Positions 1-64,000 of a stretch of DNA of 64,000 nucleotides are shown one piece after another. The translations under genes and the position numbers were made by a program. Position 1 is the first letter of the stretch, and the number at the start of each line of letters is the position of its first letter. Under the pieces are notes generated by a model, which saw only the letters and a list, made by a program, of their open reading frames with translations, was not told the origin of the DNA and ran no database searches. Source of the DNA: an uncultured Clostridia bacterium (GTDB lineage Bacteria > Bacillota > Clostridia > TANB77 > CAG-508); contig CALXHG010000001.1 of assembly GCA_944388045.1 (NCBI GenBank), positions 62,001 to 126,000 on the forward strand, read 5' to 3'.

Positions 1-372
1 ATAGTCTTTTGTTCTCATTACACAATTTTTATTAATAAAATTATTTTCTTTTAATGTTACTTCTTCGTTTAATAAAAAATCTGGATTAGTTGGTGCTTCA
101 ATCATAAAACCTAATAAACCATATTTCTCTACAAAAAAATATGCACAAGTAAATTTCGTTTGATTATCTTCTGAATCTATACATATTCTTCCAATATTTA
201 ATAAATCAACCAATATTGAATCCATTTTACTGAACATATCATATAAATCTCTAATGTTTATACTAGCCTCTGGATTTGGAACCATATAATATTCTTTTCC
301 TTTATATTTTCCTTGATATCCACCATATTTCATATATGAATATGCACTGTTACTTTTAAAATTAAATTCCAT
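1..372 (-). CDS. Unrecognised protein, N-terminal part (runs off window)
   Basis: The minus strand is open from an ATG at 372 to the window edge, giving at least 124 residues. A good ribosome binding site (AAGGAGA, about 380-386) lies just upstream of the ATG. The start reads MEFNFKSNSAYSYMKYGGY and is rich in Tyr and Gly; a stretch near residues 40-60 (LYDMFSKMDSILVDLL) looks helical. I recognise no family, signal peptide or membrane segment. It diverges from the HTH/excisionase genes at 568 onward, so it could be part of the same integrated element or the chromosomal flank. The C-terminus and stop are outside the window. Confidence 0.6.
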   Translation of the reverse strand, partial: MEFNFKSNSAYSYMKYGGYQGKYKGKEYYMVPNPEASINIRDLYDMFSKMDSILVDLLNIGRICIDSEDNQTKFTCAYFFVEKYGLLGFMIEAPTNPDFLLNEEVTLKENNFINKNCVMRTKDY

Positions 373-567
373 GATTTTATTCTCCTTAAAATTTTCCAAA
401 AATTTTATTGTAATATATTGACATATTACAATTATTACTTTATAATAATGTCAAATATTAATAGTTGAAATATAATAATATATTACAACAATTAGTATAA
501 AATGTCAAGAGCTACAACTGTATAAAAAATCTGTAGACAAAAAATTTACCAAATTGCTTGAAAGGTT
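373..567. other. Divergent intergenic region
   Basis: This is an AT-rich spacer between divergent genes. It has several near-repeats of the type ATATTACAA and ATGTCAA (about 415-510) and a 5-bp inverted pair CTACA/TGTAG around 512-536. These could be operator or promoter elements for the two flanking genes, but I cannot assign a precise promoter. Confidence 0.3.
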
Positions 568-1041
568 GTGATTATTATAGATACAAAGAACTATATACTA
601 GACAAATATTATAATGAACACGAAAAGCAATCTATTATCGCTAAAGAAATAGGTGTTAATCCATCTTATATCACAAAAATAATAAAAAGAGATACAAGAT
701 ATATTCAAGAAAAAGAATACAGAACACAAATTAGTAAAGAAAATCGTAAAATTGCAAAAAGAGAATGGATTAGAAATAAAAGACAAAATGAAGCTGATAA
801 ACAATTATATGAATTTGTAAAACAACAACATATTGAAGCAAGTAAAGAATTATCTTATTCTTCTGAAATGAGTGATTTAGCATATAGAAAATGGAACCCA
901 AGTGCATATCATAGAAATAATAAAGGTAATTTAGTTATAGATAGAAAACTAAAAGTTGGATCAGATATTCCAAAATCAATAAATATGAATATTAAAATAC
1001 CAACACAGAAATATAAGAAAAAATATTGTTATATTATTTAA
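568..1041 (+). CDS. Small HTH (sigma region 4-like) protein of a mobile element
   Basis: The product is 157 residues. Residues about 15-45 (sequence ..SIIAKEIGVNPSYITKIIKR..) form a helix-turn-helix of the sigma-70 region 4 or phage-repressor type. The rest is basic and rich in Lys, Arg and Tyr, suggesting DNA binding. The start is uncertain: the first possible codon is GTG at 568, only two bases from the AAAGG site at 561-565, and an in-frame TGA lies at 559-561. It is followed by an excisionase-like gene and an integrase relic, which suggests a regulatory or excision-control role in an integrated element. That role is inferred from context only. Confidence 0.6.
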   Translation: MIIIDTKNYILDKYYNEHEKQSIIAKEIGVNPSYITKIIKRDTRYIQEKEYRTQISKENRKIAKREWIRNKRQNEADKQLYEFVKQQHIEASKELSYSSEMSDLAYRKWNPSAYHRNNKGNLVIDRKLKVGSDIPKSINMNIKIPTQKYKKKYCYII

Positions 1042-1075
1042 TTAGTCCTATTGTGAAATGGGTCTTTTTTTATTT
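1040..1075 (+). terminator. Possible weak terminator
   Basis: Directly after the HTH gene, AGTCC and GGGTCT arms can pair around an AT-rich loop, followed by seven T residues. The stem is short and imperfect, so this is only a candidate. Confidence 0.3.
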
Positions 1076-1103
1076 AAAATTTTAGTAGAGGAGGTACATA
1101 AAT

Positions 1104-1313
1104 ATGGCTGATATGAGAGAATCTTACACTTTAATGTTTACAGACTACCCAGACATTGTTAATCTCAACCAAATGAGAAAAATGTTAGGTGGAATTAGTA
1201 ACACTCTTGCATATCGTATGTTAAGAGAAAAAACAATAAAAAGTAAAAAAGTTGGCAGAGAATATAAAATTCTTAAAGTTAATGTTATTAAATATATGAT
1301 GACAGAACAGTAG
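1104..1313 (+). CDS. Excisionase-like small DNA-binding protein
   Basis: A 69-residue protein with a strong ribosome binding site (GAGGAGG, 1088-1094). The LNQMRKMLGG..SNTLAYRMLRE pattern followed by IKSKKVGREYKI is the winged helix-turn-helix arrangement of the Xis/MerR-like DNA-binding domain family used by integrating elements. It sits 80 bp upstream of a tyrosine integrase relic in the usual xis-int order. It probably directed excision, but the partner integrase is broken, so its present function is unclear. Confidence 0.65.
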   Translation: MADMRESYTLMFTDYPDIVNLNQMRKMLGGISNTLAYRMLREKTIKSKKVGREYKILKVNVIKYMMTEQ

Positions 1314-1394
1314 GAATTTTTTTGTTATCATGGTATAATACACAAAATATCAATGATAAGTTAAATATAAACTGTTACAACGGAAAGGAGTAAA

Positions 1395-2452
1395 ATGATA
1401 ACAGGTAGCTTACAAAAAAAGAAAGGTCTTTATTATGCTGTTTTAAATTTATATGATGACTATGGAAAAAGAAAACCAAAATAGATTCCTACTGGTTATA
1501 CTATAAAAGGAAACAAGAAAAAGGCTGAGGAAAAATTAGAACAATTTAAAATTGAATATGAACAAAAATCAAAAATAAAATTAAGAGATCCAAATATATA
1601 TGATAAATACAAAAATATTTTATTTTGTGATTATATGTTGGAATGGTTAGAGAAACAAAAAGGAAAAGTCGAACAAACAACTTATATAGGTTATGAACAG
1701 GTTATTAAAGGTAGATTATACAAATACTTTAAAGCAAAGAAAATTAAATTAGTAGATTTGAAACCTAAGCATATTCAAGATTTTTTCGATTTACTGTTTA
1801 GTGAAGGACTTTCAGGAAATACTATAAAACATTATAGGGCAAATATAAGTAAAGCTTTAAAAGGTGCAGTTATTACCGAGATTATTGATAGTAACCCTGC
1901 TACTAAATTAGAGCCTATAAAAGTAAAAGAATATACCGCAGATTATTATACTCAAGATGAATTATTAAATTTAATGGAAATAATAAAAACTACACCTATT
2001 GAATTACCAGTAGTTATTGCTGGTGTATATGGATTAAGGCGTGAAGAAGTTATTGGCATTAAATGGAATGCTATTGATTTCAAAGCAAAAACATTAACTA
2101 TTAGGCATACTGTAGGTCGTGGTAAAATTGATGGTATTACACAATTTATTTTCAAAGATAGAGCAAAAAGTGATTCAGGTTATAGAACTTTACCTTTATT
2201 TGATTTTATTGCCGATTTACTCAATTCTTATAAAGATAAGTATGAAGAATATAAAAAGTTTTATGGCAATACTTATTGCAATGATTACAAAAATTATATG
2301 TGTTTAATGGAAAATGGAGAATTAATGAAACCTGGACTACATTAAGATATGCTCACGCAGATGTAGAAAATAAAAGAATTTCTGCAAATGTGATAGAAAA
2401 TAAATTAGCACTAGATACAAAAAAAGAACAAATTACCGAAATCGCTCTTTAG
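1395..2452 (+). pseudogene. Tyrosine recombinase (integrase), inactivated
   Basis: A ribosome binding site (AAAGGAG, 1384-1390) precedes ATG 1395. Reading gives an Arm-type N-terminus (MITGSLQKKKGLYYAVLNLY) that hits an in-frame TAG at 1482-1484, where this family usually has Trp in a WIPTG motif, so a single TGG-to-TAG change is likely. The frame stays open after the stop through the SAM-like core-binding domain and the first catalytic Arg (GVYGLRREEV, near 2030-2050). It then fails at 2343. The last part of the protein (TTLRYAHADVENKRISANVI, one frame over, 2336-2452) follows directly. The HxxR and His/Trp boxes are therefore missing, and roughly 60-80 residues were lost by a frame-shifting deletion. 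The remaining long open piece is 1635-2345. Confidence 0.85.
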
Positions 2453-2854
2453 GTAACTTGTTTTTAGAGATATATTTCTAACTTAATAAAAATTCTAATT
2501 TTGGAAAAGTGTTAGAACTTTTGTTAGAACTTTGACTATTTTTAAAATTAAAACACCAAGTTTGAATCTTCCGAAACACTTGGTGTTCTAATGGTGCGAA
2601 CAACGTAGATATTTACAACTTTTTTCACACTTTTAACGACTGATACAAATATCAATCAATTCATTATCCTTAATTTAACATAAATTTTATTAATTTTCAA
2701 GCGATTTCAGTAAAAATATTTTAATTGATAAAATTATGAATATGTGATATTATTTAGTCAGAAAAAAAGCGAGTATTTCGGTGGAAAGTGAACTTGTTTT
2801 GTATTATTTACTATTATTACAATAAAATTATAATAGAAAAGAAAGTGATATAAA
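2453..2854. other. 402-bp gap after the integrase: repeats and candidate att region
   Basis: The gap contains a tandem 12-bp repeat (TGTTAGAACTTT twice, about 2509-2534), a perfect 10-bp inverted repeat (2552-2561 with 2578-2587), and then AATGGTGCGAAC (about 2590), which resembles the 3' end of a tRNA locus read backwards. This is a plausible attachment-site neighbourhood for the dead integrase. The stretch 2640-2840 is AT-rich and should hold the promoter of the following two-component operon; I see no convincing gene. Confidence 0.4.
2552..2587. repeat. Perfect 10-bp inverted repeat (stem-loop)
   Basis: AACACCAAGT (2552-2561) and ACTTGGTGTT (2578-2587) are exact reverse complements around a 16-base loop. 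No T-run follows on the plus strand, so it is not a textbook terminator. It could belong to an attachment site or be a bidirectional hairpin downstream of the integrase. Confidence 0.55.
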
Positions 2855-3517
2855 ATGACTAAAATTTTAATAATAGAAGATGATAAATCTATTCAAAATA
2901 GTGTTTCATATTATCTTACAAACGAAGGGTTTTATATAGATATAGCATCTAATCTAAAACAAGGAAAAGAAAAAATAGATAAGAATTCTTATGACTTATT
3001 ACTTTTAGATGTTACATTTCCAGACGGTAATGGGTTTGATTTTTATAAAAATATGAAAAAAGTGATTCCAACAATATTTTTAACAGCATTAGATGAAGAA
3101 AAAGATATTGTAAAAGGGTTTGATTTAGGAGCAAATGATTATATTACTAAGCCATTTCACGCAAGAGAATTGCTTTCTCGTATAAAAAATGTTTTAAAAT
3201 ATACTAGTAAAGAAGAAAAAATAACAATTCAAAATGTTATATTAGATTTAACAAAAAATAAGGTTTTTAATGATGAAAAAGAAGTTGAACTTACAGCATT
3301 AGAATATAAAATACTTTTATTTATGTTTGAAAATAAAGGAAAATTAGTTACAAGAGGTCAAATACTTACAAGTATATGGGATGATAACAATAACTTTGTA
3401 AATGATAACACACTAACAGTTTATATAAAAAGGATAAGAGAGAAAATAGAAAAAGATCCCAATAATCCTAAAGTAATAAAAACAGCAAGAGGTATTGGAT
3501 ATAGAATAGGAGATTAA
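2855..3517 (+). CDS. OmpR-family response regulator
   Basis: A 220-residue two-domain regulator. The receiver domain has acidic residues E8, D9 and D10, phospho-acceptor D52 (LLLLDVTFPDGNGF), T77 and K99 (DYITKPF). The winged-helix output domain occupies about 128-220 (ELTALEYKILLFMFENKGKLVTR.., TVYIKRIREKIE, RGIGYRIGD). It lies one base from the kinase gene at 3519, so the two form an operon. It is expected to bind direct repeats; a tandem 11-bp repeat lies exactly upstream of the ABC transporter promoter at 4776-4797. Start ATG 2855 has a GAAAG-type ribosome binding site. Confidence 0.93.
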   Translation: MTKILIIEDDKSIQNSVSYYLTNEGFYIDIASNLKQGKEKIDKNSYDLLLLDVTFPDGNGFDFYKNMKKVIPTIFLTALDEEKDIVKGFDLGANDYITKPFHARELLSRIKNVLKYTSKEEKITIQNVILDLTKNKVFNDEKEVELTALEYKILLFMFENKGKLVTRGQILTSIWDDNNNFVNDNTLTVYIKRIREKIEKDPNNPKVIKTARGIGYRIGD

Positions 3518-3518
3518 A

Positions 3519-4727
3519 ATGAGTAAAAAAGATAAAAAAATGATTATTTGCTTTTTTACTATTTGGACTATTTTAATGATAATATTTGGAATAGTTATTA
3601 TATTATATTTACAAAGTGAATATAATAACCGTTTGTATAACACTACTGCAAGAATAATTTCAAAAATACATAATGAAGTTCCAGAAAAAGAAGCAGAAAT
3701 AATTAATAAAATTTATAGCAATGAAGATAGTAAGAAAGAAATTAATAGTGGAAAGGAAATTTTAAATAAATATGGAATAACTAAAAGTACATCAACTTGG
3801 GGCGATACAGGTATGGATTTTTCATATAAAGTTATAATTGGTATATCAATTTTATTTTTACTTTCAGTAGTTTCTATTTATTTTGCATTTTTGATTTATT
3901 ATAGAAAACAAAAAACAAAATGGGAAAACTTAAATACATATTGTCAGAATATATTAAACGGTATTGAGACAATTAATTTAACAGATGAAGAAGAAGGAAT
4001 AGAAAGTATTGTAAAAAATGATATATATGATGTAACAATGTTGTTAAAGCAAGCAAATAAGGAGCTAACAGTTACTAACAAAAAAACAGAAAAGTTAATT
4101 GCTGATATTTCGCATCAATTAAAAACACCTCTTACATCTTTAAATATGATAAATGACTTATTATATGAAGATATGCCAGAAGAAAAAAGAAAAGAATTTT
4201 TAGATAATATGCACTTTGAATTAGAAAAAATATATTGGCTGATTAACACATTATTAAATATGGCAAAACTAGATTCAAAAACAATTATATTAAAGAAAAC
4301 TCCTGAAAATCTATATACATTATTAAATGAAGTAAGAAAAGAATTTTGCATAATGTGTGAAACAGAAGAAGTTGAAATTGAAATAGCTGTTGATAAAAAT
4401 ATAGAAATAAATTGTGATAAAAAATGGACTAAAGAAGCTATTGCAAATTTAATTAAAAATGCCATAGAACATAATTCAAAGAAAATAAAAATTAGTGCAA
4501 CTAAAAATGCAGTTTATACTCGTATTTATATTGAAGATAATGGAGAAGGAATTGATAGCAGAGATATTAGACATATTTTTGAAAGATTTTATAAAACAAG
4601 AAACAGTAAAGATAATAGTTTAGGGCTAGGATTAGCTTTTACAAAAAGTATTATATTAAATCAAGGTGGAGATATTAAAGTAACAAGTAAGAAAGGTTAT
4701 GGAACAAAGTTTATGATTGAATTGTGA
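3519..4727 (+). CDS. Membrane sensor histidine kinase
   Basis: 402 residues. The N-terminal membrane segment is at about 8-31, followed by a small extracytoplasmic region (32-103) and a second membrane segment (104-127). The dimerisation and phosphotransfer box has H199 (ADISHQLKTPLTSL). The ATP-binding domain has N-box NLIKNAIEHN, G1 DNGEGID and G2 GLGLAF. The roughly 70-residue sensor loop is longer than in the intramembrane-sensing BceS kinases, so it may sense its ligand directly. It is co-transcribed with the regulator at 2855, and the gene ends inside a terminator hairpin. The substrate of the downstream transporter, perhaps a peptide antibiotic, is not visible in the sequence. Confidence 0.92.
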   Translation: MSKKDKKMIICFFTIWTILMIIFGIVIILYLQSEYNNRLYNTTARIISKIHNEVPEKEAEIINKIYSNEDSKKEINSGKEILNKYGITKSTSTWGDTGMDFSYKVIIGISILFLLSVVSIYFAFLIYYRKQKTKWENLNTYCQNILNGIETINLTDEEEGIESIVKNDIYDVTMLLKQANKELTVTNKKTEKLIADISHQLKTPLTSLNMINDLLYEDMPEEKRKEFLDNMHFELEKIYWLINTLLNMAKLDSKTIILKKTPENLYTLLNEVRKEFCIMCETEEVEIEIAVDKNIEINCDKKWTKEAIANLIKNAIEHNSKKIKISATKNAVYTRIYIEDNGEGIDSRDIRHIFERFYKTRNSKDNSLGLGLAFTKSIILNQGGDIKVTSKKGYGTKFMIEL

Positions 4728-4760
4728 GTAAAGTAAAATAAAACTTTACTCATTTTTTTG
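4726..4760 (+). terminator. Rho-independent terminator after the kinase gene
   Basis: GAGTAAAGT (4726-4734) and ACTTTACTC (4743-4751) form a perfect 9-bp stem followed by seven T residues. The kinase stop codon lies in the left arm. This separates the two-component transcript from the ABC transporter transcript. Confidence 0.85.
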
Positions 4761-4775
4761 TTAAAATTTTCTTAA

Positions 4776-4808
4776 AGTCATTTTAGAGTCATTTTAAATT
4801 AGTATAAT
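4776..4808 (+). promoter_or_regulatory. Promoter of the ABC transporter with tandem 11-bp regulator box
   Basis: AGTCATTTTAG (4776-4786) is repeated head-to-tail as AGTCATTTTAA (4787-4797), followed five bases later by a perfect -10 hexamer TATAAT (4803-4808). There is no good -35 hexamer and the repeats cover its place. This is the usual arrangement for activation by an OmpR-type regulator binding with an 11-bp helical phase. The regulator is most likely the product of 2855. Confidence 0.6.
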
Positions 4809-4897
4809 AAATAAAAAAAGAAAAAAATTGTGAAATATCTGTAATTTTGATATGGCTAAATTTTACTATATATATTAGGAAAGGAAAGTGATTAAAA

Positions 4898-5578
4898 ATG
4901 GAAATATTAAAAGTTGAAAATTTAACTAAAAAATATGGTAAAAAAGAATCTAGTGTTACAGCATTAGATAATGTATCATTTAGTGTAGAACAAGGAGAAT
5001 TTGTTGCAATTATCGGAGCAAGTGGAAGTGGAAAATCTACACTTCTACACTTAATTGGAGGTGTTGATAGACCAACAAGTGGTAAAGTTTTTATAAATGG
5101 TACAGATATTTATAAATTAAATAATGATAATTTAGCAATTTTTAGAAGGAGACAAATAGGACTTATTTATCAGTTTTATAACTTAATTCCAATTTTAAAT
5201 GTTAAAGAAAATATAACTTTGCCTTGTGATTTAGATGGCAAAAGAGTTGACCAAAAAAGATTAAATGATTTATTAGAAACATTAGGTCTAAAAAATAGAA
5301 TAAATCATTTACCAAATGAATTATCTGGAGGGCAACAACAAAGAGTATCTATTGGTAGAGCCTTAATTAATAATCCAGCATTAGTATTAGCAGACGAACC
5401 AACTGGAAATTTAGATAGTAAATCTTCAAGAGATATTGTTGATTTACTAAAATTGTCTAATAAAAAATACAAACAAACATTAATTTTAATTACACACGAT
5501 AAAAACATTGCAGAAGAAGCAGATAGAGTAATTACAATTCAAGATGGAAAAATTATTAGTGATGAAAACTTAATATAG
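4898..5578 (+). CDS. ABC transporter ATP-binding protein (MacB/LolD type)
   Basis: 226 residues, full length for the family. Walker A is GASGSGKST (40-48), the Q-loop is in LIYQFYNLIP (about 90-99), the signature is LSGGQQQR (about 142-149), and Walker B with D-loop is VLADEPTGNLD (about 163-173), followed by the H-loop LITHD. The GNLD motif is typical of ATPases that pair with FtsX-type permeases. Fourteen bases separate it from the permease gene at 5593, so they are co-expressed. Its own promoter, with a putative response-regulator box, lies upstream. Likely role: energising extrusion or removal of a peptide or lipid-like compound. Confidence 0.93.
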   Translation: MEILKVENLTKKYGKKESSVTALDNVSFSVEQGEFVAIIGASGSGKSTLLHLIGGVDRPTSGKVFINGTDIYKLNNDNLAIFRRRQIGLIYQFYNLIPILNVKENITLPCDLDGKRVDQKRLNDLLETLGLKNRINHLPNELSGGQQQRVSIGRALINNPALVLADEPTGNLDSKSSRDIVDLLKLSNKKYKQTLILITHDKNIAEEADRVITIQDGKIISDENLI

Positions 5579-5592
5579 AAAGGGCTGGTACA

Positions 5593-8229
5593 ATGAAGAT
5601 TTTAAATAAAATAACATTATATGATCTTAAATTAAATAGAAAAAGAACTATTGTAACAATTTTAGGAATTTCACTAGCTGTTGCTTTAATGTGTGTAGTT
5701 ACTACTTTTGTATCAAGCTTTCAATCTGCAATACTTGAAAGAACTAAAAAAATAGATGGTAGTTATAATTTGTTAATAAATGATATAAATTCAGAACAAT
5801 TGAAATATATACAAAACAATCCTAATATTGATAAATCTTTTGTTACACAACAAATAGGATATGGAGTAATAAATGGTACAAAGGAAGATGATAGAACTTA
5901 TTTTGAAGTAAAAGCCTATGATGATGAAGGGTTTAGAGATAGAGGAATTAACTTAGTAGCAGGTAGACTTCCTCAAAATGATAATGAAATTGTAATTACT
6001 GACACAATGTATTCAGGAGATATTACATTAATTGACGGAAGTAAAATATCAATAAGAGATAAATATAAATTGGGAGACAAAATAAAACTTGATATGGGTT
6101 CATTAGATGTTAATTTACTAACAAATAAATTAAATAATGCGTATCTTACGGCTAATGGAATGGAAAATCAGGTAAAGTTTGATAAAAATGCAAAAGAGTT
6201 CCAAAGTAAAGAGGTAAAGGAATATACTCTTGTTGGAATAATATCAAATATTCAAGGATATGGTTCTAGTAGTTTACCAATATCATTATTAGTTACAAAG
6301 TTAGATAATATAGACACTAGCAAAAATATGGGAGTTGGAGTTATATTAAAAAATCCACAAAATACTTATCAATTAAAAGATAATTTAGTAAATAATCTTA
6401 AAATTGATAGTAATAAAATAAGTGAAAATAAAGAGCTATTAAGATATATGGGTGTTTTTCCAAGTGATACAACTACTAAAACTGTTATAATACTAGCTAT
6501 AATTATAATAGGAATTATTTTATTTACTTCTATTTTTGTAATAAGAAATAGTTTTAATATTTCTTTAACAGAAAAAACGAAAGAATTAGGAATGCTTGCA
6601 AGTATAGGTGCAACTTCTAAGCAGATAAAAAGAAGTATTTTGTTTGAAGGATTTATTATAGGTATAATTGCAATACCAATTGGAATTATAATAGGGCTTT
6701 TAGCAATTTATATAGTTTTAGATATTGTAAATAACCTATTAATAGGTTCTAATTTGGTTGATAATTTTAGTTTAAAATTTATTATATCACCAATATCTAT
6801 AGTAATTTCAATAATAGTTTCAATAATTATGATATTTGTTTCTTCTTTAAAGCCTGCAAAAATGGCATCTAAAATAACGCCAATTGATGCAATTAAAGAA
6901 AGCAATGATATAAAAGTATCAAGTAAGAGATTAAAAATATCAAAATTAACAAAGAAACTTTTTGGAATACCTGGAGAAATAGGAGCAAAGAATTTTAAAA
7001 GGAGCAAAAAGAAATATCGCACAACTATATTTTCAATAACATTAAGTATTATATTGTTTATCTCAATGAATGCAGTTATCGAAAATGTTTTTAAAGCATC
7101 AGATTATATGTATTCAGGAAATGGAGAAGATAATATAATAGTAAATACACCTTCTAGTGACGAAAAATCGAATTATGAGTATTTTGATAAAATATTAAAA
7201 TTGGATAATATTGAAAAATATGCGATTGTAAAAGAATTTCCAGTCTTGGTTGGAGAACCATATATATCTGAACAATATAAAAAATTTACAAACTATGAAG
7301 ATGAAAAAAATGGAATAACAGTACAAGTAAATGATGTAAATGTTTCTATTGTTTCAGTTGGAGATATGCAATATAAAGATTATTTGAAAGAATTAGGTTT
7401 AACTGAAGAAGAAACACAAGGAAAAGGAATCTTATATGACCGATTCTGGGTAAGACAAAATGATAAAAGAATACAATGTAGTTACTTAAACATCAATAGT
7501 GGAAACGAATTAGAATTTGAATATATAAAAGAAAATGTAGAAAGTCCTGTAAAGGTTAAACTTCCAATTGTTTTAAAAACAGATAAAACACCAATGTCAA
7601 TGTTCAAAGGAAACGACGGTAACCCTATAATAATTATATCTGATTCTTTAATGAGAGAATATGAAGATAACTTACAAGCAGTGAATTTGAGAACAGCTGG
7701 AATACATATAAAATCTAGCAATCCAGATAAATTAGAGCAAGAAATTGCAAATATAGATAGTACAAATAAAAATATGATATTTAATAGTGAACAAAGTAAA
7801 AAGCAAAATGAAACAATGTCATTAATTTTATCAATCTTTTCTTATGGATTTATTATTGTAATATCTATTATTGGAATTACAAATATTTTTAATACTATTA
7901 CAACAAATATGGCATTAAGAAGTAAAGAATTTGCAGTATTAAAATCAGTTGGTATGACAAACAAAGAATTTAAAAAAATGATAAATTATGAGAGCTTACT
8001 TTATGGGATAAAATCAATTCTTTATGGTGTTCCAATAGGATTAATATTATCTTATGTGATTTATAGGGTAATGAGTGAAAGTTTACAGACAGAATATAGT
8101 TTTCCACTAATACCTGTAGTTATATCTATTTTAGTAGTATTTATTATTATATTTATAACTATGAGCTATGCTAGTAAAAAGAGCCAAAAAATTAATTTAA
8201 TTGAAACAATAAGAAGTGAAAATATTTAA
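5593..8229 (+). CDS. FtsX-type ABC transporter permease
   Basis: 878 residues with two FtsX-type modules. Module 1 has a membrane segment near 17-40, a large extracytoplasmic domain to about 290, and three membrane segments (about 293-430) with the EKTKELGMLASIGAT coupling motif. Module 2 has a segment near 475-495, a second outside domain, and three final segments (about 745-870) with SKEFAVLKSVGMT. It is larger than BceB (about 640 residues), so it is not a canonical bacitracin module. It resembles the two-module lantibiotic or antimicrobial peptide permeases of gut Firmicutes. The ribosome binding site AAAGGG precedes ATG 5593. Confidence 0.9.
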   Translation: MKILNKITLYDLKLNRKRTIVTILGISLAVALMCVVTTFVSSFQSAILERTKKIDGSYNLLINDINSEQLKYIQNNPNIDKSFVTQQIGYGVINGTKEDDRTYFEVKAYDDEGFRDRGINLVAGRLPQNDNEIVITDTMYSGDITLIDGSKISIRDKYKLGDKIKLDMGSLDVNLLTNKLNNAYLTANGMENQVKFDKNAKEFQSKEVKEYTLVGIISNIQGYGSSSLPISLLVTKLDNIDTSKNMGVGVILKNPQNTYQLKDNLVNNLKIDSNKISENKELLRYMGVFPSDTTTKTVIILAIIIIGIILFTSIFVIRNSFNISLTEKTKELGMLASIGATSKQIKRSILFEGFIIGIIAIPIGIIIGLLAIYIVLDIVNNLLIGSNLVDNFSLKFIISPISIVISIIVSIIMIFVSSLKPAKMASKITPIDAIKESNDIKVSSKRLKISKLTKKLFGIPGEIGAKNFKRSKKKYRTTIFSITLSIILFISMNAVIENVFKASDYMYSGNGEDNIIVNTPSSDEKSNYEYFDKILKLDNIEKYAIVKEFPVLVGEPYISEQYKKFTNYEDEKNGITVQVNDVNVSIVSVGDMQYKDYLKELGLTEEETQGKGILYDRFWVRQNDKRIQCSYLNINSGNELEFEYIKENVESPVKVKLPIVLKTDKTPMSMFKGNDGNPIIIISDSLMREYEDNLQAVNLRTAGIHIKSSNPDKLEQEIANIDSTNKNMIFNSEQSKKQNETMSLILSIFSYGFIIVISIIGITNIFNTITTNMALRSKEFAVLKSVGMTNKEFKKMINYESLLYGIKSILYGVPIGLILSYVIYRVMSESLQTEYSFPLIPVVISILVVFIIIFITMSYASKKSQKINLIETIRSENI

Positions 8230-8331
8230 AAAAATAGTTAAATGTTCTTTCTGTATTATCCATTTTGGTTTTATGATAACATTGCACCATTACTTTTTAA
8301 GTAAAAGAATAAAAATAGAACATTAAATTTC

Positions 8332-8363
8332 AATGAGAGTGGTTATTGATAATTACTCTCATT
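8332..8363 (+). terminator. Hairpin after the permease gene
   Basis: AATGAGAGT (8332-8340) and ACTCTCATT (8355-8363) are perfect 9-bp arms about 100 bp downstream of the permease stop. The T-run after it is poor, so termination strength is uncertain. Confidence 0.5.
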
Positions 8364-8410
8364 TATGCTATTATATCAATAATTAATAAGTTGTAATGGA
8401 GGTTTTTATA

Positions 8411-8587
8411 GTGGAAAAGAATAAGATGTGTGTTGTTTTATGTATTATAGGAATCATTTTTGGTATTATCTCAGTTGTATTAGCACTTTCTGGTACAGAC
8501 ATAAAATATGTTTGCTCATCAATATTTTTAACATTATGTTTTGTTACATTGTCTATTGTTTTAAATAATAGAAATAAAGATAAATAA
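8411..8587 (+). CDS. Small two-helix membrane protein
   Basis: A 58-residue protein if GTG 8411 is the start. The GGAGG at 8398-8402 then has correct spacing, whereas the in-frame ATG at 8396 overlaps that ribosome binding site. Two hydrophobic segments (about residues 6-26 and 31-48) end in a short basic tail (NNRNKDK). No family is recognised. It begins a run of three tiny membrane protein genes ahead of a membrane-anchored XRE regulator. Confidence 0.6.
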   Translation: MEKNKMCVVLCIIGIIFGIISVVLALSGTDIKYVCSSIFLTLCFVTLSIVLNNRNKDK

Positions 8588-8637
8588 TTTTTAAAGTTAC
8601 ATATAATACAAATAATCTATAGAGGAGGATATTTTTT

Positions 8638-8892
8638 ATGAAAAATAATAAATGGAGGATATTCCAAGTTGTTCAATTTATATTGTTTTTAGGTGTTAGC
8701 TTAATTTTATTTTTTAGAAAAGTCGATGGAAGTGGAGCAGAAAATACAACAGAGGTAAAATTAATAAGTTTGGCTATATGGCTAGGATTTTATCTATTCA
8801 TTTTAGCTATTGAATATGGAATACGATTTTTGACTAGGATAGGTAAAAAAATAAATAAAAATTTGAAGGAGATGAGATATTGTGAAAAATAA
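8638..8892 (+). CDS. Small membrane protein
   Basis: 84 residues. A strong AGAGGAGG site lies upstream of ATG 8638. Two hydrophobic segments (about 9-27 and 43-65) are followed by a basic tail (RIGKKINKNLKEMR). It overlaps the next gene by 11 bases, which suggests translational coupling. The family was not identified. The layout (small hydrophobic proteins next to a peptide exporter) would fit an immunity or accessory role, but that is inference. Confidence 0.65.
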   Translation: MKNNKWRIFQVVQFILFLGVSLILFFRKVDGSGAENTTEVKLISLAIWLGFYLFILAIEYGIRFLTRIGKKINKNLKEMRYCEK

Positions 8893-9100
8893 AAAAATTG
8901 ATAATCTACAAATTGAAGATGACGATGAAACAAAAACATATATGTTAGAAGGAATGTCAATAGGAATATGTGCTGGAACATTGTTAGGAGCAATTGTAGG
9001 AGTGTTGATTGATAACATTTCTATTTGTATATGTTTTGGAACAAGTATAGGTTTATGTGCTGGCTTAATAATTGGTCTTTTAATAAAAAAAGATAAATAG
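8882..9100 (+). CDS. Small glycine-rich membrane protein
   Basis: 72 residues from GTG 8882, with the GGAG site (about 8868-8871) inside the preceding gene. An acidic cytoplasmic start (QIEDDDETK) is followed by two hydrophobic segments with regular Gly spacing (GMSIGICAGTLLGAIVGVL and GTSIGLCAGLIIGLL), a glycine-zipper pattern that favours helix packing or oligomerisation. The family is unknown. Confidence 0.65.
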   Translation: MKNKKIDNLQIEDDDETKTYMLEGMSIGICAGTLLGAIVGVLIDNISICICFGTSIGLCAGLIIGLLIKKDK

Positions 9101-9223
9101 TAATTTATATTCAAGAAAAATGTATAATACATACAATTTATTAAGATAAATAAGAAATTCGCTGTTTGTGGGGTGTTAATTTTAGAATAAAAATAGTATT
9201 ATTTTTGTGAGGAGGAGATAAAA

Positions 9224-10381
9224 ATGGATTTAGATAAAATAGGAAAATTTATTGCTTTGAATCGCAAAAATAAAGGATTAACACAGGAACAATTAGCCGA
9301 AAAATTAGGAGTAACAAATAAGACTGTTTCGAGATGGGAAACTGGAAAATATATGCCTGATTTATCTTTATTAAAACCATTAAGTGAGGAATTAGGAATA
9401 ACATTAAATGAATTATTATCTGGTGAAAAAATAGAAGAACAAAAAATAGTTGAAAATACGGAAAAAAATATAATAAATACAATAGATTATTCGAGTAAAA
9501 AAGTTGAAAATGAGCATAAAAAAATATCTATTATATTGATGATTTTAGGTGCAATTATAAGTATTTCAGCATTAACTATTTTAAGCAAAGAAAGTAGTTG
9601 GTGTTCTATATATTCTATTATAGGTATTATTATATTTGTAATAGGTTTAGTAAGAAATTTTAAAAAGTTTAAAAAAATACCAAAAATAGCTATTGGAGTT
9701 ATCTTATTTGTAGGGATATTTGGAATATTTTATATAGCTGATTATTTGGGTGTAAAAACAAATAATAGACCACCAATTTATAACTATAAAATAGAAACAA
9801 CATTTAGAGGAACAAAAGAAATTGCCTATTATAGTTTATTCTATAATGTATATAGAATTAATGCAGATACAACAAATGAATATTATATTATTGATGAGAA
9901 AAAAGAATATAATTTTGACACTATACCAATTACACCATTTAATAGAAATAAAAGTGGTATAGATAATATTTTAAAATATCAGAGCAAATATGTTGGAGAT
10001 AACAGTAATGCTGGAAACTTAATAAGTAATTTGCCACTTTCTGAATATGGATATGTGTTTGAAATAGACTCAAATAACTTAGGTTTAACGATAGATTATC
10101 ATATTACAGATTGGTATATAAATGATGAAATGTATGTAGAAAGAGCATTAGTATATAATTCTGTTTCATTATTTTCTTTAATAGAAAATTTACAATATGT
10201 AACCTATAATTTTACAGGAAATAGTTACACAATTAAAAGAGAAAAAGTCCAAGAAATATATCCTAATTATAGCAAAATAAATGAAAATGGTATAAATAAA
10301 GATAACTTTAATATCTATTTAGAAAATAAAATGACTGATGATGAATTTATAAAGGACATATTTAATAAATTGTTTATATAA
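9224..10381 (+). CDS. XRE-type regulator with membrane and extracytoplasmic domains
   Basis: 385 residues. The N-terminal Cro/C1-type HTH is at about 7-62 (RKNKGLTQEQLAEKLGVTNKTVSRWETGKYMPD). After a linker come hydrophobic segments at about 101-120, 125-143 and 157-175. A C-terminal domain of about 200 residues is then presumably outside the membrane. This is a one-component membrane-bound transcription factor layout: sensing outside, DNA binding inside. The ribosome binding site GAGGAG precedes ATG 9224. It follows three small membrane genes and likely regulates them or itself. Confidence 0.8.
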   Translation: MDLDKIGKFIALNRKNKGLTQEQLAEKLGVTNKTVSRWETGKYMPDLSLLKPLSEELGITLNELLSGEKIEEQKIVENTEKNIINTIDYSSKKVENEHKKISIILMILGAIISISALTILSKESSWCSIYSIIGIIIFVIGLVRNFKKFKKIPKIAIGVILFVGIFGIFYIADYLGVKTNNRPPIYNYKIETTFRGTKEIAYYSLFYNVYRINADTTNEYYIIDEKKEYNFDTIPITPFNRNKSGIDNILKYQSKYVGDNSNAGNLISNLPLSEYGYVFEIDSNNLGLTIDYHITDWYINDEMYVERALVYNSVSLFSLIENLQYVTYNFTGNSYTIKREKVQEIYPNYSKINENGINKDNFNIYLENKMTDDEFIKDIFNKLFI

Positions 10382-10414
10382 ATTACAAGTTATAATATGC
10401 TAGGAGATGGAAAA

Positions 10415-10576
10415 ATGTATAAAACAGTTGTTATAGAGTATTCTCCAAAAGCAGATGATATGGCACAAAAAGTAGAAGAAAAATCAAATGAAATGTTTCA
10501 AGACAATTATGAATTAATTACTATGTCAATTACAGGAACAGCAAAAGCAATTTTAGTATTTAAAAAAGTTTTGTAA
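10415..10576 (+). CDS. 53-residue conserved-looking small protein
   Basis: ATG 10415 follows TAGGAG and reads MYKTVVIEYSPKADDMAQKV, ending ILVFKKVL at TAA 10574-10576. The predicted pattern is strand, helix, strand, strand, which resembles small DUF4177-like proteins; that similarity is from memory of the fold pattern only. The start is 31 bases after the XRE gene's stop, so it is probably in that operon. Confidence 0.55.
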   Translation: MYKTVVIEYSPKADDMAQKVEEKSNEMFQDNYELITMSITGTAKAILVFKKVL

Positions 10577-10621
10577 ATCAGTTTTGTATAAATTACCATT
10601 TAGTGAGCAAAATATATGTTT

Positions 10622-10656
10622 ATAAGCGAATGAAATTAAATCTTTCATTCGCTTAT
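10622..10656. terminator. Bidirectional terminator between convergent genes
   Basis: ATAAGCGAATGAAA (10622-10635) and TTTCATTCGCTTAT (10643-10656) are perfect 14-bp arms around a 7-base loop. It lies between the plus-strand cargo genes and the minus-strand tnpV gene and can terminate both. Confidence 0.85.
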
Positions 10657-10664
10657 TTCAATTT

Positions 10665-11054
10665 CTATACATAAATCAATTCATTTAAAACGATTTCTTC
10701 TGCTTGGGACTTAATAGAATTCATTGTTCCCACCCAATAAAGTACATCAGTATTTTTCATATCTTCTGTTAAATTGCTTTTTTCTTTCAGTTGGTCAATT
10801 ATTTGCTCTACTCTTGTTTGAGCTGTTTCTTGTATTTCTTTTAAATGAGTATTTAAAGTTCCATTTATAAGCATTATAGTATAATCAGCTTTTCTATACT
10901 CTTTTAGATATTTTAATCTCATTTTTCCATATTTATTTAAAACAATTTTTTCTTGTTTTGGTGCTACTATATTGGGAATATAGTAATCTCCCTTTAAATG
11001 ATATTCAATACCTGTTCTTTTATCAATTTTTGTTTTTGGTAATTTATTATTCAT
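10665..11054 (-). CDS. tnpV: TnpV-like transposon protein
   Basis: 129 residues. KTKIDKRTGIEYHLKGDYYIPN..., followed by KYGKMRLKYLKEYRKADYTIMLINGTLNTHLKEI, is the characteristic pattern of TnpV from Tn4451/Tn4453-type mobilisable transposons. Its function is not firmly established. It ends 12 bases before the relaxase ORF and was presumably transcribed from the relaxase promoter; the ribosome binding site is AGGAGG. The set of tnpV, a MobV relaxase and a large serine recombinase on the same strand matches a Tn4451-like element. Confidence 0.8.
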   Translation of the reverse strand: MNNKLPKTKIDKRTGIEYHLKGDYYIPNIVAPKQEKIVLNKYGKMRLKYLKEYRKADYTIMLINGTLNTHLKEIQETAQTRVEQIIDQLKEKSNLTEDMKNTDVLYWVGTMNSIKSQAEEIVLNELIYV

Positions 11055-11066
11055 AACATTTTCCTC

Positions 11067-12458
11067 CTAAAATCTTATATCATTATTTTTCTTTTTACTT
11101 TTATTTTTCTTATTCTCATCTGGTATCGTTACTTTTCTATAAATGTTATTTGCGATTTCATTATCATTGTCATCAAATATGCCATTTCTATATAAATCAT
11201 CACTAACAATTTTGTAATTCTCATTTTTGTCATAACAAATTCTTTTATGAAAATGGCTCATAATATTATGCCAAAAATTTTTAAATTTCTTCAATTCTTG
11301 TTTTATTTTTTCCTTTTCATTCTGTAATTTATTTATGATTTTATCTTTAGTCGATAATTCACTTTTTAGATTACTAATTTCATCATCTTTTAACTCTATT
11401 TGATATTTAAGTGAGCGATTTTCTTTTGCTATTTCAAAAGTACTATTTTCAAAATCACTAATTGCCATATTTAAGTCATTTACACTTCTTACTGTTTGAG
11501 TAATATTTTTTACATCTTCTGTATAATTTTTCAATTTCTGGACATCCTCGTTTGAAATAATCATATTATTTTTATTTAGTTTAGATGGTTTTAAATTATC
11601 TAATATTTGATTTACGTTATTGCTTTTGTCATCAAGTTTTTTCGTTTGATGATTAGCTTCAGTTAGTTTTTGCTCCTTTTGTTTTAGTTGTCTTTTGATT
11701 TCTCTGTAATTTCCCATATCTTTAACATCAATATCTTGATTTCTGCCTTTCTTCTTTTGTTTCAATAAAGAATTTTCACAATAAATTTTATTATATGATT
11801 TTATACAACAATTTCTCATTTCATCTTGTATTCGTTGTAGAGATTCTTTCGTAAATACTTTTGATTTTGCTGGTTGTTTTCTCATACCTCTTTTATAATC
11901 TTCTTTTATTGGAACACCAACAATATGCATATGTGGAGATGTTTCATCAAAATGAACAACTGCATTGGCTACTTTAAATTCTGGTACAATTCTCATTAAA
12001 TCTTGCACTTGTTCTTTATAAACTTGTACCATACTTTTTTTGTAATATTCATCTTTATCATTCCAAAAGTCCATATCTCCAAGTTCTATTATAATTTCAC
12101 AAGCCAAGTCTTTTTGTTTATCTTGTGATATATGCTTAAAGTAATTCTTTATTTTTCTATCTTCACGAGTTTGTTTTTGATTATATTCAATTCTTGCTTG
12201 TTCAAATTCTTGAAAATATAGGTTTTGAACATCTTTGTATAAATTATCAGTTCCATAAATTACACAAATTTCTTCTTTGTAATTATCATAATCTCTTAAA
12301 TTATGCTTATTTACTTTTGATAACTGTGTAGCATTTTGTATTCCATTATTTGAAAACGATGTTTTGCCAGATGGATTATTTTTTGCAATTTCTTTTGCTT
12401 TTACTGTTTTATTTTTATCACTACCTAAATGAATAGAATATGCTAATTCTTCGCTCAT
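11067..12458 (-). CDS. MobV-type relaxase (Mob/Pre, TnpZ-like)
   Basis: 463 residues from ATG 12458, which has an excellent AAAGGAGG site; an upstream ATG at 12512 is in frame but lacks one. The metal-binding box HFDETSPHMH (about residues 175-184) is the MobV HxDExxPHxH signature. The N-terminal part carries the nicking domain. About 270-410 is a long coiled coil typical of the family (..LKQKEQKLTEANHQTKKL.. and ..LKSELSTKDKIINKLQNEK..). It nicks at an oriT and allows mobilisation by a helper conjugative element. The hairpin-rich DNA at 12522-12602 just upstream is the expected oriT position. Confidence 0.9.
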   Translation of the reverse strand: MSEELAYSIHLGSDKNKTVKAKEIAKNNPSGKTSFSNNGIQNATQLSKVNKHNLRDYDNYKEEICVIYGTDNLYKDVQNLYFQEFEQARIEYNQKQTREDRKIKNYFKHISQDKQKDLACEIIIELGDMDFWNDKDEYYKKSMVQVYKEQVQDLMRIVPEFKVANAVVHFDETSPHMHIVGVPIKEDYKRGMRKQPAKSKVFTKESLQRIQDEMRNCCIKSYNKIYCENSLLKQKKKGRNQDIDVKDMGNYREIKRQLKQKEQKLTEANHQTKKLDDKSNNVNQILDNLKPSKLNKNNMIISNEDVQKLKNYTEDVKNITQTVRSVNDLNMAISDFENSTFEIAKENRSLKYQIELKDDEISNLKSELSTKDKIINKLQNEKEKIKQELKKFKNFWHNIMSHFHKRICYDKNENYKIVSDDLYRNGIFDDNDNEIANNIYRKVTIPDENKKNKSKKKNNDIRF

Positions 12459-12521
12459 CTCTTTTCCTCCTTTAGCTTTAACTTCGTAGGCACAGGATTT
12501 TTGATTTGACAAAATTCCTAA

Positions 12522-12559
12522 CCCCCTATGAGTTTTGACATTCTATCAAAACTCGGGGG
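12522..12559 (-). other. Candidate oriT core hairpin
   Basis: CCCCC (12522-12526) and GAGTTTTGA (12530-12538) pair with TCAAAACTC (12546-12554) and GGGGG (12555-12559), giving a 9+5-bp stem. It lies 64-101 bp upstream of the relaxase start. MobV relaxases nick next to such hairpins immediately upstream of their own gene. The nick position itself is not determined here. Confidence 0.6.
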
Positions 12560-12571
12560 CTCTGCGAGGCA

Positions 12572-12602
12572 ATAAATTTTCTCCCACTGGGATAAAATTT
12601 AT
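12572..12602. repeat. 31-bp palindrome beside the candidate oriT
   Basis: ATAAATTTT, one base, TCCCA, a central C, TGGGA, one base, AAAATTTAT: perfect arms apart from one mismatched pair. Together with a further palindrome AACGTG-C-CACGTT (12647-12659) it makes the 12.5-12.7 kb gap a hairpin cluster. It could be an accessory relaxase-binding site or a terminator for the upstream recombinase. Confidence 0.55.
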
Positions 12603-12709
12603 CAAAATTAACTATCGCCACTTTCATTTTTACTTCGTAAAAACAAAACGTGCCACGTTAATTTTGTTGTTGCAACAAAGAAAATATATAAGTAATAGAG
12701 TTGCAACAA

Positions 12710-14632
<1,923 letters not shown>

Positions 14633-14645
14633 TCAAACCTCCTAA

Positions 14646-14689
14646 CAAAAAAGAGACATCATAGTACACGAGTACAGCTGACATCTCTT
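14646..14689 (-). terminator. Attenuator-like hairpin ahead of the recombinase
   Basis: On the minus strand AAGAGATGTC (14689-14680) pairs with GATGTCTCTT (14660-14651), ten pairs including two G-U, followed by six T residues (14651-14646). The loop contains two GTAC units that can pair. It lies 17 bases upstream of the recombinase start, so it can only act as a leader terminator. Conditional read-through would control recombinase expression. Confidence 0.6.
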
Positions 14690-14767
14690 AAAATCTCTTT
14701 ATTGTATAGTATTATAAAAATACAACATAATTGTAATATAATATAGAATTTTCAAAGTACTCATAAT

Positions 14768-14795
14768 TGTATAGTTTTTGCCGAACAACTATACA
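14768..14795. repeat. 9-bp inverted repeat near the element end
   Basis: TGTATAGTT (14768-14776) and AACTATACA (14787-14795) flank a 10-base spacer. A related TTGTATAGTA occurs at 14702-14711. Large serine transposases act on short imperfect inverted repeats at the element end next to their own gene, so this is a candidate end or recombinase site. A promoter operator is the alternative. Confidence 0.4.
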
Positions 14796-14848
14796 TAATC
14801 AATTGTCTATATTATATCACGTTTTAAAGAAATGTCAATTATTTACAG

Positions 14849-15118
14849 TTATATATTTTTCAAATATTCTTCTAATTCTGATAATTTAATCTTTTTAGTT
14901 AAGTTTGAAATATACACATCATTAGAGTAATTAAACACTAAAAAAGTAATGTTTTTAATAATGACTTTATGTGGTTCTATATATGTAAGGTTAGTTTTTT
15001 CTAATTTTCTAATACTACCATTTATAAAAGTAGGATTAACTTTTGAAAACTCACATATAAATTCAATTCGCTGTTTTAGACATTCTTCAAATTGTAATTC
15101 TTGCTTAATTATCTTCAT
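14849..15118 (-). CDS. Unrecognised 89-residue protein
   Basis: ATG 15118 follows GAAAGGATGG. The sequence alternates short strands and charged segments (LTYIEPHKVIIKNITFLVFNYSNDVYISNL) and has no membrane segment or signal. No family is recognised. It lies between the serine recombinase and the tRNA-Leu gene, so it may be the last gene inside the mobile element or the first chromosomal one. Confidence 0.55.
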   Translation of the reverse strand: MKIIKQELQFEECLKQRIEFICEFSKVNPTFINGSIRKLEKTNLTYIEPHKVIIKNITFLVFNYSNDVYISNLTKKIKLSELEEYLKNI

Positions 15119-15164
15119 TTCTTACACCATCCTTTCATTATAATTTTAGGATGATTTTTTGCAA

Positions 15165-15198
15165 AAGAAAAAAATCAACCATTTTACTGATTGATTTT
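15165..15198 (-). terminator. Terminator downstream of tRNA-Leu
   Basis: On the minus strand AAATCAATCA and TTGATTTTTTTC form an A/T stem with a terminal T-run, about 45 bases after the tRNA 3' end. A second inverted pair TCTGTTC/GAACAGA (about 15207-15229) lies between it and the tRNA. Confidence 0.55.
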
Positions 15199-15238
15199 TG
15201 TATCAATTCTGTTCTATTAGTTCGAACAGAAACGTCAT

Positions 15239-15328
15239 TGGTGCAGATGGCCGGAATCGAACCGGCACGGGAGGTTAAGTCCCGCAGGATTTTAAGTCCT
15301 GTGCGTCTGCCAGTTCCGCCACATCTGC
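15239..15328 (-). tRNA. tRNA-Leu (anticodon TAA)
   Basis: On the minus strand the acceptor stem GCAGATG/CATCTGC, D-arm TGGCGGAACTGGCAGACGC, anticodon stem-loop CAGGA-CTTAAAA-TCCTG and T-arm CCGGTTCGATTCCGG are all present. A long variable arm CGGGACTTAACCTCCCG identifies a class II leucine tRNA. The anticodon in the loop is TAA (UAA). The 3' CCA is encoded at 15241-15239. tRNA genes are common integration targets, but the boundary of the element to its left does not obviously use this one. Confidence 0.97.
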
Positions 15329-15507
15329 ATATTTAAACTGGCTTTGTCTTACGACATAAATTATTATATTCTATTTACTCTAATTTGTCAATAGAAAAAC
15401 AAAAATTTTTCAAAAAAATATGATTAATTTATGATAATGTCTTAAGTAATAACCTAAGAAAATGTCCTAAATAAAAAAATATGATTAATTTATTTACAAC
15501 ATTTTAT

Positions 15508-15536
15508 TTGACTTTTATTAATTAAGATGATATAAA
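15508..15536 (+). promoter_or_regulatory. Sigma-A-type promoter of the ogt gene
   Basis: TTGACT (15508-15513), a 17-base spacer and TATAAA (15531-15536) lie 66 bp ahead of the ATG. The preceding AT-rich spacer contains a 19-bp direct repeat (15413-15431 and 15474-15492) starting with six A residues and ending GATTAATTTA. Confidence 0.6.
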
Positions 15537-15601
15537 ATTATAAAAAGAAATCATTAAATCTTTTATATTTAACTAGTTTAAAAATAAGGAAAGAGTGTTT
15601 T

Positions 15602-16123
15602 ATGATATATACAAGTTATTATAACTCACCAGTAGGTAAATTATTATTAGCAAGTAAAAATAATAAACTAATTGGTGTATGGATAGAAAATCAAAAATAT
15701 TATTTAAGTAATCTAAAAGAGAAAATGCAAAAAAAAGATGAGGAGGAAATTTTAATAAAAGCAAAGAATTGGTTAGATAGATATTTTGAAAGCCAAAATC
15801 CTCATATTTCTGAATTAGATATAGAACCAATTGGAACTGAATTTTCTAAGATGGTTTGGACAATATTATGCACTATACCATATGGAAAAGTAATTACATA
15901 CGGAGAAATTGCAAAAAAAATTTCAAAGGCAATGAATAAAGATAAAATGTCTGCTCAAGCTGTAGGAAATGCAGTTGCACATAATCCAATTTCGATTATA
16001 ATTCCATGTCATAGAGTTATTGGTGCCAACGGTAATTTAACAGGATATGCTGGCGGACTAGATATAAAAATGAGATTGTTAAAACATGAAGGTGTAGATA
16101 TAAGTAAATTATTTATCTCATAA
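15602..16123 (+). CDS. ogt: Methylated-DNA--protein-cysteine methyltransferase
   Basis: 173 residues, standard length. The DNA-binding and active-site domain (about 80-168) has the helix-turn-helix part ITYGEIAKKI and the active-site box IIPCHRVIG with acceptor C136. It transfers O6-alkyl groups from guanine to itself and is consumed in the reaction. The ribosome binding site is AAAGAG. The next gene encodes another alkylation-repair enzyme (Tag), and the pair probably forms a small repair operon. Confidence 0.95.
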   Translation: MIYTSYYNSPVGKLLLASKNNKLIGVWIENQKYYLSNLKEKMQKKDEEEILIKAKNWLDRYFESQNPHISELDIEPIGTEFSKMVWTILCTIPYGKVITYGEIAKKISKAMNKDKMSAQAVGNAVAHNPISIIIPCHRVIGANGNLTGYAGGLDIKMRLLKHEGVDISKLFIS

Positions 16124-16222
16124 TGACTCATTAAATATTATTTTTTCTTTGAAAGGAATGAAATTAGTTTAAAAGAATTGACTTTTATTACTATATGTGC
16201 CTTAGAAAGGAATGGGATTTTT

Positions 16223-16810
16223 ATGAATGATAAAATAAGATGTAAATGGTGTAACTTAAAAAATAATCTATATGTAAAATATCATGATGAAGAATGGTGC
16301 AGACCTAATTTTGATGATAAATATTTATATGAAATGTTAATTTTGGAATCTTTCCAAGCAGGTCTGTCTTGGGAATGTGTTCTTAATAAAAGAGAGGCTT
16401 TTAGAAAATGTTTTGATAATTTTGATATAAATAAAATTTGCAATTATGATGACAAAAAAATTCAAGAATTATTAAATAATAAAAATATTATTAGAAATAA
16501 ATTAAAAATTAAAGCCACAATTAATAATTCTAAAATATTTAAGAATATTCAAAAAGATTATGGTTCTTTTTATAATTATTTAAAATCTTTTTCTGGTGGT
16601 AAAATTATATATGAAATTGGTAGAACAACCTCAATTTTATCTGATAATATTTCAAATGATTTGCAAAAAAAAGGCATGAAATTTGTTGGCTCTACTATTA
16701 TATATTCTTATTTACAGGCAATTGGGATTATTTATTCTCATGAGCAAAATTGTTTTTTGTATAAAAACCATACTTTTCAATTATATAATCGAGCAGAGGA
16801 TAACACTTAA
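16223..16810 (+). CDS. tag: DNA-3-methyladenine glycosylase I
   Basis: 195 residues from ATG 16223 (MNDKIRCKWCNL), preceded by AGAAAGGA. An in-frame upstream ATG at 16178 would add residues foreign to the family. It has the Tag pattern: N-terminal RCKWC, then YHDEEWCRPNFDDKYLYEMLILESFQAGLSW, and a late His/Cys pair (YSHEQNC) for zinc. It removes 3-methyladenine from DNA as the first step of base excision repair, complementing the Ogt gene 100 bp upstream. Confidence 0.92.
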   Translation: MNDKIRCKWCNLKNNLYVKYHDEEWCRPNFDDKYLYEMLILESFQAGLSWECVLNKREAFRKCFDNFDINKICNYDDKKIQELLNNKNIIRNKLKIKATINNSKIFKNIQKDYGSFYNYLKSFSGGKIIYEIGRTTSILSDNISNDLQKKGMKFVGSTIIYSYLQAIGIIYSHEQNCFLYKNHTFQLYNRAEDNT

Positions 16811-16897
16811 TGTGTTCTTCCCCTCTCACACTACTGCTTAAGCAGTTCTCGCAATTGGCAATTCGATTTATATTAATTATGAACTTTTTAATATTAA

Positions 16898-16927
16898 TCT
16901 AGTAGAAATACTAGACCTTTTTTTCTT
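16898..16927 (+). terminator. Terminator after tag
   Basis: TCTAGTA (16898-16904) and TACTAGA (16909-16915) form a 7-bp stem with a GAAA loop, followed by CC and seven T residues. Confidence 0.85.
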
Positions 16928-16994
16928 AACCTTGTTTATTTGTAGTTATTCTACTAAAGCCCCTTTTGCGTCTTTTTCAGCATTTTTTATGCTG

Positions 16995-17720
16995 TTATTT
17001 TACTCCATCAACCCACTTGCAAAAACCAATTTTATAATTATTGGTTCCATCTACTTTATATCTTACCATTGCTCTATTATTAAAAATTCCAAAACAATCA
17101 CATTTTTCTCTTGGATTTAAACTTCCAACTTTTTTTGTACAATCTGTATCTGCATATACATTTTCACTAGTACTTCCATTTTGATATGTTCTCACAGGTT
17201 CATCACTCCCACTTTCTATATTATTATCAATTGGCTTATCTTCCATATAATTTTTTACCATATTTATAAATCTATCCCAGCCATTATCTAAGGTTCTTCG
17301 TGGGCAATATTTTCCAGAAAAATCTTGATGTTTTTTTACCTTATCTATTCCCCATCCATATTTTTTTAATAAAACTGCTGTATATTCTGCAGCTAATCTT
17401 TCCGCTTCTTGGAATCTCTCTCCCCCAGATTTAGAATAACATATTTCTATTGCTATTCCTTTTCTGTTTCCACTTCCATTGCTTCCATCTCCAGCATTCC
17501 AAGTGTTTCTATTAAATTCTACTCCTTGAACAACTCTTTCTTCATCAATTGCACAATGAAATGATACCTTGTTATTATTTCCAATCATATAACTTATTTC
17601 TGCTAATGCAGATGCATCATTTTCTGTATTGTGAATTATTATAAATTCTGGAACCATATCATATGGACATTTTATATTATATTTTTCTTTTGGAACAAAC
17701 ATTTTAGTTATTTGCATCAT
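16995..17720 (-). CDS. N-acetylmuramoyl-L-alanine amidase (Amidase_2) with C-terminal SH3-like domain
   Basis: About 241 residues. The Amidase_2/PGRP fold at about 8-155 has the zinc ligands in IIIHNTEND, later HQDFSGKYCP, and the FHCAID segment. The C-terminal region (about 175-241, ..TYQNGSTSENVYADTDCTKKVGSL..) looks like a bacterial SH3-type wall-binding domain. No signal peptide is seen, which suits a phage-type endolysin or a protein released by lysis. TAGGAG directly abuts ATG 17726, so the ATG at 17720 is better spaced. It overlaps a 42-residue ORF upstream, a compact phage-like arrangement. Confidence 0.85.
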   Translation of the reverse strand: MMQITKMFVPKEKYNIKCPYDMVPEFIIIHNTENDASALAEISYMIGNNNKVSFHCAIDEERVVQGVEFNRNTWNAGDGSNGSGNRKGIAIEICYSKSGGERFQEAERLAAEYTAVLLKKYGWGIDKVKKHQDFSGKYCPRRTLDNGWDRFINMVKNYMEDKPIDNNIESGSDEPVRTYQNGSTSENVYADTDCTKKVGSLNPREKCDCFGIFNNRAMVRYKVDGTNNYKIGFCKWVDGVK

Positions 17721-17832
17721 CTTCATCTCCTACTCTATTAATTTCTGAATTTGAAAAATCATTTTCATTTATTGCTTTTTGATATAATTCATCAGTATAT
17801 TCAATATTTTCTATTATTATATTATCTTTCAT
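17704..17832 (-). CDS. 42-residue acidic small protein overlapping the amidase start
   Basis: ATG 17832 follows AAAGGA and encodes MKDNIIIENIEYTDELYQKA... ending DEDDANN; its TAA at 17704-17706 lies inside the amidase gene. The frame overlap and good ribosome site suggest translational coupling to the amidase. It resembles the tiny proteins preceding endolysins in prophage remnants, but no family is recognised. Confidence 0.5.
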   Translation of the reverse strand: MKDNIIIENIEYTDELYQKAINENDFSNSEINRVGDEDDANN

Positions 17833-17892
17833 AAACTTCAATCCTTTCTTCTCCTATTAATATTAGTATTCATTTTTTCTATTAATGTTTCC

Positions 17893-17935
17893 TATACAAA
17901 AAAAAACAACTATTAAATTGTTTTTTTAATAATTG
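17893..17935. terminator. AT-rich hairpin with T-run
   Basis: AAAAACAA and TTGTTTTTTT arms around CTATTAAA lie between the small amidase-linked ORF and the YgjP-like gene. On the minus strand it would end transcripts coming from beyond 17982. Confidence 0.45.
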
Positions 17936-17981
17936 TTTTTTCAATATTTTTTAATTACAAATTAATTAAAATACTAGCAAC

Positions 17982-18716
17982 TTAAAACATAATAATTTCA
18001 CTATTCTTTTTTAACCATAAATCTATTTCTTTATAATTATTTATATATTTTGATACCAAATTATAAAAATCATTATTATGATATTTATATTTCATATGAC
18101 ATAATTCATGAACTATTATTGCATCTACTTTATCTACTGGAAGCATAATTAATCTTGATGAAAAATAAATATTCTTCTTGCTTGGCATACAACTTCCAAA
18201 TCTAGTTGTAGCATCTCTAATTTCAAATTTATTATATTTTAAGCCTGTAATCTCACTCCAATATGGTAATCTTTTTGCTATTAATCCTTCTGTATTATTT
18301 TTAAATATATTTTTAATCATTTTATCTACATATATTTTTATTATGCTTTGTTCAGTACTTTTTGGAACTGATATAATTATTTCTTTTTTTGTTTCTTCTA
18401 TTTCTATATTTATTTTAGATATTTCTATATATTTTCTTATAATTGAAAATTCATCACCTTTATAATATATTTTTTCTCCATTTTTCCATTGTTTTATTGA
18501 ACTAATTTCAGAAGATAAAATTTTTTTGTATTTTTCATAAATACTATTTTCCTCACCTTTTAAAATGTTTTTTAAAGAAGCTATTGATAATCTTTTTGGT
18601 TTTGTAATATTTAGAATATTTCCTTTAAAATATATTTTTACAGATTTTGATGTTTTGTAATTTTTAATATTAATTGGTATTTCCTCATCTTTTATTTTTA
18701 TGTACTGTTTTGTCAT
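17982..18716 (-). CDS. YgjP-like (M48/DUF45) metallopeptidase
   Basis: 244 residues. The C-terminal half has the zinc motif HELCHMKYKYHNNDFYNLV (HExxH and a third His, about residues 200-218), preceded by KNIYFSSRLIMLP and RFGSC, all typical of the YgjP/WLM-like family. The N-terminal half is beta-rich and Lys-rich. The substrate is not known for this family. It lies 15 bases after the GME-fold gene stop, suggesting co-transcription. Confidence 0.88.
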   Translation of the reverse strand: MTKQYIKIKDEEIPINIKNYKTSKSVKIYFKGNILNITKPKRLSIASLKNILKGEENSIYEKYKKILSSEISSIKQWKNGEKIYYKGDEFSIIRKYIEISKINIEIEETKKEIIISVPKSTEQSIIKIYVDKMIKNIFKNNTEGLIAKRLPYWSEITGLKYNKFEIRDATTRFGSCMPSKKNIYFSSRLIMLPVDKVDAIIVHELCHMKYKYHNNDFYNLVSKYINNYKEIDLWLKKNSEIIMF

Positions 18717-18731
18717 TACTATTTTCCTCTC

Positions 18732-19445
18732 TTATTGTATTTCAATTAATCCGCCATAGTCTATTAAATCTTGATTTCTAAATTCTATTATTTCTTTTTG
18801 TTTTTTATTAATAAATTTTCTTATTTCTTCATTTTCATCTATTTTGTTTAAATCTCCAAAAACAATTATTTTATTGCCAATTTTTGAAATACATCCTCCT
18901 ATAAATCCTCTTTTATTGCTATAATTGTTTTCTTTTAGCAATTTTATGTCTAATTTTTTACTTATATATAATGTATCTATTCCATGAAATGTTAAAATTT
19001 TATATAATCCTTTATCTGTTACTATTGCTGAATTATCATCTATTACTGCTATTGAACAATTTGTATATCCTTGTGATGTATTTATTAGCTCATATCCTTG
19101 ATTAATTAATTGTTGTTTTAAAATACTGTCTGTATAATCTAAACTATGAATTGCTTTTTTCCCTATTATACATACATTATATTTAATATCTTCTGGATAA
19201 TTTGCTTTAAGTTTTTCAGCTCCACATATTAGTTTTGTATTATGTTTTGAAATGCTTTCATATTGAGTTGGCTCTATAATTATTTGTTTCCCTACTTTGC
19301 AAGCAAATATGTCAACATGTGATGATATTTCTTCATATACGTCCTTTATTGCTCTTAGCTCTATTAGGTCATATCCCATTTCTTTTAGCTTTTGTTTTTC
19401 AATATCTCTCATCCTGTTATCTATAATTAAAGTTTTATTAGCCAT
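18732..19445 (-). CDS. DUF6873-type GME-fold protein
   Basis: 237 residues from ATG 19445, which has AAGGAAAT upstream; an in-frame ATG at 19466 has no site. The repeated pattern (IIDNRM.., VDIFACKVGKQIIIEP.., GYTNCSIAVIDDNSAIVTDKG.., FIGGCISKIGNKIIVFGDL) matches clostridial proteins annotated as GME-fold, related to guanidino-modifying enzymes (arginine deiminase superfamily). The conserved Cys/His catalytic set of true deiminases is not obvious, and the function is unknown. Confidence 0.7.
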   Translation of the reverse strand: MANKTLIIDNRMRDIEKQKLKEMGYDLIELRAIKDVYEEISSHVDIFACKVGKQIIIEPTQYESISKHNTKLICGAEKLKANYPEDIKYNVCIIGKKAIHSLDYTDSILKQQLINQGYELINTSQGYTNCSIAVIDDNSAIVTDKGLYKILTFHGIDTLYISKKLDIKLLKENNYSNKRGFIGGCISKIGNKIIVFGDLNKIDENEEIRKFINKKQKEIIEFRNQDLIDYGGLIEIQ

Positions 19446-19522
19446 TTTTATTTCCTTGTACAACAATATTTAGGTTTTTAATAAAGGATTTACCTATAAA
19501 CCTATTGCCATTTTTAGAATAA

Positions 19523-19545
19523 GAGATATGCTACAAACATATCTC
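19523..19545 (-). terminator. Hairpin after rbgA
   Basis: GAGATATG (19523-19530) and CATATCTC (19538-19545) are perfect arms around a 7-base loop, 15 bp beyond the rbgA stop. The minus-strand tail (TTATTC) is only moderately T-rich. Confidence 0.5.
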
Positions 19546-19559
19546 AATATCAATCTATT

Positions 19560-20477
19560 TTATGATATTTTCTCTAAAGTAATTTTTCCTAATTTTCCAC
19601 TTCTAAAATCTTCTAAAATAATTTTTGATGTTTTTTCATCATCAATTATTCCTCCAGAAGCTACGGCTCCTCTTTTTTTACCTATTAGTTGCATAATTTC
19701 ATAAATATTTTCATTTTCTAGTTGGTCTTGATTTAGTATCTCTTCTATTTGTTTTTCATCTAGTGAATATCTTTGAATTAAATTTTCTCTATAATTTTCT
19801 AATAAAAATTTGGTTAGGGAATAAGCAATCTCAGTTAGCTCTAATATGTCATCTTTAATTGTTCCTGTTATTGCTAAATTAATTCCAACTTTTTCACTTT
19901 CAAATTTTGGCCATAATACTCCTGGTGTATCAAGTAATTCAACTTTGTCATTTATTCTTATCCATTGTTTTTGTTTTGTAACACCTGGCTTATTTCCTAC
20001 TTCAGCAGATGTTTTTTTTGCTATTCTATTTATAAATGATGATTTTCCTACATTTGGAATTCCAACTATCATTACTCTTATTTTTCTGCCAATACGCCCT
20101 TTGTCAACTATTTTCTTTAAGTCCTCTTCCATTTCTTTTTGTATTAGTCTGATTGTTTCATTTATTCCTTTTCCTGATAAAGAGTCTACTAATAATACTT
20201 TTTGATTGTTTTTATTAAAATATTCAATCCATTTTTTATTTTCTTTTTCGTCTGCTAAATCATATTTATTTAATAAAATAATTTTCTTTTTATTTTGTGT
20301 TATTTGTTTTATATCTGGATTTTGACTTGATATTGGTATTCGTGCATCTAAAATTTCTATAACTATATCTACTAATTTTAAATCTTCCATTATTTGTCTT
20401 TTAGTTTTAGCCATATGTCCTGGGTACCAGTTGATGTTGATTTTGTGATAACTTTTTTCATCTTTTTCTTTATCCAT
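19560..20477 (-). CDS. rbgA: Ribosome biogenesis GTPase RbgA (YlqF)
   Basis: 305 residues. The GTPase motifs are circularly permuted as in the family: G4 NKYDLAD (about 69-75), then G1 GIPNVGKSS (about 139-147) and G3 DTPGV (about 178-182). The N-terminal NINWYPGHMAKTKRQI signature is diagnostic. RbgA is needed for late assembly of the 50S ribosomal subunit. The gene starts 14 bases after a serine recombinase gene that seems to be inserted immediately upstream, so the native promoter arrangement may have been altered. Confidence 0.95.
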   Translation of the reverse strand: MDKEKDEKSYHKININWYPGHMAKTKRQIMEDLKLVDIVIEILDARIPISSQNPDIKQITQNKKKIILLNKYDLADEKENKKWIEYFNKNNQKVLLVDSLSGKGINETIRLIQKEMEEDLKKIVDKGRIGRKIRVMIVGIPNVGKSSFINRIAKKTSAEVGNKPGVTKQKQWIRINDKVELLDTPGVLWPKFESEKVGINLAITGTIKDDILELTEIAYSLTKFLLENYRENLIQRYSLDEKQIEEILNQDQLENENIYEIMQLIGKKRGAVASGGIIDDEKTSKIILEDFRSGKLGKITLEKIS

Positions 20478-20491
20478 CTATGTTCACTCCT

Positions 20492-21721
20492 TTACTTGAA
20501 ATTTACGTCTATTTTGCCATTTTGAAATATAATTATACTATCTACATTTTTTAATAAAATATCTCTAGTTAAAGTATTTATTCTATTTCTTTTGAATCTT
20601 TTATTTAACTCTTCCAATACTATTTCAGCTAATTTGTCTTTCCTAATTGAGTGGCTTGTACATGAACCATTTCTTACGTATGATGTGCAATGGTAATACT
20701 CATAATTCTTTACTTTTCTTAATATAAAAGAACCTACACAATCTGAACATTTTAAAAATCTATAAAATAAATCTTTTTCTTTATTACTTCTAGCACATTT
20801 ATTCTTTTCAATTATTTCTTGCACTTTATCAAACTTATCTTTAGAAATAATTGGCTCATGATTATTTTTAGTTATTATCCATTCATCTTCGTTCGTAGAA
20901 ATTAGCTTATGAGTACGATAGTTTTCCACCTTCTTCTTTCCTTGAATCAAATCTCCTTCATATATTCTATCATTCAACATTTTATTTATCATTTTTGCAT
21001 TCCACTTTTTATCTATTTTTACATTTTCATCTTCTTGCTCTTTTTTCCTTTTATATGCAGAAGGTGTTAATACATTATTCTTATTTAATTCATCAGCTAT
21101 TTCACTTGCTGATTTTCCTTCTATTATACCATTAAATATTTCTATAACATACTTTGATGCAACTTTATCTATTATTAGCTTATGTTTATCTCTTGGATTT
21201 TTTAAATATCCATATGTAGCAGATGTCCCAATAAACTCTCCATTTAACCTTTTAGCTGTTAATGCACTTTTTACTTTTTTTGATATATCTTTTGCATATG
21301 CATCATTTAGTAAATTCTTGAATGGAACAATTAAGTTATCCATTGAATCTGGATTTTCAAAGCTATCTATATTTTCTATTACTGAAATGAATCTAATATT
21401 TAAAGCTGGAAAAATATTTTCAAAATACATATCTGCTTCTATATGGTTTCTTGCAAATCTAGATAAATCCTTTACAATTATACAATTAATCTTTTTATTT
21501 TTCATATCTTGTAATAATCTCTCAAATCCAGGTCTATTAAAATTAGTACCACTATATCCATCATCAATATAATAATCTACTAATTCTAAATCTTCTTTAC
21601 TACTAATGTATTGGTCTATTAATTCTCTTTGATTAACTATACTATTTGATTCTATATTTTCATTATCTTCTTTTGATAATCTTATATATCCTGCTACTTT
21701 CCAATTTGATATTTTAATCAC
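20492..21721 (-). CDS. Serine recombinase (short form)
   Basis: 409 residues. The resolvase domain at about 7-150 has nucleophile Ser in GYIRLSKEDN, plus IIVKDLSRFARN. The recombinase domain is at about 165-265 (GYLKNPRDKHKLIID, KMINKMLNDRIYEGDLIQGK), and the zinc ribbon at about 325-355 (LKCSDCVGSF.. and YHCTSYVRNGSC). The coiled coil that normally follows is almost absent: the protein goes from LEELNKRFKRNRINT directly to the usual end LTRDILLKNVDSIIIFQNGKI. It is therefore about 100 residues shorter than most relatives. It ends 14 bp before rbgA and begins 7 bp after the protease gene. It may be a natural variant or a deletion derivative. Confidence 0.88.
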   Translation of the reverse strand: MIKISNWKVAGYIRLSKEDNENIESNSIVNQRELIDQYISSKEDLELVDYYIDDGYSGTNFNRPGFERLLQDMKNKKINCIIVKDLSRFARNHIEADMYFENIFPALNIRFISVIENIDSFENPDSMDNLIVPFKNLLNDAYAKDISKKVKSALTAKRLNGEFIGTSATYGYLKNPRDKHKLIIDKVASKYVIEIFNGIIEGKSASEIADELNKNNVLTPSAYKRKKEQEDENVKIDKKWNAKMINKMLNDRIYEGDLIQGKKKVENYRTHKLISTNEDEWIITKNNHEPIISKDKFDKVQEIIEKNKCARSNKEKDLFYRFLKCSDCVGSFILRKVKNYEYYHCTSYVRNGSCTSHSIRKDKLAEIVLEELNKRFKRNRINTLTRDILLKNVDSIIIFQNGKIDVNFK

Positions 21722-21728
21722 TCCTTTT

Positions 21729-22544
21729 TTAACTCATATCTTTCATAAAGTCTTCAAGTTCTTTAATTCTAACTGCTTTAACTACAATTCCTAAATTATT
21801 TGGTATTTGAATAATAGCTTTTGGATTAGTTGGAATATTTTCAAACACAACACTTCCTGTACTAGTATGTTGTGGTCCACCATATAATAATCCTAATAGT
21901 TTACATCTAGATCCGAAAAAAGTAGTATTTCCTTGTGTATATGAAGATTCATTACAAAAGAAAATTGGCGATCCACTAGATCCTGGAAAACAAGCCATAT
22001 CAATTAAAAATTCTTTTTTACCATTATAATCAAATTTTAAGTGTGTAGAAGTTATGCCTTTTCGAATTATTGGTTTATTATTATAAGAATCCTCAAGTCC
22101 ATTAGGATATCCAATCATAATAATATCTTCCATTGCAGAACAATCTTTAACTTCATCTTCGTTTATTATTAAATCTGTTCCAAGCTTTCCACGATACAAC
22201 CTGACTTTATATTCCTGACTATAACTATCTAATGAAGCTATTGGTATTGCACACAGGTCAACACCATTATCAGGATGATCAATTATGTTAAATTCATCAA
22301 GAGTTATTGTAAATCTTTGTTGATCTAAAGGATTATTATTTTGGTCAGCCTTACATACAGAAAAAATAATTTTTTTAGCATCTTTCACAACATGTTTGTT
22401 AGTAATAATTACAGGTTGGCATGTGCCTTTTTCCAAATTTTCATTAAAATTCATAAAAAAACCTGTACCAGTTGCAATTTTCGTTTCATCAATGATATTT
22501 ATTATCTTTGTAGTACAATAAATCAATTGTTCTGATAGTTGCAT
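21729..22544 (-). CDS. Trypsin-like serine protease (S1 family)
   Basis: 271 residues. The catalytic triad is visible: His in IITNKHVV (about residue 50), Asp in DNGVDLCAIP (about 95) and Ser in FPGSSGSPIF (about 193, GxSGSP). There is no signal peptide, transmembrane segment or PDZ domain, so it is a cytoplasmic S1 protease rather than an HtrA housekeeping protein. Stand-alone cytoplasmic trypsin-like proteases are common as effectors or switches in bacterial conflict systems. Here it sits in a minus-strand cluster with SWIM and KilA-N genes and a serine recombinase. The defence role is inferred from context. Confidence 0.88.
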   Translation of the reverse strand: MQLSEQLIYCTTKIINIIDETKIATGTGFFMNFNENLEKGTCQPVIITNKHVVKDAKKIIFSVCKADQNNNPLDQQRFTITLDEFNIIDHPDNGVDLCAIPIASLDSYSQEYKVRLYRGKLGTDLIINEDEVKDCSAMEDIIMIGYPNGLEDSYNNKPIIRKGITSTHLKFDYNGKKEFLIDMACFPGSSGSPIFFCNESSYTQGNTTFFGSRCKLLGLLYGGPQHTSTGSVVFENIPTNPKAIIQIPNNLGIVVKAVRIKELEDFMKDMS

Positions 22545-22578
22545 TTTATATCACGTCCTTTTTTCTAATAATATCTTA

Positions 22579-23025
22579 TTAATATAGATTTCTTTTTACA
22601 AAATCATTATATATCCATTCAGGTCCGTAATCAAAAACTTGAATTAATTCTTCAATCAATTCTTGCTTTGACATTCTATTTAAGTATTTAATTGCTTTGT
22701 CATATTCCTCTTCTTGCTCTTTTTCATACTCTTCTTGTAATCGATTTTGTTCTTCTTCAAAACTAACTGCCTCATTTGGAAAAGCAGTAAAATATGTTGC
22801 AACTATATGCTTACATATTATTCTTTTCCCATTAGCTAAGGGACAATTACATGAAGATTTCCTAGGATGTTCAATATCCAAATGGACATTGTAATTATTG
22901 GTTCCTTTTACAAAGCTTGAATACTCATTTTCATTTATTTTATTCAATTCAACAACCCTTTTTTCTTTATAATAATCTAACCCCCTCCAACATGAATTAC
23001 CACTAGCTAAAGATATTATTCCCAT
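22579..23025 (-). CDS. SWIM zinc-finger protein
   Basis: 148 residues from ATG 23025, which has GAGGAG upstream; the ATG at 23049 lacks one. The SWIM motif SCNCPLANGKRIICKHIVA (CxC...CxH) lies at about 57-75. It is followed by an acidic, coiled, Glu-rich stretch (about 88-115) and a C-terminal helical part. SWIM domains bind nucleic acid or mediate protein contacts. Its start overlaps the KilA-N stop by 5 bases on the minus strand (TAA within 23030-23032), so the two genes are translationally coupled. The function in this cluster is unknown. Confidence 0.85.
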   Translation of the reverse strand: MGIISLASGNSCWRGLDYYKEKRVVELNKINENEYSSFVKGTNNYNVHLDIEHPRKSSCNCPLANGKRIICKHIVATYFTAFPNEAVSFEEEQNRLQEEYEKEQEEEYDKAIKYLNRMSKQELIEELIQVFDYGPEWIYNDFVKRNLY

Positions 23026-23029
23026 AACT

Positions 23030-23875
23030 TTACTCCTCTTTATTTCCATTTCCTAATAATTTTATTTTTTCGGCATTATTAAGTATATTTAATTGATACT
23101 TTGCAATTTCACTTAATGTTTCAAATCTTTCCTCTTTACTTTTTCCTTCTTTAATTAATTCTGCATTATGTGATTCTAAATTAGATAATACTGTTAATTC
23201 ATTAATTGTTGCATAATCTCTAACATTAGATGTTTTTGCTAAATCAGGATTAAGTTCTCTCCATTTTTTAGCCGTTGTATTAAATACTGCAACATTCAAA
23301 ACATCTGCTTCTTCAGCATACTTTAACCATTCTCTATTTTTATAAAAATCATTATCTGGCAATATATAATTTTTAATTGCATCAGTATGTATCAAATAAT
23401 TGTTTTTGGTTAGTATTCTTTTTACATCCCATTCTCTATTCTGATTTTCTAACTCCTTTAATCTCTCAAATTCCTTTATTAAATACAATTTAAAAACGGG
23501 ACTAATTGCTGATGCAAATTCAAATGCAATATCTTTATGTGCATATGTTCCACCATATTTTCCACGCTTTGAATATATTCCAATCGCATTTGTTTTATCA
23601 CACCATTCAGTAACACTTAATGTAAATGTATGAAGTCCTGCACTTTTTCTAAACCCGTCGAATTCGACGGAATTAAAATTTGGATTATAAATTGACTCCC
23701 ATGTTCCTAAAAATTCCAAAGTGATTCTATTTCTTAACCAATTTCTTATAATGTCGTCTGCTTTTGACTTTCCTTCCTTATATTTTCCGAAATCAGAAAT
23801 ACAAATATAATCATTATCATTTACATTAGCTATATTTACTTTAATATTTTGAACTTCAATAATTTTATTATTCAT
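23030..23875 (-). CDS. KilA-N domain protein
   Basis: 281 residues. The N-terminal KilA-N domain at about 18-140 (YICISDFGKYKEGKSKADDIIRNWLRN.., TFTLSVTEWCDKTNAIGI..., YAHKDIAFEFASAISPVFKLYLIKEFERL) is the DNA-binding fold of phage and viral regulators. The C-terminal part (about 150-281) is helical and resembles the partner domains seen in phage antirepressors. It is the first gene of a four-gene minus-strand cluster (KilA-N, SWIM, protease, recombinase) and is the likely transcriptional controller. Confidence 0.88.
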   Translation of the reverse strand: MNNKIIEVQNIKVNIANVNDNDYICISDFGKYKEGKSKADDIIRNWLRNRITLEFLGTWESIYNPNFNSVEFDGFRKSAGLHTFTLSVTEWCDKTNAIGIYSKRGKYGGTYAHKDIAFEFASAISPVFKLYLIKEFERLKELENQNREWDVKRILTKNNYLIHTDAIKNYILPDNDFYKNREWLKYAEEADVLNVAVFNTTAKKWRELNPDLAKTSNVRDYATINELTVLSNLESHNAELIKEGKSKEERFETLSEIAKYQLNILNNAEKIKLLGNGNKEE

Positions 23876-23959
23876 GCATACTCACCTCTTTTTTATATAA
23901 AATGTAATAATCTTTTTTGAAGAAATGTTGATTTTTCAATACTTTGAGCTTGGGTTTTC

Positions 23960-24037
23960 TTAAATACCCCTATACCATAATATAACAGCATGTGCGAAAT
24001 TTTTATTCTCATTTTTTTTATTCTCTTTTTTTTGCAT
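23960..24037 (-). CDS. Possible 25-residue leader ORF
   Basis: AAGGAAGTGATTTA precedes ATG 24037, which opens MQKKENKKNENKNFAHAVIL and stops at 23960. The ribosome site is good and it lies just after a -10-like TATAAT (minus strand, about 24085-24080). It may be a leader peptide for the KilA-N cluster or a remnant of something longer. Confidence 0.3.
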   Translation of the reverse strand: MQKKENKKNENKNFAHAVILWYRGI

Positions 24038-24157
24038 TAAATCACTTCCTTATATTCGTTTTTTATACAATTCTTGTCTATTATATCATAATTATGCTTT
24101 TTAATAAAGTCAATTGCCGAATTACCTATGATTTTTTTGTTTTGGGGATTTCCTAAG

Positions 24158-24253
24158 ATTTCAATATTTCTAGACACTTATATATAATTTTATTAGAATT
24201 AAACTTGTTTATTGTATTTACATTTTAATACTTTTTATTTTTAAATTCAATAT
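24158..24253 (+). repeat. Left long inverted repeat arm
   Basis: It begins ATTTCAATATTTC, with a short insertion (TAGACAC) relative to the right arm, then follows the right arm's reverse complement almost base for base through AAATTCAATATT. Confidence 0.75.
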
Positions 24254-24354
24254 TATTAATATTAATATTTTTGTATGTGTGTCAATGATATGAAACAAGT
24301 TATTATAAGTTTTTAGTAATATATTGAATTTACTTCTTTTAAACTATCATTAAT

Positions 24355-25085
24355 TCTCTTCTTTTATCTTGGCATTAAATAACCTAATACTACCATTGGA
24401 ATTCTATTAGATTTTTTTAGATATTCTGCTCCTTGTTTCTTTAAATCTTCAAAACTATAAAACTTTAAATATCTATAAAAATCTATTATTATCATTTCTA
24501 TGACTACTTTCTACTTTTCCATTATGCTCTGTTGTTCTTGGTCTTATCTTATGATGCTTTATTTTTAACTTCTTTAATAATTTTTATAATTGGTGTTCTC
24601 TCTTTATATCTTCTTTATTATATGTGAATTCCAGTCCATTATCCGTTTGAATTTCTCTTGTTTTATATCAATAATATCTAATACATCTTTGGATAAAATT
24701 TACTGTATTTTTTCTGTATGTTCCTCATTCCAATATAAATATCTTTCTCTAGTTGCTTCATCTATACATGTATATTGATAAAATCTATCGTCCTTTGGCA
24801 CGTTTTTTTGTCTTACATTCATTTGGTACATATTTCACATCTATTTGCCACTTTTTTCCAATTTTTTTGGTGTATGATATTCTTTATCTTGTCTTTTTCT
24901 ATATTTCATTTAATGTTATATGTGGATTTCTTCTTATTAAATCTTTTATCAATTTAATTTCTTTTTCTTCATGTTCTCTTGTTTTCTTTTTATATGGTAA
25001 ATATCTCTTTATATTTTTTTGATTTTGTGTTACAATATCCATATATGATTCAGGTTCTTTCGTATAATTTGTTTTTTTGTCAATT
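24355..25085 (-). pseudogene. IS481-like (rve/DDE) transposase relic
   Basis: Translation of the minus strand with frameshifts and stops yields consecutive DDE transposase motifs: KKWQIDVKYVPNECK (first D), DRFYQYTCIDEATRERY, IQTDNGLEF (second D), then IRPRTTEHNGKVESSHR (E), and a tail resembling KKSNRIPMVVLGYL. At least four stops or frameshifts interrupt it, so it cannot act. The longest open pieces are short. Confidence 0.8.
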
Positions 25086-25180
25086 CAATTATACTACTTG
25101 AATCACTTTTTCTATTATTTTCATTTCACATCAATTGTAACACTACAATAAAGCTAAAATATTAATATTATAGCTTTATT

Positions 25181-25269
25181 AATATTGAATTTATAATAAA
25201 AAGTATTAAAATGTAAATACAATAAACAAGTTTAATTCTTATAAAATTATATATAAGAAATATTGAAAT
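25181..25269 (-). repeat. Right long inverted repeat arm
   Basis: Reverse complement of the left arm at 24158-24253, including AAATACAATAAACAAGTTTA. Just inside it AATAAAGCTA and TAGCTTTATT (about 25146-25180) form a 10-bp hairpin not preserved in the left arm. Confidence 0.75.
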
Positions 25270-25317
25270 ATTAGAAAATCGCAAAAGCCAAAAAGCAAAT
25301 AGTTTTCCTGCCAATTA

Positions 25318-25346
25318 TTGACAAAATGGAAATATTTTGATATATT
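25318..25346 (+). promoter_or_regulatory. Promoter of the gene at 25417
   Basis: Perfect -35 TTGACA (25318-25323), 17-base spacer (25324-25340) and -10 TATATT (25341-25346). It lies immediately outside the right repeat arm of the decayed insertion sequence and reads away from it. Confidence 0.7.
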
Positions 25347-25416
25347 TATATATCATAGCAGAACAAAGCTATTGTGTATAATAACTTTCGAGAAAAGTAC
25401 AAGAGGAGGAGCTCTA

Positions 25417-26139
25417 ATGATTGGATTTGATGAGCGTTTTTTGAAGCCAAAAGAATCTTATTTTTTCACAAAATACGACAAAAACTTTATTCTTGTTGAT
25501 ACATTGGAACTTGGATTTTATGACAATATCCTGAATTTTGAGTCAGATGATGAATCAATCCGGTTATTTATTAGTGCAGTAAAATTACTAAAGAACACAC
25601 TTAATGTTCATCCTTTTTACAAGCCAATTATGGATTTAACTGTAGATATGGATGGTAGATTTGTTATTTCACCTAATATGAATTTTCCTCTAGATTTATC
25701 TGTTGATCTTTGGGAGGAAGCAATAAAAAGGAAAATGCCTAAGTATTATGGATGCCCTTGGGTTTTGGGAGACCAATATCAATATTATGCATTCTTAGTT
25801 TACTTAATAAACAGAATGGTTAAGTTTGGCTGGAAACTTGAAGATGCCATAGATGCAGTGGTTAATAATTCCAATAAAATACGACAAAAAGAGCCTGTAC
25901 TTGGAATGACCACTAATTACGAGGAGTTTTTAGGTTTATACAATCTTACAGTTACAGCTAAATATTTGCGAAATGGTTCATTCTCAAATATTCATTATAT
26001 TAGTGCAGGTTACGGAAAACATGATGATACTCATTCATTGGCAGACTTAAGGCCATATATTATTGAAGATTCCATAATATATGGTTCACGGCGTAGTGGG
26101 GAATATTTCACAGTACCGTGGATTGTACTTGAAATATAA
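25417..26139 (+). CDS. Unrecognised 240-residue protein
   Basis: ATG 25417 (MIGFDERFLKPKESYFF) has AGGAGGAG upstream; an in-frame ATG at 25318 lies inside the -35 and is not a real start. The protein looks globular, rich in aromatic residues and Asp, with no signal or membrane segment. Features are YYGCPWVLGDQYQYYAFLVYL (about 110-130) and a C-terminus RRSGEYFTVPWIVLEI. No family is recognised. It has its own strong promoter and a very strong terminator, making it a stand-alone cargo gene. Codon use looks less AT-biased than its neighbours by eye, hinting at acquisition. Confidence 0.75.
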   Translation: MIGFDERFLKPKESYFFTKYDKNFILVDTLELGFYDNILNFESDDESIRLFISAVKLLKNTLNVHPFYKPIMDLTVDMDGRFVISPNMNFPLDLSVDLWEEAIKRKMPKYYGCPWVLGDQYQYYAFLVYLINRMVKFGWKLEDAIDAVVNNSNKIRQKEPVLGMTTNYEEFLGLYNLTVTAKYLRNGSFSNIHYISAGYGKHDDTHSLADLRPYIIEDSIIYGSRRSGEYFTVPWIVLEI

Positions 26140-26165
26140 TATTTTATATCTCGAAATAGTAAGAA

Positions 26166-26203
26166 AATAAGGTGAGTATTGCGTTTGCAATCCTCACCTT
26201 ATT
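26166..26203 (+). terminator. Strong terminator after the gene at 25417
   Basis: AATAAGGTGAG (26166-26176) pairs with CTCACCTTATT (26193-26203), and the inner ATTGC/GCAAT extends the stem. It is a 38-base near-perfect hairpin. Confidence 0.85.
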
Positions 26204-26204
26204 T

Positions 26205-26223
26205 ATATGATTCAGAATCATAT
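26205..26223. repeat. 19-bp perfect palindrome
   Basis: ATATGATTC, A, GAATCATAT. It sits directly beyond the terminator hairpin and touches the stop of the ParA relic. It could be an operator or a partition-type site left from the decayed operon. Confidence 0.5.
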
Positions 26224-26403
26224 TAAATAGTATATAACATTTCTAAAGCTGATAAATCCAAACAAGTTGTTAAATCTCCTTATGAATCTGCATCGATAAG
26301 TAATACTTTTTTCCTTCTTTTCCAAGTGCTACACCTAAAGAAAAAGTGGTAGTTTTTTACCAACTCTACCTTTCCGATTTGCTATAGCAATAAACTTACT
26401 CAG
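26223..26403 (-). pseudogene. ParA-family ATPase relic (N-terminal fragment)
   Basis: On the minus strand, after AGGAGAAAATAA, a CTG (ATG expected) opens LSKFIAIANRKGRVGK, which is the deviant Walker A region of ParA (normally NRKGGVGKTTTS). A frameshift follows, then ALGKEGKKVLLIDADS, a TAA where Gln is expected, and GDLTTCLDLSALEML. The fragment covers about the first 60 residues of ParA and then ends. It has a lost start codon, small indels, a nonsense codon and a truncation, so it is dead. Confidence 0.8.
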
Positions 26404-26899
26404 TTATTTTCTCCTGACTCTGTATTATATGAACATATTCATTTTTTTCTTCTTTTAAACATTGTATATAATCAAATACAGATTCATCTAAAGCAATTAA
26501 TATTGTATCTATATCTATATTGTTAGAGTTATATGGCTTTTATTCTAATAATAATCCATTTACTAAAACCATATCTTCCATTTCTAATATAACATAATCT
26601 TCTAATTCTATATCATCTTCGAATAAGAAACAATATGGTGGCTCATTTAAAATATTATAAACAACATTCATTAATTCTGTAACAGCAACTAGATATTGTT
26701 CATTTACAAAGTCCTCTAGCTTTTCATTTTTATACAAGCTAATCTTTTCTTTAACATCTCTAATATCTAATACTCTCTTTGTTGCATATAATAAAATCTT
26801 TTTTAATAAAAATTTTTCTTCAGTTTCATATATCATTTTTTGCACATTATATACTTTTCTTAATTCTTCTTTTGAAATTTCTAAATTATCTTCTTTCAT
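26396..26899 (-). pseudogene. Unknown protein upstream of parA, split by an in-frame stop
   Basis: ATG 26899 opens a 119-residue frame (MKEDNLEISKEELRKVYNVQ..., to NGLLLE) ending at TAA 26540-26542. The same frame continues open for 47 more codons to TAA 26396-26398 (..DTILIALDESVFDYIQCLKEE..), which overlaps the ParA start exactly as in a coupled operon. The 26540 stop is therefore probably a nonsense mutation in a 167-residue gene. The helical acidic product has no recognised family. If the 119-residue form is functional it would be an independent short gene. Confidence 0.55.
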
Positions 26900-27363
26900 T
26901 TTTGCCTCTCTTTCTTGGAAGAATGAAAAAAAGAAGTTAATTCATTTCCAAATTAACTTCTAATTGTCAGATATTATTTCAATAACTACATTTTATATTA
27001 AATTTAATCAAATTGCGAAAAATGATAAAATAAAAAAAGCCTTATTTTTCAATGGTTTGAGTATGTTTTCGCATTTGCCGTATTATCTCAGTTTATATTA
27101 ACTTTATTTTCTCTCATTTTTTCTCCTCTTTTATTAAATTTTATCTATAATATAATAGCATAAAAGCAAGTAATTTTCAACACATTACTTGCTTTTTGAA
27201 TTTATCAATAATATTACTCTTTTTAATTTGTTCTATCTCGATTTGAGTTTTTGACTGAAAAGATAAAATCTCAAATGGCTAGAGCTTATAGCTTTTTATA
27301 CAATAGGAAAATAGAACTTTTCTATTATATAAAAATATTTTGTAACATTTTTTATAATATGTT
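26900..27363. other. 464-bp gap with several hairpins
   Basis: It holds a perfect 11-bp hairpin (26932-26942 with 26951-26961), a ribosome-site-like GAGGAGA with a 9-codon frame on the minus strand (ATG at about 27120), a strong terminator (27163-27197), and a structured patch at 27238-27330 with ATTTGAG/CTCAAAT pairing. No gene is supported. Confidence 0.45.
27163..27197. terminator. Terminator between the ParA wreck and the chromosomal cluster
   Basis: AAAGCAAGTAAT and ATTACTTGCTTTTT arms with a 9-base loop. It works on the plus strand with a T-run and on the minus strand with a shorter one. Confidence 0.75.
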
Positions 27364-27849
27364 TTAATAAAATTTGTACTGATTTTTATCATCTCTTTTG
27401 TCTCTTTTTTCTAGTTCTTTATCATATTCATTTTTTTCAAAATACCACTCTGTAGTTTTATGTTTTGAATCCTTATTCCTTACTCTTAAAACTATACTAT
27501 CCATTAAACAAAATAAAGCTAATAAAATTGCACATAAATCACATACCAAATTTGAAGTCATCTCTATTGATAAAGTTTCACCATTAATCAATTTAATAAA
27601 TTCATTAAAAAAATGTTCTCCAAAATACATTCCATATATCAAAGTATATGCTAATGCTCCTATTATTTTTCTTTTGGCTACCAATACAATACATATTATT
27701 ATAATAAATGAAATACTAATTTCTAAAGTTAAATTATAAGCAAATATTCCTATAATATCTATTGAGTATTGTGTACAAACAGCGACAATTGCTCTAAATA
27801 GCCAAAACATAATCATAAATATTAATATAAGTATTGTTGAAAAAGCCAT
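27364..27849 (-). CDS. Membrane protein of unknown function
   Basis: 161 residues with four hydrophobic segments (about 3-25, 28-62, 64-80 and 100-120), then a charged cytoplasmic tail (about 122-161, rich in Lys, Asp and Glu). No family is recognised. It is the last gene of the minus-strand cluster after DUF1292, 23 bases downstream of it. Confidence 0.7.
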   Translation of the reverse strand: MAFSTILILIFMIMFWLFRAIVAVCTQYSIDIIGIFAYNLTLEISISFIIIICIVLVAKRKIIGALAYTLIYGMYFGEHFFNEFIKLINGETLSIEMTSNLVCDLCAILLALFCLMDSIVLRVRNKDSKHKTTEWYFEKNEYDKELEKRDKRDDKNQYKFY

Positions 27850-27872
27850 TAATTATTTCACCAACCTTAATT

Positions 27873-28172
27873 TTAGTCTTCATCCATAAAATTGAATTCA
27901 TCTTTGTATTTTTCTTTAAAAATTTGAAAAACTTTATTTAAAATTTGTTCATCATCAACACCAATATAAGATTCTTCTCCAGCATCTTCATCTGTGCTCT
28001 CTAATTTTAATATAACAACTTCTCCTTCTTCTTCTTCACCTTCACTAGCTACTGGTAGAAGAACAACATATTCTTCTCCATCTAATTCAACCAAATCTAA
28101 AAATTCAAATCTAACTACATTTCCGTCCTCATCATTAAGCTCAATTATATTATCTAATTCTTCGTTTTCCAT
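27873..28172 (-). CDS. DUF1292 family acidic protein (YrzB-like)
   Basis: 99 residues. NIIELNDEDGNVVRFEFLDLVELDGEEYVVLLP is the DUF1292 signature, followed by a very acidic EGEEEEGEVVILKLE. In Firmicutes it is almost always encoded directly after ireB (yrzL) and ruvX (yrrK), as here. The function is unknown. ATG 28172 follows GAAAGGAAAG. Confidence 0.93.
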   Translation of the reverse strand: MENEELDNIIELNDEDGNVVRFEFLDLVELDGEEYVVLLPVASEGEEEEGEVVILKLESTDEDAGEESYIGVDDEQILNKVFQIFKEKYKDEFNFMDED

Positions 28173-28202
28173 ATTATTAATCTTTCCTTTCTATTATATA
28201 TA

Positions 28203-28631
28203 TTAAATTTTTTCATTTTTTATTTTATTTAAATATGTTTCTAGTATATATACTGCTGAAATAGTATCTACTATTTTTTTCTTTTTATTCTTATTTATAT
28301 CTAAAAAGTTCATTGTCTTATGAGCTGCAACTGTTGTTAATCTTTCATCTATTGTCTCAATTTTCATTTTATTATATTTGCATTTTAACTTATGTATAAA
28401 TTTGTCTGTAACTTCAGTTCTTTCAGACTCTGTTCCATTCATATTTATTGGTCTTCCTATAACAATTGTATCTATTGAATATTCATTAAAAATTTCATCA
28501 AGTCTTTTTAAAATAATTTTATCTGAACCTTTATTATTTATTGTTTCTAATCCCTGTACAGTAATATTTAAAGAATCTGTAATCGCAATTCCTGTTCTGG
28601 AATCACCATAATCTATTCCTAAAATCCTCAT
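28203..28631 (-). CDS. ruvX: Pre-16S rRNA nuclease / Holliday junction resolvase-like RuvX (YqgF)
   Basis: 142 residues, RNase H-like fold. MRILGIDYGDSRTGIAITD carries the first catalytic Asp, IVIGRPINMNGTES follows, and IETIDERLTTVAA carries the later acidic residues. The family matures the 5' end of 16S rRNA and has been linked to recombination. It lies between ireB and DUF1292 in the conserved order. Confidence 0.95.
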   Translation of the reverse strand: MRILGIDYGDSRTGIAITDSLNITVQGLETINNKGSDKIILKRLDEIFNEYSIDTIVIGRPINMNGTESERTEVTDKFIHKLKCKYNKMKIETIDERLTTVAAHKTMNFLDINKNKKKKIVDTISAVYILETYLNKIKNEKI

Positions 28632-28657
28632 AAATAATAATTTCCTTTCATTTTAAA

Positions 28658-28921
28658 TTAATCTTCAAGATTAATAAAATTTTTAACCATCTTCTCAAGC
28701 AATTCGTCTCTTTCAATCATTCTAATCTTATTTCTTGCATTATTATGACTAGTGATATATGTTGGATCTCCTGATAAAATATACCCAACAATTTGATTTA
28801 TAGGATTATATCCTTTTTCAACTAAAGCATCATAAACTTCTTTTAAAATTTCCCTAGCCTTTTCGTTTTTTTCTTTTTCAAAATTAAAGCTCATTGTTTT
28901 ATCAAAATCCATATTATTCAC
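28658..28921 (-). CDS. ireB: IreB family regulatory phosphoprotein
   Basis: 87 residues. [31 protein letters not shown] followed by [21 protein letters not shown] is the IreB (DUF965, YrzL) signature. In enterococci IreB is a phosphorylation target of the Ser/Thr kinase IreK and modulates cephalosporin tolerance; a threonine near the N-terminus (KTMSFNF) is in the right place. It starts 27 bases after the GAF/GGDEF gene's stop. Confidence 0.95.
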
Positions 28922-28947
28922 TTTCCTTTCATTTAATAGATTTATCC

Positions 28948-30102
28948 TTAAATTGTTGTTATATTATTTTCACTCTTATCACAACTGTCTAGATATTGCT
29001 CAAGTTTTTTTAATACCTCTTCCATTCCTGTTCCTTTATAATATGTAGTTATTACAAAATTTAACTTTGGTTTTACAACTTCACTATTTTTATCTTTTTT
29101 GTTTGTTTTCTTTTTCTTATCTATTTCATCTAATTCAATTTCTTCAAAATTATCTTTTTTTAAAGAAATATTCAATTTCTCTATTTCTTGTTTTTGATTT
29201 TCTATAAAACTAACTGCTGAATCTGGATCTACTCCAGAAAATACTATTACAAATTTAGGTCCCATATATCTAATAAATAAATATTCATCAACTATGTTAT
29301 TTTTTATATATTGACTTACTTTTATTATTGTTTCATTTCCAAGTTTTCTCGAATATTTTTCGTTTATTTCTTCTATATTTGCTATTCTAAACATACAAAC
29401 AGCAGATGTTGTGTATTGATCTATAATCTTTTTTCCTTCTCCATATAAATATTCTTCAGAATAAAGCCCTGTAAATAAATCTTTTCGTACAATAGACTCA
29501 AGAGTTTTTTGATGTACAACTGTTCTTAATACAGCTACTATATTATCTTTTATAACTTCAAATATAGTTGTATCTATATTGTCAAAATCATGTGGAACAC
29601 CACTCTCTATTATCCAATATCCAATATATACATTTTCTTCATATATTGGGAAAAATATTGCTGATTTTGCTCTTGCAAATTCTGATTCTTGATATGGTAA
29701 TTTTTCTTTATCATTATTTACTGTTATATATTTAGGTGTTGCAGTTGCTACACTATCTTTAAATATAGGAACATCTTGTAATTTTTTTAGTGTTTCCCAA
29801 TGTTTTTTATCAACATTTGATGCTTTTATTTGATATTCTGTTCCATCAAAAACTACAATTGTAGAATATTTTATTTCATATTTTTCAATTAGTATATCAT
29901 TAATTTTTTGGATTTTTTCATCAACTGAAGATGTTTCTCCAATAGTTGTTAAAAAATCTTGTAATACTCTTAAATTATTAGCTTGTCTATTTAGGGCATT
30001 AAATTGCTCTATTTTCTTATGTATTGTTATATTATAAATTAGTAAACCAATTATCATTGCGACTAATATAATTATAATTATTGTCACCCTTTTTCCCTCC
30101 AA
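28948..30102 (-). CDS. Membrane-anchored GAF plus degenerate GGDEF protein
   Basis: 384 residues. There is one N-terminal membrane helix (about 5-26), a GAF-like domain (about 45-195, ..[16 protein letters not shown].. and [22 protein letters not shown]) and a GGDEF-type domain (about 208-375, starting [13 protein letters not shown]). The active-site GGDEF is replaced by MGPKF, so it cannot make cyclic di-GMP and probably acts as a sensor or scaffold. An inserted Lys-rich, charged segment (about 320-345) is unusual. It follows the TadZ-like gene by two bases, so it is in the same operon. Confidence 0.8.
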
Positions 30103-30104
30103 TA

Positions 30105-32528
30105 CTAATAATTATTTCTCATTTGATTAAATGTATTATTTTTCATTGATGGTGGAGCATATTTTCCGCTTCCTTGTGAAGTATTTTTTTCATATACCAT
30201 AGTTGCCAATTGTTTTAGTTTTTGTAATAAATCTTTTGAATATCCTTTTAAAGAAATGTCACAAATTACAAGTCCATCTAAATATCTTAGATATGTCTTT
30301 AATTCAAATGGTATTGTAATTCTTTTTACTGTTCTTCTATTAAATAATTCTTTTCTAACAGTCATTCCTGCATCATTATAAATAGAAATGCCTCCAACTA
30401 ATAAGTCTTCATTTAATTCTTTCGTTTTTATAAATTTATTTAAAATAACTCTTGCTTTTGATTCATTAAATAATCCTTTATCACTTAATTTTCTTAGAAA
30501 AGCTGTAAGTGGTTGTATTGTAAGAATATCCATTGATTGAACAACATATATTTCTTGTGCGTATTTAAAATATCTTTCTGGTGTTGAAAAATCACAATCC
30601 ATCAATATCATTGTATGATTTTTTAATAATGTTTTTATAATTGTTTCTACATCTTCCATTTCTTCAATATCAAATGCAGATGTATAAACTGTTAAATCTT
30701 TATGCACTTCTACACCTTTTGCAATATCATTTCTTAAATTTTTGAAACATTCATTAGCTCTAACTCTTAAATTTTCTTCATTTTTTGTATATATATAATA
30801 TGCATTTCTATTTTGAGTTAAATCTAAAATTGCAGTATCAATACCATTCATAGACAATATTTCTGCAACATTATTTACTAAAAATGATGTACCATTTTTA
30901 CTTGTTCCAACAAATGATACTAATTTTTGATTTGGTGTCATAATATTTTCTAAATTTAATTCTTCATATTGTTTTTGATTGTTAAATGACATATTAAAAT
31001 TATCTTCTTCATATGTATTTGAATTATTATAATTTGGTGTATATGAATTAAATTTATCTTCATTTTCATCTTGAGAATTATTAATATCATCATCATTATT
31101 ATTATCATAGTTATTGCTGTTTTGTTGTATTGGTTCAAATCCTGGTAAAGTTGTTGAACTTTCATATGAGCTTTGGTTTAAACCTGGTAATATTTCATCA
31201 ATATCTTCATCATCATCTTGAACATCTGTATTGTCAAATCCTGGTAAAATTGTATCTTCATCTTTATCTGTATTTTCAAATCCTGGTAAAATTGTATCTT
31301 CATCTTTATCTGTATTTTCAAATCCTGGCAAAACATTATCTTCATTTATAGTTTCATTAGCATTAGATTCTAGTGTTTCATTTTTCCTTGGACGTCCTCT
31401 TTTTCTTTTTGGAGCTTGTTCTACTGGTTCTGTTACAATCTTTTTTGGTCTTCCTCTACCTCTTTTTATTGGTTCTACTTGTTGTTCATCTTGTATTAAT
31501 TTTTGAGGTTCTTCTTTAATTTCACCTATTGGTTCTAATTCAACTTCTGGTTCATTAATTATATTTTCTTCATCTTTAGTTTCAAAATTATTTATTTCGT
31601 CTAATTCATCTTCATCTATATCAATTTGCATTGAATTATTATTTGGTACTATTTTTCTCGTTTGATTAGAACTCATTGCTGATGGTATTACTACTGGCTC
31701 TTTCATCATATTTGAAGATCCTTTTCCTAACATAATCTCACTTGTTCCAGGTTGATTTTCTTGTTTTTTTACTTGTTTTCTATTTTGTCTTGATTCCTTT
31801 TTTGAAAATCTTACATTATTAGATATTTTGCTATTTACTGCATTAATTTGTATATATTTATTAGATTTTTCCTCTAGAACAGCTTTTATGTTTAATGGTA
31901 AAAATTGGCATATAACTTTTAATTGTTTATCATTATATTGACTTGCAATACTATCAAAACTATCTACTATTTTTTCTTCATCTGCTCCAATTCTTTTGTA
32001 ATGTGCTAATATATTTTGAATTTCTAATTCACTTACTTCATTTTCATCATCTTTTTCATAAGATACATCTTTAGAATCAATTTTATAATAAATTTTTGCA
32101 TCTTTTTTTGAGCGTGGTCTATTTATTAATCTGCAAACTTCATTAATACTTCTATCATTTCCGATTATAGCATTATAAATTCCTATTCCAAAAAGTTTTA
32201 CAAGTATATCTTCTCCTTTTTGTCTTCTTTCCTCACAAATTAATATAATAGGAATATCTTCTCCTCTTAAGTTAGAAGCTTCATCACTAATACTATCTAA
32301 TCTTCCAAAAATAAAATTATCCATTTGTTCATAATCAGAGTTTACATATTGTTCTAAATCTTCACTTATTACAACTCTATCATATGTTTTATCTCTTTGT
32401 AATTCTTTTAAAATTGCGTTAAAATAATATACATTTTTATATGTTATTATTTCTTTGTATTCTTTTTGATATTGATTTACAATAGCTTCAGACATTTTAT
32501 CATTACTTACTGCAAATAAGACTCTCAT
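30105..32528 (-). CDS. TadZ/CpaE-like protein with acidic AT-hook linker
   Basis: 807 residues in three parts. (1) N-terminal atypical receiver-like domain (about 1-150: MRVLFAVSND.., DRVVISEDL, DIPIILICEERR). (2) A disordered acidic linker (about 240-530) with two AT-hook cores (RGRGRPKK, RKRGRPRK) and five LPGF/LPGL motifs, three within nearly exact 14-residue repeats. (3) A MinD/ParA-type ATPase domain (about 537-780) with an altered P-loop VSFVGTSKNGTSFLV lacking the usual GKT lysine, and ILMDCDFSTPERYF. Receiver plus degenerate ATPase is the layout of TadZ/CpaE, which place pilus or secretion machines at a site in the cell. The linker is not typical of them. It sits 3 bases after a VirB2-like gene. 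Confidence 0.75.
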   Translation of the reverse strand: MRVLFAVSNDKMSEAIVNQYQKEYKEIITYKNVYYFNAILKELQRDKTYDRVVISEDLEQYVNSDYEQMDNFIFGRLDSISDEASNLRGEDIPIILICEERRQKGEDILVKLFGIGIYNAIIGNDRSINEVCRLINRPRSKKDAKIYYKIDSKDVSYEKDDENEVSELEIQNILAHYKRIGADEEKIVDSFDSIASQYNDKQLKVICQFLPLNIKAVLEEKSNKYIQINAVNSKISNNVRFSKKESRQNRKQVKKQENQPGTSEIMLGKGSSNMMKEPVVIPSAMSSNQTRKIVPNNNSMQIDIDEDELDEINNFETKDEENIINEPEVELEPIGEIKEEPQKLIQDEQQVEPIKRGRGRPKKIVTEPVEQAPKRKRGRPRKNETLESNANETINEDNVLPGFENTDKDEDTILPGFENTDKDEDTILPGFDNTDVQDDDEDIDEILPGLNQSSYESSTTLPGFEPIQQNSNNYDNNNDDDINNSQDENEDKFNSYTPNYNNSNTYEEDNFNMSFNNQKQYEELNLENIMTPNQKLVSFVGTSKNGTSFLVNNVAEILSMNGIDTAILDLTQNRNAYYIYTKNEENLRVRANECFKNLRNDIAKGVEVHKDLTVYTSAFDIEEMEDVETIIKTLLKNHTMILMDCDFSTPERYFKYAQEIYVVQSMDILTIQPLTAFLRKLSDKGLFNESKARVILNKFIKTKELNEDLLVGGISIYNDAGMTVRKELFNRRTVKRITIPFELKTYLRYLDGLVICDISLKGYSKDLLQKLKQLATMVYEKNTSQGSGKYAPPSMKNNTFNQMRNNY
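31234..31330 (-). repeat. 42-bp tandem repeat coding 14-residue LPGF units
   Basis: Units 31234-31275 and 31276-31317 are identical or nearly so, and a third partial unit begins at 31318. Each encodes the EDTILPGFENTDKD pattern. Looser copies with LPGL and LPGF lie at about 31130-31200. The number of units may vary between strains. Confidence 0.8.
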
Positions 32529-32531
32529 TTG

Positions 32532-32936
32532 TTACCCCCTTCCAAATTTTACAATAATAGCAAAAGCTAAAGGTAAAACTTGACATATTACTAAAATGGT
32601 TATAAAAGAAACCATCATTACTAATCCTTTTTCTTGTGTATCTAGTTTTCTTATACCTATAATATATTGATATATTGCACTAATAGCTATACCTAAAAAG
32701 CAAAGTGGAATACTGTATATTCTTATTACATTTAATATATATGCTGTTATTCCATATGCATCTGAACCATATTTTTGTTTATAATCTTCTATACTTTTAG
32801 CTGCATTTTCTTTTATTTTTATTAATTGACTTTCATTTTCAGCATCAAGTATATCATTTTCGGCATATACTTGTGTACATGAAAAAACTGAAAGTATTAA
32901 TATAAAAATTACAATACTCGCAAATACTTTTTTCAT
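32532..32936 (-). CDS. VirB2/TrbC-like two-helix membrane protein
   Basis: 134 residues. The signal peptide (about 1-25, MKKVFASIVIFILILSVFS, cleavage near VYA-EN) is followed by a charged helix (about 28-60). Two membrane helices (about 67-90 and 104-130) are separated by a short basic turn (GIRKLDTQEKG). This is the topology of conjugative pilin precursors (VirB2, TrbC), where two helices face each other. It is directly upstream of the TadZ-like gene (3-base gap). An alternative is a holin-like or unrelated small membrane protein. The ribosome site is AAAGGAT. Confidence 0.6.
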   Translation of the reverse strand: MKKVFASIVIFILILSVFSCTQVYAENDILDAENESQLIKIKENAAKSIEDYKQKYGSDAYGITAYILNVIRIYSIPLCFLGIAISAIYQYIIGIRKLDTQEKGLVMMVSFITILVICQVLPLAFAIIVKFGRG

Positions 32937-32993
32937 ATTATTTTATATCCTTTCTAACTCTATTATACCTATATATCATACACTAGAATTTTA

Positions 32994-33020
32994 AAAATAG
33001 CAAGTTTTTCTTGCTATTTT
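32994..33020 (-). terminator. Terminator after the glucosaminidase gene
   Basis: AAATAGCAAG and CTTGCTATTT arms around five T residues begin right at the stop of the 33021 gene, and a T-run follows on the minus strand. The VirB2-like gene downstream therefore needs its own promoter; TATAAT on the minus strand lies near 32970. Confidence 0.8.
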
Positions 33021-34202
33021 TTATAATTTTTTATATAAATATTCCATATGACTATAAACTTTTTCAGCCCAAGCTTTATCTGTTGCATATTTTTTATTAA
33101 CAGCAGAAATTGTATTTCCATTGTAGTATGTTCCAACAGCAGTTTCTCCATTAGAAATTGTTGTTCCCCTAGGGTTTAAATAATATTTAACTAAAACTCT
33201 TGCAATTAAATCTATACCTTCTGCATATGTATCAAAATAACTAGCACTATTATATGGATTTGAATCATATGCTTTATATCCAAATAAATTTCTTTTATTT
33301 ATTGCGATTTTTGAAGTTCCCCATCCACTTTCATGTATTCCAATTGCTGCCACAAAAAGTCCATTTATATCATATTGTTTTTCTATATAATAGAAATATT
33401 CTGCATTATCACAAAATATGCTATTTGTATCTTTTGAATCTGTAAGTACTTTCTTAAATTGTTCTAATGATAGCCCACTAGGTTTATCAATTGCCATATC
33501 AAAAGAATATTGGAAATCAACTTTGTTGTTATCATCTTTTATAAAATTAGGATTAGAATAAATACTTGCAATATTTTGTGTCTTAACCCATCCAGTTTGT
33601 CCATTTTGCGATATTTTACACCAATCTCCATCAATCTCTAAAACTTTTAATATGGTATTTTTAGTTAATGTAGTTTTTTTTCTGCTTTGATTATTATTTT
33701 CTGCTTTAACATCAACTCTATCAGATGTTACATATACTTCACACCCTTTTGTAATTTTATATTCTTTTTTTGTATCTGATGTTCCTACTTCAACAATTTT
33801 ATTCACAACTCCTATTACTGTTGTTGTACTTAAAATTTCTTCATGTTCTTGTCCATTTTCATCGATAATTTTTTTCTTTACAATTTGTTGCTTTCCTGTT
33901 CTTCCCTCTTGTAAAACTTGAATTACTCCTTTAGGTAACTCACTATTATTCTTATATTGTGTTATGTATTCAATATTTACTTCTTCTGTTATGATTTGCT
34001 CAGTATTTTTTTTTGTATTTTGAAGTATAATATTTTCTATGTCGATTTTTTCAGCATTAGAAATATCAATATTTTTTATTTCACTATTATTTGCATATAC
34101 TACTTTTTTATTTGTATAATTATATAAAAAATATATTATTATAAATATAATAGTAAAAAATGTAATAATTAATAAAATTTTTCTTTTTTCTTTTGAATTC
34201 AT
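33021..34202 (-). CDS. Secreted G5-SH3-glucosaminidase wall hydrolase
   Basis: 393 residues. N-terminal membrane anchor or signal (about 6-28). G5 domain at about 72-135 (INIEYITQY.., LPKGVIQVLQEGRTGKQQIVKK). SH3-type domain at about 150-215 (VYVTSDRVDVKAENNN.., VLEIDGDWCKISQNGQTGWVKTQNI). C-terminal glucosaminidase (LytG/LytD type) at about 245-390 with the catalytic Glu in AAIGIHESGWGTSKIA and later NLFGYKAYD and YAEGID. It cleaves glycan strands, and G5 is thought to bind N-acetylglucosamine or wall polymers. It is divergently transcribed from 34387 and lies upstream of the VirB2-like/TadZ-like genes. Confidence 0.9.
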   Translation of the reverse strand: MNSKEKRKILLIITFFTIIFIIIYFLYNYTNKKVVYANNSEIKNIDISNAEKIDIENIILQNTKKNTEQIITEEVNIEYITQYKNNSELPKGVIQVLQEGRTGKQQIVKKKIIDENGQEHEEILSTTTVIGVVNKIVEVGTSDTKKEYKITKGCEVYVTSDRVDVKAENNNQSRKKTTLTKNTILKVLEIDGDWCKISQNGQTGWVKTQNIASIYSNPNFIKDDNNKVDFQYSFDMAIDKPSGLSLEQFKKVLTDSKDTNSIFCDNAEYFYYIEKQYDINGLFVAAIGIHESGWGTSKIAINKRNLFGYKAYDSNPYNSASYFDTYAEGIDLIARVLVKYYLNPRGTTISNGETAVGTYYNGNTISAVNKKYATDKAWAEKVYSHMEYLYKKL

Positions 34203-34386
34203 TATAAATAATCAAAATTAGTTTTTACTAATTATTCTCCTTTCTTAGAATAATAATTCTTAAATATATTGTAATATTTTTGATTTTTTTTGTCAATTTA
34301 TTTTCTATGGAAAATTTTAATAATCTATTGCCTATTAACATATTTTATAATATTATATTCTTATTAACAAAGGAGGAAATTTTGTT
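34203..34386. promoter_or_regulatory. Divergent promoter region
   Basis: Spacer between the wall hydrolase (minus) and a membrane-anchored protein (plus). AGGAGG at 34371-34376 serves the plus-strand TTG start. AT-rich -10-like boxes are present on both strands, but I cannot fix one. Confidence 0.35.
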
Positions 34387-35172
34387 TTGAAAAACATACC
34401 TAAAAAATCTATTTTTATTATTACTTTTACTATTTCAATAATTTTACTAATTTATTTATGTAATATTGTATATACCACATTTTTAAATAAATTATATATG
34501 GAAAATTATTATCAGAATAATAATGTTTTTTGTATAAATAAAATTGTACTTTTTAGTAGTGCTAATGCTAGTTCTACTATTAATTCAAATAATACAACAA
34601 CAATTAGTAATTTATATCAATATACAGATATAGCTATTTTTATTGATAATTATTCAAGTAACTATACTTTAGAAAACACTTTAAAATCAGTATCAATAGA
34701 AAATGTATCAATAAATAGAGCACCAAAAGTTGGTAGCACAAGTTTGTATTACAAAAATTTAAATGATTTTTCTACACCCAATTTTTCTATAGAAAATAAA
34801 TTTGAAAAAAACTTAAATTTCAATATATCATCTGAAGATTCCATTGATTTTTCAACTCCAACTTTATATAACAACTGTGCTAATCCAATTACAATTAGTT
34901 ATATAAATTCTAATCTAATTGATAGTTATACAATAAATAATGAAAGTCAAATTTCTTATGATGGTTCTCTTTTAAAAGATTGTAATATTATTTTAAATGA
35001 TTTACAATGTAGTTTTAGTTTTTATATTATAATTGAAAATAATTTAGGACATAAATATAGATGCCCTGTAAATATAGATATTCCTTTATCTCAAGAAAAT
35101 GCATCTATTTATGATGGCACCTTAACTTATACTTATTATCCAAATTATAAATTCTATTTATATACAAATTAA
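34387..35172 (+). CDS. Membrane-anchored extracellular protein, unknown
   Basis: 261 residues from TTG 34387, 10 bases after AGGAGG. One N-terminal membrane segment (about 9-32) is followed by a Ser/Thr/Asn-rich exported domain with repeated short strands and no recognised family. It is the only plus-strand gene in a long minus-strand stretch and is divergent from the wall hydrolase, so the two may be co-regulated surface proteins. Confidence 0.65.
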   Translation: MKNIPKKSIFIITFTISIILLIYLCNIVYTTFLNKLYMENYYQNNNVFCINKIVLFSSANASSTINSNNTTTISNLYQYTDIAIFIDNYSSNYTLENTLKSVSIENVSINRAPKVGSTSLYYKNLNDFSTPNFSIENKFEKNLNFNISSEDSIDFSTPTLYNNCANPITISYINSNLIDSYTINNESQISYDGSLLKDCNIILNDLQCSFSFYIIIENNLGHKYRCPVNIDIPLSQENASIYDGTLTYTYYPNYKFYLYTN

Positions 35173-35337
35173 AATCACTAAATAGTTAAATATTGAATAT
35201 TTTATTTTTTAATATTTTATATTTAACTATTTATTTTTTTGTATATAAAAATTTATGAAACTTTTAACATTGTATAAATTATAAATAAAATTTAATATTT
35301 ATAATTGTATTTTCAAAAGAAAATTCATCTTTTTATA

Positions 35338-35478
35338 TTATGAATTATATATTCTATAATATTGAGCTATTAGTTCATCTAATTCAACACTTAATTGATA
35401 GATTATATTATAATCTTGTCCAGTAACAATACTTTCATTTAATTTATCACGTAATTTACATATTTCATCATTTAACAT
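35338..35478 (-). CDS. Spo0E-like aspartyl-phosphate phosphatase
   Basis: 46 residues from ATG 35478 (ribosome site AAAGGAGAG). The sequence MLNDEICKLRDKLNESIVTG.. is followed by LSVELDELIAQYY, which carries the family motif S-x-E-L-D-x-L-I. Two helices separated by a turn are predicted. Spo0E proteins remove phosphate from Spo0A-P and hold back sporulation. It is isolated in an otherwise empty gap between 35172 and 35675. The short length is normal for clostridial members. Confidence 0.85.
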   Translation of the reverse strand: MLNDEICKLRDKLNESIVTGQDYNIIYQLSVELDELIAQYYRIYNS

Positions 35479-35674
35479 ACAGTATCTCTCCTTTTTTACA
35501 TTTATTTCTCTGTACATTTATAAATTAACATATTTTTACAATTTAGTCAATAAATTGTTTCAATTTTTTTACTATTTTTGATTACATATTTTCCCTATTT
35601 TTTTATTTTTTTGACATTTTTCTATTCAACTTTTCATAATCTACCAAAAAGTACATTTCTTTTTCATTACATTT

Positions 35675-36955
35675 TTACTTTTTTATTACAGATAATATCA
35701 TTTTTTCTTCTTTAAAAACATTATTAAGAACTTGTTCTAAATAATTTTCATTTACTATTGGAATTTCTTCTATATAATCAAAACTATTAATTCCTTTAAA
35801 ATAATCTGCTAAAAACATTCTTGCTATATCACCTGGGTCATTAAATTCTCTAATATAACCTCCATAAATAGTCTTTCTTATTCTTTCAAATTCTTCCTTA
35901 TTAATTCCATCTTTTTTTAAATTTTTAATAGTCTCTTTAAATTTTTTATATACTTCATCTGGATATTTTGATTGTCCAGTAACTAAAATATGTGCATAAC
36001 CTGTTCCAAACTCATAATCTAAACTTGGAATTGAATACAAAATCCCATCATTATATAGTTCTTGAAATAATTTTGAACTTTTGCCAATTAACAAATTTAA
36101 TAATATTTCTATAGCTATATGTTTTTTTACTTTTTCTTTTCCCGTCTCTTCTTTATCTTTTATTCCTATTGAAAATAATGGCTCACTAACATCCATATTT
36201 TGTTCAATTTTTTCTTGAACAATTTCTTCTTTTTCATTTGGATATATTCTTTTTATTTCTCCATTTGATTTTTTATCTATTAAACGTTTTTTTATTTCTT
36301 CTAATAAATCTTCTGGTACAAAATCACCACAAACAACCATAACCATATTTGATGGATTATAAAAAGTATTATAACATTTATATAAAATATCTTTATCTAT
36401 ATGACTTATAGTTTCTATAGTACCTGTAATATCTAATTTAACAGGATGTTCAAAGTACATTGCTTCTAATGAATTTAAATATACCTTCCATTCAGGATAA
36501 TCATCATACATCATAATTTCTTGTCCAATTATACCTTTTTCCTTTTCAACATTTTCATCAGTAAAAAATGGATGTTGAACATAGTCCATAAATTCATCTA
36601 AAGCAGGATAAAAATTCTCTGTACATTCAAACAAATATGCTGTATGGTCATTTGTTGTATATGCATTTGCTTCAACTCCTAATGCCGTAAGTGCATCCAA
36701 ACTATTTATTCCATTTTCCTGTTCAAACATTTTATGTTCCAAAAAGTGGGCAACTCCTTTAGGTACTTCTGTTTCTTGTTTATCTCCAGGTACTATAAAT
36801 TTACTATCATTTGAGCCATAATGTGTTCCCCAAATAATGTATTTTTTTTGTATTCCTTTTTTGGGTATAATCATAATTGTTAATCCATTATCTAATTTTT
36901 CAATATATAGTTTTTCTTTTACTTTGGAATTTTCTATAATTTGCATTTTATTCAT
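35675..36955 (-). CDS. yfmH: M16 zinc peptidase YfmH
   Basis: 426 residues. The inverted zinc motif HFLEH (HxxEH, about residues 71-75) in VAHFLEHKMFEQ is intact, with a distal Glu about 70 residues on. It follows its partner YfmF by 69 bp in the standard order. In Bacillus the pair is linked to EF-P modification. YfmH is the catalytic subunit. Confidence 0.92.
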   Translation of the reverse strand: MNKMQIIENSKVKEKLYIEKLDNGLTIMIIPKKGIQKKYIIWGTHYGSNDSKFIVPGDKQETEVPKGVAHFLEHKMFEQENGINSLDALTALGVEANAYTTNDHTAYLFECTENFYPALDEFMDYVQHPFFTDENVEKEKGIIGQEIMMYDDYPEWKVYLNSLEAMYFEHPVKLDITGTIETISHIDKDILYKCYNTFYNPSNMVMVVCGDFVPEDLLEEIKKRLIDKKSNGEIKRIYPNEKEEIVQEKIEQNMDVSEPLFSIGIKDKEETGKEKVKKHIAIEILLNLLIGKSSKLFQELYNDGILYSIPSLDYEFGTGYAHILVTGQSKYPDEVYKKFKETIKNLKKDGINKEEFERIRKTIYGGYIREFNDPGDIARMFLADYFKGINSFDYIEEIPIVNENYLEQVLNNVFKEEKMILSVIKK

Positions 36956-37024
36956 TCCTTTCTTTTTATTTTTATGAATTGAGTTTATATGTTTTTTCTT
37001 AAATATAAATACAACTAATTATTG

Positions 37025-38296
37025 TTACTCTTTATTTTTTAAGAAATAAATTGTGTTTACTTGCATTAATTTTGCAACATTAATAATATTTTCTTTTGAT
37101 ATATTTTGAACTTTTTTGATATATTCATCAATTGGTAATTTAGTTTTTGAAAATTCTTGTCCAAAATAATACATAATCTCTGTATCTTGTTCATCATCAA
37201 TACATTTTATCGATGATATTATACTCTTTTTAGCATTTTGAATATCATTATCTGTAAATTTTCCATTTTCCATATCTATTAACTGTTTTCTTATTATTTC
37301 TTTTGCTTTTTCATAATTTTTAATTTCAATTCCACATCTTATAAAAATATTACTTTTATATTTTATATAACTTGAACTTGCTGTATATGCTAAACTTGCT
37401 TTTTCCCTAACTTCTTGAAACATTTTAGAACTTGCTGTTCCACCTAAAATTGCATTATATAAAAGTACATCATATTTTTGATTTTCATCATTTAAGTTAA
37501 AATCTAATCCTATAACAATTTTTCCTTGTGTTACATCCATTTGTTCTACAATTTCTTTTTCTTGTATTTTTTCCTTTTTTTCTATATCTAGTATAATTTG
37601 AGAATTTCTATCATTAAGTTGTTTTATATTTTTATTTTCCTCAATAATATTTAATGTATCTTCATTTATCTCACCAGAAACAAAAATATCTATTTTACAT
37701 TTAGAAATCATATCTTTATAATATTCATATAAATTTTGAGAATTTATTTGTTCTAAATCTTCTATATATCCATATTTATATAATCCATATGGTTTATTTT
37801 TATACATTTCTTCTATACATCTATCAAAAGCAAATCTGGCTTTATTATCTGTTTTTCCTTCAATTATTCTTTTAATATTTTCTTTTTCTTGTTCAATATA
37901 TTCCTCTTTAAATTTACCTTCAATAATTAATGGGTTGAATATAATTTCTAGTAATTTTTCAATACTACTTTTCAACATATTTTCACCATTTTGTGGAATA
38001 AAATTATCATTTATTGTTTCCATATAAAATTTTAAAATATCATTATCTCCAATTTTATCTAGCCCATTATCGAAACTCGCACCATACATTTCTTCTAAAT
38101 TTTTATTAATTTCTTCTGATGTTTGCATATTCATGCTTCCTCTTCTTAAAACAGCAGATAATAAAGAATTTTTAGTTACATTTTCCCTTGTTATTGGCAT
38201 ACTCAAAAAAACTGCAACTAAATTTGTTTTAAATTTTTCATTTTTAATTAAGTGTATTTTTATTCCTTTTTTTATTTCTCTTTCAATCTGTTTCAT
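37025..38296 (-). CDS. yfmF: M16-like peptidase subunit YfmF
   Basis: 423 residues of M16 fold without the HxxEH motif (the corresponding region reads NSLLSAVLRRGSMNM), so it is the non-catalytic partner of YfmH. SKMFQEVREKASLAYTASSSY in the C-terminal half is typical. ATG 38296 has GGAGGAGC upstream. A candidate promoter (TATACT at about 38325 on the minus strand) precedes it. Confidence 0.9.
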   Translation of the reverse strand: MKQIEREIKKGIKIHLIKNEKFKTNLVAVFLSMPITRENVTKNSLLSAVLRRGSMNMQTSEEINKNLEEMYGASFDNGLDKIGDNDILKFYMETINDNFIPQNGENMLKSSIEKLLEIIFNPLIIEGKFKEEYIEQEKENIKRIIEGKTDNKARFAFDRCIEEMYKNKPYGLYKYGYIEDLEQINSQNLYEYYKDMISKCKIDIFVSGEINEDTLNIIEENKNIKQLNDRNSQIILDIEKKEKIQEKEIVEQMDVTQGKIVIGLDFNLNDENQKYDVLLYNAILGGTASSKMFQEVREKASLAYTASSSYIKYKSNIFIRCGIEIKNYEKAKEIIRKQLIDMENGKFTDNDIQNAKKSIISSIKCIDDEQDTEIMYYFGQEFSKTKLPIDEYIKKVQNISKENIINVAKLMQVNTIYFLKNKE

Positions 38297-38451
38297 TTTA
38301 GCTCCTCCATTCCTTTTATAGTATAATACTTTTATATGTATTTATTCAAGTATAAAAAACATTTTTATAAATTTCAATATAAAAAGTACAATATAAAGTT
38401 TTTAACCTTATTTGTACTTCTTATTTATAATATTAATATATCATTGTTATT

Positions 38452-38853
38452 TTAAGATACAGTTAATTTTAAATCAAATTCTGCCCATTTAGCACCACCT
38501 GAGTCTATATTTGTTGAATATCTAAACATACATCTAACTGCTGTATATGTACTTCTTGGTGATACTGATACTGATTTGTTAAAACTTCTATCTTGCCAGA
38601 AATTAAATGTGAATTTACTTGATTTCGCTGACCATAATGTATACCAAGAGCCAGATTTTTGCCCTTCTATTTTCATTTCAAAATATCTATCATTTACCAT
38701 TCTTTTTGCCCCCATATTGAAGGTTCCTGTTATACTAGAAATATATACACTTCCAAGACTTTTTGTACTTCCACATTGTCTCCAACTAGATGATAAAGAA
38801 CTTGTATTAGAATAACTTCCTGTATAATAAATTGTTCTGCTACCACCTCCGGC
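38452..38853 (-). pseudogene. C-terminal surface domain, out of frame with its gene
   Basis: The frame ..GGGSRTIYYTGSYSNTSS.. to ..FDLKLTVS* (about 130 residues) encodes a beta-rich domain that continues directly from the Gly/Ser linker of the 38840 gene but one frame over. Removing one C from GGCGGCCGGAGG (minus strand, near 38853) would join them into one protein of about 700 residues. The ATG of this frame (38910) lies inside the neighbouring gene and has no clear ribosome site. It could be an assembly error, a true mutation or slippage. Confidence 0.7.
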
Positions 38854-40555
38854 CGCCTCCACCACTACTGCTTCCGCCACCTGAAGTACTTTTCTTTTTC
38901 CATACAGCATATAATGTTACATCTGCATCTGTATTATATGTTCCCTGTGGTTGATATTTTACACTTCCACTTGAACTTATAGCCCATCCTTGGAATGTAT
39001 AATTACTTCTTGAAGGTTTTGTTGAACTTAATTTTAAGCTAACACCTTGTGCTTTAGTTTGAGCTTTTGGTGCCCCTGAACCACCATTTGCATTATATGA
39101 AACTCTATATTGACCTTTTACTGTTATTGTACTAGTAGAACTTATAGTACCACTAGGGTTTTTAGCAGAAATTGTTACTATTCCAGTAGAAACTGCTGTT
39201 ACAAGTCCTGTATCATTTACTTTAGCTACACTTGAATTTGATGAGGTCCATGTTACTTTTTCATCAGTATCTGTTGGATTTACTATTGCTGTTAATTGAA
39301 CTGTGCTAGGATTATCACCATTACCAATATATATAGTTTGACTAGTTGGTGTTACAATAATACTAGAAATTGGTTTATAACAAAGAATTGTACTTGTAGC
39401 TTTATATCCATTTGCCGTTGTTGCTGTTATTGTAACAGTTCCTTTGTTTATTCCTGTAACTAAACCTGTTTCGTTAACTGTAGCAATATTTGTATCACTA
39501 CTTGTAAAGGTAACTTCATTTCCTACATTTGCCCCTTCTGGTAATACCTTTGTATTAAGTTGTAAAACTTTGCTTCCATTTAATTCTATAGTTGCAGATG
39601 TTGGACTTATTTCAATTCCTGTTGCTGTTGTTTGCACTGTAACAACACAAGTTGCTGTTTTATTATTAGATGTTTTTACTGTTATTATTGCTGTTCCATT
39701 TGTTACTCCTGTTACAAGACCATTTTCATCAACAATTGCTACATCTGGATTACTACTTATCCATGTCAACTCTGTCCCTGTATTTGCGAAATCAGGATAA
39801 AATGAAGCAGTTAATTGTACTGTTTTAATTTCTGTTCCTAAATCTATTATTTCATTTGTTTTATCTAGAGAAACACTTAATACTTTTATACTATTTACTG
39901 GAATTACTTGAACATTACAATAAGCTGTTTTTGTTATTCCTTCACTTTCAATTGAAGCAACAATTTGTGTTGAACCTATTTCTTTTGCTGTTACTTTTAC
40001 TTGTGTGTTACTATTTTCATCTTCTTCAATAGTTGCAACACTTGTATTTGTTGAATTCCATGTAATATCTCCTTCCATAGTTGTTATTACAGATATTTCT
40101 GCAGAATCTCCTATTTCTAAATCTGGAATTGAATTTGGCTGTAATTTTAAAATGAAATATTCATCATCTGCATCTAATATTGTTCCATCTCCTAATACCA
40201 AATACTGTCTTCCTGGTTTACCTTTATTTATAAAAGTAACTAAATATGAATCTTCATATTGTCCATCTTCTAAGGAATAGTTTTCATCCCCTACATTATG
40301 GTCTAAATAATATTCAAAATTATCTTTTTGTAATAACTCTTTTGAATTTGCACCAAGTGCCGAAACTGCAGAAGCTTTTAAAATATTTTTCTCTTCACTA
40401 ATTTCTGTTTGCTCTTTAGCTTCATCTCCATTATTAAAAAGACCTTTATCTCCTACTAAATAAGCAATACTAATTGTCATCAAAATTAGCAGTACTACAA
40501 CTGTTACAATTAAACTTATTAATGTTATCCCTTTATTCTCTTTTGTTCTTTTCAT
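38840..40555 (-). CDS. Pilin-like Big_2 Ig-domain surface protein (frameshifted end)
   Basis: 571 residues as read. The N-terminus KENKGITLISLIVTVVVLLILMTISI is a class III/type IV prepilin-like signal (K-G before a long hydrophobic helix). Three or more bacterial Ig-like Big_2 domains follow (about 225-305, 308-390 and 395-477), each with a tail of the type TGLVTGINKGTVTITATT. An InlB-like repeat (about 483-555, YRVSYNANGGSG.. and LYAVW) and a Gly/Ser linker end at TAG after GGGGRRW. The next domain lies in another frame (see 38452). It is probably a surface adhesin or pseudopilin. Confidence 0.85.
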   Translation of the reverse strand: MKRTKENKGITLISLIVTVVVLLILMTISIAYLVGDKGLFNNGDEAKEQTEISEEKNILKASAVSALGANSKELLQKDNFEYYLDHNVGDENYSLEDGQYEDSYLVTFINKGKPGRQYLVLGDGTILDADDEYFILKLQPNSIPDLEIGDSAEISVITTMEGDITWNSTNTSVATIEEDENSNTQVKVTAKEIGSTQIVASIESEGITKTAYCNVQVIPVNSIKVLSVSLDKTNEIIDLGTEIKTVQLTASFYPDFANTGTELTWISSNPDVAIVDENGLVTGVTNGTAIITVKTSNNKTATCVVTVQTTATGIEISPTSATIELNGSKVLQLNTKVLPEGANVGNEVTFTSSDTNIATVNETGLVTGINKGTVTITATTANGYKATSTILCYKPISSIIVTPTSQTIYIGNGDNPSTVQLTAIVNPTDTDEKVTWTSSNSSVAKVNDTGLVTAVSTGIVTISAKNPSGTISSTSTITVKGQYRVSYNANGGSGAPKAQTKAQGVSLKLSSTKPSRSNYTFQGWAISSSGSVKYQPQGTYNTDADVTLYAVWKKKSTSGGGSSSGGGGRRW

Positions 40556-40684
40556 TTGATTTTCTCCTATATAATATAATTTCTCTTATATTTTATATAT
40601 CATAAAAATTTATTTAAATCAAGAATAAAATTATTTTTTATGTATATTTTAATTACTTTAATATAAATTATCTTTTCAACAAAA

Positions 40685-40712
40685 AAGTAGCAAGTTATTT
40701 TCCTTACTACTT
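40685..40712 (-). terminator. Terminator after rpsU
   Basis: Arms AAGTAGCAAG (40685-40694) and CTTACTACTT (40703-40712) pair with one G-T wobble; a T-run follows on the minus strand. Confidence 0.75.
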
Positions 40713-40719
40713 TATCTTA

Positions 40720-40887
40720 TTAAAATTTTCTTTTTCTAGCTGCCTCTGATTTTTTCTTTCTTCTTACACTTGGTTTCTCATAGCATTCTCTTTTACGAAC
40801 TTCTTGAAGAACTCCATTTCTCGCACATTGTCTTTTAAACTTTTTTAAAGCTTCTTCTATATTTCCATTAACTTTGATTTCTGACAT
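40720..40887 (-). CDS. rpsU: 30S ribosomal protein S21
   Basis: 55 residues from ATG 40887 with AGGAGG upstream; the longer in-frame start at 40920 adds foreign residues. [45 protein letters not shown] is unmistakable S21, and the basic C-terminus is complete. It is a single-gene unit with its own terminator. Confidence 0.97.
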
Positions 40888-41059
40888 TATTAATTCCCCT
40901 CCTTCCGGCGTTTGAAACACTGTATGTGGGATTTCATCCTTTATACGCTAATTATTATACATTATTTTCCTATTCATTGTCAAGTCTTTTTAGTCTAATT
41001 TATAAAATATTTAATTATAAACTATTTATATTTTGCTTTTACAATTTACCAGTATTTAA

Positions 41060-41581
41060 TTATACATCAAATGGTATAACTTTATGTACTTTTAATGACT
41101 TATTAACATCTATTATTCTTTGATTAGATGAACCTCTAAATTTTAATTTAAGATCTTTTTTCTCTTCTTCAAATTTTCCATCAACAATAACATCTATATA
41201 TGAAATAAGTTCTTTTGTTTGTGGCCAATTTTGAAACATGTTTCCAACTATATCTTTATCAAAAGTATATCCTGTATAACACCATATATCTTTTTGAGGA
41301 AATCTTTCTTTTACTTTTTTTAATAATGGCAAAAGACCTTCTTGATTTTGATATTCTAATGGTTCTCCTCCTAATAAAGACAATCCTGAAACATATGGAT
41401 GATCTAATTCATTTAGGATTTTATCAATTTCTTTTTCTGTAAACTCTTTTCCATAATTAAAATCCCATGCTTGACTATTAAAACATCCTTTACAGTGATG
41501 ATTACATCCACTAACAAAAAGTGAAACTCTTACTCCTTTTCCATTTGCAACATCAGCAATTTTTATATCTGCATAATTCAT
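41060..41581 (-). CDS. nrdG: Anaerobic ribonucleotide reductase activating protein
   Basis: 173 residues, radical SAM. The cluster motif CNHHCKGC (CxxxCxxC, about residues 26-33) and a glycine-rich LSLLGGEPL (about 73-81) are present. It generates the glycyl radical on NrdD. The nrdD partner is not within this window, so the two genes are separated in this genome or nrdD lies elsewhere. Confidence 0.93.
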   Translation of the reverse strand: MNYADIKIADVANGKGVRVSLFVSGCNHHCKGCFNSQAWDFNYGKEFTEKEIDKILNELDHPYVSGLSLLGGEPLEYQNQEGLLPLLKKVKERFPQKDIWCYTGYTFDKDIVGNMFQNWPQTKELISYIDVIVDGKFEEEKKDLKLKFRGSSNQRIIDVNKSLKVHKVIPFDV

Positions 41582-41601
41582 TTTTATTTTCCTTTCAATT
41601 A

Positions 41602-43236
41602 TTAGGTTTGAGTTTTATACATACCATATCTTTCTCTTCCTAAAGCTGTATAAAATGCTTCTTTTAATTCATTACTTTGATTTCCAACATAAGCATATAT
41701 ATCATCATAAACCTCACAATCATTTTGACTAATAACACTACTATATGATGCATAATATTTTAATGTATAATAATAAATTTTATTTTCATTTTCATCTAGA
41801 GCATTTTGTCTGTTAAAATCTAAATTTAATCTTCCTGAAGATTTTGATTCAATATTTGCATTTCCAATATTATTCTCATCAAGCAAATATTTATCTCCTA
41901 TTCTGTGGTAAAATCCATCATTTCCAATAATATAAATGTTTTCTTCTCTTACAACCTCTTTACTTTCAGAATTATTTACTATTGTATATCCATTATATAT
42001 TTTTCCTCCAATATCTAATCCTTGTACAAAACTAATAAGAGAAATATTTTTCATAATATGACTCCATTCTTCATCAGATAGTTCTGGCATTTGAAATTGA
42101 ACACTTTGTACAGAATTATAATTTGCTACAGCAATAGCTAAATTTGTTCTTATTTTATTTCTTATTATTTGTAATCTATGTTGATTAAAGTTTGATTTTT
42201 CACATTCTATATTATCTGAAATGTTACCATTTGGAGAATTGAAGTCAAAAATTTTTGTTTTATCTCCTTCATATACATGTGTATATATTGTATTTCCATC
42301 ATTATCAATTGTATAATCCATGGCATCACTATATTTTAAATCTTTTAAAGCACTTAATTCTCCATTTTTTATTTTATTTGTAAATTCATATGCTTCAATA
42401 TAATACCTTTGAGCAAAATTATTATTATTAATTAAATTATAGTATGTGTTAAATGTTTCATTTGGCTTTTCTGCAGTGCCTTGTTTATGTTCTACCATTT
42501 TTCCATTTAAAAAGTAGAAAACTCTTGCATTATCAGAATCATAATAATATTTTGTTCCATTAAATCTAATATATGGATATCTTTTTGAAGCATCTAATCC
42601 GTTTATTGCTGGTAAATTTTCATATAATAATTCATTTTCAATTGTAATCCCATTATATTTTACTGTATTTCCATCATATTCTATACCATCAATTAAATAT
42701 CCTGATTCATTATAGTATTTATCATTAACCATACCTTGTATTGATATATAATTATCTAATGTATATGTTATAACAACATCTATCGAACTTGTTGTATATT
42801 GTGCACTATATGAAATATATGGTTTTAATCCATATATATTCTGTCCATCTTGGTTTAATCCTGTATAATTTTGATTATTATAATTTGAATAAATATAAAA
42901 TCCATCATACATTGTATATACAAGTGCTGGAATATATTCATTCATTTGTTCTTCTGTATAACCATTTAGTCCAAATACAGATTTTAATGAATCCTTAAAT
43001 GTCTCTACAGAAGCTTCAATATCTCTAAGTTTAGAATTCGCTAAATCTGAGGTTGAACTATTAATTGTATTTATTTGAAATGCTTTGATTGCGTCACTTG
43101 TTGCTGCCGTTAATCTAGTATCATACTCTGTTTGAATCTTTATCGTTTGTATTTGATTTTGTGTATAAACAGAAAGCACTATAGATATTGGTAATATGAT
43201 TATAACAAATATAATTGCTAAATCTTGAATTCTCAT
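41602..43236 (-). CDS. Large membrane-anchored extracellular protein, unknown
   Basis: 544 residues. One N-terminal membrane helix (about 5-25, RIQDLAIIFVIIILPISIVLSVYTQ) is followed by a helical stalk (about 28-90) and a large Tyr/Asn-rich domain with many short strands. The N-terminus resembles pseudopilin/TadE-like anchors, but the similarity is weak. It lies between nrdG (20 bp) and ftsH. It recalls the prepilin-like protein at 40555 in having a short basic N-terminus and a single anchor. Confidence 0.65.
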   Translation of the reverse strand: MRIQDLAIIFVIIILPISIVLSVYTQNQIQTIKIQTEYDTRLTAATSDAIKAFQINTINSSTSDLANSKLRDIEASVETFKDSLKSVFGLNGYTEEQMNEYIPALVYTMYDGFYIYSNYNNQNYTGLNQDGQNIYGLKPYISYSAQYTTSSIDVVITYTLDNYISIQGMVNDKYYNESGYLIDGIEYDGNTVKYNGITIENELLYENLPAINGLDASKRYPYIRFNGTKYYYDSDNARVFYFLNGKMVEHKQGTAEKPNETFNTYYNLINNNNFAQRYYIEAYEFTNKIKNGELSALKDLKYSDAMDYTIDNDGNTIYTHVYEGDKTKIFDFNSPNGNISDNIECEKSNFNQHRLQIIRNKIRTNLAIAVANYNSVQSVQFQMPELSDEEWSHIMKNISLISFVQGLDIGGKIYNGYTIVNNSESKEVVREENIYIIGNDGFYHRIGDKYLLDENNIGNANIESKSSGRLNLDFNRQNALDENENKIYYYTLKYYASYSSVISQNDCEVYDDIYAYVGNQSNELKEAFYTALGRERYGMYKTQT

Positions 43237-43310
43237 ATATACTCTCGTTCCTTTCTATTATATAATTACTACAAATATCAATTTTTGTCAATAGAAAAGA
43301 ATGGATAAAA

Positions 43311-45116
43311 TTATCCATTCTCAAAAATTTTGTCAAATTCTTCTCCTTCAATCTTTTCTTTTTCCATTAATACTCCTGCAACTATATGAAGTTTATCCAT
43401 GTGTTCAGTTAAAATACTTACAGCTCTGTTATATGCTGTTTCAATAATTCTTTTTACTTCTTCATCTATTAATGCAGCTGTTTCTTCTGAATAGTCTTTT
43501 GTTTGAGCAAAATCTCTTCCTAGGAAAACTTCTCCTTGTCCTCCTCCAAACATCACAGTTCCTATTTTACTACTCATTCCATATTTTGTAACCATATTTC
43601 TTGCAATTTGTGATGCTCTTTCTATATCATTACTTGCTCCTGTTGAAATATCATTTAATATTAATGCTTCTGCAACTCTTCCTCCTAGAAGGGAAACTAT
43701 ATTTTCTTCCATTTCTGTTTTAGACATAAATGATTTATCTTCTGTTGGTCTATACATTGTATATCCTCCAGCCATTCCTCTAGGAACAATTGATATTTGA
43801 TGTACTGGGTCTTGTGTTGGTAAATATCTACTTACTACTGCATGTCCAGCTTCATGATATGCAACTAATTTATTTTCTTTTTCACTTCTTACTCTTGTTT
43901 TCTTTTCAGGTCCCATAGTTACTTTTACCATTGCATCTTCTATTTCTTTCATTCCAATTTCTTTATAATTTCTTCTTGCCGCAAGTAATGCTGCTTCATT
44001 TAGTACATTTTCTAAGTCTGCTCCTGCAAAACCTGATGTATTTTTTGCAATTACTTTTAAATCAACATCATCAGCTAATTTCTTTTTACGTGCATGTACT
44101 TCTAATATTTGTTCTCTTGCTTTTACATCTGGACTTGATACAACAATTTGTCTATCAAATCTTCCAGCTCTTAATAATGCTTTATCTAATACATCTGGTC
44201 TATTTGTTGCTGCTAAAATAATTACACCCTCATTATCAGAAAAACCATCCATTTCTACTAATAATTGATTTAATGTTTGTTCCCTTTCATCATGTCCTCC
44301 ACCTAATCCAGCACCTCTTTGACGTCCAACAGCATCAATTTCATCTATAAATATAATACATGGAGCTGATTTTTTTGCTTGTTCAAATAAATCTCTAACT
44401 CTTGATGCTCCAACACCAACAAACATTTCAACAAAGTCTGAACCACTTATTGTATAAAATGGAACTCCTGCTTCTCCTGCAACTGCTTTTGCTAATAATG
44501 TTTTACCTGTACCTGGTTGTCCAACAAGTAAAACTCCTTTTGGAATTCTTGCTCCCATATCTGTAAATTTTTTTGGATTTTTTAAAAATTCTACAATTTC
44601 TTCTAATTCTTCTTTTTCTTCATCTACACCTGCTACATCATCAAAAGTTACTCTATTTTTTTCTCCAGCATTTACTAATCTAGCTCTACTTTTACCAAAT
44701 GACAATGATTTTGAACCATTTTGATTATTTCCACTCATCATTATAAACCAGAATATTAAAAATATAGCAAGTAATCCAAATGGTGTAAATAAACTTAATG
44801 CTGCTATCCACATAGATTCTTTTTCTTCTTCAAGAGAAAATGCTCCAGTTTTTAAATAATCTTGAGAATATGTCATAAAACTATCTAAACTTGGAATATT
44901 TACTTCTTTTTCAAGTTTTGATTCTTTCATTTTTACTGTTGCATTTTTTCCATTAGATGAGATTGTTATTTTTTCTACTTCTCCATTTTCTATACTTGTT
45001 ACAAGTTCTGAATAAGTTATTTGTGAACTTCTATTTTCCATTATTGATGTTAATAATATTATTACAATTATTCCTATAATTAGCCACATTGCTAATGTTT
45101 TTATACCCTTTTTCAA
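43311..45116 (-). CDS. ftsH: ATP-dependent zinc metalloprotease FtsH
   Basis: 601 residues from TTG 45116 (AAAGG 11 bases upstream). Two membrane helices flank a short external domain (about 10-25 and 103-126). AAA domain: Walker A GQPGTGKT (about 199-206), Walker [16 protein letters not shown], and arginine fingers in the SRH. The zinc site is HEAGHA (about 427-432). It degrades membrane and short-lived proteins. The C-terminus is slightly short but complete ([10 protein letters not shown]). Confidence 0.97.
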
Positions 45117-45450
45117 TTTATCACTTTCCTTTCAAAATTTTATTCTAATAACTTTATTTTTCAATAAAATTTAGATGTTACAAATTTTTACATCAAAAAC
45201 TATAGCATATATTTTTTTTATTTTCAATAGTTTTTTTATGATTTTTTTGTGTCTTTTTTGTTACATTTCACTAGTTATTACGGATATTTCTAATTCATCA
45301 AATTTTTTTCTTATACTCTTAGCCAATTTTAATTTTTAACTATTTCGTACCTATTAGTAGAACTTTTTTATATATTATTACAGTATAACTTTCTTTTGAA
45401 AATAAAATTTTTATATTTAAAGTTTTATTTTTACTTTGAGCCTAAGTAAC
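45117..45450. other. 334-bp gap between ftsH and tilS
   Basis: AT-rich spacer with a small GATGT/ACATC inverted pair (about 45173-45193) and no credible gene. It must hold the ftsH promoter, but none is obvious. Confidence 0.4.
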
Positions 45451-46452
45451 TTAAAGCTTAATATTGTTTCCTATTGTATAAAAAGAAATTTTTTTATCTT
45501 TTACCATAACTTTTAAATTTTTATTTGGCATTAAAAATTTATTTCCTATATTTTTATTACACATTTTGATAATATCATCAATATTTATTTTTTCTATTCC
45601 ATTAACTGTTCCAAATAATTTTTTTGTTGTTAATAATATTAACCTATTTTTTATAACATTATCAAGTAAATTAAATTCTTTTAATTTTAAATCTATTTGA
45701 TGTTCATTTTCTAATAAAACTATATTTTCAAATTCTTTTTGTGTTATTCTATCAAGAAAATCATCTTCACTAGATACAACTTCAGATAATCTAGATAATG
45801 TTTCTATAATATTAGGGTTGAACTCTTTTTTTATATATGGAATAATAATATTTCTTATTTTATTTCTTGTATATGTATTTTCAAAATTTGTCTTATCTAT
45901 ACATGGATTTAAATTTTTTTGTTTACAATATTCTTCTATTTCTTTTCTATCACATTCTATTAGTGGTTTTATAAATTTATTATTTCTAATTGGTTTTATT
46001 CCTCTTAATCCGGAAATTCCGCTTCCCCTAAGAAGATGCATCAAGACAGTTTCTGCATTATCATTTTTATTATGTGCTGTTGCAATTTTATTTGATTTTG
46101 TTTTTTCTAATATTTCTTCAAAAAAATTGTACCTTGCATTTCTTCCACACTCTTCTGTTCCAATTTTTTGATTATTAGAAATTTCAATAATATTTACGTT
46201 TTTAGTAAAAAATTCTATCTGATTTTTATTACAATATTGTTCAACATATTTTTGATCATTTATAGCATCTTGTCCTCTTATCATATGATTTAAATGACAA
46301 ACATATATATCAAATTCAAATTTATTTCTTAAGTCTTTTAATATGTCTAGCATTGCAATAGAATCAGGTCCTCCAGATACACCTAATACAATTTTATCTC
46401 CTTTTTCTATTAACTTGTATTTTTTTATTGTATCTATTACTTTTTCTTTCAT
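45451..46452 (-). CDS. tilS: tRNA(Ile)-lysidine synthase
   Basis: 333 residues. The PP-loop VLGVSGGPDSIAML (about 22-35) and the second motif GTEECGRNARYNFF, which includes the R-Y-x-F pattern, are diagnostic, as is TAHNKNDNAETVLMHLLRGSG. It converts the wobble cytidine of tRNA-Ile(CAU) to lysidine. The C-terminal substrate-binding domain is reduced compared with E. coli TilS, as in many Firmicutes. Confidence 0.95.
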   Translation of the reverse strand: MKEKVIDTIKKYKLIEKGDKIVLGVSGGPDSIAMLDILKDLRNKFEFDIYVCHLNHMIRGQDAINDQKYVEQYCNKNQIEFFTKNVNIIEISNNQKIGTEECGRNARYNFFEEILEKTKSNKIATAHNKNDNAETVLMHLLRGSGISGLRGIKPIRNNKFIKPLIECDRKEIEEYCKQKNLNPCIDKTNFENTYTRNKIRNIIIPYIKKEFNPNIIETLSRLSEVVSSEDDFLDRITQKEFENIVLLENEHQIDLKLKEFNLLDNVIKNRLILLTTKKLFGTVNGIEKINIDDIIKMCNKNIGNKFLMPNKNLKVMVKDKKISFYTIGNNIKL

Positions 46453-46582
46453 CCTTTATTTTCTTCATTCCTTTACTAAATTATCAATTTACTTATATTT
46501 TAAATATTTATTCCTGTATTTAGGTATAATCTTTTTTTAACTTTGTGCATAATTAAAATAGTATTTTAATTATTAAATTATC

Positions 46583-47920
46583 TTAATCATCAAATCTTTT
46601 TTCTATATTAACAAATTTTGTATAATTACCCATCCAATATAATTTTACTGTCCCTGTTGAACCTGCTCTTTGTTTTGCAATTATTACTTCTGCTATATCT
46701 TTTTCTGCACTTTCTTTATTATAATAGTCATCTCTATACAAAAACATAACAATATCAGCATCTTGTTCAATTGCTCCAGATTCACGTAAATCTGAAAGCA
46801 TTGGTCTATGGTCTTCTCTTTGTTCTACAGCTCTTGACAACTGAGATAATGCAATTACAGGAACATTGAGTTCTTTTGCTAAAATTTTTAAAGATCTACT
46901 AATTTCTGAAATCTCCTGTTCCCTACTTCCTCCGCTTCTTCTATTACTTCCTACAATCAATTGTAAGTAATCTATAACAACCAAACCAATATTTTTTTCT
47001 AATTTTAATTTTCTACATTTTGTTCTAATTTCCATTATAGAAATACCTGGTGTATCATCTATATATATACCTGCCTCTGAAAGTGGTCCTATTGCATCAG
47101 CTAATTTCATCCAATCTTCTTCATCTAATTTACCAGTCCTTACTTTATTACTATCTACCATTGCTTCACTACATAAAATTCTGTTAACAAGCTGGTCTTT
47201 TGACATCTCTAAACTAAAAATTGCTACAGGAACATTGGCTCTTAATGCCGCATTTGTAGCAATATTTAAAGCGAATGCAGTTTTACCCATCGCTGGTCTT
47301 GCTGCAACTAAAATTAGTTCTGAGCCATGCAAACCAGCAGTCTTATCATCTAAATCATAAAATTGTGTTGGAACACCTGTTACATGTTGTTTTTGGTTAT
47401 ATAGTTTTTCTAAATTAGTAAAACTTTCAACTAATACATCTTTAATTGGAGTATAACTTTTATTATTTTTGCTTTGCATAATATCAAAAATCTTTTTTTC
47501 TGCTCCATTCATTATGTCTTCTATATCTTCTGTTTGGTTATATCCTAAGTCTATTATTTCATTTGCTGTTTTTATTAAACTTCTAGAAATTGATTTTTCT
47601 TCAACTATTTTTATATATTTTTGTACATTTGCAGTTGTTGGAACTTTATCTGGCAAACTAGCCAAATATTCAAATCCACCAATTTGTTCAAATTTTCCCA
47701 TTGTTTCTAGTTCGTCTTTTAATGTAATAATATCAATTGGTTCAGATTTATTATATAAATTTAATATAGCTTGATATATTGTTCTATTATCTTCTCTATA
47801 AAAATCATCTGGTTTTAAAACTTCTACTGCAGACATTACTGCATCACTATCTGTAAGCATGCTTCCTAAAACAGCTTGTTCAGCATCTTCATCATGTGGT
47901 GGTACTTTTCCTATGTCCAT
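46583..47920 (-). CDS. dnaB: Replicative DNA helicase DnaB
   Basis: 445 residues. The N-terminal DnaB domain (PPHDEDAEQAVLGSMLTDSDAV) and C-terminal RecA-like ATPase have Walker A AARPAMGKTAF (about 205-215), Walker B LVVIDYLQLI and the H4 region LSQLSRAVEQR. It unwinds DNA at the replication fork. It follows rplI and gdpP on the same strand, the common Firmicute order gdpP-rplI-dnaB. No intein is present. Confidence 0.97.
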   Translation of the reverse strand: MDIGKVPPHDEDAEQAVLGSMLTDSDAVMSAVEVLKPDDFYREDNRTIYQAILNLYNKSEPIDIITLKDELETMGKFEQIGGFEYLASLPDKVPTTANVQKYIKIVEEKSISRSLIKTANEIIDLGYNQTEDIEDIMNGAEKKIFDIMQSKNNKSYTPIKDVLVESFTNLEKLYNQKQHVTGVPTQFYDLDDKTAGLHGSELILVAARPAMGKTAFALNIATNAALRANVPVAIFSLEMSKDQLVNRILCSEAMVDSNKVRTGKLDEEDWMKLADAIGPLSEAGIYIDDTPGISIMEIRTKCRKLKLEKNIGLVVIDYLQLIVGSNRRSGGSREQEISEISRSLKILAKELNVPVIALSQLSRAVEQREDHRPMLSDLRESGAIEQDADIVMFLYRDDYYNKESAEKDIAEVIIAKQRAGSTGTVKLYWMGNYTKFVNIEKRFDD

Positions 47921-47947
47921 TTGTTGCCCCTTTCTATAAGAAATATT

Positions 47948-47986
47948 AAATTTCTATATTGATATGAAGTATTAATATAGAAATTT
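47948..47986. repeat. 13-bp perfect hairpin between rplI and dnaB
   Basis: AAATTTCTATATT (47948-47960) and AATATAGAAATTT (47974-47986) are exact reverse complements with a 13-base loop. There is no T-run, so it is more likely a processing or stability element than a terminator. Confidence 0.5.
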
Positions 47987-48016
47987 ATTTATTAATATTG
48001 TAGATTATAAAATCTT

Positions 48017-48460
48017 CTATCCAATAACATCTACTTTTATATTTCCTATAATTCCTTCAAATAATTTTATTGGAACTGTATGTACACCTAAAGTTTTAAT
48101 TGTCTCTTTCAAATCTACCTTTTTCTTGTCTATTTTTATATTATGTTGTGCTTCAAAAGCTTCTGCAATATCTTTAGCAGATACTCCTCCAAATATTTTT
48201 CCATTTTCACCTGCTTTAACTTTTATTTTTAGCATTATTTTGTTCATTTTTTCTGCTAATTGCTTTGCTTCTTCTCTTTCTGTATCTTTTTTAAATTTTT
48301 TTGAATCATTTTGTGCTTGTAATTTTGCCATGTTTTCACTATTTGCTTCTACTGCTAAATTTTTTGGAAATAAATAATTACGAACATATCCATCTGATGC
48401 GTTTATTATTTCATCTTTTTTTCCAACTCCTTTTATATCTGCTTTTAAAATAACTTTCAT
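48017..48460 (-). CDS. rplI: 50S ribosomal protein L9
   Basis: 147 residues from ATG 48460 (MKVILKADIKGVGKKDEI) with GAGGAT upstream. An in-frame ATG at 48514 lies inside gdpP and is not used. The N-terminal domain has GVGKKDEIINASDGYVRNYLFPKNLA, followed by the long central helix and C-terminal domain, full length. Confidence 0.97.
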   Translation of the reverse strand: MKVILKADIKGVGKKDEIINASDGYVRNYLFPKNLAVEANSENMAKLQAQNDSKKFKKDTEREEAKQLAEKMNKIMLKIKVKAGENGKIFGGVSAKDIAEAFEAQHNIKIDKKKVDLKETIKTLGVHTVPIKLFEGIIGNIKVDVIG

Positions 48461-48488
48461 AATTCTCACTATCCTCTCATTTAAATAA

Positions 48489-50504
48489 TTATTCTTTTTC
48501 CACAAAATATTCATTTATCTTTTCTATTAATTTGTTTTTTGCTTCTTCTAAAGTTTTATTTTCTAATTGAGCTCCTGCTAAGGTTATATGTCCTCCTCCG
48601 CCCAATTTTTCTAGTATCAATTGTACATTTATGTCTCCTATAGAACGTCCACTAATGCAAATTTTACCATCTTCCATTGTTCCTAAAACAAATGATGCTG
48701 TTATATTTCCTATTGTTAATAATTCATCAGCAGCTTTAGCACATATTAAACTTGTATCTTTTTCTTTTGTATTATAAGTAGATATTCCTATACTATCTCT
48801 TAATAATTCCGCATTTCTTACAATTTCAGAAATTTTATTATAACTTTCTAAATCACTTTGGAACCATTTTTTTACTTTTATTATATCAACTCCACATCTG
48901 CGTAAATATGCAGCGGCTTCAAATGTTCTAACACCTGTTTTAAAAGTAAAGTTTTTAGTATCTGTCATAATTCCTACATATAATGCTTCTGCTTCTGTTT
49001 CTGTTAATTCAATATCTTTATGTGTATATTGAATTATCTCTGTAACTAATTCTGATGCAGAAGATGCATATACTTCTTGGAATGTTAATATACTATTATC
49101 TATAAAATCTTCACTTCTTCTGTGATGATCTATAACAACAATTTTATTTGTTTTTGTTAATAATTCTGGTTCTTCAACATAAGATTTTTTATGAGTATCT
49201 ACAATAATTAATAATGTTTCACTATCAATTTGTGAAATAGCTGTTTCTTTATTAATAAATACATCTTTATATTGACTTTGTATACTTTCAAAAAAGTTCT
49301 TTATTGATGGAGTATTTGTATTTGTAACTATTTTAGGAGATTTCCCTAAAACAACTGCCATTCTATATAATCCTAGGGCAGAGCCCATTGCATCAGTATC
49401 TGGATTAATATGTCCCATTATCATTATTTTGTCATTTTCTGATATTAATTCTTCTAAAGCATGTGCAACAATTCTTGCTTTAACTTTAGTTCTTTTTTCT
49501 ATTTCTTCTACTTTTCCTCCAAAGAATATATATTTACCATCTTGCCTTATAACAGCTTGGTCCCCACCTCTGCCAAGAATAACATCCATTGCAGCAGAAG
49601 CAGATTTATATACATCTTTTTCTGTTTCTCCTTCATTTGATATTGCAATACTTAAAGTTAATTGTATTTTATCTTTATGCACAATTTCTTTTATTTCATC
49701 TAAAATTGCAAATTTATCTTCTTTTATTTTTTCTAAATTTTTTTGTTCAAAAATATAAACATATGTATCTCTATCAGATTTAACTAATATTCCATTTGTT
49801 TGATTAACCCAATCATATATGATTCTTTCTACTTGTGCCATTAATTGTGTTTTTTGTTCTGCATCTACCCTTTGTGTTACTTCTTCATAATTATCTATCA
49901 TTATAATTCCAACACATATTTTTTGGTCCTCATTTTCTTTTTCTAACTTATATTTTTCTGTTTCATCCATAAAATATAATATTATCATATATTCTGCGTT
50001 TTTTCTTCTGTCATATTTTTTTGACTTTGCAAATTCTCCCTGAACTGTATATATTTTTTTTCCAATTTCTAATTGTCTTGTTACAGATTTTCTTTTTGGA
50101 TTTTCACTTTTTTCTATCTCATCTTTTACATCAACTATTAAATCATCTAAATAATTATTAATATCAACTTCTGCAAATTCATTTACAAATTTTGCACTTT
50201 TCCAAACTATGTTTCCATTTGTTTCTAATATAACAAGTGGAATTGGTGAATTAATTAAACTACTTTTAGCTGCTGAATCTACTGTTAATATTAAGTCTTG
50301 TAGTTGCTCTGAAATCTCACTTTTTCTTTTGTTATTTGCAAAATATGTATAACATAAAATAGCCACATATAATATTATAGATGGTATAATTAATTGTGGC
50401 TTTATTATAGATATTAATATAAATAATATTAATATAATAATTAAATATATTTTTGTTCTTGATACTAAATTATCAAACATTTTTCTATTATTATTTTCAG
50501 ACAT
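48489..50504 (-). CDS. gdpP: Cyclic di-AMP phosphodiesterase GdpP
   Basis: 671 residues. Two membrane helices (about 14-60), a PAS-like domain (about 70-170), a degenerate GGDEF (about 195-315) and a DHH/DHHA1 catalytic domain (about 340-660) with GHINPDTDAMGSALG, DTHKKSY, DHHRR and the terminal GGGGHITLAGAQL. It hydrolyses cyclic di-AMP and so tunes osmotic and wall homeostasis. It is followed by rplI after 28 bases. Confidence 0.96.
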   Translation of the reverse strand: MSENNNRKMFDNLVSRTKIYLIIILILFILISIIKPQLIIPSIILYVAILCYTYFANNKRKSEISEQLQDLILTVDSAAKSSLINSPIPLVILETNGNIVWKSAKFVNEFAEVDINNYLDDLIVDVKDEIEKSENPKRKSVTRQLEIGKKIYTVQGEFAKSKKYDRRKNAEYMIILYFMDETEKYKLEKENEDQKICVGIIMIDNYEEVTQRVDAEQKTQLMAQVERIIYDWVNQTNGILVKSDRDTYVYIFEQKNLEKIKEDKFAILDEIKEIVHKDKIQLTLSIAISNEGETEKDVYKSASAAMDVILGRGGDQAVIRQDGKYIFFGGKVEEIEKRTKVKARIVAHALEELISENDKIMIMGHINPDTDAMGSALGLYRMAVVLGKSPKIVTNTNTPSIKNFFESIQSQYKDVFINKETAISQIDSETLLIIVDTHKKSYVEEPELLTKTNKIVVIDHHRRSEDFIDNSILTFQEVYASSASELVTEIIQYTHKDIELTETEAEALYVGIMTDTKNFTFKTGVRTFEAAAYLRRCGVDIIKVKKWFQSDLESYNKISEIVRNAELLRDSIGISTYNTKEKDTSLICAKAADELLTIGNITASFVLGTMEDGKICISGRSIGDINVQLILEKLGGGGHITLAGAQLENKTLEEAKNKLIEKINEYFVEKE

Positions 50505-50586
50505 AATTTCTCCTTTTTATACTATCTTAGTATAACTCTAAACTCACTGTTTGTCAAGTTGTTTATATCTTCAAATTTCAACATTT

Positions 50587-50795
50587 TTGATAAATTTTTA
50601 TATATTAATAATGAATAAATTTCTCGACTCAATACGAAAATATAAGAACTTCTAAAATAATTTTATGGCACCATTTCACTTAGTCCTCGCTGGCGCTCGA
50701 CGCGAACATTTTCCATAAAATTAATTTAAGAAATTCTAAATTTTCTCCAATCATATTCGAAATTTATTCATTATTAATATATAAAAATTTATCAA
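50587..50795. repeat. Palindromic repeat element, copy A
   Basis: The outer arms 50587-50622 and 50760-50795 are a perfect 36-bp inverted repeat. The centre has a GC-richer core around CTCGCTGGCGCTCGACGCGA (about 50688-50707), which closely matches copy B at 55279-55507. The element fills the gap between gdpP and mgtE and is not protein-coding. The arms differ from those of copy B while staying perfect within the copy. Confidence 0.85.
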
Positions 50796-50805
50796 TACTT
50801 TGCAA

Positions 50806-52140
50806 TTAAATGTGCATAATTGCTGTTGCAATTTGGAAATATACCAAAATTGAGAATATGTCAACAAGTGTTGTTATTAAAGGTGTTGCCATAATTGCTG
50901 GGTCTAATTTCAATTTTTTTGCAAGCATAGGTAATAAACATCCTAATGCTTTTGATAAAGCTACAGTTGCTATTAATGTAAGTCCAATAACAATTGCTAA
51001 TTGTATATCATTATATTGAATCATTATTCTAATTCCATTTACAATTGCAAGTGTAATTCCAACTATTATAGAGACTCTAAATTCTTTCCATAATGCTTTA
51101 AAAATATCTTTAAGTTCAATTTCATCTGTTGCAAGTCCACGAATAATTAATGTTGAACTTTGTGAACCACAATTTCCCCCAGTTCCCATTATCATTGGAA
51201 TGAATGCAACTAGCAAAGGAACTGCTGCAAATGCTTGCTCATAATTTGTTATAATTCCCCCTGTTATAGCTGATGATAACATTAACACTAAAAGCCAAAC
51301 TATTCTGTTTTTTGCATGATGAAATACTGAGGTTTCAAAATATCCTTTTTCACTTGGACTCATAGCTGCCATTTTTTCAAAGTCTTCTGATGTTTCATCT
51401 TGTAATACATTAATAGCATCATCAACTGTAATAATTCCAACTAGTCTGTTTTCTGTATCTACAACAGGTATAGCATACATATCATATTTGTCAAATAATT
51501 TTGCAACATCTTCTTGGTCTTCTAATGTATTTACAGAAATTACATTTGTAGTCATTAATTCTTTTATAACTTGTTCTTTTTTTGATATTAATATTTCTTT
51601 TATATCTATAATTCCAAGTAAAACTCTGTTTTTGTTTAAAACATAACAATTGTATATTGTTTCTGAATCAATTCCAATATCTCTAATACGTTGTAATGCT
51701 TGTTCTACTGTCATTGTTTCTTTTAAATCTATAAATTCTGTTGTCATTATGCTTCCAGCACTATCTTCTGGATATTGTAATAATTCATTTATTATTTTTC
51801 TATCTTTCGCATTTACAACTTTTAAAATCTTTTTTACTACATTTGATGGCATTTCTTCTATTAAATCTACTGTGTCATCCATAAATAGCTCATTTATTAT
51901 TCCTTTTAATTCTGTATCTGTTAAATCTTGAATTAATTTTTCTTTCATATATGGTTCCATATACGAAAATGCCTCTCCAGCTTGTTCTTTTGGTAAAATT
52001 CTAAATAGTTTTACTACATTTTCTTTATCTAAATCTTCTAAAATAGTCGGTATATCTGCACTGTTAACCATTTTTAATTTTTCTTTTAATACATTATATT
52101 TCTTTTCTTCTAGTAATTTTTCTACTTCTTCTACTTCCAT
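50806..52140 (-). CDS. mgtE: Magnesium transporter MgtE
   Basis: 444 residues, full length. N-terminal superhelical Mg-sensing domain (about 1-125), CBS pair (about 130-250, with TVEQALQRIRDI and VVDTENRLVGIITVDDAINVL), connecting helix, and five membrane helices (about 280-440) ending PLITTLVDIFSILVYFQIA, which contains the conserved Asp of the pore. It gates Mg2+ uptake by cytoplasmic Mg2+. Confidence 0.96.
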   Translation of the reverse strand: MEVEEVEKLLEEKKYNVLKEKLKMVNSADIPTILEDLDKENVVKLFRILPKEQAGEAFSYMEPYMKEKLIQDLTDTELKGIINELFMDDTVDLIEEMPSNVVKKILKVVNAKDRKIINELLQYPEDSAGSIMTTEFIDLKETMTVEQALQRIRDIGIDSETIYNCYVLNKNRVLLGIIDIKEILISKKEQVIKELMTTNVISVNTLEDQEDVAKLFDKYDMYAIPVVDTENRLVGIITVDDAINVLQDETSEDFEKMAAMSPSEKGYFETSVFHHAKNRIVWLLVLMLSSAITGGIITNYEQAFAAVPLLVAFIPMIMGTGGNCGSQSSTLIIRGLATDEIELKDIFKALWKEFRVSIIVGITLAIVNGIRIMIQYNDIQLAIVIGLTLIATVALSKALGCLLPMLAKKLKLDPAIMATPLITTLVDIFSILVYFQIATAIMHI

Positions 52141-52266
52141 TTGATATACCTCCTCTAAATTTTTTACACAATTTTAATTTTGAAATGTGGAAACTCTAAT
52201 ATTTAAAAATCATCTTTTTGTTATAGAAAATCAAATATTTTATTATTTGTTCTATATATTGTTATT

Positions 52267-52296
52267 GCCATTTTGAGTTATATAACTTAAAATGGC
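52267..52296. repeat. 30-bp near-perfect palindrome
   Basis: GCCATTTT (52267-52274), G, AGTTATATAACT, T, AAAATGGC (52289-52296). It lies between dfx and mgtE and probably forms a cruciform or terminator-like hairpin. Confidence 0.55.
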
Positions 52297-52333
52297 ATAT
52301 TTTACTAATATAAAAATTTACTTTAACAAATAT

Positions 52334-52708
52334 TTATTCAACAACTTTTTTCCATAGACCATGTTTATTACAATATGCATAAATTTCTGTACCTGGATGA
52401 TAACAGAATTTTGCAACAGCTTCTTCTCCTGGTTTAAAATATATTGTTTTTTCTTTATTTTCATTTTTAAATGTTATCCACTCTATATAATGTTCTTCTT
52501 CCATTACATGATTTACTTTTACAATAATTTTATTATCTTTAATTTCATATGTTGGAACATGTTTTTCTACTGCTGCATCAACTGAATTTGGCACTAATGT
52601 TTTCATTTCTTCTCCACAGCATTGAATTCCACCTTCACAATTACAATCTTTTAAAACTTTTACAATTGCACCACAATGTGCACATTTTTTAATTATTAAT
52701 TCTTCCAT
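52334..52708 (-). CDS. dfx: Superoxide reductase (desulfoferrodoxin)
   Basis: 124 residues from ATG 52708; an ATG at 52720 directly abuts the ribosome site AAAGGATG. The N-terminal desulforedoxin-like centre has KCAHCGAI and QCCGEEM (4 Cys). The catalytic non-haem iron ligands are in KHVPTYE, VNHVMEEEHYIEW (His residues) and FCYHPGTEIYAYCNKHGLWK (Cys, His). It reduces superoxide to peroxide without producing oxygen, an enzyme of anaerobes. Confidence 0.93.
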   Translation of the reverse strand: MEELIIKKCAHCGAIVKVLKDCNCEGGIQCCGEEMKTLVPNSVDAAVEKHVPTYEIKDNKIIVKVNHVMEEEHYIEWITFKNENKEKTIYFKPGEEAVAKFCYHPGTEIYAYCNKHGLWKKVVE

Positions 52709-52850
52709 AATTTTCAACATCCTTTCTATTTTTTATATCAAAATATTATTTGTTTTTATATTAATTCTAATTAATATTTTCTATACTTTTTACAAAAAAT
52801 ATAATGATATTTCTATCAACATATTTTAGCACAAAGCTTTTAAAAAAGCA

Positions 52851-52883
52851 ATTATTAATATATCAAAATTTCTCACTGAACTG
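52851..52883. repeat. Solo arm of the palindromic repeat family
   Basis: This 33-bp stretch matches the right outer arm of copy B (55473-55504) with one difference (TATATC versus TATATT), ending TTCTCACTGAACTG. No core or left arm follows. It is either a deletion remnant of a full copy or a terminal fragment. Confidence 0.7.
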
Positions 52884-52908
52884 GAACATAATAAAAACAT
52901 TTTGTTAT

Positions 52909-54867
52909 TTACCTTTCTTCATCTTGTGATTTAATAAATTTACTATCTTGTTGATAGCTATTATCTTCTTTATTAAAATCTACTTTATATTTTAAATTTT
53001 CTCTAAATTGGTTCTGCTTATTTTTAACATATTGCAAATCTTGTTCTTGTATTGAAGAAAAAATTTGTGATATATTTAAATTTGTTTTTTGGGAAAATAT
53101 TTGCTTTAGCCTTGATGTTATTTTTGAAAATCTTGTTGGTTTATTTTGCTTTACTGGTATTAAACTCTTGTTTTCTTCTTGAAATTCCATTTTATAAGGT
53201 TTATCTTTACTTAATTTAGTAGGCAAAATTTCTCCCTTTTCTATTACTAATAATGTTAATTCTGTATCTGTTTGTATATAAATTTCTCTATCTAAAATTG
53301 TTATCTGAGCATTAGGGCAACCTAGTTTTACTTGAGATACTAATTGATTAAACTCTTTAATTATATTTTGAGAATCTTCATCAGTTTCTAAAGTAAACTC
53401 AAATTCATCTTCAAATTTGTCAGAAATTTTATCACTTGCTGTATGTTTGTTTTCAAAATAGTCTCCTTTTCTTGATACAGGTACTCCATCTTTTAAAATT
53501 ATTGGAATTGTCTTGCCATTATAAGTTGCAGTTGTTATAGAAAATTGTGAAATGTCATTATCTTCTAAATTATTTGTCCTTACTAAATAATCCAGTAAAA
53601 TTTCTGTTTGTTTTGTATTCTTTCCTCCTAATCCTAATGCAACTTGTTTAATATATTTATCTAAAAAAGAACTTTCTATCCCTGTCATATTATCATTTTT
53701 ATAATTTAATGCTTCAATTTTACTTCTAAATTTTTCTAGAGAAAATGTTCCTTTTGCTAATTCCTCTTGAGTAATTTTTGAAACTTCTTCCATATATTTT
53801 TTTTCAAAATCAGGAAATTGTTTTAAAAAAGTTATTATAGATGATTGTTCATTTTGTTCACTTTCTTGAGAAGAATCAATTCTAGTCATTATTAGTGATT
53901 TCAAATCTTTAAATTTTTTAAAATCTCCATCAGAAATATTTCCCTCAACAGACATTCTTTCAAAGTCCTTTTGAAGATATTTTTCATAAATTGTATTTTC
54001 TAAATCTGTTGTTAAAGCACTACGGCTTTCTTCTGAAGAATTTATAATTTCATCTATTTTCTGTTTCCTTTCAGCTAATGTAGGAATATCATCCATATTT
54101 TGTTTATCATAAACTGGGCAGTCTGCTTTTAATTTTTTTATTTTTTCTTCAATCTCTTGCTCAGACAAATTTGCATTTAAGCATTCTTCTAGTACAAAAT
54201 TAATTTCATAAAGTTGCCAAGTCTGTTCGCCAAATAAAAATAATGAATCTCCTTTTGCAAGAAATGTAACTAGCTCTTTTGGCTGCATTTGTAATATGTT
54301 TCCAATATTTTTCTTAATGTTACCTTTTCCAAGTTTCATTACATTTTCTTCACCTATTGCAATCTCTAACTCTTTAAATAATGTTGTCAAGTCATTATAT
54401 CCTGTATGATCCAATCCAGAAACTTTAGAACTAATCCAATTGGTTAATCCTTCATTTAGTCCCCTTCCCAAAGTTTTTCCTTTTGAAAGTTCTTCTAATA
54501 AACCTGTACTTACATTTCCAATTCCGTATTTTATCCTTTCAAATGGTGTTCTTTTTAATGTAGCATGAACAGATTCATGTATAATAGAAAATAAAAGTTT
54601 ATTATCATTTTCTATATCTTCTATTGTTAAATTTGAATCATCATTTTTATTTTTTGTACAAAGTGTTATTGATTTGTTAATATTATGATAATAGCCTAGC
54701 CTATCTAATTTATATTCATTTGTGTAAACTTTCTTTAAGTTTTGTGCTAATCTTCTTTTAGCAAAATTTCTTCCATATACTTTTTCAAAAAGCTTATTTG
54801 AATCAATCATTGATGCAATCGTATTTTTTATATATTGTTCAACCTCTTTATTTTCTACTTTTTCCAT
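52909..54867 (-). CDS. Large protein with HExxH metallopeptidase-like motif, unknown family
   Basis: 652 residues. Near the N-terminus, SIIHESVHATLKRTPFE carries HESVH (about 97-101), followed about 35-45 residues later by GRGLNEGLTNW, which could supply the third zinc ligand. This is the gluzincin-like pattern HExxH..NEG. The rest is helical and charged, with a basic C-terminal tail (about 570-652). There is no signal peptide or membrane segment. It follows a 77-residue partner gene. Protease activity is inferred from the motif alone. Confidence 0.65.
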   Translation of the reverse strand: MEKVENKEVEQYIKNTIASMIDSNKLFEKVYGRNFAKRRLAQNLKKVYTNEYKLDRLGYYHNINKSITLCTKNKNDDSNLTIEDIENDNKLLFSIIHESVHATLKRTPFERIKYGIGNVSTGLLEELSKGKTLGRGLNEGLTNWISSKVSGLDHTGYNDLTTLFKELEIAIGEENVMKLGKGNIKKNIGNILQMQPKELVTFLAKGDSLFLFGEQTWQLYEINFVLEECLNANLSEQEIEEKIKKLKADCPVYDKQNMDDIPTLAERKQKIDEIINSSEESRSALTTDLENTIYEKYLQKDFERMSVEGNISDGDFKKFKDLKSLIMTRIDSSQESEQNEQSSIITFLKQFPDFEKKYMEEVSKITQEELAKGTFSLEKFRSKIEALNYKNDNMTGIESSFLDKYIKQVALGLGGKNTKQTEILLDYLVRTNNLEDNDISQFSITTATYNGKTIPIILKDGVPVSRKGDYFENKHTASDKISDKFEDEFEFTLETDEDSQNIIKEFNQLVSQVKLGCPNAQITILDREIYIQTDTELTLLVIEKGEILPTKLSKDKPYKMEFQEENKSLIPVKQNKPTRFSKITSRLKQIFSQKTNLNISQIFSSIQEQDLQYVKNKQNQFRENLKYKVDFNKEDNSYQQDSKFIKSQDEER

Positions 54868-54892
54868 AAATTCTCATATCCTTTGTATTTAT

Positions 54893-55126
54893 CTAATATA
54901 TAATATCACTAGGTTTTAATTCATACAATTCTCTAAGTTTATTTAATAATTTTTCATCTTTAATAGGTATTAATTCATTATTCTCAATTTTATAATATAA
55001 ATATTCAAAATTATCTTGAGTTATTTTTATTGCTTGAATATATTTCTCATCATTTAATGTTACTTTGGTAATGTAACTTCCTTTATTTTCTTTTTCTAAT
55101 TTTTCTTTTATTTTTAATATATCCAT
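54893..55126 (-). CDS. Small protein upstream of the HExxH gene
   Basis: 77 residues (MDILKIKEKLEKENKGSYIT..., to LYELKPSDIIY), beta-rich in the middle, with no recognised family. The gap to the 652-residue gene is 25 bp, so they are probably one operon and possibly a functional pair. ATG 55126 has GGAGAT upstream. Confidence 0.65.
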   Translation of the reverse strand: MDILKIKEKLEKENKGSYITKVTLNDEKYIQAIKITQDNFEYLYYKIENNELIPIKDEKLLNKLRELYELKPSDIIY

Positions 55127-55278
55127 AACAAATCTCCATCTCTCTTTCGTAAAAAAACATATATAAAGTTTTAAAAGTATTATTTAAACCTATTATACTT
55201 TTTAATTAATCTTATCATATAGATTTTTATCTTTCAATAATTTTTATAAAATGTTATTTAAAAAAAGCCCTAATAGCG

Positions 55279-55507
55279 CTACAGTTCAGTGAGAAATTTT
55301 AATATATTAATAATTGCATAAATTTTTCGACTCAATACGGAAATATAAGAATTTCTAAAATAATTTTATGGCACCCTTTCACTTAGTCCTCGCTAACGCT
55401 CGACGCGAACATTTTCCATAAAATGATTTAAGAAATTCTAAAATTCCTCCAATCGTATTCAAAATTTATTTATTATTAATATATTAAAATTTCTCACTGA
55501 ACTGTAG
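55279..55507. repeat. Palindromic repeat element, copy B
   Basis: The outer arms 55279-55313 and 55473-55507 are a perfect 35-bp inverted repeat beginning CTACAGTTCAGTGAG. The inner core (CTCGCTAACGCTCGACGCGA at about 55388-55407) matches copy A with only a few changes. It ends one base before the mnmA stop codon, so an mnmA transcript would run into a very long hairpin and may end there. The flank 55127-55278 holds no other gene. Confidence 0.88.
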
Positions 55508-55508
55508 C

Positions 55509-56573
55509 CTAACAACTATTTTTTTGAATTTTACCTCCACCAACAACAATATCATCAATATAAAATACAGCAGATTGCCCTGGAGTAATTGATTTTTGTG
55601 GTTCTTTAAATTCTACTTTTATTAAATTATCTTTTTGATTTATTATTGCTTTAGCTTCTTTTGAAGAATATCTTGTTTTTACATTAACTTCTAAATTTTC
55701 TGGTATTTTATCAAAAAGCAATAAATTTATATTTTCAACAATTAATTCTTTTTGATATAATTCATTTTGAGTTCCTACTACAACTTCATTTTTTTGTGGA
55801 TTAAGTCCTAATACAAACAAAGGTTCTGAATATGAAATACCTAATCCTTTTCTTTGTCCTATTGTGTAATTATATAATCCTAAATGTTTTCCTAGTATTT
55901 CCCCTTTTAAAGTAACAATGTTTCCTTGTTTTTGTTTTAAATTTGAATTTTCTTCTAAAAACTTTTTGTAATTTCCATCTGGTATAAAACAAATATCTTC
56001 ACTATCCTTTTTTTCTGCAACATCTAAATTATTTTGTCTTGCAATATCTCTAATTTGTTCTTTATTTTCAAAATCTGATAATGGAAATAAAATATGTTCT
56101 AACAATTCTTGAGGAATATTCCATAATACATAAGTTTGGTCTTTTTTTAAAACTTTAGATTTTTTTAATACCCATTTTTTGTATTTTTCAGAATATTCTG
56201 TTTTTGCATAATGTCCTGTAGCTATGTAATTACATCCTAATTCCTTAGCTTTTTCCCACATATATCCAAATTTCATATATTTATTACATTCTATACATGG
56301 GTTAGGCGTTTTACAGTCCGCATAACATTTTATAAAATCTTGTATTACATATTTATTGAAGTCTTCTTTGCAATCACAATAATAATGTGGAATATCTAAT
56401 TTTTCACAAACTTTTTGTGCATCTAGATATGTACTTGTTTCTTGAAATTCATTTTTAGAAAAAAAGTCTAAAGTTATTCCAATTGGCTCATATCCTTTTT
56501 GCTTTAATAATAAAGCTGTTACACTACTATCTACTCCACCACTCATTCCAACTAATACTTTCTTTTTATCCAT
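55509..56573 (-). CDS. mnmA: tRNA-specific 2-thiouridylase MnmA
   Basis: 354 residues. PP-loop VGMSGGVDSSVTALLL (about 8-23). The two catalytic cysteines are in KTPNPCIECNKYMKFG (about 97) and SEDICFIPDG (about 193). The C-terminal beta-barrel ends PQKSITPGQSAVFYI. It thiolates the wobble uridine of tRNA-Lys, tRNA-Glu and tRNA-Gln using sulfur from a desulfurase such as the SufS encoded nearby. It is directly downstream of sufU. Confidence 0.97.
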   Translation of the reverse strand: MDKKKVLVGMSGGVDSSVTALLLKQKGYEPIGITLDFFSKNEFQETSTYLDAQKVCEKLDIPHYYCDCKEDFNKYVIQDFIKCYADCKTPNPCIECNKYMKFGYMWEKAKELGCNYIATGHYAKTEYSEKYKKWVLKKSKVLKKDQTYVLWNIPQELLEHILFPLSDFENKEQIRDIARQNNLDVAEKKDSEDICFIPDGNYKKFLEENSNLKQKQGNIVTLKGEILGKHLGLYNYTIGQRKGLGISYSEPLFVLGLNPQKNEVVVGTQNELYQKELIVENINLLLFDKIPENLEVNVKTRYSSKEAKAIINQKDNLIKVEFKEPQKSITPGQSAVFYIDDIVVGGGKIQKNSC

Positions 56574-56655
56574 TTTTCTCTCTTTCTTATATTATTATTT
56601 TTTTGATTATATTTATTTTTTGTAATTATTATTATATACTACATCATTTAAATTT

Positions 56656-57105
56656 CTATTTTTGTGTATTATTATTTTGTTCTTTTAACATATCTTCTAT
56701 AGTATGCCATGCAAGCAATGCACATTTCACTCTTGCTGGCATATTTGATATGTTTCTAAATGCTATAGCATCTTCTAATTTCTTTAGCTCTTCTTCATCT
56801 GTTATTTCTCTTTTTATCATTTCTATAAATGTTTTTATAATTTCTCTTGCTTCTTCAATTGTTTTTCCTTTTAATGTATCTATCATAATAGATGTCGAAG
56901 CTTGTGAAATAGCACATCCATGTCCTGTAAAACCTATATCTTGTATTTTATTTCCATCTAATTTTAATTCAATTTCTATTTCGTCTCCACAATTTGGATT
57001 TTTTCCCATTTTGCACAAGTCGCATTTGTCTAATTTTTTCTTGTTATATGAATTCATACTATGTTCCATAATTAATTCATTATAAACATCATTTAAATTT
57101 TCCAT
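56656..57105 (-). CDS. sufU: Fe-S scaffold / sulfur-transfer protein SufU
   Basis: 149 residues. The conserved cysteines are in CKMGKNPNCGDEIEI, GHGCAISQASTSIM and ARVKCALLAWHT; with the Asp of CGDE they form the zinc site of SufU. It accepts persulfide from SufS and delivers sulfur to the SufBCD scaffold. It is downstream of sufS with a structured 220-bp spacer in between. Confidence 0.93.
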   Translation of the reverse strand: MENLNDVYNELIMEHSMNSYNKKKLDKCDLCKMGKNPNCGDEIEIELKLDGNKIQDIGFTGHGCAISQASTSIMIDTLKGKTIEEAREIIKTFIEMIKREITDEEELKKLEDAIAFRNISNMPARVKCALLAWHTIEDMLKEQNNNTQK

Positions 57106-57161
57106 TTTTTCACCTTTCTATTGACATTCAACTTTTTATATGATAATATATATAATATAAA

Positions 57162-57276
57162 AGATAAGAGCTCTCGCCCTTATCTATGTTGGTTAAGAAA
57201 TTTATCCTTTGCAGGATAAATTTCAATTTTTCTTTTTAAGGAAACGTATTTAAGATAGTCCAACCAACTATAGATA
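57162..57276 (-). ncRNA. Structured intergenic element between sufS and sufU
   Basis: It contains nested inverted repeats: an outer TATCTATGTTGGTT (57181-57194) with AACCAACTATAGATA (57262-57276), an inner perfect 11-bp hairpin GAAATTTATCC/GGATAAATTTC (57197-57224), and an adjacent AGATAAG/CTTATCT hairpin (57162-57185) that on the minus strand is followed by T-rich sequence. This could be a regulatory or processing element tuning sufU and mnmA against sufCBDS, or a terminator plus leader. I recognise no known riboswitch. Confidence 0.45.
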
Positions 57277-57327
57277 ACTATATCAGTTTTTAATTCAAAT
57301 GTCAATATATTCTCAAACATTTTTTCG

Positions 57328-58551
57328 CTATTTATTTATATATTTCTTAAACATCCTATAAGTTTTATTCAAAGCTTTAACAAGATTGTCCACATCTTCC
57401 TTTGTATTGTAAAAACAAAAACTTACCCTACAAGTTGAATCAATTCCCAAAGACCTTAATAATGGCTGAGCACAATGATTTCCAGCACGAAGGCAAACTT
57501 TTTCTGAGTCTAAAATACTTGCAACATCATGTGGATGAACACCCTTTATATTAAAAGATATTACACTACAATGATTTTGTACATTTGGAGTTAAATATAA
57601 AGTTAAATAATCTAATTTAGATAATTCTTGTCTAGCATATGATACAACTTCACTTTCTAAGTCATGTATTTTATTATATCCAATATTTTCAATATAATCA
57701 ATTGCTGCACCTAAGCCAATAACTCCTTCAACATTTTGAGTTCCAGCTTCAAACTTATTTGGAAGTGGTGCAAATGTTGTTTCTTGCTCATAAACGTATT
57801 CTATCATATCTCCTCCCATAAGAAAAGGAGTCATTTTATCTAAAATTTCTTTTTTACCATATAATACACCTATCCCTAAAGGTGCTAGCATTTTATGACC
57901 AGAAAAAACTAAAAAGTCTGCATCTAAATCTTGCACATCAATTTTCATATGAGGAATACTCTGTGAAGCATCAACTATAACAATTGCACCTTTTTCATGT
58001 GCATATTGTATAATTTTTTTAACAGGATTAATTGTTCCTAAAACATTTGAAACCTGTGTAATACCTACTATTTTTGTTTTATCTGTAATTTTATTTTTTA
58101 TTTCTTCATCAGAAAGTTCAAAATCTTTATTAATATACATATATTTTAATTTACTTCCTGTAGCTTTTGTTATTTTCTGCCAAGGAACTAAATTAGAATG
58201 ATGTTCCATTATTGAAATAACAACTTCATCATCTTTTTTTAAATTATCCATTCCATATGAATAAGCAATTAAGTTTAAACTCTCTGTTGCATTTTTTGAA
58301 AATATGATTTCTTCTGGATGTCTTGCATTAATAAATTTTGCAATTTTCGCTCTTGTACTTTCATATTCTTCTGTTGCTTCAATACTTAATTCATATGCTC
58401 CTCTATGTGGATTTGCATTACTTTTTTCATAAAATTCTTCAATTGCTTTTATTACTTGAATTGGTTTTTGTGCTGTTGCACCATTATCTAAATAAGTAAT
58501 TTCTCGATTTTCTAATAATGGAAAATCTTTTTTTATATCTTCAACATTCAT
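57328..58551 (-). CDS. sufS: Cysteine desulfurase SufS
   Basis: 407 residues from ATG 58551 (MNVEDIKKDFPLLENRE), the family start; GGAGG lies 13 bases upstream, a long spacing, and a longer in-frame start at 58611 adds foreign residues. The PLP lysine is in SGHKMLAPLGIGVLYG (about residue 225), and the catalytic Cys in RAGNHCAQPLL (about residue 364). It provides sulfur for Fe-S clusters and for MnmA. It is encoded downstream of sufD. Confidence 0.96.
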   Translation of the reverse strand: MNVEDIKKDFPLLENREITYLDNGATAQKPIQVIKAIEEFYEKSNANPHRGAYELSIEATEEYESTRAKIAKFINARHPEEIIFSKNATESLNLIAYSYGMDNLKKDDEVVISIMEHHSNLVPWQKITKATGSKLKYMYINKDFELSDEEIKNKITDKTKIVGITQVSNVLGTINPVKKIIQYAHEKGAIVIVDASQSIPHMKIDVQDLDADFLVFSGHKMLAPLGIGVLYGKKEILDKMTPFLMGGDMIEYVYEQETTFAPLPNKFEAGTQNVEGVIGLGAAIDYIENIGYNKIHDLESEVVSYARQELSKLDYLTLYLTPNVQNHCSVISFNIKGVHPHDVASILDSEKVCLRAGNHCAQPLLRSLGIDSTCRVSFCFYNTKEDVDNLVKALNKTYRMFKKYINK

Positions 58552-58678
58552 AACTAATCTTATTCCTCCATAAGGCATAAATTTGATTTTGAAATAATTA
58601 TTTTTAAGCACTTACCTCTATAAGGCATATATTCTTATAAAAATAGTCTATCTTAAAATTTTACCATTTTTTATATTT

Positions 58679-59734
58679 TTAGTTTAATCTTTCATCAATT
58701 TCTTTTAAAATCTCATCTTTTAAATCATTATCTTGTACAGTTTCAATAATTTTATTAAACTTAGATTTTACAATTAATTTAACCGCTTCTTTATAACTAA
58801 TTCCTCTCGCCATAATATAAAATAATTGTTTTTCATCAACTTTTCCAGAAGAAGTAGAATGATTTCCCTCAACATCTTCTTCTGTACACAATAACATTGG
58901 TAATGCAATTGATTTTGCTCTATTAGATAATAACATACAACTTTCGTTTTCATTCCCTTTAGATTTTTTACAACCTCTTTTAAAATCAATTGTACCTTTA
59001 AAGTTTTTCTTTGCCTCGTCATTTAAAGCACCTTGAACATCTATATCAATATTTGATTTTTCTCCTCTTAATTCTGCAATATAATTTAAATCTTTTATTT
59101 GTTTATCTTTTCCCAAATAAATTGTTTTTAACACATTATTTGCATTATTTCCAATTATATTTGAATAATAATTAGACACACTTGTTCTTCCACCAATATC
59201 AATAATTGTATATTTTACATTTGAATTTTGATATAATGTATTTTCAATTGCTTCAAAATTATTTGTTTCTTCATTTAATAAATTTACAATAGTTACATTT
59301 AACTGAATATTTTCTTTTGCAATAGTTCTAATAATTCCTGTATGAAAACATTGTTTAGATGTTTTGGATTTATATATTATTGTAATATTTGCATCATTTT
59401 CAGCTAATACTTCTATTTGATTTATAAGATTTAAATTTTTTTCATCAAAATTATATATTATTTTAATATCTTCTTTTTGTTTTGTTGTTTGTATTCTTAT
59501 TTTGTTATTTGCATTTTTAAAAACTAATTCTTCAAAAATTTTGCCTATTCCGTAAGTTAATTCCTTATTTGAAACTTCATTATCTATTTTGCTTTTACAA
59601 TTTGTAATTTCTACATTTTCAAAGTTTTTTATTTTATTTGGAATTTCAACAGGAAGTTCTATATTATTTATAGCAAAATTTCTTGCTGTTCTTACAGGTG
59701 TATCATTTAATTTCAAATTTTCCATATTATCCAA
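58679..59734 (-). CDS. sufD: Fe-S cluster assembly protein SufD
   Basis: 351 residues. The C-terminal beta-helix typical of SufB/SufD proteins ends MARGISYKEAVKLIVKSKFN. It is shorter than SufB and lacks its N-terminal extension. It overlaps the sufB stop by 8 bases, so it is translationally coupled. It forms the scaffold with SufB and SufC. Confidence 0.93.
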   Translation of the reverse strand: MDNMENLKLNDTPVRTARNFAINNIELPVEIPNKIKNFENVEITNCKSKIDNEVSNKELTYGIGKIFEELVFKNANNKIRIQTTKQKEDIKIIYNFDEKNLNLINQIEVLAENDANITIIYKSKTSKQCFHTGIIRTIAKENIQLNVTIVNLLNEETNNFEAIENTLYQNSNVKYTIIDIGGRTSVSNYYSNIIGNNANNVLKTIYLGKDKQIKDLNYIAELRGEKSNIDIDVQGALNDEAKKNFKGTIDFKRGCKKSKGNENESCMLLSNRAKSIALPMLLCTEEDVEGNHSTSSGKVDEKQLFYIMARGISYKEAVKLIVKSKFNKIIETVQDNDLKDEILKEIDERLN

Positions 59735-61121
59735 TAGCCCCCTCTAATTCCAAATTAATTAAATTATTCATTTCTACAGCATATTCTACTGGAAGTTCTT
59801 TAGAAATTGGATAAGCAAATCCTCTAACTATCATTGCTTTTGCATCTTCTTCTGATAATCCTCTAGACATTAAATAAAATATTGTTTTATCACTTATTTT
59901 TCCTATTTTAGCTTCATGAGAAAATTCAACTTCATCTGTTTTTATATCATTTACAGGTATTGTATCTGACCTAGATTTATCATCTAACATTAATGACTCA
60001 CAACTTACACTACATTTAGAGTTTTTAGCATTTTCATTTATTCTAACTAAAGATCTATATGTGCAGGCTCCTCCATCTTTTGATATTGATTTAGAATTTA
60101 TTACTGATGATGTATTTGGTGCATTATGAACAACTTTAAATCCTGTGTCTAAATTTTGTCCTCCACCAGCAAATGTTATTCCTGTATATTCTGTTTTTGA
60201 GCCATCTCCATTTAATATACTCATTGGATATAACATTGATACTTTGGAACCAAAAGAACCTGTTACCCAATCCATTTGTGCATTTTTTCCTACAATTGCT
60301 TTTTTTGTATTTAAATTCATCATATTTTTAGACCAATTTTCAATTGTTGAATATCTTAAATAAGCATTATCTTTAACATATAATTCAACACAACCTGCAT
60401 GTAAATTAACTTTATTATATTTAGGTGCAGAACAACCCTCTATAAAGTGCAAACTTGCACCTTCGTCAACTATAATTAATGTATGTTCAAATTGTCCTGA
60501 CTCTGGTGAATTTAGTCTAAAATAAGATTGTAATGGTATATCTAATTTTACACCTTTTGGTATATATACAAAAGAGCCACCAGACCATACGGCTGCATGT
60601 AATGCAACAAATTTATGGTCACTTATTGGAACACATTTCATAAAATGTTTTTTTACTATTTCTGGATAATCTCTTACAGCAGATTCCATATCTGTATAAA
60701 TTACACCTTGTTTAATTAAATCTTCTTTCATACTGTGATATACAACTTCAGAATCATATTGAGCTCCTACTCCTGCTAAAGATTCTTTCTCCGCTTCTGG
60801 TATTCCTAATTTATCAAAAGTATTTTTTATATCTTCTGGAACATCATCCCATGATGTATTTAAGTTTGTTTTTGGCTTAACATATGTTGCTATTTTTTCC
60901 ATGTTTAGTTCAGATAAATCTGGTCCCCAGGTTGGAAGTTCTAATTTTTCATACATTTCTAGTGCTTGTAATCTAATTTCTAGCATCCATTCTGGCTCAT
61001 TTTTTAGTTTAGAAATTTCTTCTACAATCTCTTTATTTAATCCTTGTATTTTAATTTCATAATTATCTTTATTTTTTATATCATATATATTTCTATTTAC
61101 TTCTTGTACTTGTGTTTTCAT
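59727..61121 (-). CDS. sufB: Fe-S cluster assembly protein SufB
   Basis: 464 residues. It shows SufB landmarks: KNEPEWMLEIRLQALE, GLSEEDAKAMIVRGFAYP, the conserved SCESLMLDDKSRSDTIP and the beta-helix core. It is the main scaffold for nascent clusters in the SufBCD complex. It starts 12 bases after sufC. Confidence 0.97.
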   Translation of the reverse strand: MKTQVQEVNRNIYDIKNKDNYEIKIQGLNKEIVEEISKLKNEPEWMLEIRLQALEMYEKLELPTWGPDLSELNMEKIATYVKPKTNLNTSWDDVPEDIKNTFDKLGIPEAEKESLAGVGAQYDSEVVYHSMKEDLIKQGVIYTDMESAVRDYPEIVKKHFMKCVPISDHKFVALHAAVWSGGSFVYIPKGVKLDIPLQSYFRLNSPESGQFEHTLIIVDEGASLHFIEGCSAPKYNKVNLHAGCVELYVKDNAYLRYSTIENWSKNMMNLNTKKAIVGKNAQMDWVTGSFGSKVSMLYPMSILNGDGSKTEYTGITFAGGGQNLDTGFKVVHNAPNTSSVINSKSISKDGGACTYRSLVRINENAKNSKCSVSCESLMLDDKSRSDTIPVNDIKTDEVEFSHEAKIGKISDKTIFYLMSRGLSEEDAKAMIVRGFAYPISKELPVEYAVEMNNLINLELEGAIG

Positions 61122-61133
61122 GTTATCCCTTTC

Positions 61134-61877
61134 TTACATATTTTTAAATTGAGTATAACCATTTTCATCAATTTCTTTTGCTAGTTCTGCTGTACCTGTT
61201 TTTACAATTTTACCATTTATTAATACATGAACATAATCTACATCTAAATGGCTTAAAATTCTTGTATTGTGTGTAATTATTAAAACTGCATTTTCCGTAG
61301 ATTTATACATTTCTATTCCTTTTGATACTGTTTTTATAGCATCAACATCTAACCCAGAATCTGTTTCATCTAAAATTGCAAGTTTTGGATTTAGTATTAA
61401 CATTTGTAAAATTTCGTTTTTCTTTTTTTCTCCACCAGAAAATCCTACATTTAAGTTTCTTTCAATTAATTTAGGGTTCATATTTAATTCTTCTGAATAT
61501 TTTTTAACAGAATCTTTAAATTCAAATATTTTTACAGGTTTTTCTGTTATATTATTTTTTGCTGTTCTTAAAAAATTAATTGTTGATATCCCAGGAATTT
61601 CTTCAGGCATTTGGAATGACATAAATATTCCTTTTTTGGCTATTTTATCTGTACTTAAATTATTGATGTTTTCTCCTTCAAAATCTATTTTTCCACTTAT
61701 TTTTTTGTATTGTGGATTATTTAATATTACATTTGCAAGTGTTGATTTTCCTGCTCCATTTGGTCCCATTATTACATGGACTTCTCCCTTTTTTATTTCT
61801 AAATTTAATCCTTTTAATATTTCTTTTTCTCCTGCATTTACATATAAATCTTTAATTTCTAATAAATTTTCTGCCAT
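61134..61877 (-). CDS. sufC: Fe-S assembly ATPase SufC
   Basis: 247 residues from ATG 61877 (MAENLLEIKDLYVNAGEKE), with GAAAGGAAAA upstream; the ATG at 61922 has no site. Walker A GPNGAGKSTL (about 38-47), signature region NVGFSGGEKKKNEIL, Walker B LAILDETDSGLDVDA. It drives the SufB-SufD conformational cycle. First of the sufCBDS genes, 114 bp downstream of the DtxR-family regulator gene. Confidence 0.97.
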   Translation of the reverse strand: MAENLLEIKDLYVNAGEKEILKGLNLEIKKGEVHVIMGPNGAGKSTLANVILNNPQYKKISGKIDFEGENINNLSTDKIAKKGIFMSFQMPEEIPGISTINFLRTAKNNITEKPVKIFEFKDSVKKYSEELNMNPKLIERNLNVGFSGGEKKKNEILQMLILNPKLAILDETDSGLDVDAIKTVSKGIEMYKSTENAVLIITHNTRILSHLDVDYVHVLINGKIVKTGTAELAKEIDENGYTQFKNM

Positions 61878-61991
61878 TTTTATTTTCCTTTCTTCATACT
61901 TTTTATTAGTGTTTGTTAGCACTTTTTCATCATAAAAATTTTATTTAATAAATTGTTTATCATAATACTAATGTTTAATATTTAACATATT

Positions 61992-62447
61992 TTATAATTG
62001 TGCTTTTGTAGGCGTTCTTTTAATACAGCTTCTACATTGTTCATTATTTATATCATAATTGCAATTTAGGCTTTTTAATCCTAATACATTATGAACATAT
62101 TTTGCTAATTGATTTATTGTATTATCACTTATTATTGACTTTATTTTTTCTGCTTCTTCTTTAGCTTCTTCTTCGTCTAAATTTAATACATCTTTCATAA
62201 ACAAATAAGTTATATCATAAGCTTCTAATATTTTTTTTGCTAAATCTTCTCCTTGCCCTGTTAATTCTATTGTTCCATAAGTCTCGTAATTTATTAATTT
62301 TTCTTCTTTTAAAATATTTATTGCTTTATTAACACTAGGTTTGCTACATTTCATTTTTTGAGCTATATCTGTAACTCTGATATTTCCATTTTGCTTTTTT
62401 AAAATGTACATATTTTTTATATATTCTTCTGATGATTTTGAAATCAT
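61992..62447 (-). CDS. DtxR/MntR-family metal-dependent regulator of the suf operon
   Basis: 151 residues. The N-terminal winged HTH (about 5-60: SSEEYIKNMYILKKQNGNIRVTDIAQKMKCSKPSVNKAINILKEEKLI) is typical of the family. The dimerisation domain (about 64-120) has EAYDITYLFMKDVLNLDEEEAKEEAEKI. The end carries four extra cysteines (CNYDINNEQCRSCIKR region), unusual for DtxR and suggestive of metal or Fe-S sensing. It is first in the operon with sufCBDS; a perfect palindrome overlaps its own promoter. Confidence 0.88.
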   Translation of the reverse strand: MISKSSEEYIKNMYILKKQNGNIRVTDIAQKMKCSKPSVNKAINILKEEKLINYETYGTIELTGQGEDLAKKILEAYDITYLFMKDVLNLDEEEAKEEAEKIKSIISDNTINQLAKYVHNVLGLKSLNCNYDINNEQCRSCIKRTPTKAQL

Positions 62448-62489
62448 TTTTTCTCTCCTTTTACTAATATTTCATATATTAGCGTTATT

Positions 62490-62535
62490 TGTTAACCACG
62501 GTTAACATTATATTACTTATTATATCATTTGTCAA
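62490..62535 (-). promoter_or_regulatory. Promoter and operator of dtxR-suf
   Basis: On the minus strand -35 TTGACA (62535-62530), 17-base spacer and -10 TATAAT (62512-62507), both consensus. Directly downstream, and touching the -10, is TGTTAACCACGGTTAACA (plus-strand reading, 62490-62507), a perfect 8+8 palindrome around two bases. A repressor bound there would block transcription. Confidence 0.85.
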
Positions 62536-62555
62536 GTAAAATGTTTATATATAAC

Positions 62556-62597
62556 AAAAAAATCGCTTTAGCTTTAAACTGACTAAAACGATTTTTT
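62556..62597. terminator. Bidirectional terminator
   Basis: AAAAATCGCTTTAG and CTAAAACGATTTTTT arms around CTTTAAACTGA, with A-runs and T-runs at both ends. It lies between the suf promoter and the 3' end of the AI-2E-type permease gene and can terminate both ways. Confidence 0.75.
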
Positions 62598-62649
62598 TAT
62601 ACAATTAATTTTTATTAAATTTTCAAAAGAATATATTTTTAACTATTTT

Positions 62650-63792
62650 TTAAGAATTCATTTTTAATCTATTTCTGTAATCAATCCAATCATTTATCAT
62701 AATTCTTAAAACTGCTATAAAAGGTACGCCTAAGAACATTCCTAGTACTCCAAAATAAGCTCCACCTAAAGTTACTGCAAATATTACAAGTAATGGACTT
62801 ATTTGTAAAGAACTTCCTATTATCTTAGGGTTAATGATATTTGAGTCAATTTGTTGTAAGATAATAACAACAACTGCCATAATTATTGCTTGTGACAATC
62901 CACCTGTAATTACAGTAATCAAAACACTTATAGCAACTGCAACAATTGCTCCAAAATATGGAATCATATTAAATAAACCTATCATAAATCCTAGTAATAC
63001 AGAATATTTTACTCCTATTATTGACATTGCAATTGTTACTAATATTCCAACTACAACAGCATCAATTAATTGACCACTAATAAATCTAAAAAAGATTTCA
63101 TTTGTATCATAAAAATATTTGTTAATTGTATTACAAACTTTTTCATTAAATATTGCCATTGTTAATTTTCTTAAAAAATTAATAATTTGTGTTCTTTGTA
63201 ATAGAACATATACAGATACAACTATTGTTACAAATATATCAAATATTCCACTTGCAACACCTACTGCACCTTTTATATACTCAGTAATCTTTTCATAGCT
63301 AAAATATTTAGTTAAGTCTATTTCTTGTAGACTTTTTCCTAAATTTTTAATTGTTTCTACTACCTTCTCATTTTTTAATATAGAATCTTCTGGCAATGAA
63401 TTTATTTTCTCCATTGTTGAATTCCAATAATTTTGAAAATTATTTACTAATTCTACTATACTTTGTGTTACAGCTGGTAATATAACATTTACTAATAATA
63501 CAATTAATAAAATTGCTATTGTAAATGTAATTAAAACACTTATTCCCCTAGCTCTTTTCTTTAAAAACTTTTTCTTCGATTTTGAAAATCTTTTTTCTAT
63601 TCTTGACTCTGGAATGTATAGCAAATATGCAATTAAAATTCCAGCTAAGAATGGTGACACAACTTCAATAAAATTACCTATTACATTGCCTATTGCCGTA
63701 AAATTATCTAGAAATTTATATACTAGAATAATTGCAACTGCGAACATAAACCAATACATCCATTTAGAAAAATTTCTTTTTATCTCATTCAT
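62650..63792 (-). CDS. AI-2E family transporter / permease
   Basis: 380 residues with about eight membrane segments, one near 15-30 and a C-terminal block (about 235-370) with GILVTIAMSIIGVKYSVLLGFMIGLFNMIPYFGAIVA, the family signature. The family exports small molecules or acts as a Na+/H+ antiporter, depending on the member; the substrate here is unknown. ATG 63792 has AAAGGAGC upstream. Confidence 0.92.
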   Translation of the reverse strand: MNEIKRNFSKWMYWFMFAVAIILVYKFLDNFTAIGNVIGNFIEVVSPFLAGILIAYLLYIPESRIEKRFSKSKKKFLKKRARGISVLITFTIAILLIVLLVNVILPAVTQSIVELVNNFQNYWNSTMEKINSLPEDSILKNEKVVETIKNLGKSLQEIDLTKYFSYEKITEYIKGAVGVASGIFDIFVTIVVSVYVLLQRTQIINFLRKLTMAIFNEKVCNTINKYFYDTNEIFFRFISGQLIDAVVVGILVTIAMSIIGVKYSVLLGFMIGLFNMIPYFGAIVAVAISVLITVITGGLSQAIIMAVVVIILQQIDSNIINPKIIGSSLQISPLLVIFAVTLGGAYFGVLGMFLGVPFIAVLRIMINDWIDYRNRLKMNS

Positions 63793-63890
63793 AGATTTTT
63801 GCTCCTTTCATTTGTTTTACTTAATTTCGAAACTTTTTAATTCTTTATAATTATTATAAAATAAATAGAATTTTACATATGTGTAATATA

Positions 63891-64000
63891 CTATAATTCA
63901 ATTTCTAGTCCTATAGGACAATGGTCACTTCCAAGTATTTGTGTATATATTTTAGCTTCTTTTATATTTTTTTCTATATCTTTTGATGTTATAAAATAAT
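63891..64000 (-). CDS. xth: Exodeoxyribonuclease III, C-terminal fragment
   Basis: The frame open at the window edge ends at TAG (63893-63891). Translation ends KEAKIYTQILGSDHCPIGLE, whose SDHCP box carries the catalytic Asp-His pair that closes exonuclease III proteins. Most of the gene lies beyond the window. Confidence 0.85.
   Translation of the reverse strand, partial: YFITSKDIEKNIKEAKIYTQILGSDHCPIGLEIEL

Follow-up and report, generated by a model that had tools for sequence, protein, structure and literature searches.

Hairpins that stay perfect while their sequence changes are a standing puzzle, for which the usual answer is slow compensatory mutation. Two long palindromic repeats, copies A and B, raise this question in the window (the whole stretch of 64,000 nucleotides analysed here, from an uncultured Clostridia bacterium). 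The initial annotation had described their arms as exact within a copy, and they are perfect in both, but each arm is 37 bp long rather than 36 bp (A) or 35 bp (B). As it had also claimed, the arm sequences are unlike between the two copies and the interiors are alike, with 88% identity over a 131-nt common block. The interior motif CTCGACGCGAAC has two sites in the window, in copies A and B only, where 0.03 would be expected. Neither interior contains an ORF of at least 100 aa, in agreement with the view that no gene lies inside. Both copies had been placed directly against a stop codon; this holds for copy B, which abuts the mnmA stop (55509), but copy A is separated from the mgtE stop (50806) by 10 bp. 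The identities of mgtE and mnmA were confirmed by Pfam. The solo arm previously assigned to 52851-52883 is genuine, with slightly wider limits (Table 1), and is also solo in the close relative G079. A 652-aa ORF at 52909-54867 (minus strand) has no Pfam match. The target duplication of copy B is presumed, by comparison with the clean 8-bp duplications found at other copies.

Table 1. Positions in the window of the two hairpin copies, their parts and the solo arm.
Feature	Position	Strand	Observation
Copy A, whole	50587-50795		
Copy A left arm	50587-50623	+	37-bp inverted repeat, exact, 100% complementary
Copy A interior (core)	50624-50758	+	Inverted relative to flanks in G079 (L001 vs L100 alignment)
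Copy A right arm	50759-50795	+	37 bp, 100% complementary to left arm
Copy A conserved core internal-loop motif, left (CTCGACTCAATACG)	50623-50636	+	Family-wide conservation
Copy A core inner stem, left side	50639-50668	+	Inverted repeat, covarying helices; partner ~50713-50742
Copy A conserved internal loop and variable apical hairpin (CACC..TTTC ... GAACATTTT)	50669-50712	+	
Copy A conserved core internal-loop motif, right (CTCCAATCATATTCG)	50745-50759	+	Family-wide conservation
Copy B, whole	55278-55508		
Copy B left arm	55278-55314	+	37 bp, 100% complementary to right arm
Copy B interior (core)	55315-55471	+	Inverted relative to flanks in G079, sequence identical (L013 vs L092)
Copy B right arm	55472-55508	+	37-bp exact inverted repeat
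Copy B presumed target duplication, left (CTAATAGC)	55270-55277	.	6/8 match to 55509-55516
Copy B presumed target duplication, right (CTAACAAC)	55509-55516	.	Overlaps mnmA stop codon
Solo right-arm remnant (ATTATTAATATATCAAAATTTCTCACTGAACTGGAAC)	52851-52887	+	Same remnant in G079, 98%

The proposal that A and B belong to a repeat family was borne out by a search of the whole genome, which returned approximately 16 full copies and approximately 20 partial ones, many of the latter at contig ends; 218 distinct copies were collected in all. Of 98 genomes sampled in the genus, 52 carry the family; searches of 10 other genera of the order gave none, and every named relative carrying it is a MAG or metagenome bin of an uncultured Clostridia bacterium. 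No similar element was found in the viral contigs, plasmids and phages searched, and comparison with Rfam, at the gathering score and at E up to 10, gave chance-level matches only and no known RNA family. The elements are about 200-250 bp long, non-coding, dispersed and almost always intergenic; only one of the 165 copies with enough flank overlapped an ORF of at least 90 aa. Where an element lies between tandem genes, its median distance from the upstream stop is 37 bp and from the downstream start 130 bp. Within the limits of these searches the family is new; its mechanism is of a known kind.

Several features mark these elements as mobile. Across much of the genus their outermost bases read near GTTACARTTCACAG, a terminal repeat that occurs in variants such as GTTCCAGTTCAGT in this genome and is missing from a minority of copies, copy A among them. 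The pattern GTTACAATTCACAGC, allowing at most one mismatch, gave 23, 16 and 14 matches in three genomes (53 in total), often as inward-facing pairs approximately 220-250 bp apart, and the reversed control pattern gave none; the exact pattern was found in 67 of 211 genus genomes. Exact 8-bp target duplications flank the copies at L284 (TTCCTATA), L287 (AATTTCTA), L120 (TACCAGTA) and L012 (GTGATAAA), several further copies have duplications matching at 7 of 8 positions, and several others have no recognisable target duplication. G079 carries unoccupied counterparts of the L002 and L008 sites, and no clean one for L004 or L011. The family therefore has four of the properties by which a MITE is recognised: short, non-coding and dispersed elements, shared terminal repeats, target duplication, and presence or absence at orthologous sites. 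Very short inward-facing terminal-repeat pairs of 72-77 bp (G086:C18:37212-37283, G020:C33:5931-6007 and G194:C62:380-455) are probably arm-only remnants.

Such elements would be moved in trans by a DDE-type transposase. An IS256-type transposase (PF00872) was considered as the autonomous partner and rejected, as the ends of these transposases in the genus read AACTGTGTAAATT or AAGTGTGTAATTTT and not GTTACAATTCACAG. No transposase with the family's terminal repeat was found among the IS256-type transposases of the genus, and none of the ORFs beside unpaired terminal repeats was recognisable by eye as a transposase.

If the arms were fixed terminal repeats, all copies would be expected to share one arm sequence, and they do not: in pairwise comparisons of 16 copies from this genome, cores differed by 2.7% on average and arms by 35%, a 13-fold contrast. 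Across 165 copies the median longest perfect run was 24 bp when an arm was compared with its own partner and 6 bp when partners were swapped. The arms of one relative's copy, L122, extend to about 95 bp.

To follow changes in place, orthologous copies were identified through their flanks, which in G079 are approximately 98% identical to those of this genome. The four-way comparison of arms covered 19 species pairs, some loci being represented in more than one pair. Thirty substitution columns had changed identically in both arms, where approximately 1.1 would be expected if the arms changed independently; the arm co-variation for which the initial annotation proposed a test is therefore present. 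Four arm indel events (7 indel columns) were mirrored and one was not. The L216/L064 pair illustrates this pattern, with five substitutions and a 4-bp deletion each present in both arms. Base 55279, in the left arm of copy B, is T in G079 and C in this genome, and the right arm carries C in either species; this is consistent with a likely correction of the left arm from the right arm, extending the match one base outward. Another 37 columns across the 19 species pairs had changed in one arm only. Arm correction is thus incomplete, and the earlier statement that the arms do not evolve by simple point drift needs qualification: the mirrored changes argue for it, but ordinary drift is also present.

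The interior had been inverted between unchanged flanks at 6 of 17 loci. Both window copies are among them (L001/L100 and L013/L092); relative to G079, flanks and arms are collinear and only the interior is reversed. A further inversion relative to G079 was seen at L027/L342, and other relatives provided inverted interiors at L060 (versus L216 and L064), L144/L070 and L369/L077. L005, L012, L014, L016 and L031 are not inverted relative to their orthologues. Two further candidates, L059/L118 and the L088/L119/L193/L242/L069 group, were rejected as inverted orthologues and left out of the count, since their arms or core types differ and they may have arisen by independent insertion. Flipped loci had longer perfect arms, 25-38 bp compared to 9-38 bp at unflipped loci (Mann-Whitney p = 0.019, 16 loci). 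Every genome is a metagenome assembly (MAG), and the flips are known from assemblies alone; however, the perfect runs are all shorter than 55 bp and would be resolvable by assembly graphs with k of at least 55, which favours real flips.

Template switching between inverted repeats is reported to homogenise the arms and invert the spacer, the inversions occurring on arms that are perfect and longer (PMC8604942), and it has also been put forward as the origin of compensatory changes in RNA hairpins (PMC8794818). Mirrored arm changes together with an inverted core constitute this published signature, and both were found here. In the proposed sequence of events, an inserted element would fold on itself at DNA replication and DNA synthesis would switch template between the two arms. 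Such a switch could copy one arm onto the other, leaving the arms complementary while the arms of each copy drift separately; a switch that runs across the interior would leave the core inverted in place. Of the routes suggested in the initial annotation, gene conversion within a copy or hairpin-primed copying is supported by the mirrored columns, the four mirrored indels and the flipped interiors.

Alternatively, flipping of the core and conversion of the arms might both result from homologous recombination, or from a site-specific invertase, at the arms. The inversions seen in assemblies do go with longer perfect arms. Identity over 25-38 bp is short for RecA-dependent recombination, however, and arms that differ between copies by 35% on average provide no single common recombination site, on which ground an invertase-driven inverton was rejected. 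In favour of this route, inversion has been reported for the Correia repeat enclosed elements of Neisseria, as cited in PMC10969869. We regard recombination or an invertase as a doubtful explanation. Arm-arm recombination would leave much the same footprint, and sequence alone does not separate it from template switching; we infer that the copying is replicational template switching. Taken together, copies A and B are quite probably members of a genus-restricted, non-autonomous, hairpin-shaped MITE-like family whose arms are copied and whose core is flipped by template switching.

Template switching in place does not account for all of the contrast between copies. At orthologous loci divergence was 3.7% in the core, 10.3% in the arm and 6.7% in the flank, an arm/core ratio of approximately 2.8 compared to 13 within the genome, so that in-place copying alone is insufficient. 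Either exchange between copies keeps their cores alike, or transposition brings additional change to the arms. Core changes at L014/L095 and L001/L100 that have no matching flank changes fit exchange among copies, although mixing of near-identical cores by short-read assembly could also have produced them.

The core behaves differently from the arms. In all 70 sampled cores, the minus strand (opposite CTTAGTCCTCGC) folds better than the plus strand. When 48 diverse cores were set against the predicted structure, 96.6% of its cells were paired, a level that neither shuffles nor slides approached; 27 of 42 core pairs had changed on both sides, and none of 500 shuffles reached the observed values. 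On this strand G-T exceeds A-C, by 156 to 35 cells in non-fixed columns and by 123 to 34 in distinct contexts. It appears that selection maintains the fold of one core strand, as RNA or as folded single-stranded DNA, and does not act in this way on the arms; the core probably owes its conservation to a single-strand function of one of these two kinds. The core plus strand is co-directional with the flanking tandem genes in 90 of 127 cases, and the better-folding strand is therefore usually antisense to those genes.

These core data are what would be expected if the whole hairpin were a functional RNA whose arms were kept complementary by independent compensatory point mutations, that is, by selection at the RNA level alone. 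The arms, however, show no minus-strand wobble preference. Their G-T and A-C mismatches stood at 36 to 28 in the 165-copy set and at 47 to 30 on the plus strand, the latter in the opposite direction to the core (p = 0.07); mismatches of about equal frequency are predicted by copying at the DNA level. Stepwise compensation also explains four exactly mirrored indel events poorly and does not predict inversion of the core, making RNA-level selection alone improbable.

Several related repeats and core variants were observed. Elements at L031:1074-1373 (reverse strand), L090:2070-2330 and L012:2790-3060, in this genome and G079, have the same core design (CTCTTTCACTC.GACCCTC ... GAGTACCGTGAACATTCCTC) with other ends, which read TACTGGATAATG...CATTATCCAGTA in some copies. 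L284, L287, L276 and L294 (G034, G038) share the family's terminal repeats and conserved loop motifs and have a second core type, with apical GAGCCTCTCGCTATTCCCGCTTCC. A separate repeat family, TTTTAAAGTCCGCGTCATTGTTCG...AATTTTAC..GTAAAATT, occurs in the L006 flank and at more than 20 places in G079, and is nested inside two hairpin elements, in the interiors of L285 and L291. The very long, nearly perfect arms of L122 (G061), L073 (G057) and L074 (G020) include motifs resembling GGGGACGGTCC or TTTTTGACACTGCCCC, which gives the impression that the core took over its ends from another repeat. The recruitment of new ends, also raised in the initial annotation, is only suggested, by the few relatives in which different ends (TACTGGATAATG or GGGGACGGTCC-like repeats) enclose a core of this design.

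The GGGGACGGTCC-like repeat motifs in the arms of L122, L073 and L074 might also indicate that a conserved core inserted into pre-existing palindromes such as terminators, the arms then being those of the target and not of the element. Target duplications lie outside the arms, however, the copies share GTTAC ends, and the unoccupied L002 and L008 sites have no palindrome, leaving this origin of the arms very hard to credit. A more speculative possibility, to which we give little weight, is that the core is a selected single-strand element moved between mobile ends (GTTAC-, TACTGGATAATG- and GGGGACGGTCC-type), kept uniform by exchange and switching strand through arm copying and flipping; the elements would then be dispersed invertible RNA modules.

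Template switching in yeast genes (PMC8604942) and rRNA genes (PMC8794818) likewise homogenises arms and inverts spacers, is favoured by long arms and yields reversible inversions. The spacers described in those systems span a few bases (2-5 substitutions in yeast genes, rRNA loops of 4-8 nt), whereas here approximately 110-160 bp are inverted in a mobile family of bacteria. The Correia repeat enclosed elements, or NEMIS, are likewise small intergenic MITEs with terminal repeats, with structured transcripts of their own and, as far as the report cited in PMC10969869 goes, in-place inversion as here. They differ in target duplication and ends, and here it is the arms that turn over between copies and the core that is the conserved part. 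Correia termini carry TA (PMC2229807). Membership of that family was rejected on the 8-bp target duplication and the GTTAC...GTAAC ends found here, which are not a TA-ended Correia terminal repeat. ERIC, RUP and the QMITE2 element of Coxiella share a length of 100-250 bp, intergenic location, long stem-loops and target duplications (PMC2229807); QMITE2 has terminal repeats of 23-29 bp, a core of 113-145 bp and direct repeats of 7-9 bp. No sequence relation to these elements was shown, and their hallmark is the terminal repeats, whereas the copies described here have just their outermost bases and the core in common.

In this family two known replication accidents, arm copying and core flipping, are visible together across many natural copies. 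Since many of these are orthologous, with mirrored changes and a flipped interior, the share of template switching relative to compensatory mutation becomes measurable. The wobble-pair test, which separates the core with its selected strand from arms with no strand preference, carries a warning: covariation alone does not prove that a bacterial hairpin family functions as RNA.
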